Shown: piece after piece, positions 1-39,412 of the stretch | Layout of the letters: each line of letters opens with the position of its first letter | Numbering within the stretch: the first letter of the stretch is position 1 | Assembly (NCBI RefSeq): GCF_024345515.1 | Contig: NZ_JAGQBG010000002.1 | Span: forward strand, 1 to 39,412 | Reading direction: 5' to 3' | From: Cyanobium sp. N5-Cardenillas | GTDB lineage: Bacteria > Cyanobacteriota > Cyanobacteriia > PCC-6307 > Cyanobiaceae | Length of the DNA: 39,412 nt | Translations under genes and position numbers: made by a program | The notes under the pieces: model-generated | What the model was told of the DNA's origin: nothing | Databases searched by the model: none | What the model saw: only the letters and a program-made list of their open reading frames with translations

Positions 1-522
1 AGCACGCAGTGGTGAGACATACAATATTTCTGGCAGATTCAGACTCGGTGTGATCAGCAGAATCGGCGTTATCAAGAGTGTATGAAGCCCAACGATACAG
101 ACCGCACGACTGATAATCCCACTTCGGATCTTCAGACAACCTGCCAAAGGGAAAAGGGCTAAACCAGCCCAGCCCTTCGCCCAGCCAATCGAAGACTTTA
201 TAATCAGCCCTGTGCCTAGATTAAAGTCCACATGTCCAGCAATTAGTGCGACCTCCATGAATAGCATTCCGACAATCCAGATCCAGATTACCGGCGATAT
301 CACAATTCGTTCATACTCTTCAGGATGATCGTATCTGGCCAATAGCATCACAACTAAGCAGCCAAGCAATAACCAGCTCAGCACAGAGCCGACAACATAA
401 AGACCGCCAATAAACCAAAACGGATAGGTCAGTATAATCGACCACCACACCAGACGCTCGGGCAAGTTTTCAGGCTGAAGATCCGGAGGTGCCTGGCTCT
501 TCTTCCAGAACTTAAGTCCCAT
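1..522 (-). CDS. Partial membrane protein, candidate Wzy-type polysaccharide polymerase
   Basis: An open frame of 174 codons starts at an ATG (complement of 520-522) and runs off the left window edge, so only the N-terminal part is seen. The translation begins MGLKFWKKSQAPPDLQPE and continues with several long hydrophobic stretches separated by short polar loops, as in a multi-pass inner-membrane protein. It lies 12 bp downstream of the Wzz-like gene on the same strand and ends the wza-wzz-x operon. In a Wzx/Wzy locus the multi-pass protein that is not the flippase is normally the O-antigen ligase/polymerase. That function is inferred from context and topology only, because no diagnostic polymerase motif is visible in this portion. 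Base composition is A/T-richer than the right half of the window. Confidence 0.6.
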   Translation of the reverse strand, partial: MGLKFWKKSQAPPDLQPENLPERLVWWSIILTYPFWFIGGLYVVGSVLSWLLLGCLVVMLLARYDHPEEYERIVISPVIWIWIVGMLFMEVALIAGHVDFNLGTGLIIKSSIGWAKGWAGLALFPLAGCLKIRSGIISRAVCIVGLHTLLITPILLITPSLNLPEILYVSPLRA

Positions 523-534
523 GTGATAGCGCCT

Positions 535-2046
535 TCAGGTGGAAATCCAGTTGGCGATTCGCTTGACCCATGGTTTTCGGATCCAAAGTACCCAGAGACC
601 AACTGTTGTGAGAACTGTGCCTAAAAAGGCTCCAACAATGACAAGCCCTTTGCGTGGAGAGGTGGGCTTCAACGCCAGACTCGGCTCGACGGCGAGCTGC
701 ACTAGGGGAAAGGCCCCAAACAGATCACCCTGGCCCAAATCAAGTTTGGCCAGGGTTGAAGCAAATACCGCCTGGGCTATCTGCTCGTCGCGCATGAGGT
801 TCTCCAGAACCATAGATTTCTGGGTCATGAGGCGAAGTCTGGCTTCAAGGGAGCGGATCTGCTGATCAAGCTTGCCTACCTGGGCCGCTGCACCAGTGGC
901 CTCGGATTGATCAGTGACCAGAGACTGAAAAAGCGCCTCGCGGCCGGAGCCGCTAATGGCGAGGGCCAGCCGCGATAGCAAGTTGGCCGATATGGGGCGA
1001 CTAAGCAATTGATGGGCTCGGCGCTGAAGTCCTTGCAAGGCTGCCTTCTGGCGGCTGACCTCCCGACGGATTCGAGGATGGCTAGGACCAAACTTAGAGC
1101 TCTCAACTCTTAGAATTGCGGTGGCCTCGCTGTAGTTCTTTAGGTTTTGCTGAAAGATCTGGTCAACTTGTAACTTAAAGGCATCAGCGGCTTCAGCAGC
1201 GGAGAGGTTCAGGCTGCGGCTCAACTTTATAGCCTTTCCCTCAGCCTGAGCCTGCTTGGAAGCAAATTGGGCTCGATCGCGGCGCAAATCCTCGATATTG
1301 CTGGATAGCGATTCAACCTGATCAATCGAACTGATTCCTGAGCTGAGCTTATAGGCGGAGACCCTTCGCTGAGCCGCAACCAACTTGGCTTGGGTATCGC
1401 GGAGAATGCTCTGGGTTGGCACTTCTCTCTGCTCCATCTCGCTGGTACGAAGTTCGTTGAGCCGCTGCCTGAAGGAGTCGTAAAGAGCATAGGATTTCCG
1501 GCGAGCCTCCTCTGGTGAAGGACCTGTCACCTCAATCTGCATGATCGTTGTGTTATCGATGTTCTTGATGCGAGGCTCACTAAATCGTTTGGCCGGAATC
1601 TTTGCATTCTTGGCCGCCTGTCGAATCACCTCCTCACTCGAGAAAATGTACTGATAGTTAGCACGTGGTTCGAAGGTTGATGATGCCCCACCAGCAGACC
1701 CTCTGGAGGCAGTCGCCTGGCCAATCTCTGGAAGAGTCACATTCACGGAATTAACGCTTCCAGGCAATATCAAAGCCCAGGAGCTGGTATACACCGCTGG
1801 GGAGAGAACCAAAAAAAGTACGCTGGAGACCCAGATCACACCATTCGTACACCCAATCACCAAAACGTACCTGCTCCAGCGCAGCTTGTCGGTGCGACTC
1901 AGTCCTCTCCACCAACGGCGTGGTTGCGGAAGATTGATGCCAAGCAGATTGCGAAGTTTCGTCGATAGTAGGCGTGTAACCCTTCCCCAGTGGGAAGACA
2001 AACGCTCTAACGGATTGGCAGGCAGAAAGGGAGAGGGGGAAGCCAC
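535..2046 (-). CDS. Wzz/GumC-like polysaccharide co-polymerase (chain-length determinant), no kinase domain
   Basis: A 503-residue protein with the classic PCP architecture. There is a basic cytoplasmic N-terminus (about 1-58), a first membrane segment around 60-85, a large periplasmic part rich in Ala/Gln/Arg/Glu that should form coiled coils (about 190-430), and a second membrane segment near 468-490 preceded by a Pro-containing stretch (PTSPRKG). Such proteins sit in the inner membrane, set polymer length and connect the Wzy polymerase to the Wza channel. No Walker motifs or tyrosine-rich tail follow the second membrane segment, so the Wzc autokinase module is absent. It lies 7 bp downstream of the wza-like gene and 12 bp upstream of the polymerase candidate, all on the minus strand, so the three are probably one operon. 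Confidence 0.85.
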   Translation of the reverse strand: MASPSPFLPANPLERLSSHWGRVTRLLSTKLRNLLGINLPQPRRWWRGLSRTDKLRWSRYVLVIGCTNGVIWVSSVLFLVLSPAVYTSSWALILPGSVNSVNVTLPEIGQATASRGSAGGASSTFEPRANYQYIFSSEEVIRQAAKNAKIPAKRFSEPRIKNIDNTTIMQIEVTGPSPEEARRKSYALYDSFRQRLNELRTSEMEQREVPTQSILRDTQAKLVAAQRRVSAYKLSSGISSIDQVESLSSNIEDLRRDRAQFASKQAQAEGKAIKLSRSLNLSAAEAADAFKLQVDQIFQQNLKNYSEATAILRVESSKFGPSHPRIRREVSRQKAALQGLQRRAHQLLSRPISANLLSRLALAISGSGREALFQSLVTDQSEATGAAAQVGKLDQQIRSLEARLRLMTQKSMVLENLMRDEQIAQAVFASTLAKLDLGQGDLFGAFPLVQLAVEPSLALKPTSPRKGLVIVGAFLGTVLTTVGLWVLWIRKPWVKRIANWIST

Positions 2047-2053
2047 GCTCTAG

Positions 2054-3115
2054 TCAGGGGATGAAGCGGTCGTAGAGAAGAACACCAGGTGTAATTAATT
2101 CCGAAAAGATTCCGATAACATCCCGAAGGTTGACCACAGCAGAGTCGTAGCAAGCAACAGCATCGGTTGGCATGAGGTAAGGATTGTTTTCGTTACTGCT
2201 GGATCGTCTAAGCAATTCCTCAACACCCTTGTCAAGGGTCGTGGTCTTTCCTGTCGTGGCATCGACCCTCACCAAAACAGCACGTCGATAGGCATTGGTC
2301 AACACTGTGCCACCAGCACAATTGCCTGACACCACAGCATGGGAGAAGCGGGAGCCATAGGGGAAAGAAGTGGCATCGCGACCAATTGCCGAGGTCGCAT
2401 TGCTTGTTGCTGGAACGGTGAGGTTTGAGATATAAATCTTGACGCCCACAGGGGTGATTTGAGACGGACGAACAATCAGGGGATTTTCCTGACCTGTATC
2501 GGGTACTACCACCCGATCCCCGGAGATCAGAGGCACGTCCTTGAAGGGTTCGCCGGTGAAAACACCACTGAGATCTAGCACTCGGCGCTCTTGACCACGT
2601 ATCAACTCCACAGCAGCGACATTGGCAGTGGGTAGCACTCCACCTGCCGAACGTAGCGCTATGGACAGAAAGCGATTGAATGCTCCTTGCCCCCCTTGGG
2701 CAACAGGAACCGTCGTCTGTTCAGAGGGTGTCCATTCGTTGATCAAGACACGACCGGGTTGGAAAGTGGCACCACTGACAAACACTTCTGCCGGGGCCCA
2801 CTGCACCACATTAACACTAACCTTAAGGTATGATGGCTGATAATAGCCATCTCGCACAAGGGTGTGGAAGATACGATCTTGCAACTGATAAGGCTCAAGC
2901 CCCGCAACCTGAATTCCCCGTATAAAGGGGAGCTCAAGCTCTCCATTGAGATTAACTTCAAAGATACCGCTGAATTCCTCACCATCCGGAATTGTGACCT
3001 TGACGCGATCGCCGGGAGAGAGAGGGAGGGCCTTCACGCCACCCAAGGGGAGGCAGAGCATCAAGAGCGTCAGCAGGCGGCAAAACAATCGGCTAGGCAT
3101 ACGAGCTAACGCCAT
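2054..3115 (-). CDS. Wza-like polysaccharide export protein (Poly_export/SLBB)
   Basis: Outer-membrane/periplasmic export protein of the Wza family, which forms the exit channel for capsule or exopolysaccharide. After a signal peptide (MALARMPSRLF followed by a Leu/Cys-rich core and a G-V-K-A cleavage region) comes LPLSPGDRVKVTIPDG, the usual start of the Poly_export domain. A repeated beta-grasp (SLBB-like) part follows (EVFVSGATFQPGRV and later SGDRVVVPDTG). The frame stays open upstream to 3208, but the extra 31 residues do not resemble a leader. I chose the ATG at 3115; the one at 3100 (MPSRLF) is equally possible, and no clear ribosome binding site decides between them. First gene of the minus-strand operon, divergent from the sulfotransferase gene. 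Confidence 0.85.
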   Translation of the reverse strand: MALARMPSRLFCRLLTLLMLCLPLGGVKALPLSPGDRVKVTIPDGEEFSGIFEVNLNGELELPFIRGIQVAGLEPYQLQDRIFHTLVRDGYYQPSYLKVSVNVVQWAPAEVFVSGATFQPGRVLINEWTPSEQTTVPVAQGGQGAFNRFLSIALRSAGGVLPTANVAAVELIRGQERRVLDLSGVFTGEPFKDVPLISGDRVVVPDTGQENPLIVRPSQITPVGVKIYISNLTVPATSNATSAIGRDATSFPYGSRFSHAVVSGNCAGGTVLTNAYRRAVLVRVDATTGKTTTLDKGVEELLRRSSSNENNPYLMPTDAVACYDSAVVNLRDVIGIFSELITPGVLLYDRFIP

Positions 3116-3261
3116 GCATGGGTGAAAGCATCCGTGGACTTGGACCAATGTGACGTTTGCGTCGTTGCACGATGCCTTCGGCATTAAGACTTTAGCGCAG
3201 CAAACCATGGTTCACAACACACTGATGCCCGAGACAAAGGAATCGATTCGGCGCCGCCACC

Positions 3262-3313
3262 GGATGAGGCTCTTCAATGAGGTGAAGCGATCCAGGCTCA
3301 TTCAGCCTCATCC
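3262..3313. repeat. Perfect 10-bp inverted repeat with 32-nt spacer
   Basis: GGATGAGGCT at 3262-3271 is the exact reverse complement of AGCCTCATCC at 3304-3313. The related half-sequence AGGCTCAT lies inside the spacer near 3294-3301. In RNA this could fold as a long-loop stem in a 5' leader; as DNA it could be a paired operator. Function unknown. Confidence 0.6.
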
Positions 3314-3314
3314 A

Positions 3315-3329
3315 TTAACTGATTGTTAA
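3315..3329. repeat. Palindromic site TTAAC-N5-GTTAA
   Basis: TTAACTGATTGTTAA is a 5-5-5 interrupted palindrome one base after the longer inverted repeat. Its size and symmetry fit a dimeric repressor or activator operator in the divergent promoter region. No regulator gene in the window can be tied to it. Confidence 0.4.
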
Positions 3330-3568
3330 GTGACCAGACTGCAACGTGGGAGCAAAGGACCGGGAGGGATATCCTTAGAAAGTTCGTTCGCTATCAAGCC
3401 TACGCCAATGATCTCCATTCTGCGAGGATGGAAGTGAGGTGGCAGAATTGATAACGAGCGCTAAGCTCAGAGTGAATCATACCACTCTTACTGATCAGGC
3501 GGATGCAATGCTGCTTGACCCTCGCAACCCTTCCGAGCGATCCCCCCCCATCTTCGTTAGCCTCTGCA

Positions 3569-4375
3569 ATGATCAAGCAGCACTTTATCTACACCGAAGC
3601 CAGAAGCGGAAGCAACTTTTTGGTTGACATCTTCAATCAACACCCCCACTTGGTTAACTATGGAGAGGTTCTGGGAGACTGGACCAAACCCCATAAGCTC
3701 TATCGGGCGATTACAAGAAAGCTGCCTGACATGGCCTATTTGAACTATATTTACACAAGTCGTCTCTTCTACTATCTGTCTCAGTTTTTTTATGCTTATC
3801 AGAACTACAAGAGGCGGAAACCCATTCAATTCAAGTGGTACTCCCAGATAAGCTCCGTCGGTGTCAAAGATTTTCATCATACCTTGCTCAAGTATGGCTT
3901 GCTTGACTTTTTTAGAGCCCATCCCAAGCTCTATATCATCTATCTCTACCGCCAGAACCTCCTCAAGCAGCATGTGTCTCTGGAGGTCATGCGCGCGACT
4001 CGAGTAGTGTCTTCAGAAATGACTCAGGATGGGAAGGCTGTTGCACAGACACAGAGTGCACGAATTCGGGTAGATCCATCCGAGATTCTTGCGGTATTGG
4101 CTAACGCCGAAAAGGAAGTACTAGAGCGTGAGAAGATCCTATGTCGCGTCGATTCAGATCATCTACTGCGTATCTCATATGAAGACCTCTTTGCATCCCC
4201 AAAGTCGCAGGAACAATTCCGTTACCAGGCCTTTAACTTCTTGGGCGTGGAACCCATCGCGGCAACCAGTCGCCAGCGAAAGCTGTCCTCAGATAACTTG
4301 CAAGACTTGATAGAGAATTATGGAGAGCTTTACCAAGCCTTGATAAATACTCCCTTTGCCAAGTATCTCGCGTAG
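3569..4375 (+). CDS. Sulfotransferase-family protein of the polysaccharide locus
   Basis: A 268-residue protein beginning MIKQHFIYTEARSGSNFL. The TEARSGSNFL loop (residues 9-18) matches the PAPS 5'-phosphosulfate-binding loop of sulfotransferases. The IIYLYRQNLLKQHVS segment (123-137, R128 and S137) fits the second PAPS contact, the 3'-phosphate-binding motif. These enzymes transfer sulfate from PAPS to a sugar hydroxyl in the cytoplasm. The open frame extends to 3503, but the extra 22 residues (MQCCLTLATLPS...) do not fit the family, whose PAPS loop lies near the N-terminus, so I take the ATG at 3569. First gene of the plus-strand glycan genes, 41 bp before the flippase candidate. Suggested role: sulfation of the exopolysaccharide. 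The exact acceptor is unknown. Confidence 0.75.
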   Translation: MIKQHFIYTEARSGSNFLVDIFNQHPHLVNYGEVLGDWTKPHKLYRAITRKLPDMAYLNYIYTSRLFYYLSQFFYAYQNYKRRKPIQFKWYSQISSVGVKDFHHTLLKYGLLDFFRAHPKLYIIYLYRQNLLKQHVSLEVMRATRVVSSEMTQDGKAVAQTQSARIRVDPSEILAVLANAEKEVLEREKILCRVDSDHLLRISYEDLFASPKSQEQFRYQAFNFLGVEPIAATSRQRKLSSDNLQDLIENYGELYQALINTPFAKYLA

Positions 4376-4416
4376 CTCAAGCCGCCAACTATTCACAAGT
4401 TCATAGCATTGATACA

Positions 4417-5691
4417 ATGCCAATCACCTGGTTTAAAAAGAGATTTAAACGTGCAGATAGCACCTTGGTGCGCAATGTAGGTTGGCTTGGAGGATCAACA
4501 GCATTTATACGCGTTTCCAGGCTCCTAGCCACGATCGTCTTGGCCCGGTTTCTAACCAAGTCAGATTATGGCTTGGCAGCTTTAGTAATGACAATTAATG
4601 AGTTTGTTCTTGTCTTTACTCGGAATGGGATTGGGACCAAACTAATTCAAGCAGATTCGAATCATGTCGACAGATTATCTCAAGCAGCTTACTGGCTAAA
4701 TTGGGTTCTTTTTGCTGGATTGTATTGTGCACAGGTCCTCACTGCTTTTGCAGTTGGTTGGATCTACCAGGATCAGCGGCTGATCTTGCCGATTTGTGTT
4801 CTGGGTCTCGTAATGCTAGTGATGCCATTTGGGCTAGTACAAGGAGCGCTCATCCAACGAGAAGGTCGTTTCAAGGTCATTGCTTTGGCTCAGCTGGCCC
4901 AAGTTTCTACTGACAATATACTTTCAGCAATCTTTGCAATTTCTGGCTTTGGACTCTGGGCGATTGTGCTACCAAAAGTATTAGTTGCGCCCATTTGGCT
5001 GATTGTGATGCTGAAACACCATCCATGGAGGCCTCGTGGGAATCCCTCGTCAAAGAACTGGGGTGAGCTCATGGGATTTGGCAGCTCTATCCTAGGGATA
5101 GAGCTAATGCATACATTGCGCAGCAATATGGATTATTTAATCGTTGGGCGCTTCCTCAGCATTGATGCTTTAGGTGTCTACTACTTTGCCTTCAACGCAG
5201 GTGCAGGAATCAGCCTAGGCATCATGAATGCAACCAAGGCGTCCGTCCTGTCTCATTTGTGCGAAGCTCGTGATAATGTTGAACGCTTCAGAGCTCACTA
5301 CTACCAGAGCTTGAAAGTCATGGGATCCGCAGTTGTTCCTCTTGCATTATTGCAATCTACCCTAGCGCCGTTCTATGTACCCATCATCTTCGGTGAGAGA
5401 TGGGAAGGTGCCATCCCAATTCTTATCATCATTTGCCTATCTGTTATTCCCCGTCCCTTTGCTGATGCTGCATCTCAGTTACTGATCGCTATCGATAAAA
5501 CAAAATGGGATTTGAGGTGGAATATGCTTTTCACCGTCCTCTTTGCAGTAGCCTTATTGATCGGGGTTCACTGGCAGGCCATAGGTGTTGCGACTGCCGT
5601 TTTGCTCAGTCACTGGCTGTGTTTGCCACTTTTTACAATCCATGCCTCTCGGATTTCCTTCAAGCATCTAGCCCGTACTCAGAATGCATGA
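4417..5691 (+). CDS. Wzx-like polysaccharide flippase (MOP superfamily)
   Basis: A 424-residue, very hydrophobic protein with about a dozen membrane segments. The N-terminal signature (VRNVGWLGGSTAFIRVSRLL, then LARFLTKSDYGLAAL) is typical of the WzxC/polysaccharide-synthesis branch of the MATE/MOP exporters. These proteins move undecaprenyl-diphosphate-linked repeat units across the inner membrane before polymerisation. It sits between the sulfotransferase and the glycosyltransferases, as expected for a Wzx/Wzy locus. Codon use is strongly A/T-rich: a hand count of 4561-4620 gives 20 G/C of 60. The genes from about 6.3 kb onward are much more GC-rich. Confidence 0.85.
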   Translation: MPITWFKKRFKRADSTLVRNVGWLGGSTAFIRVSRLLATIVLARFLTKSDYGLAALVMTINEFVLVFTRNGIGTKLIQADSNHVDRLSQAAYWLNWVLFAGLYCAQVLTAFAVGWIYQDQRLILPICVLGLVMLVMPFGLVQGALIQREGRFKVIALAQLAQVSTDNILSAIFAISGFGLWAIVLPKVLVAPIWLIVMLKHHPWRPRGNPSSKNWGELMGFGSSILGIELMHTLRSNMDYLIVGRFLSIDALGVYYFAFNAGAGISLGIMNATKASVLSHLCEARDNVERFRAHYYQSLKVMGSAVVPLALLQSTLAPFYVPIIFGERWEGAIPILIIICLSVIPRPFADAASQLLIAIDKTKWDLRWNMLFTVLFAVALLIGVHWQAIGVATAVLLSHWLCLPLFTIHASRISFKHLARTQNA

Positions 5692-5844
5692 CAATATCGT
5701 TATCTTTATGGATCACGATTCCTCCAGCAATTATGTTTGCACAACCATTGTACTTCATTGCGCGCGACCACCTGTTCTGCAAGTCCTCATCTCACTACTG
5801 CAATTCTCGCCATCGACGGCCATCAGCATGATCAACTTCCGACA

Positions 5845-6870
5845 ATGAAGGTACTGCACATTCTGGCTTCGGGAAGCTCTGGGAAGATCTGCGGCATTCG
5901 CCCCAGCCTGGAGATGCTTGCGAGCTCTCCTTTGGGTGAGCGGCATCTCTTTGCAATGGTCGGTCCGGAAGAGCTGAACAGCACCCTTGAGGACTGGAAT
6001 CCGGATCTGCTGGTATGGCACAAAGCTTGTTCCTGGAGGGGATTGCCAGGCCTGATTCGTCATCGGAAGCACAGGCAGATCCTTTTTGAGCACCACTACT
6101 GCGACGGCTTTGAACGGCACAACGTGCCCTCGACCCTCCGCTTCCGGACGATGCTGCGTCTCTCCTATGGCGCGATGAAGCAGGTGGTGGCCGTGTCCTG
6201 CGCTCAGCATGGCTGGTTGCAGACAGCCCATCTGATCTCAGCATCCAGCAGTCGTCTTCTGCGCTCCTCCCGGACAGTCGACGACTTCCTGTTGCTTCCA
6301 GTAGCGGCTCCAGCAAAGCAACGCCCTCTGACCTTGTTAGCTTACGGGCGGCTCACGCCTCAGAAGGGATTCGACCGTCTGCTGCGGGCCTTGCGCCTGC
6401 TTCCAGGGGGCGGGTTTCGCATGCTGCTGGTCGGCGACGGCCCCCAACAAGACACGCTCAAGGCATTGGCTTCCGACGATGCTCGCGTCGAACTCCTGGG
6501 GGCCCGCAAGGACATCCCCGCGTTGCTGGCCCAGGCTGATGCCGTGGTGATTCCCTCGCGGTGGGAACCCTGGGGAAACGTCTGCCTGGAGGCACGTGCA
6601 GCTGGGAGGCCCGTGATCGTGAGCGATGTGGATGGCCTGCCCGAACAGGTGCTGGGCGTGAGCAATGGAACCGCATCCGCGCGACATGGCGCCTGCGGCC
6701 TGGTGGTGAAGGGAGAGTCAGACCATGCCCTGGCAGCGGCGCTCGACACCTTGCTGACCAGTTCGGCAGGGCAGCGGCACTCCTGGTCGGAAGCAGGGAG
6801 ACGATCCGCTAGAACCGCCTGGAATGACTACCTGGACAACTGGAGCCGCCTCCTTGACGAGCTCACATGA
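5845..6870 (+). CDS. Glycosyltransferase family 4 (GT-B fold)
   Basis: Predicted retaining glycosyltransferase of 342 residues starting MKVLHILASGSSG, the N-terminal Rossmann strand of GT-B enzymes. The C-terminal half has the usual family-1/4 elements: YGRLTPQKGFDRLLRAL, LLVGDGP and the E-x7-E region SRWEPWGNVCLEARAAGRP, which binds the nucleotide-sugar donor. An upstream in-frame start at 5737 would add 36 residues with no similarity to the fold, so the ATG at 5845 is preferred. It ends in an ATGA overlap with the next small ORF. Likely adds one sugar to the lipid-linked repeat unit on the cytoplasmic side. The donor sugar cannot be told from sequence. Base composition shifts to GC-rich within this gene. 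Confidence 0.85.
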   Translation: MKVLHILASGSSGKICGIRPSLEMLASSPLGERHLFAMVGPEELNSTLEDWNPDLLVWHKACSWRGLPGLIRHRKHRQILFEHHYCDGFERHNVPSTLRFRTMLRLSYGAMKQVVAVSCAQHGWLQTAHLISASSSRLLRSSRTVDDFLLLPVAAPAKQRPLTLLAYGRLTPQKGFDRLLRALRLLPGGGFRMLLVGDGPQQDTLKALASDDARVELLGARKDIPALLAQADAVVIPSRWEPWGNVCLEARAAGRPVIVSDVDGLPEQVLGVSNGTASARHGACGLVVKGESDHALAAALDTLLTSSAGQRHSWSEAGRRSARTAWNDYLDNWSRLLDELT

Positions 6871-7133
6871 AGCTGACCTTGATTGCCAGCAGTGACAAAC
6901 CCCCGCCGCAATTCTTTCAAGCAACCCTTGCGCCTTCCGTTGTGCCGCATGAGGGGCCTGTTGGGGCCAGACTGACGTTGATCAAAGATCGGGCAGAGTC
7001 GAACCGGATTCTGATGGTCGCCGATTCCCACTGGCGACCACGCGCGATCGCCGCCATAACGCTGTTGCCGATCGTGGAGCGGCCCATCCTCGCGATTGTC
7101 AGCCTAGAACCATCCACCCTGCCAGCTTCTTGA
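6867..7133 (+). CDS. Uncertain 88-residue ORF bridging two glycosyltransferase genes
   Basis: I do not recognise this protein. It starts at an ATG overlapping the upstream glycosyltransferase stop (ATGA) and its stop overlaps a TTG that starts the next glycosyltransferase (TTGA), the same junction style as the rest of the operon. The translation (MKLTLIASSDKPPPQFF...) has no membrane segment or known motif, and third codon positions look less G/C-biased than the neighbours. An 8-bp hairpin (7015-7040) lies inside it. It may be a small real protein, a translational bridge, or decayed coding sequence between two transferases. Confidence 0.4.
   Translation: MKLTLIASSDKPPPQFFQATLAPSVVPHEGPVGARLTLIKDRAESNRILMVADSHWRPRAIAAITLLPIVERPILAIVSLEPSTLPAS
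7015..7040 (+). repeat. GC-rich 8-bp stem-loop inside the operon
   Basis: TGGTCGCC at 7015-7022 pairs perfectly with GGCGACCA at 7033-7040 across a 10-nt loop. There is no run of T after it, so it is not a standard intrinsic terminator. It could cause transcript pausing or end protection inside the operon. Confidence 0.45.
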
Positions 7134-8074
7134 TCAGGACCCCGAAGCCATCCACACCAAGCATCTCCGTGGTGATGCCGATCCACAATGCAGCTGGCTG
7201 CCTGCGCGAGACTCTGCGTAGTCTCCAGCATCAGAGCCACACCGACTGGGAACTGATCGCCGTCGACGATGGCTCCAGCGATAACAGTGCGGCAATGGTG
7301 AGCGCTGTGGCCCAGGAAGACTCCCGCATTCATTTGCTGCGGCAGCCCAATGCGGGTGTCTCTTGCACACGCAATCGCGGCGTGGCTCTGTGCAAAGCCC
7401 CCCTGATCGCCTTTCTCGACGCCGATGACCTCTGGCATCCCGACAAACTGCGCCTGCATGTGGACTACCATGCCTACCACCCTGAGGTGGGGGTTAGTTA
7501 CGCCCGCGTCGAGTTCCTGTCCCCTGGGGGGACACCTACCGGCCTGCTGGCCGCCGTGCCCCGGTCAGGGCATCGACCAGTGGATTTTCTCTGTGAGAAC
7601 CCCACCAACACCACCTCGAACTGGGTGATCCAGCGGCAGGTCTTTACCTCGGTGGGTGGTTTCGTTTCCGACATGAGCTATTCGGAAGATCTGGAATGGC
7701 TGCTGCGGGTGGCCTGCGATGGTCGTTGGCAGATCGCCGGATTACCCCAGGTGCTGACCTATTACCGCACATCGGCCGGGGGTCTCTCCTCAAGTCTGCA
7801 GCGCATGGAACAAGGTTGGTTGCGGCTGATCCAGGAAGCCCGTCGCTATGCGCCAGAGCTGGTGGCGAAGCACTTCGCCACGGCCCAGGCCATCCACCTG
7901 CGCTACCTGGCCCGGCGCTCCCTGCGCCTGGGAGGAGCCCCCGCCATCGGCACCGATTTCATGCTGCGCTCCCTGCGCTCGGATTGGCGGATCCTGCTGC
8001 GACAGCCGCGCCGTACCGTACTGACGGCACTGGCCGTTTTCGCGCGCCAGCTTCTGGCCCCCTTCCGCCCGTGA
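7130..8074 (+). CDS. Glycosyltransferase family 2 (GT-A fold), first of a tandem pair
   Basis: A 314-residue inverting-type GT2 enzyme. Visible hallmarks are SISVVMPIHNAAGCLRETL at the N-terminus, AVDDGSSDNS for the nucleotide contact and AFLDADDLWHPDK, where the D-A-D is the metal-binding DxD. The start is a TTG overlapping the previous stop; the first ATG in frame lies inside the first beta strand and would truncate the fold. The C-terminal tail (LRYLARRSLRLGG, then SDWRILLRQPRRT) is shared with the next gene, so the two look like diverged duplicates. Likely adds a sugar to the lipid-linked repeat unit in the cytoplasm. Confidence 0.85.
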   Translation: MIRTPKPSTPSISVVMPIHNAAGCLRETLRSLQHQSHTDWELIAVDDGSSDNSAAMVSAVAQEDSRIHLLRQPNAGVSCTRNRGVALCKAPLIAFLDADDLWHPDKLRLHVDYHAYHPEVGVSYARVEFLSPGGTPTGLLAAVPRSGHRPVDFLCENPTNTTSNWVIQRQVFTSVGGFVSDMSYSEDLEWLLRVACDGRWQIAGLPQVLTYYRTSAGGLSSSLQRMEQGWLRLIQEARRYAPELVAKHFATAQAIHLRYLARRSLRLGGAPAIGTDFMLRSLRSDWRILLRQPRRTVLTALAVFARQLLAPFRP

Positions 8075-8084
8075 GCGCACTCCC

Positions 8085-9116
8085 ATGAGCCCATTCCCCC
8101 TGGTCTCGGTGGTGATGCCGCTCTACAACTCCGCCGCCACGGTGAGGGAAAGCCTGGAATCCGTTCTCAGCCAGACCTATCCCAACCTGGAGATCCTGGT
8201 GGTGAACGACGGCTCCACCGATGACGGGGTGGCGATCTGCCAGGGGTACGAGGACGGGCGCGTTCGGGTGGTGCATCAGCAGAACCGGGGACTGGCCGGG
8301 GCACGGAACACCGGCATCCGGCAGGCCAAAGGGGAGTTCCTGGGGTTTCTGGACAGCGATGACCTGTGGCTGCCCTCCAAGGTGGAGCGCCATGTGGCCC
8401 ATCTGCAGGCCCGACCGGAGGTGGGTGTCAGCTTTTCCCGCTCCGGATTCATTGATGAGAGCTCCAGGCCGATCGGGATCTACCAGATGCCGAGGCTGCA
8501 GGACATCACCCCGGAGATCGTCTTCTGCCGCAACCCGATCGGCAATGGTTCGGCGGTGGTGATCCGCCGGGACGTCTTCGCCGCCATTCGCTTTGAAGCG
8601 AATCTCTATGGCGACGTGGAAGACTTCTACTTTGACGACACCTTTCGACAGTCCGAAGACATCGAGTGCTGGCTGCGGATTGCGCTCCAGACCCACTGGC
8701 GCATCGAGGGCATCCCCGAGGCACTGACGCTCTACCGCATCAGTGACGGCGGACTCTCGGCCAACCTGATGAAGCAGTACGCCTCCTGGGAGCGGGTTCT
8801 GCTCAAGACCGAAACCAGCCACCCGGACTTCGTCGCCCAATGGGGTTCCAGGGCCCGCGCCTATCAGCTGCGCTACCTGGCCCGCCGGGCCACCCGCCAG
8901 CGGGACGGCGCCCTGGCCGTGCGCCTGCTGCACCAATCCCTGGCCACCGACTGGAGGGTGCTGCTGGAGGAACCGCGACGCACCCTGATCACCCTCCTGG
9001 CCGCCTACCTGCTGCTGGTGTTGCCCGAAGGCCCCTATCGCTGGCTGGAGGGCCGGATGCTGCGCTCGACGGGGGCCAGCCAGCAGCGACGCATGCGCGG
9101 GGAACTCGGCCGATGA
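8085..9116 (+). CDS. Glycosyltransferase family 2 (GT-A fold), second of a tandem pair
   Basis: A 343-residue GT2 enzyme with VSVVMPLYNSAATVRESLES, VVNDGSTDDG and GFLDSDDLWLPSKVERH carrying the D-S-D metal motif. After the catalytic domain it has the same extension as the upstream gene (LRYLARRATRQ, then TDWRVLLEEPRRT), supporting tandem duplication followed by divergence. Relative to its partner it carries a longer insert around residues 165-185 (EANLYGDVEDFYFDD). It begins 10 bp after the previous stop and ends in an ATGA overlap with the Alg14-like gene. Probably a second sugar-adding step in the same repeat unit. Confidence 0.87.
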   Translation: MSPFPLVSVVMPLYNSAATVRESLESVLSQTYPNLEILVVNDGSTDDGVAICQGYEDGRVRVVHQQNRGLAGARNTGIRQAKGEFLGFLDSDDLWLPSKVERHVAHLQARPEVGVSFSRSGFIDESSRPIGIYQMPRLQDITPEIVFCRNPIGNGSAVVIRRDVFAAIRFEANLYGDVEDFYFDDTFRQSEDIECWLRIALQTHWRIEGIPEALTLYRISDGGLSANLMKQYASWERVLLKTETSHPDFVAQWGSRARAYQLRYLARRATRQRDGALAVRLLHQSLATDWRVLLEEPRRTLITLLAAYLLLVLPEGPYRWLEGRMLRSTGASQQRRMRGELGR

Positions 9117-9568
9117 AAGTCCTGCTGGTCTGCTCGTCAGGGGGGCATTTCAAGGCGCTGCAGCAGCTGGCCGATTTCTGGCAGCGCCATCCCCACCTGT
9201 GGGTCACGTTTCGAACGGCCACCACGGAAACGGCCCTGGCCCAGGACCATGTGCTCTGGGCCCACAGCCCCACGAACCGCAACCTGCCGAATCTGCTGCG
9301 CAACCTCTGGCTGGCCCTTCAGGTGATCCGCAGCGAGCGGCCGGACGTGATCCTCTCCACCGGCGCAGGAGTGGCCGTTCCCTTTCTTCTGATCGGTAAA
9401 CTGTTCGGATGCAAGACCGTGTTCATCGAGTCCGTGACCCGCATTCAAACGCTCAGTCTTTCGGCCCGACTCGTCCATCCGTGTCTTGATATTCTCTACG
9501 TTCACTGGCCCCAGCTGCAGCTTCGTTATCCCCGGGCCGAACTTGTCCAGAGCAAGATCGGCTCATGA
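9113..9568 (+). CDS. Alg14/PssD-like glycosyltransferase subunit
   Basis: A 151-residue protein with MKVLLVCSSGGHFKALQQL at the start, the glycine-rich acceptor-domain loop of Alg14/PssD proteins, followed by SERPDVILSTGAGVAVPFLL and TVFIESVTRI. Alg14-type subunits hold the N-terminal half of a split GT-B transferase and recruit the Alg13-type catalytic partner to the membrane. That partner is the next gene, overlapping by ATGA. The frame stays open far upstream, but that stretch is the GT2 gene in another frame. The start at 9113 restores the operon's ATGA pattern. Confidence 0.87.
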   Translation: MKVLLVCSSGGHFKALQQLADFWQRHPHLWVTFRTATTETALAQDHVLWAHSPTNRNLPNLLRNLWLALQVIRSERPDVILSTGAGVAVPFLLIGKLFGCKTVFIESVTRIQTLSLSARLVHPCLDILYVHWPQLQLRYPRAELVQSKIGS

Positions 9569-10044
9569 TTCTCGTCAGTGTCGGTACGGAGCAGTTCCCC
9601 TTCAACCGGCTGATGCAGTGGGTTGAGCTGCTGATCCAACAGGAACTTATCAACGAAGACATCATTGTTCAGTACGGTACTTGGACCTTTCTTCCCAGTG
9701 GCACCACGGTTTATCGGTTGGTGAAGGAAGACACCTTTCGATCACTGATTCGGAAAGCACGGGTGGTGATTGCCCATTGCGGTGAGGGCACGGTGCTGTT
9801 GCTTGATGAGATGCAGCAGCCCTTCATCCTTGTGCCACGCAGCGTTCGCTATCAGGAGCATGTCGACGACCACCAGGTGGAACTCGCCCTGGCCCTGGCG
9901 GAAATGGGTGTACCGATTGCCTGGAGTCCGGGTGATCTGGTTCGCTTTCTCCAGGCCCCGTTCAAGACCTCCATCAGTGACGTGACGGACAGTTCGGCCC
10001 AGTCCCTGTGTCGCAGTCTCCAGAGCCATTTTTCTCCGACATGA
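9565..10044 (+). CDS. Alg13/PssE-like glycosyltransferase subunit (GT28 C-terminal domain)
   Basis: A 159-residue protein with the GT28 C-terminal domain. MILVSVGTEQFPFNRLMQWV is the first strand, VVIAHCGEGTVLLL replaces the usual S-H-A-G-x-G donor loop, and PFILVPRSVRYQEHVDDHQ matches the donor-binding helix of Alg13, MurG and PssE. Together with the Alg14-like subunit it should form one active transferase at the inner membrane, adding GlcNAc-, glucuronic-acid- or glucose-type sugars in characterised relatives. It ends in ATGA with the STAS-sugar transferase gene. Confidence 0.87.
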   Translation: MILVSVGTEQFPFNRLMQWVELLIQQELINEDIIVQYGTWTFLPSGTTVYRLVKEDTFRSLIRKARVVIAHCGEGTVLLLDEMQQPFILVPRSVRYQEHVDDHQVELALALAEMGVPIAWSPGDLVRFLQAPFKTSISDVTDSSAQSLCRSLQSHFSPT

Positions 10045-11045
10045 TGGCTCGCCCGTCCCCCTCCCAGTCTGCTTTCGTCAGGACCGTCCAGAACGGCATC
10101 CTGTTCCTCCATCTGCCCCCCAGGCTCACCGTCAGCGAAGCCGTGGCCTTGCGTGCCGGGTTCGCCGACTGGCTGGCTGAGGTGGATGGTCTGCGGCAGG
10201 TGGTCCTGGATTTCGGCCGCACCGCCATCATCGACAGCAGCGGCATTGGCGCCCTGGTGGGCGCCATCAAAACCGCCCAGCAGCACGCCATTCCTCTCAG
10301 TGCCTGGAGCCTGCACCGGCAGGTGTTCCTGGCGCTGCAGATGACGGGGCTGGAGAAGGTGCTGCCGGTGGCGGCCCATTCCGAGGGCCTGCTTCCCCAG
10401 CTCTCGCACGTCGAAGATCAACGCCCACCCCTGACGCACCCATCGGTGCGTTCCGGACTCAAGCGGTTCATGGACATCTGTGGTGCGCTGATCGGACTTG
10501 GCGTCACGGCGTTGCTGTTCCTGCCGCTGGCGTTGGTTATCCGTCTGGACAGCCCGGGGCCGATCCTGTTCAGCCAGGTTCGCTGCGGCTGGATGGGCCG
10601 CCATTTCCGCATCTGGAAGTTCCGCTCGATGGTCAGCAATGCCGAGACACTCAAAGGCACCGTGGCGAACCAGGCCCAGGGCGCCTTCTTCAAGAACGAC
10701 AACGACCCAAGGATCACCAGGGTGGGCCGGATCCTGCGCAAGACCAGCCTGGATGAGCTGCCCCAGTTCTGGAATGTGCTGATCGGTGACATGAGCCTGA
10801 TCGGAACCCGGCCCGCCACACCCGACGAGGTCCTTCGCTATGCCATTCCAAGCTGGCAGCGATTCGATGTGCGCCCCGGGCTCAGTGGCGAATGGCAGGT
10901 GAGTGGCAGGTCATCAATCCGTGATTTTGAAGATGTGATCAGGCTCGATCTCAGGTACCAACAGAATTGGAGCCTGGGCTATGATCTGAAACTCATCGTC
11001 AAGACGTTCCTTGTCCTGCTGAGCAAGGATTCGGGGGCCGCGTGA
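10041..11045 (+). CDS. STAS domain fused to priming sugar-phosphate transferase (WbaP/PssY-like)
   Basis: A 334-residue two-domain protein. Residues about 10-115 form a STAS domain of the SpoIIAA/RsbV type; IIDSSGIGALVG (63-74) carries the D-S-S-G loop whose serine is phosphorylated in anti-sigma antagonists. From about 137 onward it is a bacterial sugar transferase: a membrane segment near 145-168, DSPGPILFSQVRCG, KFRSMVSNAE, the D-E catalytic pair in SLDELPQFWNVL (D238-E239), MSLIGTRPA and RPGLSGEWQVSGR. Such enzymes load the first sugar-1-phosphate onto undecaprenyl phosphate, committing the cell to polymer synthesis. The ATG at 10041 gives an ATGA overlap with the previous stop. The next gene is an anti-sigma-type kinase overlapping by GTGA. 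Inference: kinase binding or serine phosphorylation gates priming activity. Confidence 0.9.
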   Translation: MMARPSPSQSAFVRTVQNGILFLHLPPRLTVSEAVALRAGFADWLAEVDGLRQVVLDFGRTAIIDSSGIGALVGAIKTAQQHAIPLSAWSLHRQVFLALQMTGLEKVLPVAAHSEGLLPQLSHVEDQRPPLTHPSVRSGLKRFMDICGALIGLGVTALLFLPLALVIRLDSPGPILFSQVRCGWMGRHFRIWKFRSMVSNAETLKGTVANQAQGAFFKNDNDPRITRVGRILRKTSLDELPQFWNVLIGDMSLIGTRPATPDEVLRYAIPSWQRFDVRPGLSGEWQVSGRSSIRDFEDVIRLDLRYQQNWSLGYDLKLIVKTFLVLLSKDSGAA

Positions 11046-11542
11046 ATTCAGGCTTGCCAGTGGATTCACGGCCAACCAAGCGTGAACTTGCCGTCAACAG
11101 CGACCTTGACGAACTGGAGAGCGTACTCACCTGGTTTGAGCGACAAGGCCACCCTGACGTTCCTTCGGATCTATGGATGCAGGCACAGTTGGCACTTGTG
11201 GAAGGCTTCACCAATGCCGTTCGTCATGCCCATGCCCACCTCGCAGCGCCCCAACAGGTTCACCTTTCCCTGCAGATCACCAGCCAGGCGTTCTGCCTTC
11301 AGGTCATCGATCACGGTGAACCCTTCGACTTCACTGCGGCACTGGCAAGGGTGGAAGCGGAGATCACAGCCAGTGGGCAGAATCCTTTGGCCCGTGAGGC
11401 CCATTGGGGACTGGTGATGTTTCTGAAGCTTCAGAAGGAGTACGGATGGACGATCAGCCATTGCAGACGCGATGACGGGCGCAACGAACTCTCCCTGAGC
11501 CACCCTCTCAGGGCCGATGAATCGGCTGATGGGTCATACTGA
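11042..11542 (+). CDS. RsbW/SpoIIAB-like GHKL serine kinase (partner-switch kinase)
   Basis: A 166-residue HATPase_c protein with the short, single-domain layout of anti-sigma serine kinases. The N box is ALVEGFTNAVRHAH (E54, N58), the G1 box VIDHGEPFD (D90, G92) and the G2-like region REAHWGLVMF (G123). No sensor, histidine-phosphorylation or receiver domain is present, so it is not a two-component kinase. It starts at a GTG that overlaps the STAS-transferase stop (GTGA), which implies coupled translation. Known relatives phosphorylate STAS-domain serines and bind the unphosphorylated partner. Here the obvious partner is the fused STAS domain next door. No sigma factor or PP2C phosphatase gene is in the window, so the opposing activity must lie elsewhere. 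Confidence 0.85.
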   Translation: MNSGLPVDSRPTKRELAVNSDLDELESVLTWFERQGHPDVPSDLWMQAQLALVEGFTNAVRHAHAHLAAPQQVHLSLQITSQAFCLQVIDHGEPFDFTAALARVEAEITASGQNPLAREAHWGLVMFLKLQKEYGWTISHCRRDDGRNELSLSHPLRADESADGSY

Positions 11543-11972
11543 AATACTCTGGATGACAGCGGGCGGGTTGGAAGACCGACCAACGGGTCCAGAGGTGGAG
11601 GTAGTAGTTGGTTCCCTCCGGTCCCCGGCCCCAGCCATTGTCCAGTTTCTGGCCCCAGATGATGCTGTTGGCTTCCAGCGCTGCTCGCTTCTCCTTGGGG
11701 AGCTTCAGCAGATCGCCCCGGTAAAGAATTCTTCGGCCCCGGTAGAAGAAACCTGGCTCCATGGCCAGCCCGCGGAGCTTCTCATCCAGCCGGAACCAGA
11801 CTTTCTTGCTCTTGTGCAGCAGCCAGAAGCTCCTTGAGCAGGTTGGCGGTACGGCGTCGTTCTTGTAGCTGTAGAGAACGCCGGGATGGTGGTCCAGGGA
11901 GCCAAGCGATGAAGCCGTGATCTCCAGACCCATGAGCAGAGCGGCAGATGTCCAGGCAGCGATTGGATGCAA
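11508..11972 (-). CDS. Hypothetical small protein, possibly exported
   Basis: Unrecognised protein of up to 154 residues, starting at TTG (complement of 11970-11972) or at ATG 11933 (MGLEITASS). Its composition looks protein-like rather than a shadow: it is rich in Trp, Tyr and Lys, with segments such as KSKKVWFRLDEKL, FFYRGRRILYRGDLL and GPEGTNYYLHLWTRW. The first 20 residues are mildly hydrophobic and could be a weak leader. It is convergent with the kinase gene and its last 35 bp overlap that gene's 3' end. Function unknown. Confidence 0.5.
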   Translation of the reverse strand: MHPIAAWTSAALLMGLEITASSLGSLDHHPGVLYSYKNDAVPPTCSRSFWLLHKSKKVWFRLDEKLRGLAMEPGFFYRGRRILYRGDLLKLPKEKRAALEANSIIWGQKLDNGWGRGPEGTNYYLHLWTRWSVFQPARCHPEYFSMTHQPIHRP

Positions 11973-12104
11973 CCGTCTTCACCGTGCCGGCCATCGCTGT
12001 CAACGTAGCCGCACGGTCGGCGTGGCCAGCCTTGGCCACGGGCCCGTGGCAGCTTTGCGCTGGCTACCCTCAGGGGCCAGCCCCTTGCCGACAGCCACCC
12101 GATC

Positions 12105-12659
12105 GTGGATCCCCGCGCCATCCTGCCCCTGGCCGTTGCCCTGATCGGCTCGATGATCGGGCCGGTACCGGCGCCCTCCCTGGCCGCCGCTCCGCCATCG
12201 GAAACAGCCGCCGTCAGCACGCCATCGCTCCAGCTGGTGCTGAACCGGCGCCAGCGCCTGCTGACGGTGATGGAAGGGGAACGGGAAGTGCGCCGTTTTC
12301 GCGTCGGTGTGGGCATGCCCGGCTGGGAGACACCGGTGGGATCCTTCAGCGTGATCGAGAAAACCGCCTATCCGATCTGGGAGCATCCGGCCAAGGGCGT
12401 GCGCATTCCCCCGGGCCCCACCAATCCCCTCGGTTCCCGTTGGATCGGTTTCCACCGTGACTGCAAGGGCCGGCGCGGTTTCAACGGCCAGGAGCATCTG
12501 GAGGTGAAAGGCTGCGTCACCTCCGGCTTCCATGGCACACCGAATCGCGACAGCGTCGGCGGCGCCGTGTCCCATGGCTGCGTGCGCCTGTTTGACGAGG
12601 ACGTCAAGGAGCTGTTCGAACTGGTTCAGGTGGGCACCCCGGTCACGGTGCTGCCCTGA
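12105..12659 (+). CDS. L,D-transpeptidase (YkuD fold), exported
   Basis: A 184-residue protein with an N-terminal hydrophobic leader (about 5-28 ending S-L-A-A-A). The YkuD catalytic domain begins at LQLVLNRRQRLLTVMEGE. The active-site signature is present as VSHGCVRLFDEDV, with the nucleophilic cysteine and its histidine, and the upstream FHGTPNRDSVGG loop supplies the other conserved histidine. Such enzymes make 3-3 cross-links in peptidoglycan or attach proteins to it in the periplasm. The start is a GTG; an upstream ATG is not available in this frame near the leader. It stands alone on the plus strand before glgA. Confidence 0.85.
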   Translation: MDPRAILPLAVALIGSMIGPVPAPSLAAAPPSETAAVSTPSLQLVLNRRQRLLTVMEGEREVRRFRVGVGMPGWETPVGSFSVIEKTAYPIWEHPAKGVRIPPGPTNPLGSRWIGFHRDCKGRRGFNGQEHLEVKGCVTSGFHGTPNRDSVGGAVSHGCVRLFDEDVKELFELVQVGTPVTVLP

Positions 12660-12668
12660 GCCCGTCGA

Positions 12669-12683
12669 CTCCGGCAGCCGGAG
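12669..12683 (+). terminator. Short GC hairpin after the L,D-transpeptidase gene
   Basis: CTCCGG-CAG-CCGGAG forms a perfect 6-bp stem 10 bp beyond the stop codon. No T-run follows, so termination strength is doubtful. Confidence 0.35.
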
Positions 12684-12733
12684 CCCAGCGGGACAGCCCG
12701 TAGAGTTCCTGGCGCACCAGGGATCGAGCGCGG

Positions 12734-14278
12734 ATGAGGGTTCTGTTTGCCGCTGCGGAGTGCGCTCCGATGATCAAGGTGGGAGGCATGGGTGACGTGG
12801 TGGGTTCCCTGCCACCGGCCCTGGCGGCCCTGGGCCACGACGTCCGGATCATCATGCCGGGCTACGGCAAGTTGTGGAGTCGCCTCAAGATTCCCGCCGA
12901 GCCGATGTGGCGCGGACACGCCATGGGCACCGATTTCGCCATCTACGAAACCCGCCATCCCAGCTGCGGTCTGCCCATCTATCTGGTGGGCCATCCGGTG
13001 TTCGATCCGGAGCGCATCTACGGCGGTGAAGACGAAGACTGGCGCTTCACCTTCTTTGCCAACGCCACGGCTGAATTCGCCTGGAACGGTGGCTGGAAAC
13101 CCCAGGTTCTCCATTGCCACGACTGGCACACCGGCATGATCCCGGTGTGGATGCACCAGGACCCCGAAATCAGCACGGTGTTCACCATCCACAACCTGCG
13201 TTATCAGGGTCCCTGGCGCTGGAAGCTGGATCGGATGACCTGGTGTCCCTGGTACATGCAGGGCGACCACACCATGGCCGCGGCCCTGCTCTACGCCGAC
13301 CGGGTGAATGCCGTCTCGCCCACCTATGCGATGGAGATCCGCACGCCGGAGTACGGCGAGCGCATCGACGGCCTGCTCAATTTCGTCAGCGGCAAATTGC
13401 GCGGCATCCTCAACGGCATCGACACCGAGGCCTGGGATCCCGCCACGGACACCACCCTGCCGGAACCCTTCTCCGCCGACGATCTCTCCGGCCGCAGCGC
13501 CAGCAAGCGACTGCTGCAGGAACGCATGGGGCTGACCGTGAGTCCCCGCAGCTACCTGATGGGCATGGTGAGCCGGCTGGTGGACCAGAAGGGCGTCGAC
13601 CTGCTTCTCCAGGTGGCCGACCGGGTGCTGGCCTACAGCGACAGCCAGTTCGTGGTGCTGGGCACCGGCGACCGCGCCCTGGAATCGGGCCTCTGGCAGA
13701 TGGCGGCCCGCCACCCCGGGCGCTTCGCCGTGTTCCTCACCTACGACGATGCCCTCTCGCGCCTGATCTACGCGGGCAGCGACGCCTTCCTGATGCCGAG
13801 TCGATTCGAGCCCTGCGGCATCAGTCAGATGCTGGCCATGCGCTACGGCTCGATACCGGTGGTGCGCCGCGTCGGCGGACTGGTGGACACCGTGCCCCCC
13901 AACGACCCGACCGCCGGCACCGGCACGGGCTACGGCTTCGATCGCTACGAAGCCATCGACTTCTACACGACGATCGTGCGCTCCTGGGAGGCCTACCGCA
14001 ACGAGCCCAGCTGGCAGGAGCTGCAACGCCGGGCCATGACCACCGACTTCAGCTGGAACCGCTCGGCCCTGGAGTACGACGCCATGTACCGGGAGGTCTG
14101 CGGCGTCAAGGAGCCCACCCCCGACGCCGCCCAGGTGGAGCGCTTCTCCCAAGGCCAGGGCGCCGACCCCAGCCTGTTGCACGACGAGCCCAGGCCGGAT
14201 GTGGTCACCAAGGAGCCCCCGCCGGCCCCGCGCCCCCGCAACCCCCTGGCCCTGCTGCGCCGCCGCAACGACTCCTGA
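12734..14278 (+). CDS. glgA: Glycogen synthase (ADP-glucose type, GT5)
   Basis: A 514-residue GT-B enzyme that extends alpha-1,4-glucan from ADP-glucose in the cytoplasm. [18 protein letters not shown] contains the ADP-glucose-binding K-x-G-G (K15-G18). [42 protein letters not shown] and [17 protein letters not shown] are further family signatures, the last with the donor-binding Glu and Cys-Gly-Ile. Beyond the catalytic domain there is a tail of about 50 residues rich in Pro/Asp/Glu ending in basic residues, longer than the shortest bacterial GlgA proteins. The ATG at 12734 puts the first beta strand at residue 1. It is followed 24 bp later by a membrane protein gene and murF on the same strand. 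Confidence 0.95.
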
Positions 14279-14302
14279 GCCCGCTGCCCGTGTCCGGCGC
14301 CC

Positions 14303-15010
14303 ATGGCTGATCCGGTTCCGCCACCCTCCGATCTGCCGGCGCCCTACGCCAGTCCCTGGGGCCAGCTCGGCAACGCCGCGCGGGCCGTGCTGGCGTCCCT
14401 GCGCCTGAAGCTGCGCGAACTGTGGCGTCGCAATGGGGAAGGCGACCTGTCGGTGCCGGGCTTCTGGCCCCAGGGCCTGGCCCCCCTGTTCTGGCCCCTG
14501 GTGCTGGCGGCCCTGCTGGCACTCGCCCTGGCCCTGGCGGGACAGGTCTGGCGTAGTCTCCCCCACCGTGCGGTGCCGACGACTGGTGAGGCTGCGGTTT
14601 CCCTGCCGCCGGCCCCGGCACCCCAGGGGGCCCCAACCATCACGGCGCCAGCCCTGGAGGCCCCGCCCCCCGTGGCGGTTCAGGAGCCCCCACCGGAGCC
14701 GGAGCCGGAGCCACCACCGCCCCTGGAACTCGACCCCCTCCTGGCCCTGCTGGCCCAGGACGATCCCGACCATCTGATCACCTCGGCCCATCCGGTGCCC
14801 GCCGAAGCCCGGCTGGTGCTGACCATGGCGCCGAGCTACACCGGCCTCAGCGAAGCGAACCGGCGGCGCTGGGCGGAGCGCTGGCAGCAGCGCGCCCTGG
14901 CCCTTGGCTACGAGCGGCTGGAGCTGGTGGACGGTCGGCAGCGGCTGCTGGCCCGCGCGGCCCTGGTGGGTTCCGGCATGATCCTGCTCGATCCCGGTGC
15001 CCCAGGCTGA
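14303..15010 (+). CDS. Hypothetical Pro-rich single-pass membrane protein
   Basis: Unrecognised 235-residue protein. It has a cytoplasmic N-terminal part (about 1-55), one strong membrane segment of Leu/Ala residues near 58-82, a long proline- and glutamate-rich linker (about 92-145) and a small C-terminal folded part (LTMAPSYTGLSEANRRRW through ARAALVGSGMILLDPG). The linker suggests a spacer reaching out from the membrane. It overlaps murF by one base (TGATG), so the two are probably co-translated, and a cell-envelope role is a reasonable guess from position only. Confidence 0.65.
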   Translation: MADPVPPPSDLPAPYASPWGQLGNAARAVLASLRLKLRELWRRNGEGDLSVPGFWPQGLAPLFWPLVLAALLALALALAGQVWRSLPHRAVPTTGEAAVSLPPAPAPQGAPTITAPALEAPPPVAVQEPPPEPEPEPPPPLELDPLLALLAQDDPDHLITSAHPVPAEARLVLTMAPSYTGLSEANRRRWAERWQQRALALGYERLELVDGRQRLLARAALVGSGMILLDPGAPG

Positions 15011-16431
15011 TGCCGCTGCCGTTCGCGTCCTTGCGCCAGCTATGGGGTGAGCCCCTGATGGCCCCCGGAACCAGCGCCCCGGAAGGCTTCGCCGGCGTGA
15101 GCACCGACAGCCGCGGCGCGCTGGCCGGTGCCCTGTTCGTGCCCCTGGTGGGGGAACGCTTCGACGGGCACCGCTTCCTGGCCGATGCTCTCGCCGCAGG
15201 GGCGGCGGCGGCCCTGGTGCAGAGGGATCGCCTGGCCGAGGCCCGCGTGGCGGAGCTGGTGGCCAGCGGCGGCGGCCCCATCTGGCTGGTGGAGGACACC
15301 CTGGTGACCTACCAGCAGCTGGCCCTGCTGTGGCGGCAACGGCTGGGGTTGCCGGTGGTGGCGGTGACCGGCTCGGCGGGCAAGACCACGACGCGGGAAC
15401 TGATCAAGGCGGCCCTGGGCTCCCTGGGGCCGGTGGTGGCCAGCAGCGGCAACGAAAACAACGACGTGGGGGCGCCCCTCACCCTGCTGAAGGCCAACGA
15501 GGCCACGGCGGCCCTGGTGGTGGAGATGGGCATGCGCGGCCTGGGGGAAATCGATCGACTCAGCCGCTGCGCCGCACCGGACGTGGCCGTGATCACCAAC
15601 ATCGGCACCGCCCACATCGGCCGCCTGGGCAGCCGCGAGGCGATCGGCCAGGCCAAGTGCGAGATCACCGCCGGCCTGGGGCCGGAGGGGGTGCTGGTGA
15701 TTCCGGCCGGGGATCCCCTGCTGGAGCTCTCCCTGGCCAGAGTCTGGGGGGGCCGGGTGGTGCGGGTCGCCCTGGAGGACGAGCGGGCGGGGTTCCCGGC
15801 CGGGACGCCGGCGCCGGACCTGGTGGGACGGCTGGAGGGCTCTTATCTCCACCTGGCCGGCGGGCCGAGCCTGGGGCTGCCCCTGGAGGGGCGCCACAAC
15901 GCCCGCAACCTGCTGCTGGCGGTGGCGGTGGCCCAGGAGCTGGGCGTGGCGGCCGCGGCCCTCGTTGATCTGGCGGTGGAGTTGCCGGGGGGGCGGTCCC
16001 GACGCTGGAGCCTGGGCGGGGTGGAGCTGCTCGATGAGACCTACAACGCCTCACCGGAGGCGGTGCTGGCGGCCCTGGATCTGCTGGCCGCCACCGGCAC
16101 CGCCGCGGGGGGCCGTCGCTATGCGGTGCTGGGCACGATGCTCGAGCTGGGGGAACGCAGCCTGGAGCTGCATCGGCAGGTGGCGGCCCGGGCCCGGGAG
16201 CTCGGCCTCGACGGGCTGCTGATCGTGGCGGCCGGGGAGGAAGCGCAGGCGATGGAGGCTGCCGCCGCCGGGCTGCCGAGCCTGCAGCGGGTGGCCTCAC
16301 CGGAAGCGGCGGCCGAGGTGCTGCTCGACTGGCTGCAGCCGGGGGATCGGGTGCTGCTCAAGGCCAGCCGCGGGGTGGCGCTGGAGCGGGCGATTCCCCT
16401 GCTGCAGGCCGCCCTCGCCCCAACGGATTGA
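15010..16431 (+). CDS. murF: UDP-MurNAc-tripeptide:D-Ala-D-Ala ligase
   Basis: A 473-residue Mur ligase that adds D-Ala-D-Ala to the UDP-MurNAc-tripeptide in the last cytoplasmic step of the peptidoglycan precursor. The N-terminal substrate domain has GVSTDSRGALAGALFVPL, the ATP-binding loop is VAVTGSAGKTTTRELI, and GNENNDVGAPLTLL with VEMGMRGLGEI is the characteristic MurF version of the central motif. ITNIGTAHIG and LLDETYNASPEA follow in order, the latter starting the C-terminal domain. Length and domain order are normal. Start overlaps the preceding stop by TGATG. Confidence 0.95.
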   Translation: MPLPFASLRQLWGEPLMAPGTSAPEGFAGVSTDSRGALAGALFVPLVGERFDGHRFLADALAAGAAAALVQRDRLAEARVAELVASGGGPIWLVEDTLVTYQQLALLWRQRLGLPVVAVTGSAGKTTTRELIKAALGSLGPVVASSGNENNDVGAPLTLLKANEATAALVVEMGMRGLGEIDRLSRCAAPDVAVITNIGTAHIGRLGSREAIGQAKCEITAGLGPEGVLVIPAGDPLLELSLARVWGGRVVRVALEDERAGFPAGTPAPDLVGRLEGSYLHLAGGPSLGLPLEGRHNARNLLLAVAVAQELGVAAAALVDLAVELPGGRSRRWSLGGVELLDETYNASPEAVLAALDLLAATGTAAGGRRYAVLGTMLELGERSLELHRQVAARARELGLDGLLIVAAGEEAQAMEAAAAGLPSLQRVASPEAAAEVLLDWLQPGDRVLLKASRGVALERAIPLLQAALAPTD

Positions 16432-16439
16432 AGCCCGGG

Positions 16440-16460
16440 CCCCGTCCCCCCAGGATGGGG
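16440..16460 (+). terminator. Candidate stem-loop after murF
   Basis: CCCCGTCC at 16440-16447 pairs with GGATGGGG at 16453-16460 (one G-U pair) over a 5-nt loop, 9 bp past the murF stop. No T-run follows. A perfect 10-bp palindrome, GCACTAGTGC (16467-16476), lies between it and the ybjQ start. Confidence 0.35.
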
Positions 16461-16480
16461 CTCCCAGCACTAGTGCCCCC

Positions 16481-16840
16481 ATGGTGAAACCCGTGTTCGT
16501 GACCACCACCTTCACGATCGAGGGCTACAACATCACCGCCTACCGGGGCCTGGTGCGCGGCATCGTCGTGCGCTCCCCGACACTGGTGCAGGGTTTCCTC
16601 GGCGGGCTCAAGCAGATCGTGGGCGGCCGGATCGGCGCCTACACCGAAATGTGCGAGCAGGCCCGGGAGCAGGCCTACGAGCAGATGATCCAGCACGCCA
16701 GGGCCCTGGGGGCCAATGCGATCGTCGGCACCCGCTACGACGGATCGGAGGTGCAGGGCGGCACCGCCGCCGCCACCGAAGTGCTCTGTTACGGCACCGC
16801 CGTGGTGGTGGAACCCCGGCCGGGCGGTGGCGCGACTTAG
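16481..16840 (+). CDS. YbjQ/UPF0145-family protein
   Basis: A 119-residue small protein of the YbjQ (UPF0145) family. The family core is clear: VTTTFTIEGYNITAYRG at the N-terminus, EQAREQAYEQMIQHARALGA in the helix and GANAIVGTRYDGSEV at the dimer/pentamer strand. Known structures form ring-like pentamers; the cellular role is not established, although some relatives are annotated as heavy-metal-binding domains. No Cys/His cluster that would make a metal site obvious is seen. It starts at ATG 16481, 49 bp after murF. Confidence 0.85.
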   Translation: MVKPVFVTTTFTIEGYNITAYRGLVRGIVVRSPTLVQGFLGGLKQIVGGRIGAYTEMCEQAREQAYEQMIQHARALGANAIVGTRYDGSEVQGGTAAATEVLCYGTAVVVEPRPGGGAT

Positions 16841-16883
16841 GCCATCGGCAGGGGCATAGCGTCGATCCAACGGACGCTGGCCG

Positions 16884-17366
16884 ATGACCTCCCCCTCCAA
16901 CACCAAGCACCTCCGGTTCAGCTGGCGTCTCCTGGGGGCAAGCCTCGCCTCCCTGCTGGCGGGGGCGTGGATCCCCCTTCAAGCAGCCCCCCAGAACCTG
17001 CCGCTGCAGGGCAGCCGCTGGCAGCTGGTGGGGATCCAGTCGATGGATGACACCCAGGGGCTGAGGCGTCCGGCGGACTCCTCCCGCTACACCCTGACGC
17101 TCCAGGCCGATGGCCGGGCCGTGCTGCAGCTCGACTGCAACCGCGCCATGGGCAGCTGGCGGGTGGAGCCCAGCGCCGACCCCGGCAACGGTGGCTTTCG
17201 CTTCGGCCCCCTGGCCTCCACCAGGGCCCGGTGCCCGTCACCCAGCCTGGGGGAACCGCTGGCCCGCCAGCTTCCCTTGGTGCGGGGCTACCTGCTGCGG
17301 GACGGACGGCTGAACCTCAGTCTGCTGGCGGATGGCGGCATCCTCATCTGGGAACCACGCCCCTGA
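16884..17366 (+). CDS. Exported META-domain protein (HslJ-like)
   Basis: A 160-residue protein with a signal peptide (basic start, hydrophobic core LLGASLASLLAGAWI, cleavage near L-Q-A-A). It is followed by a META domain: GSRWQLVGIQSMDD, then RYTLTLQADGRAVLQLDCNR with the conserved Asp-Cys-Asn, and ending LNLSLLADGGILIWEP. META-domain proteins are small periplasmic or outer-membrane beta proteins linked in some bacteria to stress or antibiotic tolerance. Its role here is unknown. It is convergent with pyrC, 19 bp away. Confidence 0.75.
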   Translation: MTSPSNTKHLRFSWRLLGASLASLLAGAWIPLQAAPQNLPLQGSRWQLVGIQSMDDTQGLRRPADSSRYTLTLQADGRAVLQLDCNRAMGSWRVEPSADPGNGGFRFGPLASTRARCPSPSLGEPLARQLPLVRGYLLRDGRLNLSLLADGGILIWEPRP

Positions 17367-17385
17367 TCGGCCCAGCGCAACCGTT

Positions 17386-18477
17386 TCAGCCCTCGCTCTC
17401 CAGCCGCCAGTGCAGCACCTGGCCGCCATGGAAGGGCACCAGGGCCATGGAGGCGCCGTCGCCGCCATGGCCGTGCAGACGCGGCGGCACCGTGTGGGCC
17501 TCCCGCACCAGGGTGATGGTTCCTTCGTTCAGGGGCAGTCCGTAGAAGGCGGGCCCGTGCAGGCTGGCAAAGGCCTCCAGCCGATCGAGGGCCCCCTCCT
17601 GCTCGAACACCGCCGCGTAGCTCTCCAGGGCGAAGGGGGCGTTGTAGATGCCGGCGCAGCCGCAGGCGCTTTCCTTGGCCGAGCGGGGATGGGGGGCCGA
17701 ATCGGTGCCCAGGAAGAAGCAGGGCTCCCCCGAGGTGGCCGCCTGGCGCAGGGCCAGCCGGTGCCGTTCGCGCTTGGCGACCGGCAGGCAGTAGAAATCT
17801 GGCCGCAACCCGCCCTGGAACATGGCGTTGCGGTTGATGTGCAGGTGGTGGGGGGTGATGGTGGCGGCCAGGTTGGGGCCCGCCTGGCGCACGAAGGCGA
17901 CGGACTCGGCGGTGGTGATGTGCTCCAGCACCACCTTCAGGCCCGGATGCCGCGCCAGCAGCGGCGCCAGGTGGCGTTCGATGAACACCGCTTCGCGATC
18001 GAAGATGTCGATCTCGGCGTCGGTCACCTCGCCGTGGATGAGCAGGGGCATGCCGATCCGTTCCATCGTGGCCAGCACCGCCTCGATCCTGGCCAGGTCG
18101 GTGACGCCGGCGGCGGCGTTGGTGGTGGCATGGGCCGGGTAGAGCTTGCAGGCGGTGAAGACGCCCTCGCCGTGGCCGCGCTCGATCTCCCCCGGATCAA
18201 TCGTGTCGGTGAGATAGGCGGTCAGCAGGGGGGTGAAGCGGCTGCCCTCGGGCAGGGCCGCCCGGATCCGGGCGCCGTAGGCCGCGGCGGCCGCCACCGT
18301 GGTGATCGGCGGGCTGAGGTTGGGCATCACGATCGCCCGGGCGAAGCTGCGGGCCGTGGCCGGGGCCACCATCTGCAGCAGGGCGCCGTCGCGCAGGTGC
18401 ACATGCCAGTCGTCGGGACGGCGCAGCCGCAGGCGCTGGGGCGGGACGGCGGCATCCGGCGGGCCCATGGCCGTCAT
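17386..18477 (-). CDS. pyrC: Dihydroorotase
   Basis: A 363-residue class II dihydroorotase, which cyclises carbamoyl-aspartate to dihydroorotate in pyrimidine synthesis. [14 protein letters not shown] holds the first two zinc-binding histidines (H25, H27), and [15 protein letters not shown] carries the lysine that is carbamylated to bridge the metals. LIHGEVTD and LEHITTAE give the later histidines, and [13 protein letters not shown] the catalytic aspartate. Length is typical for the E. coli-type enzyme. The start ATG overlaps the stop of the YqhA-family gene by 4 bp, so the two form a minus-strand operon. Confidence 0.95.
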
Positions 18478-19022
18478 CGGGGAAGCACCTTGTCGGCGTT
18501 GCCCGTGACCAGGTAACCGCTCAGGGCCAGCAACAGCACGCTCAGGCTGAAGAAGGCCAGGGACGGACCGTCCTTGATCGGCAGGGTGAGCATCGCCTTG
18601 AAGGCGGACACGATCAGCGCCACCACCAGCACCTTGACCAGTTTCTCCTTCAGCTGGTCGAGGTTGCGGATGTCCAGCAGGCCGCCGCCGCCCTGGTCAT
18701 GCTCCCGGGCCGCCTCGATCGGGGAGATGAGCAGTTCATACACCCCATAGCCGAAGATCAGCAGGGCGATGCCGATCAGATAGAGATCAATCCCGGACAC
18801 GATCGCCCCCAGCAGCTCGGCGACGAACTTCTTGTCGAGCTGATCCTGGTGGCCGAAGACCGCGAGGGCCTTGCCGATCTCGAGCGTGCCCAGCACGAAG
18901 GACACGACCGTGCTCACCAGGCTCATGACCACCGGCAGGATCGCGATCAGCCGGAGGCGCCAGAGCACCCGCTCGAAGCGCTGCTCCATCCGCTTGAGGC
19001 GTCCCTTGAGTGCGGAGGCCAT
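18474..19022 (-). CDS. YqhA/UPF0114-family membrane protein
   Basis: A 182-residue protein (ATG at 19022; a TTG at 19037 would add 5 residues) with four likely membrane segments. The UPF0114 pattern is visible: [37 protein letters not shown] and [19 protein letters not shown] charged loop with [12 protein letters not shown] sits between segments. The E. coli relative YqhA has no assigned function. It overlaps pyrC by ATGA and is presumably co-transcribed, but no link to pyrimidine synthesis is known. Confidence 0.85.
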
Positions 19023-19063
19023 GGGGCGGTGCTGCAATCGCCTAACCCTAGTCAGCGCCCGGT

Positions 19064-20146
19064 TCAGCGCCGCCGGCGTCCCAGCAGAAACACCACCGCC
19101 ATCGCCAGATAGCCCAGGGCCCAGGGGGTGCCGCTGCCCCAGCCCGGATCCAGCACCGTGTCAGCCAGGGTGAAGCTCCAGGCATGGATCAGGCCCAGCC
19201 AGGAGGCGGCCGCGGCCACCAGGGCGCAGAGGGCGGCGGCGCGGAAGCGCTGCTCGATCACGTACACCAGCATCGCCGCCAGCAGCATCGCCGCCAGGAT
19301 CTGGCCCTGCTCGAGGGCGAAGGCGCCGGCGGCCTACACGTCCGCCTGCTGCAGGGGCAGCAGGGCGTCGCGACCCTCCCAGAGGGCGCCGAGGCGGGGC
19401 ACGGGCAGATGCAGACCCACCTGGGCGAGGTTGGCCTGCCAGGTGGGTCCATCCAGCCGCAGCAGGCCCGTGGCTGCGGCCAGGACGATGCCCACCAGCA
19501 CCGCCAGCACGCCACCCGGCAGGGGCAGCCGGGCCTGGCCGAAGTAGGCCAGCAGGATCACCGCCAGCACCGCCAGTCCCACCACCGGGACGGCGTAGGT
19601 GCGCAGCAGGAAACCCAGCCCGATGTAACCCAGCGCGATGCCGGCCAGGGTGGAGAGCAGGGCCGCCCGGGGCAGCCAATGGCGCAGGGGGGCCACCAGG
19701 AAGGCGCCCCCCGCCTCGATCAGCCCCGAGCCGAGGCAGGCCAGCAGGCCGGCGCGCCAGGAGAGCTGGGCGGCCTCCAGAGGATCCAGTCCCTGCCCCA
19801 CGGCCGCCAGCTTCACCGGCAGCATCACCAGGAACACGTAGGCGAACAAGCTGACCGTGTTGATGCCGTAGGGCAGGGCGGTGCGGTCGTCCCTGCCCTC
19901 GCGCCGACCCAGGCGGTGGGCCTGGATGGCATAGGCCACGTTGCCCACCGCCAGGCTGATGCCCGTGGCCGGCAGGATCGTGCCGAAGATCAGACCATCG
20001 GGGTACCCCAGCACGCCGCGGCAGAGGGCCACGATCAGCAGGATCTGGATCAGGTTGTCGAGGCCCAGCCCCAGGAAGCCGTCCAGGTCGCCGCGCACCC
20101 ACCAGCGGGGGGACGGCCGCGGGACGGCTGCGGTGAGCTCAGCCAC
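19064..20146 (-). pseudogene. NCS2-like (AzgA-type) permease interrupted by one in-frame amber codon
   Basis: Reading on the minus strand from a GTG at 20146, which overlaps the def stop, gives a multi-pass protein with VRGDLDGFLGLGLDNLIQ, FGTILPATGISLAVGNVAY and the typical TALPYGINTVSLFAYVFL. These mark a family of NCS2/AzgA-type nucleobase-like permeases. The frame hits TAG at 19334-19336, then continues in the same frame with AAGAFALEQGQILAAML, further membrane-type sequence and a normal stop at 19064. No shift of frame is needed; one base change of TAG to a Tyr codon restores about 360 residues. It could be a recent pseudogene, a sequencing error, or suppressed. An upstream start at 20188 lies inside def and is less likely. 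Confidence 0.7.
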
Positions 20147-20633
20147 GGGGCAGCCCCGCCGGCACCCGATCCGGAAACAGCACCCCATCGAGGTGGTCGC
20201 ACTCGTGCTGAACCACCCGGGCGTGGAAGCCCTCCACCTCCCGCTCGAACGCCTGCCCCTGGCCGTCGAAGCCGAGGTAGCGCAGACGGCGCCAGCGGGG
20301 CACCCGAGCGCGCCAGCCGGGCACGCTCAGACAGCCCTCCCAGGCGTCGTCGTCCCGGTCGTCGCCGAGGGGGGTGAGCACGGGATTGATCAGCACCGTC
20401 TCCGGGATGGGGGGCGCCTCCGGGTAGCGGGGGTTGTGGGTGATGCCAAAGATCACCACCCGCAGGGGCACGCCGATCTGGGGGGCCGCCAGGCCGGCGC
20501 CGTTGTTGGCGGCCATGGTGTCGCGCAGGTCGTCGAGCAGGGCCGGCAGGGCGGGGTCATCGAACCGTTCCACCGGCGCACTCACCTGGCGCAGGCGGGG
20601 ATCTCCGATGGTGAGCACGTCACGGACGGCCAT
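20139..20633 (-). CDS. def: Peptide deformylase
   Basis: A 164-residue metalloenzyme that removes the formyl group from the first methionine of new proteins. All three motifs are intact: [10 protein letters not shown] (46-54 region), WEGCLSVPG with the metal ligand C101, and [10 protein letters not shown] with H143, E144 and H147. Length matches type 1 deformylases. It is upstream of and overlaps the interrupted permease on the minus strand, and is divergent from the formyltransferase gene. Confidence 0.95.
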
Positions 20634-20718
20634 GGGCGCCTCAGGATCGGTCCCACTGTGCCGCCTTGCGGCCGCCCCGTCCGTACCATCCGCAGATGAT
20701 GCTGCGCCCGGCGACGCG

Positions 20719-21591
20719 ATGGCCGTGAGCTCCCTGCGGGTGGTCGTGCTCTGCTGCGACGGCCTCTACCAGCGCCACCTGGTGCGGCGGGCGGCCGAGG
20801 CGTTCACCCTGGTGGGCGTGGTGCTGCAGGTGTCGCCGCCGGCCAGCCGCAGCACGCTCTCCCGGCTGTCCAAGTACCGCCATCCCCTGCGGCTGCTGCG
20901 CCAGCTGATCGCCCGCGTGCTGCTGCGCCCCCACGACCGCCGCGGCGCCGCCCTGCAGCGGCAGCTCTTCCACCGGGACGGCGCCCCGCCCGAACTGCCG
21001 GACGGGGTGCCGGTGCTGGTCACCTCGGCCATCAACGAGCAGCGCACCGCCGATTTCCTGCGCCAGGTCGCCCCCGACATCGTGCTGGTGAACGGCACCC
21101 AGCTGCTGCGGCCCCCGGTGCTGGAGCTGATCCCCACCTTCCGCCACGGCCTCATCAACCTGCACACCGGGCTGTCGCCCTATTCCCGTGGCGCCAACTG
21201 CAACCTCTACATGCTCATGGAGGGGCATCCGGAGCTGGTGGGGGTCACGGTCCACCACATCGACCCCGGCATCGACAGCGGCGACATCATCCTGTCGGCC
21301 CACGTGCCGATGCAGCCCGACGACGACGTCGAGACCATCGAGGTGCGCAGCTTCCATGTCGGCATCGAGCTGCTGATCGAGGCGGCCCGCCGGCTCGAGG
21401 CCGGTACCGCCCCGCGGGTGCCCCAATGGGAGAAGGGCAAGCTGTTCCTGCGGCGCACCGGCTACATCTACGAGCCCTGGCAGCGGCTGCTGGCCAACCA
21501 CCGCATCGGCCGGGGCCTGGTGCGCGACTACCTGGCCGACCAGGCGCGCCGCGACGGGGACGTGCGGGTGGTGCGGGGGGAGCAGCCATGA
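20719..21591 (+). CDS. Formyltransferase-family protein (sugar N-formyltransferase candidate)
   Basis: A 290-residue protein with the formyltransferase catalytic core. [18 protein letters not shown] holds N147 and H149, and [13 protein letters not shown] holds D186, the Asn-His-Asp triad of Fmt and sugar formyltransferases using N10-formyl-tetrahydrofolate. The tRNA-binding C-terminal domain of Fmt is not recognisable, and the loop after the triad differs from the usual G-A-A-P-I, so an amino-sugar acceptor is more likely than Met-tRNA. The frame stays open upstream to 20434, but that part lies over def. The ATG at 20719 starts the first strand ([10 protein letters not shown]). Stop overlaps the deacetylase start (ATGA). 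Confidence 0.75.
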
Positions 21592-22595
21592 GCCGTCTGG
21601 GGCGGGCGGCCAACCGGGCGGCGGACCTGCTGTTCCTGCCGCCGCTGGATCGCCTCTGGCGCCGGCGTCTACACGGGAAGGTGCTGTGTCTGCTGTACCA
21701 CCGGGTGGACGAGCCGGGCCGGGTGCCGTTCCTCGACAGCTTCGGGGTGCCGCCGATCCCCCCCTCCGCGCTGGCCGCGGAACTGGGTTTCCTGCAGCGC
21801 CACGGCGCCCGCTTCCTCACCTACGCCGATCTGCGGGCCGGCCGCTTCCCCACGGGCTCCGAGTTTGGGGTGATCGTCAGCTTCGATGACGGCCTGCGCT
21901 GCAACTACGAGGAGGGGATGGGCGTGCTCGACGGTCTGGGCATCCCGGCCGTGTTCTTCCAGTCCACCGCCATGCAGGCCGGCGGCGAGCTGGTCTGGGA
22001 GCATGCCCTCTACTGGTACGGCGCCCACCCCACCCTGGCGCTCCGGCTGGCGGAGCTGGCCCGCCAGCGCCTCGATCTGCCGGCCGATCTGGAGGGCGAA
22101 GCCCTGATCGCCCGGTTGCGGGATGGCACCCCCGTGGCCACGGTGCGCGAACTGCTTTCGGAGCTGGGGGAGCGCTGGGGCACGACCGACGAGCTGGTGG
22201 CGGCGGCCGATCGCCTCTACCCCAGCGAAGCCCACCTGCGCCGGGCCCGGGACGCCGGCCACGAGATCGGCAGCCACGGGCACCACCACGTCCCCCGCTG
22301 CAACATCAGCGCGGCGGAGTTCGAACAGGAACTGATCCGATCCAGCGCCGTGCTCGGGCGGGTGCTGGGGCAGCCGCCCCAGTCGTTCTCCTACCCCTTC
22401 AACAGCCATCTGCCCGGCGACGCGGAAATCTGCGGCCGCCACTACCTCCAGGTGGCCACCGTCGACGCCGCCCTGGTCACGCCCGCCACCCCGGCCCTGG
22501 ACCTGCCCCGCTTCACCTGGCCGGGTCCCCACGCCAACCGGCTGCGCCGCCGCCGCTGGCTCTGCACCGGAACACTGGCCTGGCCAGGGAGATAG
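21588..22595 (+). CDS. NodB-type polysaccharide deacetylase
   Basis: A 335-residue carbohydrate esterase family 4 protein. KVLCLLYHRVDEPG opens the domain, VIVSFDDGLRCNYEEG is motif 1 with the catalytic and metal-binding Asp pair, and HEIGSHGHHHVPR is motif 2 with the metal-binding histidines. SFSYPFNSH corresponds to motif 3. No signal peptide is obvious; the N-terminus is basic and amphipathic, so it may act in the cytoplasm or at the membrane. It overlaps the formyltransferase by ATGA, suggesting that removal of N-acetyl groups and formylation concern the same or related glycan. Confidence 0.85.
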   Translation: MSRLGRAANRAADLLFLPPLDRLWRRRLHGKVLCLLYHRVDEPGRVPFLDSFGVPPIPPSALAAELGFLQRHGARFLTYADLRAGRFPTGSEFGVIVSFDDGLRCNYEEGMGVLDGLGIPAVFFQSTAMQAGGELVWEHALYWYGAHPTLALRLAELARQRLDLPADLEGEALIARLRDGTPVATVRELLSELGERWGTTDELVAAADRLYPSEAHLRRARDAGHEIGSHGHHHVPRCNISAAEFEQELIRSSAVLGRVLGQPPQSFSYPFNSHLPGDAEICGRHYLQVATVDAALVTPATPALDLPRFTWPGPHANRLRRRRWLCTGTLAWPGR

Positions 22596-22619
22596 GGTCT
22601 GGTTTCCTTCCACGTTGCG

Positions 22620-23285
22620 ATGGCCTGGCCCCTGGCCGTGTTCGACGGGACCATCAGCCTCACCACCCTGGAATCCCTGCTCCACGACTGGGGGTACTGG
22701 GTGGTGTTCGGCGCCATGCTGCTGGAGAACGCCGGGGTGCCCCTGCCCGGCGAGACGGTGACGCTGCTGGCGGGGTACGCGGCCGGCAGCGGCCAGCTGC
22801 AGGTGCTCGGGGTGATGGGGGCGGCGGCCGGCGGGGCGATCCTGGGGGACAACCTCGGCTACTGGGTGGGGCGCCGGGCGGGCTGGGGGCTGCTGCTGCG
22901 GGTCGGTCGGCTGCTGGGACGGACCCCGGAGCAGATGGAGGCCCTGCGGGAACGCTTCCTGCGCCATGCCGGCAAGTCGGTGCTGCTGGGCCGGTTCGTG
23001 GCGGTGCTGCGGGTGCTGGCCGGCCCCATCGCCGGGGCGGTGCACATGCCCTACCGCCGCTTCCTGCTGTTCAACATGCTGGGGGCCGTGCTCTGGGCCT
23101 CGACGATGGTGGGCCTGGCCTGGCTCGGCGGGCGCTGGATCCCCTTCGATCAGATGGTGAAGGGGGTCGTCGAGTTCGGCCTCGGCGCCCTGGTGCTGCT
23201 GGTGATCGTGCTGGTGGTGCCGAAGCTGGTGGCCCGCTTCGAGGAGGCCCAGCTGGAACGGGAGGCCGAGGAGCCCCCCGCCTGA
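22620..23285 (+). CDS. DedA-family (SNARE-associated/VTT) membrane protein
   Basis: A 221-residue inner-membrane protein. The family signature is clear: MLLENAGVPLPGETVTLLAG with the conserved Glu and Gly-x-P-x-P-G-E, then GDNLGYWVGRRAGW, and GRFVAVLRVLAGPIAG with the conserved arginines. Bacterial DedA proteins are tied to membrane potential homeostasis, and some recycle undecaprenyl phosphate or flip lipids, which would suit a cell making much lipid-linked glycan. That link is only by inference. It starts 24 bp after the deacetylase gene and is convergent with the SLC13-type transporter. Confidence 0.87.
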   Translation: MAWPLAVFDGTISLTTLESLLHDWGYWVVFGAMLLENAGVPLPGETVTLLAGYAAGSGQLQVLGVMGAAAGGAILGDNLGYWVGRRAGWGLLLRVGRLLGRTPEQMEALRERFLRHAGKSVLLGRFVAVLRVLAGPIAGAVHMPYRRFLLFNMLGAVLWASTMVGLAWLGGRWIPFDQMVKGVVEFGLGALVLLVIVLVVPKLVARFEEAQLEREAEEPPA

Positions 23286-23306
23286 GCGAATCGGGTCGTC
23301 AGATTC

Positions 23307-25127
23307 CTACAGCCCGAAGTGGCGGCAGATCAGCCAGGGCACCACCAGGGCCAGGCCGATCGAGAGGGGCGCCCCGTAGCGAGCCATGTCGAGGAAGCGG
23401 TAGCGGCCGGGGCCGAACACCATCAGGTTGGTCTGGTAGCCGATCGGGGTGAGGAAGCTCTGGCTGGCGGCGAAGGTGATCGCGAAGATGAAGGCCATCG
23501 GCGGCATCGCCAGCCCCTTGGCCAGTTCGGTGGCGATCGGGATCAGCAGCACCACCGTGGTGCCGTTGCTGAGCGCCTCGGTGAACAGCTGACCCAGCAC
23601 GAACACCACCAGCAACACCCCATAGGCGGGCCAGCCCCTGAGGGACTGCAGCAGGTCGGTGGCCAGGGCCTCCGCCAGGCCGGTCTTCTGCATCGCCACG
23701 CTGAAGCAGGAGAGGGAGCCCAGCAGCAGGATCACGTCCCAGCGGATCGAACGCAGCAGTTCGCCGGAGCGCAGGCAGCCCGTGGCCACCATCGCCACCA
23801 TCGCCAGCAGCACCGAGGCCATCAGCGGCAGAATCTTGAGCATCGGAAGCAGGATCATCAGGGCCGCGATCCCCATGCCGACGAGCTTGCGATCGGTGGT
23901 GGGCAGATCCTTCTCGAGCTCGTCGAGCAGCACCAGGTCGTTGTTGGCCTGCAGGCCGCGGATGGCATCCACCGGCGCCTGCAGCAGCAGCACGTCGCCG
24001 GCCTGGAGCACCACCCGGCCCAGCAGCTCGCGCAGCACCTGGTTGCCCCGCCGCACCGCCAGCAGGGTGGCGTTGTAGCGCTGCCGAAAGCGCATGTCCC
24101 TCACGCTGGCGCCCGCCAGGGTTGAGCCGTTGGGCAGCAGCACCTCCACCACCCGCTGGGGGGAGGTGGCCTCACCGGCCAGTTCGCGCAGGTCCTCCTC
24201 CTGCTCACCGATCGGCGCCAAGGTGACCGTGTGCTCCTGCTGGAGACGGAGCAGGTTGTCGCGGTTGCAGCGCAGCAGCAGCCGGTCGCCCGCCTGCAGG
24301 GGCAGGTCGGCGAGGGGTGCGCTGAAGCTGTCCTGGCCACGGTGCAGCTCCAGCACATCCACGTCGAAACGGCGCTGCAGCCGGCTGTTGTGCAGCGACT
24401 GGCCGATCAGCTCGGACTGCTCCGGGATCAGCACGTCGGTGAGGTAGCCATCCCGCGCGAGGCCGCCCAGCAGGTCCTCATCCCCCTGGCCGCGGTCGGG
24501 CAGTAGCCGGTCGGAGACGGTGAGCATGTACAGCCCCCCCAGCAGCCACACCGGGATGCCGATGGCCGTGAAGCTGAACAGTTCCAGGGAACCGAAGCCC
24601 AGCTGGCGGCTCACATCGCTGGCCAGCAGGTTCGTGGAGGTGCCGAGCAGGGAGATCGTGCCGCCCAGCACGGTGGCGAAGGACAGGGGCAGCAGCACCT
24701 TCGAGGGGGAGACGCCCCGCCGGTGGCACCAGCCCTCGATCACCGGCAGCAGGGTGGCCACGATCGGGGTGTTGGGGATGAATCCGGAGATGGGGGCCAC
24801 CACACCCACCATCAGGGCGATCATCCGCTTGGGGCTGCGCACGGCGTCGGAACCGATCAGGGCCCGCAGCCGGTCGAGGCCACCACTGCGGAACAGACCG
24901 GCGGAAACGGCGAACAGCCCCATCAGGGTGATCAGGGCGGGGCTGCCGAAACCCTGCACCGCCTCATCGGGCTTGAGCACCTGGAAGCTGACCAGCAGGG
25001 CCGCCGCCAGCAGGCCGGTGACCTCCGGAGCCAGCCAGCCGGTGACGAACAGCACCATCGCCCCGACGAACACCGCCAGGGTGATGAGTCCTTCCGGGGT
25101 GGCGGCGACCGTGAGGAACGCTGGCAT
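23307..25127 (-). CDS. SLC13/DASS-type anion transporter with two RCK_C domains
   Basis: A 606-residue transporter with hydrophobic halves flanking a soluble insert. GFGSPALITLMGLFAVSAGL and FIPNTPIVATLLPVIEGW occur in the first half; SNGTTVVLLIPIATELA and FAASQSFLTPIGYQTNLMVF in the second are typical of the SLC13/CitT-like family. Between them (about 210-385) lie two repeats with VLIPEQSELIGQSLHNSRLQ, LQAGDRLLLRC and VLLQAGDVLLLQAP, each matching an RCK_C (TrkA-C) ligand-sensing domain. Substrates in the family include sulfate, phosphate or dicarboxylates; which one applies is not clear. It starts 8 bp after the stop of the KimA-like gene, so the two probably share a transcript. Confidence 0.85.
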   Translation of the reverse strand: MPAFLTVAATPEGLITLAVFVGAMVLFVTGWLAPEVTGLLAAALLVSFQVLKPDEAVQGFGSPALITLMGLFAVSAGLFRSGGLDRLRALIGSDAVRSPKRMIALMVGVVAPISGFIPNTPIVATLLPVIEGWCHRRGVSPSKVLLPLSFATVLGGTISLLGTSTNLLASDVSRQLGFGSLELFSFTAIGIPVWLLGGLYMLTVSDRLLPDRGQGDEDLLGGLARDGYLTDVLIPEQSELIGQSLHNSRLQRRFDVDVLELHRGQDSFSAPLADLPLQAGDRLLLRCNRDNLLRLQQEHTVTLAPIGEQEEDLRELAGEATSPQRVVEVLLPNGSTLAGASVRDMRFRQRYNATLLAVRRGNQVLRELLGRVVLQAGDVLLLQAPVDAIRGLQANNDLVLLDELEKDLPTTDRKLVGMGIAALMILLPMLKILPLMASVLLAMVAMVATGCLRSGELLRSIRWDVILLLGSLSCFSVAMQKTGLAEALATDLLQSLRGWPAYGVLLVVFVLGQLFTEALSNGTTVVLLIPIATELAKGLAMPPMAFIFAITFAASQSFLTPIGYQTNLMVFGPGRYRFLDMARYGAPLSIGLALVVPWLICRHFGL

Positions 25128-25135
25128 CGGGCCGT

Positions 25136-27031
25136 TCAGAGGTAGAAGCCGACCGTAGTGACGACCCGGGTGCCACGCTCGCGCAGGGCCCGCCGCAGAA
25201 GAATCGTCGACTGGTTGTGCAGCAGGTTCTCCCAGCGATGACGGGTGACGAACACCGGCAGCACCACCATGCAGAAGGCCTCCTGATCCTGGTGATGCTC
25301 GGCCTCAAAGCGCCGCACGAAGGCGACCACCGGGTCCACCAGGGAGCGGTAGGGGGACTCCAGCACCTCTAGGGGGATGTCCGGCAGCTGGCGGCTCCAC
25401 TGCTCCCGGAAGGCCTCGGCGCGGCCACCGCCGAGATCCACATGCACGGCCACCAGGTCGCTGGCGTTGCTGCGGGCAAAGCAGAGGGCCTCGAGGCTGC
25501 CGCGGTGCAGCTGGCCCACCAGCACCACCGTGGGGATTCCGCCCCCGGCGGGCGGAGTGGCCGGTAAGGGCAGAGGCCCCTCGGTGGTCAGGCGCAGACG
25601 CCTGGCCACGGCGTCGTAGTGGGAGCGGATCCGCAGGTACAGCGTCACCAGCAGCGGAATCGCCACCACCACCACCCAGGCCCCATGGGTGAACTTGCTG
25701 ATCAGAAGAATCACCGCCACCACGGCGGTGATCGCGGCGCCGATCCCGTTGATCAGCGCCCGGGAGCGCCAGCCCCGGTCCCGCAGCTTCCACCAGTGCA
25801 CCACCATGCCGGCCTGGGACAGGGTGAAGCTGATGAACACGCCCACCGCATAGAGGGGGATCAGGCGGCTGACGCTGCCATCCACGATCACCAGCAGCAG
25901 GCCGGCCATGGCGCTGAGGGCAAAGATGCCGTTGCTGAACACCAACCGGTCTCCCAGGGAGCAGAGCTGGCGGGGCAGAAAGCCGTCCTGGGCCAGGAAG
26001 GCCGCCAGCCTGGGGAAATCGGCATAGGCCGTGTTGGCCGCCAGCAGCAGGATCAGCAGCGTCGCCAGCTGCAGCACGAACAACAGCGGGCCATCCCCGA
26101 AGATCCGATCCCCCAGCTGGTACAGAAGGGTGGGGCCGTTGTCCTGCACCACCAGCCCGCCCTGGCTGGCCAGGGCGCTGATGCCGCTGAACATCAGGGC
26201 CAGCATCAGCACCATCACCCCCAGCACCCGACGGGCGTTGCGCCATTCCACCGGCTTGAAGGCGGCGACGCTGTCGCTGATCGCCTCGATGCCGGTGAGG
26301 GCGGCACAGCCGGAGCTGAAGGCCCGCATCAGCAGCAGGGGGCCGATGGCCTGGAGTCCCTGGGTGCCCTGGTGGGCCGCCGCCAGCAGCCGTTGCTGCT
26401 CCGTCAGGGGCAGGGGGGGGAGCTGGCCCAGCCCCATCTTGATGAACCCCGCCACCAGCAAGGTGACGACGGCGCCCATGAAAAGGTAGGTGGGCAGACT
26501 CAGGAGCCTGGCGCTGGAGCTGACGCCACGCAGGTTGGCGAGCATCACGAGCAGCACCGCCAGCAGGCAGAGGGGCACCCGTGCCGCAGCCAGCCCGGGG
26601 AAATAGGAGGTGAGGGCGGCGATACCGGCGGCCACGCTCACCGCCACGGTCAGCACGTAATCGATCGATAGGGAGGCTCCGGCCACCAGGCCAGCCCCCT
26701 GGCCGAGGTTCTGCTGGGAGACCCGGTAGGAGCCGCCGCCCTGCGGGTAGGCCTTGATGGTCTGCCGGTAGCTGCTGGCCACCACCAGCATCAGACCCAC
26801 GATCAGGGCCGTGATCGGCAGGGTGAACGGCAGGGCCGCCGCCCCGCCCATCCCCAGGACCAGCACGATTTCCTGGGTGGCGTAGGCGACCGAGGAGAGG
26901 GCATCGGAGCTGAGGATCGCCAGCGCTTCGGCGTTGCTGTAACGCTCCTCGTGATGGGCACTGGTGGGCAGGGGAGAGCCGATCAGCTGGCGCCGCAGGG
27001 TGTCGAGGCGGGACATGCCGGGTGAGCCCAT
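25136..27031 (-). CDS. APC-superfamily KimA-like K+ (or amino-acid) importer
   Basis: A 631-residue protein with about 12 membrane segments and a soluble C-terminal domain. The stretch ALAILSSDALSSVAYATQEI (residues 36-55) is the hallmark of the KimA/YdaO branch of APC transporters, and YPQGGGSYRVSQQNLG follows. The tail, from about 500, has TVVLVGQLHRGSLEAL, FARSNASDLVAVHVDL and FYL at the end, resembling the USP-like domain of KimA. B. subtilis KimA is a high-affinity K+ importer inhibited by cyclic di-AMP; use of K+ here is inferred. The frame is open to 27442, but the family start fits MGSPGMSRLDTL at 27031, or MSRLDTL at 27016. Confidence 0.82.
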   Translation of the reverse strand: MGSPGMSRLDTLRRQLIGSPLPTSAHHEERYSNAEALAILSSDALSSVAYATQEIVLVLGMGGAAALPFTLPITALIVGLMLVVASSYRQTIKAYPQGGGSYRVSQQNLGQGAGLVAGASLSIDYVLTVAVSVAAGIAALTSYFPGLAAARVPLCLLAVLLVMLANLRGVSSSARLLSLPTYLFMGAVVTLLVAGFIKMGLGQLPPLPLTEQQRLLAAAHQGTQGLQAIGPLLLMRAFSSGCAALTGIEAISDSVAAFKPVEWRNARRVLGVMVLMLALMFSGISALASQGGLVVQDNGPTLLYQLGDRIFGDGPLLFVLQLATLLILLLAANTAYADFPRLAAFLAQDGFLPRQLCSLGDRLVFSNGIFALSAMAGLLLVIVDGSVSRLIPLYAVGVFISFTLSQAGMVVHWWKLRDRGWRSRALINGIGAAITAVVAVILLISKFTHGAWVVVVAIPLLVTLYLRIRSHYDAVARRLRLTTEGPLPLPATPPAGGGIPTVVLVGQLHRGSLEALCFARSNASDLVAVHVDLGGGRAEAFREQWSRQLPDIPLEVLESPYRSLVDPVVAFVRRFEAEHHQDQEAFCMVVLPVFVTRHRWENLLHNQSTILLRRALRERGTRVVTTVGFYL

Positions 27032-27109
27032 CAATGAATGCCTTAGGACGCTAAGGGCCGTGGGCTGACCCGTCCTGCGCGTCCCACCCCGCCCGCTTCC
27101 GGCCTGGGC

Positions 27110-27346
27110 ATGGATCGCCACGACAGGGCCGCTGGGGTCGACCGCTGGCTGGTGGTGTTCGGCCTGATCCCCCGGGGCCTGCCGGGGCTGGTGTTCGCCA
27201 CCACGGCCCTGAACCAGGGCCTGATCGATCCGGTGCAGTTCTCCTCCCTGGTGCTGATGGTGACCATCACCACGGTGGTGGGACTGCTGCTGCTGGAGCG
27301 GCGCTTGCAACCCGGCGAGGCCGTCCTGGAAAGGGCGCACGGCTGA
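27110..27346 (+). pseudogene. C-terminal remnant of a CPA-type cation:proton antiporter
   Basis: A short frame of 78 residues in the 368-bp gap between the KimA-like gene and the P-type ATPase. VVFGLIPRGLPGLVFATTAL and QFSSLVLMVTITTVVGLLLL match the last two helices of Na+/H+ and K+/H+ antiporters, where a P-R-G-x-x-G turn and an F-x-x-L-V-L-M-V helix are usual. Ten or more upstream helices are absent, so this is probably a decayed leftover. It could still be a small membrane protein, because the frame is open and starts with ATG. Confidence 0.5.
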
Positions 27347-27399
27347 CGAAATCCGCCGCAGGTTGTGATTAGTGTTTGGGCGATTTGTGAACCGCCGCG

Positions 27400-30165
27400 T
27401 TGAACAACGCCACCACCGCGAGCCACTGGCACGCCCTGGCACCGGAGGAGTGCATCAAGGGCCTGGAGGCCAGTGCCGACGGCCTGAGCACGGCCCAGTG
27501 CGCCGAACGGCTGGCCAGGGTGGGACTGAACCGGCTGGAACTCAAGGCCGGGCGCAGCAATCTGCGCATCCTCTGGGACCAGTTCAGAAACGTGATGCTG
27601 ATCATGCTGCTGGCGGTGGCGGCGGTGTCCGCGGGTGTGGCCTACGCCGCCCAGCGCTTCCCCAAGGATGCGATCGCCATCGTGCTGATCGTGGGCCTCA
27701 ACGCCCTGCTGGGGTACCTGCAGGAAAGCCGCGCCCAGCAGGCCCTGGAGGCCCTGCGAGACATGGCCCAGCCCCTGGTGACCGTGCGGCGCGACGGCAT
27801 CTGGGAACGTCTGAGCAGCGAACAGCTGGTGCCCGGGGACCTGATCCGGGTGGAGGCCGGCGATCGGGTGCCGGCCGATGCCCGCCTGCTGGAGGTGGCC
27901 GAGCTGGGCCTGCGGGAGGCGGCCCTCACCGGCGAGGCCGAGGCGGTGAACAAGCTGGCCGAGCTGGTGCTCGATCCCTCCACCCCGGTCCTGGAACGGC
28001 AGAACTGTCTGTTCCAGGGCACCGAAGTGGTGCGCGGCCGCGGCTTGGCTGTGGTCAACGCCACGGGCATGCAGACCGAACTGGGCAAGATCGCCCAGAT
28101 GATCAACACGGCGGGTGGCGAGACCACACCGCTGCAGGAACGGCTCGACGGCCTGGCCAACGTGCTGGTCGTATCCGCCCTGGCCCTCGTGGCCGTGGTG
28201 GTGCTGCTGGGCTGGCTGCTGGGCCAGGGCCTGCTGGATCTGCTGGAGGTGGCCCTGTCGATGGCGGTGGCGATCGTGCCGGAAGGGCTGCCGGCGGTGA
28301 TCACGGTGACCCTGGCCATCGGCACCCAGCGGATGGTGCAGCGCGCCGCCCTGATCCGCCGTCTGCCGGCGGTGGAGGCCCTGGGTTCGGTCACGGTGAT
28401 CTGCACCGACAAGACCGGCACCCTCACCCTCAACCGCCAGGTGGTGCAGGAGCTGCGCAGCGGCACCACAGCCCTGGCGGTCAGCGGCAACGGCTACGAC
28501 CCCCATGGCGACTTCCACACCACTGAACTCACACCCCCCACCGGTGTTGAGGCCGGTCTGGCCCCTGGCGGCCGGATCCTGCTGCTCCAGGCCGGGGTCC
28601 TCTGCAGCGACGCCGAGCTCAAACAGGAACCCGACGGTCACTGGGAGATCCTCGGCGATCCCACCGAGGGGGCCCTGGTGGTGGCGGCCGCGAAGGCCGA
28701 CCTGGATGGTTTCGCCCTGCGCAGCCACTACAAGCGGGAGGCCGAGATCCCCTTCAGCTCCGAGCGCCAGCTGATGGCGGTCTGGGTTCAGGACCAGGAC
28801 GGCAGCCTGCAGGACCCCCTGGGGGAGACGGCGGCCGGCTCCACCACCTTGATGATCAGCAAGGGGGCCCCCGAAGTGATCCTCGGTACCTGTGATCGCT
28901 GGCTCGACGCCTCCGGTGTGGCCACCCTCAGCGACGCCCAGTGCCAGTGGTGGCTGGATCAGGCCCGGGATCTGGCCGCGTCCGGCCTGCGGGTGCTCGC
29001 CTTCGCCTGCGCCCCCCACCACCCCAGCCCCGAGCACGAACTGGAGCACCAGGTGCTGCTCGGGCTGATGGCCCAGCTGGATCCCGCCCGTCCCGAGGTG
29101 GCCGTGGCCGTGGCCCGCTGCCGGGAGGCCGGGATCCGCCCGGTGATGATCACCGGCGACCACCCCCTCACCGCCCGGGCCATCGGCGTCAACATCGGCC
29201 TGGTGGACCCCGGCGCCGAGGTGGTGCTCGGCCGGCAGCTGGAGGAGGCCGATGCCGAAGGGCTGGCCGCGATCGTCTCCCGCTGCAACGTGTTCGCCCG
29301 GGTGCCGCCCGAGCAGAAGCTGCGCATCGTGAAGGCCTTCCAGGGCCTCGGCCAGGTGGTGGCCATGACCGGCGACGGCGTCAACGACGCCCCGGCGCTC
29401 AAGCAGGCCCACATCGGCGTGGCCATGGGCATCACCGGCACCGAGGTGAGCAAGGAGGCCTCCGACATGGTGCTGCTCGACGACAACTTCGCCACGATCG
29501 TCAACGCCGTGGAGCAGGGCCGGCTGGTGTACGCCAACATCCGCCGCTTCATCAAGTACATCCTCGGCAGCAACGTGGGTGAACTGATCACGATTGCCTC
29601 CGCCCCGCTGCTGGGGCTGGTGGGGGTGCCGATGACGCCGATCCAGATCCTCTGGATGAACCTCGTCACTGATGGCGTCCCCGCCCTGGCCCTGGCCCTC
29701 GAGCCCGGCGAGGCCGGCCTGATGCAGCGCCCGCCGGCCGAACCCGGCGAATCGATCTTCGCCCGGGGGATCGGCAGCTACATCCTCCGCGTCGGCGTGG
29801 TCTTCGCCGTGATCACGATCACGATGATGGTGCTGGCCTCCAGGACCGGTGCCCCCTGGAAGACGATGGTGTTCACGATGCTGTGCCTGGCCCAGATGGG
29901 TCATGCCCTGGCGGCCCGCAGCGACCTGCCGCTGGTGCAGGTGAATCCCTTCACCAACCCCTGGCTTCTGGGGGCGGTGGTGTTCACCACGCTGCTGCAG
30001 TTGTCGCTGCTCTATGTCCCCGTGCTGGCGCAGTTCTTCGGCACCGTGCCCCTCTCCGCCCGTGATCTCGGCCTCTGCGTGGGCTTCAGTCTGGTGTTCT
30101 TCCTGTACCTGGAACTGGAGAAGGTGTGGCGGCTGTGGCGCCGCCGTCGCAGCGCCAACGCCTGA
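27400..30165 (+). CDS. PacL-type P-type cation ATPase (type IIA-like)
   Basis: A 921-residue ion pump. After two N-terminal helices come the actuator motif ALTGEAEAVNK, the membrane helix MAVAIVPEGLPAVITVTLAI (from M288, with the P-E-G-L-P kink), the phosphorylation loop VICTDKTGTLTLN with D337, and the hinge MTGDGVNDAPALKQAHIGVA. A C-terminal block with NLVTDGVPALALALEP follows. This order and P-E-G-L-P favour Ca2+-type pumps (PacL/PMR1-like) over heavy-metal or K+ pumps, although some cyanobacterial relatives carry Na+ or Mn2+. The start is a TTG at 27400; an ATG in a better place is absent. A 6-bp GC hairpin follows the stop. Confidence 0.88.
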   Translation: MNNATTASHWHALAPEECIKGLEASADGLSTAQCAERLARVGLNRLELKAGRSNLRILWDQFRNVMLIMLLAVAAVSAGVAYAAQRFPKDAIAIVLIVGLNALLGYLQESRAQQALEALRDMAQPLVTVRRDGIWERLSSEQLVPGDLIRVEAGDRVPADARLLEVAELGLREAALTGEAEAVNKLAELVLDPSTPVLERQNCLFQGTEVVRGRGLAVVNATGMQTELGKIAQMINTAGGETTPLQERLDGLANVLVVSALALVAVVVLLGWLLGQGLLDLLEVALSMAVAIVPEGLPAVITVTLAIGTQRMVQRAALIRRLPAVEALGSVTVICTDKTGTLTLNRQVVQELRSGTTALAVSGNGYDPHGDFHTTELTPPTGVEAGLAPGGRILLLQAGVLCSDAELKQEPDGHWEILGDPTEGALVVAAAKADLDGFALRSHYKREAEIPFSSERQLMAVWVQDQDGSLQDPLGETAAGSTTLMISKGAPEVILGTCDRWLDASGVATLSDAQCQWWLDQARDLAASGLRVLAFACAPHHPSPEHELEHQVLLGLMAQLDPARPEVAVAVARCREAGIRPVMITGDHPLTARAIGVNIGLVDPGAEVVLGRQLEEADAEGLAAIVSRCNVFARVPPEQKLRIVKAFQGLGQVVAMTGDGVNDAPALKQAHIGVAMGITGTEVSKEASDMVLLDDNFATIVNAVEQGRLVYANIRRFIKYILGSNVGELITIASAPLLGLVGVPMTPIQILWMNLVTDGVPALALALEPGEAGLMQRPPAEPGESIFARGIGSYILRVGVVFAVITITMMVLASRTGAPWKTMVFTMLCLAQMGHALAARSDLPLVQVNPFTNPWLLGAVVFTTLLQLSLLYVPVLAQFFGTVPLSARDLGLCVGFSLVFFLYLELEKVWRLWRRRRSANA

Positions 30166-30185
30166 AGGATGACCCACCGCTCAGG

Positions 30186-30201
30186 GGCCGGGTCGCCGGC
30201 C
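30186..30201 (+). terminator. GC hairpin after the P-type ATPase gene
   Basis: GGCCGG-GTCG-CCGGCC, a perfect 6-bp stem with a 4-nt loop, lies 20 bp past the ATPase stop and before the ndhF3 promoter region. No T-run follows, so it is a candidate only. Confidence 0.4.
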
Positions 30202-30228
30202 TGGGCAGACGACGGCTCACTGATAACG

Positions 30229-30240
30229 ACTGCTTGCAGT
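30229..30240. promoter_or_regulatory. Inverted repeat in the ndhF3 upstream region
   Basis: ACTGC-TT-GCAGT lies about 100 bp before the ndhF3 ATG. Inducible NDH-1MS operons are controlled by the LysR-type regulator CcmR/NdhR in other cyanobacteria. The TCAATG-N10-ATCAAT site described for Synechocystis is not found between 30166 and 30341, so this repeat is the only symmetrical candidate I see. Confidence 0.3.
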
Positions 30241-30341
30241 TCCCATAGGACATTCCTTCCCAGAAAGCCCACCACTCGTCAACGGGGATCTTAGTGTTCG
30301 CCACCACGCGGGCCATCCCCGGTCCCGATTGTTCTCCCGCC

Positions 30342-32258
30342 ATGACCCTGTTCTTCGCCCAGACGGCCTGGCTGGTTCCGCTGTATCCGCTGGTGGCGTC
30401 CCTGCTGTCGCTTCTGTGGTCTCCGGGGCTGATCTCGCGCACGGGCCCACGCCCCTGCGGCTATCTCAACCTCACCCTGGTGAGCGTGGCGTTCGTCCAT
30501 AGCGCCGCCGCCCTGATGGCGCTGCATTCCAATTCCGCCGCCGGTGCCGCTGCTCTCTACAAGCCCCTCTCCTTCGGCTGGACCTGGCTAGAGACCGCCG
30601 GGCTCAAGGTGAGCTTCGACGGCCTGATCACCGAGCCGGCCCTGATCGCGATGACGGTGATCACCGGCCTGCATGTGCTGGTGCAGATCTACGCCATCGG
30701 CTATCTGGAGATGGACTGGGGCTGGCCCCGCTTCTTCGGGTCACTGAGCTTCTTCGAGGCCGGTCTGTGCGCCTTGGTGCTCACGGACTCGCTGTTCTTC
30801 AGCTACGTGATCCTCGAACTGCTCACCCTCGGCACCTACCTGATCGTGGGCACCTGGTACAACCAGCCCCTGGTGGTGAAGGGCGCGAGGGATGCCTTCC
30901 TCACTAAGCGGATCGGCGACCTGATCCTGCTGGCCGGCCTGATCGCCCTGCTGCCGATCACCGGCACCTGGAACTTCCACGGGCTGCAGGCCTGGGCGGC
31001 CGATCAGATCAACAACGGCAACCCCCTGCCCCAGGTTCTGCCGCTGATCCTGCTGGCCTTGATCGCCGGGCCGATGGGCAAGTGCGCCCAGATCCCCCTG
31101 CACCTGTGGCTCGATGAGGCCATGGAGAGCCCCTTGCCATCCACCGTGCTGCGTAACTCGGTGGTGGTGGTGGGCGGCGCCTGGGTGCTGCTGCGGCTCG
31201 AGCCCCTGATCGAACTGAGCCCCCTGGTGCAGACCGTGCTCGTGATCGTGGGCGGAACCACCGCCCTGGTGGCCTCCCTGATCGCCCTGGCCCAGATCGA
31301 TGTGAAGCGCGCCCTCTCCTTCCTGGTGAGCAGCTGGCTCGGCCTGCTGTTCGTGGCGGTGGGCCTGGGCGGCATCAGCGTGGCCGATCACCTGATGCTG
31401 GTGTATCCCCTGCCGATGGCGCTGTTGTTGATGGTGATCGGCGCCATCGTGATCACCAACGTCACCCAGGACCTCACCCAGCTCGGGGGCCTGTGGAGCA
31501 AGCGTCCGCTGATGGGCCTGGCCTTCCTCACAGGCGCCGCCGGCCTGATGGCCTTGCCGCCGTTCGGTGGCTTCGCCGCCCTGCGCGAGCTGATGGAGCT
31601 CACGGCCAAGAGCTCCCATCCGGTGCTGCTCGGTTGCCTGGTGCTGTTCACCAATGCCCTGATCAGCGCCGGCCTTATCCGGGTGTTCGGTCTGATCTGG
31701 GGAGGGCGTCCGTCGGTGTTCACCACCCGCTCCGCGGAGGTGCTGTGGCTGATGGCCCTGCCCACCTTCGTGCTCATGGGTCTGGTGCTGCACCTGCCCC
31801 AGCTGATGGTGATCAACGGCGTCTTCGCCCTGTCCCCCCTTCCGGGCTGGGGTCCGCTGGCGGTGCCCCTGCTGATCTCCACCCTCGTGGGCGGCGGCCT
31901 CTCGGCGGCGTTTTACCTGCGGCCCCACCCCCTGGCCCATCTGCCCGCCGCCCTCGGCGGCCTGCAGGACTGGCTGGCCCACGACATGCAGACCGAGCGC
32001 TTCTACCACCGCACCGTGGTGTGGCTGGTGGTGGCCCTGGCCCGGCTCAGCGCCTGGTCGGATGACAGGCTCATCGATGGCTTCAGTGGTGCCTCCGGGA
32101 GTGCCGCCCTCGAGGGTGCCCGCCGCCTCAGCTTCACCACCTCCGGCCGCACCCAGGCCTATGCCCTCACCCTCGTTCTCGGGGTGCTGCTGATGGCCGC
32201 CTGGCTGCTGGCCTCCGCCCCTTCCGTTCCGTCCGAACTCGTTCGCCCGTTCCGCTGA
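30342..32258 (+). CDS. ndhF3: NDH-1MS subunit NdhF3 (CO2-uptake NAD(P)H dehydrogenase)
   Basis: A 638-residue multi-pass subunit of the antiporter-like NuoL/NdhF family in the thylakoid or plasma membrane. ITEPALIAMTVITGLHVLVQ, SLSFFEAGLCALVLTDSLFF, FLTKRIGDLILLAGLIALLP and the QIPLHLWLDEAMESPLPSTV loop, the proton-channel region, are all present. Its placement immediately before ndhD3, cupA and cupS assigns it to the inducible CO2-hydrating complex rather than respiratory NDH-1L. The frame is open from 30294, but the protein begins MTLFFAQTAWLVPLYPL at 30342. It overlaps ndhD3 by one base (TGATG). Confidence 0.92.
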   Translation: MTLFFAQTAWLVPLYPLVASLLSLLWSPGLISRTGPRPCGYLNLTLVSVAFVHSAAALMALHSNSAAGAAALYKPLSFGWTWLETAGLKVSFDGLITEPALIAMTVITGLHVLVQIYAIGYLEMDWGWPRFFGSLSFFEAGLCALVLTDSLFFSYVILELLTLGTYLIVGTWYNQPLVVKGARDAFLTKRIGDLILLAGLIALLPITGTWNFHGLQAWAADQINNGNPLPQVLPLILLALIAGPMGKCAQIPLHLWLDEAMESPLPSTVLRNSVVVVGGAWVLLRLEPLIELSPLVQTVLVIVGGTTALVASLIALAQIDVKRALSFLVSSWLGLLFVAVGLGGISVADHLMLVYPLPMALLLMVIGAIVITNVTQDLTQLGGLWSKRPLMGLAFLTGAAGLMALPPFGGFAALRELMELTAKSSHPVLLGCLVLFTNALISAGLIRVFGLIWGGRPSVFTTRSAEVLWLMALPTFVLMGLVLHLPQLMVINGVFALSPLPGWGPLAVPLLISTLVGGGLSAAFYLRPHPLAHLPAALGGLQDWLAHDMQTERFYHRTVVWLVVALARLSAWSDDRLIDGFSGASGSAALEGARRLSFTTSGRTQAYALTLVLGVLLMAAWLLASAPSVPSELVRPFR

Positions 32259-33793
32259 TGGGATCGTCCTCACTCCTGCTTCTCCTGGCCGCACCCATGG
32301 CCGGCACCCTGCTGCTGCCCCTGCTGCCGGCAACCGTTCCTTCCGTTCGGGTCCGCGGCATCGCGGCCCTGTTCGGCGCCCTTCAGCTGCTGGTGGGCCT
32401 GCTCTGTTGGCAGCACCCCCCCGCCGACCTGCAGCTGTCCTGGCTGCCGAAACTCGGGCTCAGGCTCGATCTCGGTCTCGACGGGCTCTCGCTGCCGCTG
32501 GTGCTGCTCACCGCGCTGATCACCTCCCTTTCGATCCTCTCAGCAGCGGCGGACCAGTCCCGGCCGCGGCTGTTCTTCTCCCTGATGCTGGCCACCAACC
32601 TGGGTGTCGTCACGGGTTTGCTGGCCCGCAACGCCCTGCTGTTCCTCCTGGCCTTCGAGCTGGTGCTGATCCCGATCACCCTGCTGGTGGCGGTCTGGGG
32701 GGGCGAGAAACGGGCCGGCGCCGCGGTGCGTTTCCTGCTCTACAGCGCCGTCTCCGGCCTGGCCCTGCTGGCGGCCGTGCTGGCCTTCGCCTGGTTCAAT
32801 CCCGCCGGTCCGCTCTTCGCTTTCGAGGATCTTCGCCAGGCCCAGTTCTCCCCCACGGCCCAACGCTGGATCCTGGCCCTGCTGCTGCTCTCCTTCGGCC
32901 TGAAGCTTCCCGTCTTTCCCCTGCACGGCTGGCAGCCCTTCACCTACGGCCAGGCCCCCACCCCGGTGGTGATGCTGCTGGCGGGCTCCGTCTCCAAGCT
33001 GGGCGCCTACGGCCTGCTGCGCTTCGGCGTGGGCTTCCTCCCGGACACCTGGGCCGCCTGGTCGCCATGGATCGCCGCCGCCGGTGCCATCAGCGCGGTG
33101 TACGGCGCCCTCAACGCCATCGTCCAGAGCGACATCCGCCGCCTGATGGCCTATAGCTCCCTCGGCCACATGGGCCTTCTGGTGCTGGGGCTCTCGGCCG
33201 CCACCCCCCTCAGCCTGCAGGGCGCGGTGGCCCAGATGCTCGCCCACGGCATCATCGTGGCCCTGCTGTTCGCCTGCGTGGGGCTGATCGAGCGCAAGAC
33301 CGGCACCACCGCCATCCCCGAGCTGTCGGGCCTGATGAATCCGCTGCGCGGACTGCCCTTCACCATGGGCATGCTGCTGCTGGCCATGATGGCGGCCGCC
33401 GGCATCCCCGGCCTGGCGGGCTTCCCGGCCGAGCTGCTGGTGTTCGAGGGCAGCTGGACCACCTTCCCCCGCGCCACCCTGGTCAGCCTGATCGCCTCGG
33501 GCTTCACCGCCGTCTACGCCATCCGCCTGTTCAACAGGGTGGGCTTCGGCCGCCTCGACAACGAGCGTGCCGACTGGAGCTCCACCTGCTGGAGCGAGCG
33601 GGCGCCGGCCATGGCCCTCACCGTGCTCGTGATTGCAGCGGGCCTCTGGCCAACGGCCCTCACGGGCTGGAGTGAGACCGAATCCACTGGCCTGGCCCTG
33701 CGCTCCCAGCCGTTCCTCAGACGGGACGGCGCCCAGCCCTTCTCCCTCGTCGCCGTCACCCTCCCTACAGCCTCGGAGCTGCGCACCTCATGA
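32258..33793 (+). CDS. ndhD3: NDH-1MS subunit NdhD3
   Basis: A 511-residue antiporter-like subunit of the NuoM/NdhD family. GLRLDLGLDGLSLPLVLLTA, LLARNALLFLLAFELVLIPI with the conserved membrane Glu, LKLPVFPLHGWQPFTYGQAP and LMAYSSLGHMGLLVLGLSAA are the familiar NuoM elements, including lysine and histidine positions of the proton path. It pumps protons as part of NDH-1MS and drives CO2 hydration by CupA. It begins on the TGATG of ndhF3 and ends in ATGA with cupA, so the operon is tightly coupled. Confidence 0.92.
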   Translation: MGSSSLLLLLAAPMAGTLLLPLLPATVPSVRVRGIAALFGALQLLVGLLCWQHPPADLQLSWLPKLGLRLDLGLDGLSLPLVLLTALITSLSILSAAADQSRPRLFFSLMLATNLGVVTGLLARNALLFLLAFELVLIPITLLVAVWGGEKRAGAAVRFLLYSAVSGLALLAAVLAFAWFNPAGPLFAFEDLRQAQFSPTAQRWILALLLLSFGLKLPVFPLHGWQPFTYGQAPTPVVMLLAGSVSKLGAYGLLRFGVGFLPDTWAAWSPWIAAAGAISAVYGALNAIVQSDIRRLMAYSSLGHMGLLVLGLSAATPLSLQGAVAQMLAHGIIVALLFACVGLIERKTGTTAIPELSGLMNPLRGLPFTMGMLLLAMMAAAGIPGLAGFPAELLVFEGSWTTFPRATLVSLIASGFTAVYAIRLFNRVGFGRLDNERADWSSTCWSERAPAMALTVLVIAAGLWPTALTGWSETESTGLALRSQPFLRRDGAQPFSLVAVTLPTASELRTS

Positions 33794-35100
33794 CGCCCCC
33801 CACCGCCACGGCCCCCGAGCCCGTCACCGCTCCCCTGATCCCGCCCTCCACCCATCGCTATGCCGATGTGATCCACCGGCTGGAGGCCGGCGGCTCGATG
33901 CTGCCGGACACGCCGGAGAACCTGATGCAGATCATCGGCATCTACAAGGCCTATGCCGTGCCAATGGACTTCTACTGGCGCGACCTGCTCTACATCGCCG
34001 AGCAGGTGTTCCTCGATCCCCTGCCGGCCTTCAAGTACTTTCCCAGTCAGGAGTATCTCGATCTCCCCAATTCCTACGCCGGCGATCAATCGAAGCTCCG
34101 CATCTGGCGCGGCGGTGAAAAGGCCCATCCTGAACTGCTGGCGTTCATGGAGAAGGGCGAAACCGGCAAGATGTCGAAGCTGCTCCATCACCTCTGGCAC
34201 GACCGGATCAACATGGAGTTCGCCGAGGCCTGCATGGAGGCCATGCTCTGGCACCAGGGCATGGGCGGCCGCTTCTACGACTACCTCGCCAGTGATGCCT
34301 ACCGGGCCAACGCCGATCGCGCCATCAAGGCCTACTTCCGCGGCAACCCCCTGATGCTCGGCCTCTATCGCCTGTTCCCTGAGATGTTCATGGAGCAGGT
34401 GAAGAAGATGAGCTACTACGCCAACCTCGGCCTGTTCTGGGAGGTGATGGCGCCGGTGTTCTTCGAGATGAGCGACATCTACGACGAGGGCGGCTTCAAG
34501 GGCGTTCCCGACGCCATGAACTTCCTGGTGAACGGCATCTTCGCGGTGGCGGGCCGGCCCATCTATCACCACGTTTACATCAAGGGTGAGTGTTTCGAGA
34601 TCATCCCCAAGAGCGAAGGCTTCACCTGGCTCTATGAAGCGGCTCTGCCCTACGTGGAGGCGGTCTTCTATCGCACCGCCCCCTTCCGCGGCACCAAGAG
34701 CTACAACGCCCAGGCTTATCAGGTGCCTGCCGATCAGGCCGATTTCCACTACGGCATCCTCTATGCCGACGTGTTCCCCGTGGGCTCGGCCGGCATCCCT
34801 CCCACCCTGCTGATGCAGGACATGCTGCATTTCCTGCCCCCCTATCTCGTGGATCTGTACAAGACCCACAAGCGGGGTGAGGAGGATCAGCTGATCCAGC
34901 TGGGCATCACCTTCCAGCGCTCCATGTACAACGTCACCTCGGCGGTGATCCAGGCCCTGCGCTGCGCCCTGCTCTATCCCCTGGATGACACCGACCCCGT
35001 GCATCTGATGGCCAACCGGAAGTTCTTCGAAGCCCAGATGGACCGGTTCCTGCGGCCCGAGGCCCGCCTGCCCCAGATCCAGACCCAGGACTACCGCTAG
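33790..35100 (+). CDS. cupA: CO2 hydration protein CupA/ChpY
   Basis: A 436-residue soluble protein of the CO2-hydration (Chp) family, known only from cyanobacteria. Visible family features are HRLEAGGSMLPDTPENLMQI, IYKAYAVPMDFYWRDLLYIA, LHHLWHDRINMEFAEACMEA and YNVTSAVIQALRCALLYPL. CupA converts CO2 to bicarbonate on the cytoplasmic face of NDH-1MS and works as a vectorial carbonic anhydrase; several conserved His/Cys/Glu residues (HHLWHD, KGECFEII) are candidates for the zinc site. The high-affinity CupA form, rather than the constitutive CupB/ChpX, is favoured because cupS follows. Overlaps ndhD3 by ATGA. Confidence 0.9.
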   Translation: MTPPTATAPEPVTAPLIPPSTHRYADVIHRLEAGGSMLPDTPENLMQIIGIYKAYAVPMDFYWRDLLYIAEQVFLDPLPAFKYFPSQEYLDLPNSYAGDQSKLRIWRGGEKAHPELLAFMEKGETGKMSKLLHHLWHDRINMEFAEACMEAMLWHQGMGGRFYDYLASDAYRANADRAIKAYFRGNPLMLGLYRLFPEMFMEQVKKMSYYANLGLFWEVMAPVFFEMSDIYDEGGFKGVPDAMNFLVNGIFAVAGRPIYHHVYIKGECFEIIPKSEGFTWLYEAALPYVEAVFYRTAPFRGTKSYNAQAYQVPADQADFHYGILYADVFPVGSAGIPPTLLMQDMLHFLPPYLVDLYKTHKRGEEDQLIQLGITFQRSMYNVTSAVIQALRCALLYPLDDTDPVHLMANRKFFEAQMDRFLRPEARLPQIQTQDYR

Positions 35101-35103
35101 GAG
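35099..35103 (+). promoter_or_regulatory. Ribosome binding site of cupS
   Basis: AGGAG overlaps the cupA stop codon and lies 6 nt before the cupS ATG. This strong Shine-Dalgarno site contrasts with most junctions here, which rely on overlap. Confidence 0.6.
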
Positions 35104-35109
35104 ATCCCC

Positions 35110-35511
35110 ATGGCCAACATCATCGAAACCGCCAAGGGAGCCGGCGTCTTCAGCACCCTGCTCACCGCCGTCGAGGTGGCCGGTCTCACCGCCGCCCTCG
35201 AGAGCCCCGGCCCCTTCACCGTCTTCGCCCCGGTCGACGACGCCTTCGCCGCCCTTCCCCCCGGCACGGTCCAGACCCTGGTGGACAACGTGCCCCAGCT
35301 GGCGCGGATCCTCAAGTTCCATGTGCTCTCCGGGGCCTACCTGCGGGAGCAACTGGTGACGCAGCCGGAATGGGAGAGCCTGGAGGGGGCACCGGTGGCG
35401 ATCCGCCGGGCCGAACCCTTCGAGGTCAAGAACGCCACCGTTGTTTCCGCCGACATCGTCTGCGACAACGGCATCGTGCACGTGATCGACCGGGTGATCC
35501 TGCCGGGATGA
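35110..35511 (+). CDS. cupS: Fasciclin-domain protein CupS of NDH-1MS
   Basis: A 133-residue single fasciclin (FAS1) domain protein. IIETAKGAGVFSTLLTAVEV, GPFTVFAPVDDAFAALPPGT, ILKFHVLSGAYL and NGIVHVIDRVILPG are the H1 and H2 regions of the fold. CupS is the small extra subunit of the inducible NDH-1MS complex, bound next to CupA. There is no signal peptide, in keeping with a cytoplasmic face location. Its stop overlaps the start of the amino-acid binding protein (ATGA). Confidence 0.9.
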   Translation: MANIIETAKGAGVFSTLLTAVEVAGLTAALESPGPFTVFAPVDDAFAALPPGTVQTLVDNVPQLARILKFHVLSGAYLREQLVTQPEWESLEGAPVAIRRAEPFEVKNATVVSADIVCDNGIVHVIDRVILPG

Positions 35512-36557
35512 CCAGAGCGGGCCTGCTGGGGCTGGCGGTGGTCGGTGCCCTTGTGGGCTGCGCCGCCGGCAACGGGGACCCCGGCAGCCCCACCATGGCC
35601 AAGATCCGTGAACGGGGACGGCTGGTCTGCGCCGTGGATGGGGCGGTGCCGGGGTTCAGCACGGTGGACCCCGGCGGCGCCTTCGTGGGCATCGACGCCG
35701 ACTTCTGCCGGGCGGTGGCTGCCGCGGTGCTGGGGGATCCGGCCAAGGTGGAGTTCCGGCCGGTGACGGCGGGGGAGCGCTTCGTTGCTCTCAACAGCGG
35801 CGAAGTCGACCTGCTCTCGATCAGCTCCACCCACACCCTCAGCCGCGACGCCCCCGGCGGCAACGCCCTCAGCTTCGGACCTGTCTTCTTCTATGACGGC
35901 CAGGGGGTGATGGTGCCCGCGGCCAGCGGCATCCGCCGCCTGCGGGACCTGGCCGGCAAGCCGATCTGCGTCGAGAGCGGCACCAACACCGAGCTCAACC
36001 TGGCCGATCGCATGCGGGAGCTGGGGGTGGCCTACCAGCCGCTGCGCTTCCAGTCTGGCGAGCAGGCCTACCCCGCCTACGAGCAGGGCCGCTGCGCCGC
36101 CATCACCAGCGACAGCTCCCTGCTGGCGGCCAAGCGCAGCGGCTTCAAGGAGCCGGCAGCCCACGTGCTGCTGCCGGAGCTGCACAGCAAGGAACCCAGC
36201 GCCAAGGTGACGATCCAGGCCGATCCGGCCTGGGCCGATGCGGTGCGCTGGATCAGCCACACCCTGGTCCAGGCGGAGGAGAGCGGCCTCACCCAGGCCA
36301 ACGTCGAAGCCCGCCTCGCCGCGGCCCGGCGGGACCCCAGCCAGGCCGAAGCGCGCCGCTTCCTGGGGGTGGAGGGGGATTTCGGCCGCCAGCTGGGCCT
36401 TCCCGCCGACTTCACGGTGCAGGTGGTGCAGGCGGTGGGCAACTACGGCGAGCTGTTCGAGCGGCACCTGGGCAGCGCCACCCCCCTGGGCCTGGAGCGG
36501 GGCCTCAACCGGCTGTGGAACAAGGGCGGTCTGCACATCGCGCCCCCCTTCCGCTGA
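35508..36557 (+). CDS. Polar amino-acid ABC transporter substrate-binding lipoprotein, copy 1
   Basis: A 349-residue SBP of the AapJ/NatF family, the general L-amino-acid receptor of ABC importers. A lipobox (ALVGC, Cys18) anchors it outside the plasma membrane. RERGRLVCAVDGAVPGF, GGAFVGIDADFCRAVAAAVL and AGKPICVESGTNTELNLAD mark lobe one and the hinge. The ligand loop reads DLLSISSTHTLSRDA, whereas the downstream paralogue has DLLSRNTTMTLSRDA. The TLSRD arginine that should hold the ligand carboxylate is kept, but the R-N-T part is changed, so specificity may differ. The longer frame to 35370 lies over cupS. The ATG at 35508 overlaps the cupS stop. Confidence 0.87.
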   Translation: MTRAGLLGLAVVGALVGCAAGNGDPGSPTMAKIRERGRLVCAVDGAVPGFSTVDPGGAFVGIDADFCRAVAAAVLGDPAKVEFRPVTAGERFVALNSGEVDLLSISSTHTLSRDAPGGNALSFGPVFFYDGQGVMVPAASGIRRLRDLAGKPICVESGTNTELNLADRMRELGVAYQPLRFQSGEQAYPAYEQGRCAAITSDSSLLAAKRSGFKEPAAHVLLPELHSKEPSAKVTIQADPAWADAVRWISHTLVQAEESGLTQANVEARLAAARRDPSQAEARRFLGVEGDFGRQLGLPADFTVQVVQAVGNYGELFERHLGSATPLGLERGLNRLWNKGGLHIAPPFR

Positions 36558-36614
36558 GGAGGTTCCGGGCGGCCTACCTGCGCCGGCCCGCACCTGCAAC
36601 AATGCGGCCACCTT

Positions 36615-36620
36615 AAGGAA
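36615..36620 (+). promoter_or_regulatory. Ribosome binding site of the second binding-protein gene
   Basis: AAGGAA within CCTTAAGGAAGCAAGC sits 6 nt before the ATG at 36627. It lies in the only sizeable gap (69 bp) of the transporter operon. Confidence 0.55.
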
Positions 36621-36626
36621 GCAAGC

Positions 36627-37688
36627 ATGCTCTGGAACCGGACCCGCACCCTTGGGGCGTCCCTGCTGGCCGCCGGCCTGCTCGCCGGTTGCGCCGGGGA
36701 AGACGGCGGCGTGCAGAGCCAGAAACTCTCCACGATCACGGGGCGGGGCAAGCTGATCTGCGGTGTGGAAGGCAAGCTGCCCGGCTTCAGCTTCGTGGGC
36801 CCCGACGGCAAGTACCTCGGCCTGGATGTGGATGTCTGCAAGGCGGTGGCCGCCGCGGTGCTGGGGGATCCCGACAAGGTGGAGTACCGCGACCTGAACT
36901 CCAGCGAGCGCTTCGCCGCCCTGGCCAGCGGCGAGGTGGACCTGCTCTCGCGCAACACCACCATGACCCTGAGCCGCGATGCGGCCGGCGGCAATGGCCT
37001 CAGCTTCGCCCCCACCACCTTCTATGACGGCCAGGGCGTGCTGGTGCCGGTGGCCAGCGGCCTCAAGGACCTCAAGGGCCTCGCCGGCAAGCCGATCTGC
37101 GTCGAGAGCGGCACCACCACCGAGCTCAACCTGGCCGACCGGATGCGGGAGCAGAACATCCCCTACACGCCGCTGAAGTTCCAGACCAGCGACCAGACCT
37201 TCGCCGCCTACCTGGGTGATCGCTGCGTGGCCGTCACCAGCGACCGCTCCCAGCTGGCGGGCAAGCGCACCAGCTTCCCCAAACCGGATGCCCACACCCT
37301 GCTGCCGGTGGTGATGAGCAAGGAGCCCCTCACCCCCGCCACCACCAACGGCGATCCCGCCTGGGCCGATGCGGTGCGCTGGATCGTGTTCGGCCTGATG
37401 CAGGCCGAGGAGAGCGGCATCACCCAGGCCAATGTGGACGCCAAGCTGGCCGAAGCCAAGGCCAACACCAACCAGGCCGATCTGCGCCGCTTCCTGGGGG
37501 TGGAGGGTGACTTCGGCAAGCAGCTCGGCCTGCCCCCCGACTTCGTGGTCAAGGCGGTGAAGGCCGTGGGCAACTACGGCGAGATCTTCGATCGCAACGT
37601 GGGTCCCGCCTCCGCCCTCAAGCTTGACCGGGGCCTCAACCGCCAGTGGAAGGACGGCGGCCTGATCTACTCTCCGCCCTTCCGTTGA
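36627..37688 (+). CDS. Polar amino-acid ABC transporter substrate-binding lipoprotein, copy 2
   Basis: A 353-residue AapJ/NatF-type binding protein with a textbook lipobox (LLAGC, Cys22). GRGKLICGVEGKLPGF, DGKYLGLDVDVCKAVAAAVL and LAGKPICVESGTTTELNLAD match the family, and the canonical ligand loop LSRNTTMTLSRD is intact. It is clearly a tandem duplicate of the upstream gene: many blocks are identical, for example AVLGDP, FYDGQGV, RFLGVEGDFG and GNYGE. This copy keeps the family consensus and probably serves the two permeases that follow. It overlaps the first permease by TGATG. Confidence 0.9.
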   Translation: MLWNRTRTLGASLLAAGLLAGCAGEDGGVQSQKLSTITGRGKLICGVEGKLPGFSFVGPDGKYLGLDVDVCKAVAAAVLGDPDKVEYRDLNSSERFAALASGEVDLLSRNTTMTLSRDAAGGNGLSFAPTTFYDGQGVLVPVASGLKDLKGLAGKPICVESGTTTELNLADRMREQNIPYTPLKFQTSDQTFAAYLGDRCVAVTSDRSQLAGKRTSFPKPDAHTLLPVVMSKEPLTPATTNGDPAWADAVRWIVFGLMQAEESGITQANVDAKLAEAKANTNQADLRRFLGVEGDFGKQLGLPPDFVVKAVKAVGNYGEIFDRNVGPASALKLDRGLNRQWKDGGLIYSPPFR

Positions 37689-38710
37689 TGGCGCCGGTCC
37701 CCCCCGCCGACCCGACCCCATCGCCCCTGCCTGCCCCCAAGCCGCCCTGGTGGCGCGACCGCCGCGTCATTCCCTGGGTGGTGCAGGCCGTGGTGGGTCT
37801 GCTGGTGCTGCTGCTGATCGCCTTCCTGCTGGGCAATCTGATCCGCAACCTGACGGCGGCCGGACTGCTGCTGAGCTGGCGCTGGCTGCAGCAGCCGGCC
37901 GGCTTCGACATCTCGGAATCGGTGATTCCGTTCAATGCCCAGCTGCCCTACTGGCGCGCCCTGGCGGCCGGTCTGGTCAACACGATCCGGGCCGTGCTGG
38001 TGGGCCTGGTGGGGGCCACCCTGCTGGGCACCCTGGTGGGCATGGCCTCCTTCAGCCACAACGGCCTGCTGCGGCGGCTGGCCCGGGTCTACGTGGAGGT
38101 GGTGCGCAACATCCCCCTGCTGCTGCAGCTGGTGTTCTGGTACTTCGTGGTGTTTCTCACCCTGCCGAACGGCCTGGCGGCGATCCAGCTCCCCGGGGTG
38201 GTGCTGGCCAAGTCGGGGCTGTACATCGTCGGGCTGGGCGAGGGACTGCGCTGGATGGGTCCCACCCTCGTCAACGGGGTGTGGCAGGCGCCGGTGCGCC
38301 TGAGCGTCGAATTCGGCGCCCTGCTCACCGGCCTGATCGTGTATTCGGGGGCCTTCATCGCCGAGGTGGTGCGGGGCGGCATCGCCGCCGTTCCCAAGGG
38401 GCAGTGGGAGGCGGCCTCCTCCCTGGGACTGAGCTGGTTCGCCACCCTGCGCCGCATCGTGCTGCCCCAGTCCCTGCGGGTGATCGTGCCGGGGCTGAAC
38501 ACCCAATACATCTCCCTGGCCAAGAACTCCTCCCTGGCGGTGGCGGTGGGCTACACCGACCTCTATTCCGTGGCCGAAACCACCCTCAACCAGACCGGAC
38601 GGGCCGTGGAGGTGGTGCTGGTGCTGCTGGCGGCCTACCTCACCCTCGACCTGCTGATCTCGGCCCTGATGAACGGCCTCAACCACCTGGTCCAGATCCG
38701 GGAGCGCTGA
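37688..38710 (+). CDS. Amino-acid ABC transporter permease, first subunit (AapQ/NatG-like)
   Basis: A 340-residue inner-membrane permease. A Pro-rich cytoplasmic N-terminus is followed by several membrane segments; LVNTIRAVLVGLVGATLLGT starts the HisM-type domain, VEVVRNIPLLLQLVFWYFVV is its conserved second block, and EVVRGGIAAVPKGQWEAASS is the EAA loop that meets the ATPase. The starts at 37646 or 37688 are in the same frame; 37688 is favoured by its TGATG overlap with the binding protein. In Anabaena the NatFGH-BgtA (N-II) system of this type imports acidic and neutral polar amino acids. No ATPase gene is seen before the window ends. Confidence 0.9.
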   Translation: MAPVPPADPTPSPLPAPKPPWWRDRRVIPWVVQAVVGLLVLLLIAFLLGNLIRNLTAAGLLLSWRWLQQPAGFDISESVIPFNAQLPYWRALAAGLVNTIRAVLVGLVGATLLGTLVGMASFSHNGLLRRLARVYVEVVRNIPLLLQLVFWYFVVFLTLPNGLAAIQLPGVVLAKSGLYIVGLGEGLRWMGPTLVNGVWQAPVRLSVEFGALLTGLIVYSGAFIAEVVRGGIAAVPKGQWEAASSLGLSWFATLRRIVLPQSLRVIVPGLNTQYISLAKNSSLAVAVGYTDLYSVAETTLNQTGRAVEVVLVLLAAYLTLDLLISALMNGLNHLVQIRER

Positions 38711-38711
38711 C

Positions 38712-39412
38712 ATGAAATTCCAGCTACGGCGGCTGCGCGCCGAACTGTTCGCCACCCCCGCCGACGCGGTGCTGAGTCTGGCCCTGATCACGCTTCTCGG
38801 CTTTGGGGCCTTCGGCTTCCTGCGCTGGGCCCTCACCCAGGCCCAGTGGGCCGTGGTCAGGGTGAACAGCACCCTGTTCGCCGTGGGCCGCTATCCGGTG
38901 GAGCAGCAGTGGCGCCTCTGGCTGCTCACTGCCCTGCTGGTCGCGGCCAGCGGCGCCACCTGGGGCCTGCTGCGGGCCCACCCCCGCCCCGACCGCACCG
39001 GGGTGCTCTGGCCGCGCAACGACCGGCTGGCCGTGGGGCTGCTCGCCCTGATCGCCCTGGCCGTGCCCTTGGCCCTCGGGCTGACCCTCGCCATCCAGGC
39101 CCGCTGGTGGGGGCTCACCCTGCTGCTGGCGCTCTGCCGCTGGCTGGCCGGCCGCTACGGGGCGACCCTCTCCCCCACCGGCCGGCGGCTGGCGGCCCTG
39201 GTCTGGCCGGTGCTCTACCTGGTGGGCATGGTGCTGATCAGCGGTGGCCTGGGCCTGGTCACCGTCTCCCCTTCGGAATGGGGCGGACTGATGCTCACCC
39301 TGCTGGCCTCCAGCTTCGCGATCCTTCTGTGCTTCCCGATCGGTGTGCTGCTCGCCCTCGGACGCCGCAGCGACCTGCCGCTGCTGCGCTGGGGTTCGGT
39401 GCTCTACATCGA
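38712..39412 (+). CDS. Amino-acid ABC transporter permease, second subunit (AapM/NatH-like), partial
   Basis: Open frame of 233 codons starting at ATG 38712, one base after the first permease stop, and running off the right edge without a stop. The translation MKFQLRRLRAELFATPADAV is followed by many membrane segments (LALITLLGFGAFGFL, LLTALLVAASGATWGLL, LAVGLLALIALAVPLALGL) and ends LGRRSDLPLLRWGSVLYID. That region resembles the start of the conserved HisM permease domain (L-G-R-x-S-x-L-P). The order binding protein, permease 1, permease 2 matches Aap and Nat operons, so an ATPase gene should follow outside the window. Confidence 0.85.
   Translation, partial: MKFQLRRLRAELFATPADAVLSLALITLLGFGAFGFLRWALTQAQWAVVRVNSTLFAVGRYPVEQQWRLWLLTALLVAASGATWGLLRAHPRPDRTGVLWPRNDRLAVGLLALIALAVPLALGLTLAIQARWWGLTLLLALCRWLAGRYGATLSPTGRRLAALVWPVLYLVGMVLISGGLGLVTVSPSEWGGLMLTLLASSFAILLCFPIGVLLALGRRSDLPLLRWGSVLYI

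Follow-up and report, generated by a model that had tools for sequence, protein, structure and literature searches.

The 39,412-nucleotide window analyzed here (contig C112 of the fragmented, 2.59-Mb and 85% complete assembly of Cyanobium sp. N5-Cardenillas) encodes a STAS domain fused to a monotopic sugar-phosphate transferase, and the next gene, which overlaps it, encodes a SpoIIAB-like kinase. The arrangement is real, the pairing of the two genes is not due to chance, and the observation is stronger than the first-pass annotation had stated. It is very likely that the kinase and the STAS domain are partners, as predicted, and we lean slightly toward a direct control of the transferase by this module.

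The fusion gene (10041..11045, + strand) encodes a protein of 334 amino acids, a putative priming enzyme, with PF01740 (E 2e-10, over the cut-off) and PF02397 (E 5e-63) on one open reading frame. The STAS domain covers residues 15 to 113 (10083..10379, +) and the Bac_transf catalytic domain residues 141 to 327 (10461..11021, +); in phmmer searches the protein matched WbaP (8t53), PglC (8e37) and SpoIIAA (1th8_B). The phospho-acceptor motif D65-S66-S67-G68 (10233..10244, +), preceded by I64, was found with the Ser66/Ser67 numbering of the annotation, and it is invariant in 11 fusions of the genus. The kinase gene (11042..11542, +) starts with GTG and encodes a single-domain GHKL/HATPase_c_2 serine-kinase-like protein of 166 amino acids (PF13581, E 3e-14). 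The GTGA overlap between the fusion stop and the kinase start lies at 11042-11045, as annotated, and the junction is ATGA at this position in most close relatives.

Both genes are the last of an exopolysaccharide (EPS) cluster on the + strand, with further gene overlaps at the PssD/PssE and PssE/fusion junctions. The cluster encodes a sulfotransferase-like protein (3503..4375; PF13469, just under the cut-off), a Wzx-type flippase (4417..5691; PF13440), a GT4 glycosyltransferase (5845..6870, start approximate; PF00534), two GT2 glycosyltransferases (7130..8074 and 8085..9116; PF00535), a PssD-like glycosyltransferase half (9113..9568; NF041549 PssD over the cut-off, PF08660) and a PssE-like half (9565..10044; PF04101 and synteny, with NF041548 PssE below its cut-off). 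The second GT2 gene keeps its syntenic position at most of the paired loci of Cyanobium/Synechococcus and Nostoc. On the - strand, a gene for an outer-membrane polysaccharide export (OPX) protein (2054..3208; PF02563) adjoins a 503-amino-acid open reading frame (535-2046) that had no Pfam match and is perhaps a part of the export machinery. Its family and gene context suggest that the fusion primes the EPS repeat unit.

The transferase half has the features of a small monotopic phosphoglycosyl transferase (monoPGT): the PF02397 Bac_transf domain, a re-entrant helix, and the Asp-Glu dyad in the motif SLDELPQ, whose D238 and E239 are invariant. Matches to the large monoPGTs of the WbaP/WcaJ type were restricted to the C-terminal part of TIGR03022, TIGR03023 and TIGR03025, all below cut-off. 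Since the fusion lacks the transmembrane (TM) and CoA-binding-like N-terminus of WbaP/WcaJ, it is best described as a small monoPGT core preceded by a STAS domain. The AF2 model of the fusion had a mean pLDDT of 62.6, with a good STAS part and a poor transferase part (<50 in places), so it says nothing about the interface between the STAS and catalytic domains; despite the poor transferase model, the C-terminus matched PglC and WbaP in Foldseek. In the STAS part, the model places b1 at residues 13-17, b2 at 20-24, a1 at 31-47, b3 at 53-57 and a2 at 66-81. Foldseek aligned this half with SpoIIAA chains of SpoIIAB complexes (rmsd about 1.9), and RsbV was also matched, so the STAS fold that the annotation had read from the sequence is present by Pfam and by structure. 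Ser66 is the first residue of helix a2, where SpoIIAA has its phospho-serine; a STAS fold with a phosphorylatable serine starting helix 2 is what a partner-switch protein should have.

A sequence-only PDB search with the kinase gave chance matches alone; the fold search with its AF2 model (pLDDT 86.8) gave SpoIIAB, from the SpoIIAB:SpoIIAA complex, as best match (1th8_A, E 6e-7); Usfx and RsbW (6m37) ranked high as well. Annotation as RsbW by NCBIfam equivalogs was rejected, the scores being far below the curated cut-offs (NF003144, 23.5 bits vs 145; TIGR01924, 17.3 vs 155). Of the N, G1 and G2 boxes annotated in this protein, the first two are canonical: the N box EGFTNAVRHA (11201..11230, +) contains E54 and N58, which are invariant in 58 relatives, and the G1 box D90-H-G-E-P-F (11309..11326, +) contains D90 and G92, also invariant. 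The G2 box is atypical, H121-W-G-L (11402..11413, +). It is of the HWG type in the kinases of the Cyanobium/Synechococcus group and similar in a Nostoc locus (L085), and GRGL in most wider relatives. Conservation of Glu54, Asn58 and Asp90 makes ATP binding by the window kinase plausible; its G2 box, HWGL and not GRGL, makes phosphotransfer uncertain. Judging from the motif, HWGL may weaken ATP binding or phosphotransfer in this clade, and the window kinase is possibly a binding-only switch.

The fusion and the adjoining kinase were recovered across cyanobacteria. In the genus, the full fusion is encoded by 14 of the 42 genomes, and one more genome (L018, L079) has an intact kinase gene next to a fusion whose STAS and transferase halves are out of frame with each other, which looks like a frameshift or an assembly error. 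The kinase is directly downstream in all 15 of these loci, with only six PF13581 matches in the entire 2.59-Mb assembly. In a phylum-wide sample of 386 genomes, full fusions occur in many families of the class Cyanobacteriia, and matches in the other classes were at transferase strength level, no more. A kinase lies within 2.5 kb of 78 of the 135 distinct full fusions, and 57 have no linked kinase; 76 of the 78 are readable same-strand pairs, and 59 pairs are non-redundant. Linkage at these frequencies (15/15 and 78/135) rules out a chance neighborhood, and the pairing in relatives expected from the annotation is therefore borne out. A match on a Deinococcus plasmid (H8) was rejected as a non-cyanobacterial fusion, its N-terminus being GT4-like and not STAS.

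The order GT2-PssD-PssE-fusion-kinase is common to Cyanobium/Synechococcus and Nostoc loci. In Microcoleaceae and Symploca-type loci a DUF3318 gene lies just upstream of the pair (L126:5411-6076, L116:3135-3782 and others; 9 of 102 neighboring proteins). In Nostoc parmelioides (L085:9197-14545) the genes after the pair encode a lone STAS protein and a 1783-amino-acid Pkinase-AAA-GAF-histidine kinase.

In the fusion tree, 31 Nostocaceae fusions without linked kinase form a clade nested in a backbone whose lineages mostly have the linkage, which is consistent with, and does not prove, a secondary loss of linkage. The fusion-linked kinases fall in clades apart from the kinases of STAS-PP2C-kinase (Hmp/IcfG-like) clusters (branch 98/90). 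The one exception to this separation, L142, was left out of the dedicated pairs because its kinase belongs to an adjoining STAS-PP2C-kinase cluster. A second tree, with Nostocaceae kinases added, did not resolve the deep branches, and we therefore make no claim that all fusion-linked kinases share one origin. In a mirror-tree comparison of STAS and kinase, controlled for the transferase, the partial r was 0.10, and 46 of 500 permutations were as high; the kinase correlated better with the transferase than with the STAS domain, whose distances are near saturation.

At five Oscillatoriales-type loci (L097, L099, L102, L104 and L140) a SpoIIE-type PP2C phosphatase gene directly follows the fusion and kinase genes on the same strand; the two of these phosphatases that were scanned individually have PAS or PAS plus GAF sensor domains. 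By their domain content, the five loci encode a full predicted substrate-kinase-phosphatase set, the STAS partner being the transferase. The window genome has three SpoIIE phosphatases, all in trans to the pair: one in a STAS-kinase-PP2C cluster on contig C5, one in a pair of STAS and RR-PP2C genes on C25, and one on C178.

The recurrent families among the 102 proteins encoded next to the pairs included glycosyltransferases, DUF3318 and SpoIIE; no sigma family was found among those with at least two members, a threshold at which a single case could be missed. Nor was a sigma-factor gene found in the same operon in the window, where the annotated cluster consists of EPS genes. The annotation had proposed a switch without a sigma factor, and these neighborhoods agree with it; against it stands Slr1861 of Synechocystis, a proven anti-sigma factor from the same phylum. 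This SpoIIAB-type kinase binds SigC and has the STAS protein Ssr1600 as its phosphorylation substrate; the three form the only classical partner switch shown in cyanobacteria (PMC12329169). This precedent, together with SpoIIAB, Usfx and RsbW as the closest folds to the kinase, leaves some room for a sigma output. The kinase would then be an anti-sigma factor and the fusion a membrane-tethered anti-anti-sigma factor; free transferase-STAS protein would sequester the kinase and release sigma, and the abundance of the EPS machinery would feed back on transcription. We consider this unlikely, given the lack of a recurrent sigma family near the pairs, the position of the linked kinases outside the clade of STAS-PP2C-linked kinases, and the covalent joining of the STAS domain to a biosynthetic enzyme in many families. 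The window pair resembles SpoIIAA/SpoIIAB and RsbV/RsbW in combining a DSSG-bearing STAS fold with a GHKL kinase fold, whereas those systems have a single-domain STAS protein and a sigma output. With HmpU/HmpV/HmpW and IcfG/Slr1861/Ssr1600 it shares the kinase superfamily and the phylum, but in these the kinases form a separate clade and the STAS proteins are separate.

The acceptor motif is DSSG in 130 of 133 readable fusions (the exceptions are DSSA in two and DSCG in one), and its first serine is present in all 133. DSSG occurs in 76 of 76 readable kinase-linked fusions and in 54 of 57 orphan fusions. All three deviants, and also XssP of Synechocystis PCC 6803 (DSAA), lack a linked kinase, with the caution that these numbers are small and not independent. 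XssP (plasmid pSYSM, L239:13989-14942) has PF01740 and PF02397 in the same order, and the window fusion is 48% identical to it over 94% of the query; it differs in its motif and in having no kinase nearby. Deletion of xssP abolishes synechan and bloom formation (PMC8205485), and the synechan pathway is functional when moved into S. elongatus (PMC13125312). XssP is thus functional, also in another host, and a linked kinase must be dispensable for activity in some members.

Such observations would suit a STAS domain that is mainly a scaffold or dimerization module, replacing the TM and nucleotide-sensing parts of large PGTs, with the clade's kinase a non-catalytic binder or acting on other STAS proteins. 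The atypical G2 box of the window clade, the 57 kinase-orphan fusions and the function of XssP with an eroded motif (PMC8205485) point this way. However, conservation of DSSG in linked and orphan fusions alike goes beyond the need of a scaffold, and the invariant E54, N58, D90 and G92 of the kinase and the PP2C linkage at five loci also count against it, and we regard this explanation as quite improbable.

Two orphan fusions have a single-domain STAS gene directly after them (L216, L219). Ten Nostocaceae genomes with an orphan fusion were tested, and nine of them (L245-L250, L254-L256) carry an unlinked kinase, all of one clade, with no STAS, PP2C or transferase found beside it; it is a candidate trans partner of the orphan fusion. 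Such kinases, the other modules of the window genome on C5, C25 and C178, and the common substrates of Slr1861 and PmgA (PMC12329169) could also fit a cross-wired network like that of Slr1861, PmgA and IcfG, in which the fusion is one of several substrates of shared kinases and phosphatases and linkage ensures stoichiometry only, but the overlapping genes and the separate kinase clades suggest a preferred partner and make this very unlikely.

The explanation that we favor, by a small margin, is direct gating of the transferase, which is supported by the domains and folds, the conserved pairing, the separate kinase clades, the PP2C linkage and the acceptor serine in 133 of 133 readable fusions, and also by the GT2-PssD-PssE-fusion-kinase synteny, the lack of a recurrent sigma family, and the precedents of enzyme-output switches and of EpsW/EpsZ. 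The HWGL G2 box, the 57 orphan fusions, the function of XssP without a kinase, and the action of Slr1861 on SigC count against it. In this model, a partner switch has its STAS component built into the enzyme that begins exopolysaccharide synthesis. The sugar-phosphate transferase core would be embedded in the membrane, with the STAS domain next to it on the cytoplasmic side, and the product of the overlapping kinase gene would dock on the STAS face around Ser66. Docking, phosphorylation of Ser66, or both would alter the transferase through its dimerization, its access, or its assembly with PssD/PssE and Wzx, so that polymer output would be gated at the first committed step. A PP2C would reset the switch, from next door in some relatives and in trans in the window genome. 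By analogy with SypA and SiaC, our guess is that the kinase keeps the enzyme off and that the enzyme is active when its STAS domain is unphosphorylated or free. Binding, phosphorylation, the effect on the transferase and the sign of that effect are all inferred here.

Switch proteins that control an enzyme, and thereby affect biofilm or polysaccharide, are known: SiaC/SiaD (of SiaABCD) and HsbA/HsbD in Pseudomonas, and BgrV/BgrR in Sinorhizobium (PMC8457831). Unlike the window fusion, they have a diguanylate cyclase output and an unfused switch protein. In Myxococcus xanthus, EpsW activates the priming monoPGT EpsZ post-translationally (PMC12802240); this involves a response-regulator protein in trans and a large monoPGT, and neither STAS nor a serine kinase.

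The annotation knew of no description of this arrangement in cyanobacteria, which holds for one part of it. Fusions of this architecture, with N-terminal STAS and C-terminal Bac_transf on one chain as in the window protein, are already known from all4160 of Anabaena PCC 7120, which is published, and, by sequence, from XssP. The description of all4160 reportedly goes back to Wang et al. 2007. Passages on all4160 in two later papers present it as a STAS-glycosyltransferase required for heterocyst envelope polysaccharide (PMC8256260, PMC4390870). It is like the window fusion in being a cyanobacterial sugar transferase with an N-terminal STAS domain that is needed for a polysaccharide; unlike the window, no kinase linkage is described in those passages, and all4160 probably belongs to the Nostocaceae clade that lacks a linked kinase. 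STAS goes unmentioned in the main text of the two synechan papers (PMC8205485, PMC13125312). The linked kinase and phosphatase appear to be undescribed so far: we found no report of a kinase paired with a STAS-transferase fusion in the open-licence literature, to which our search was mostly limited.

More tentatively than the gating itself, we propose a sigma-free class of cyanobacterial switches in which a dedicated SpoIIAB-like kinase and a PP2C directly gate a priming enzyme through its fused STAS domain, with one subgroup having a largely non-catalytic, binding-only kinase (HWGL lid). The output of such a partner switch would be an enzyme, with effector and STAS domain on a single chain, and monoPGTs would have a second route of post-translational control besides EpsW/EpsZ. 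It also offers a candidate class of targets for cyanobacterial partner switches of unknown target, such as HmpV; the Hmp system affects hormogonium motility and polysaccharide (PMC8256260). For the XssP- and all4160-type enzymes used in polysaccharide engineering, the acceptor serine would be a candidate phospho-site. If the proposal is true, slime, sheath and heterocyst-envelope polysaccharide would be controlled at the priming enzyme, without new transcription.
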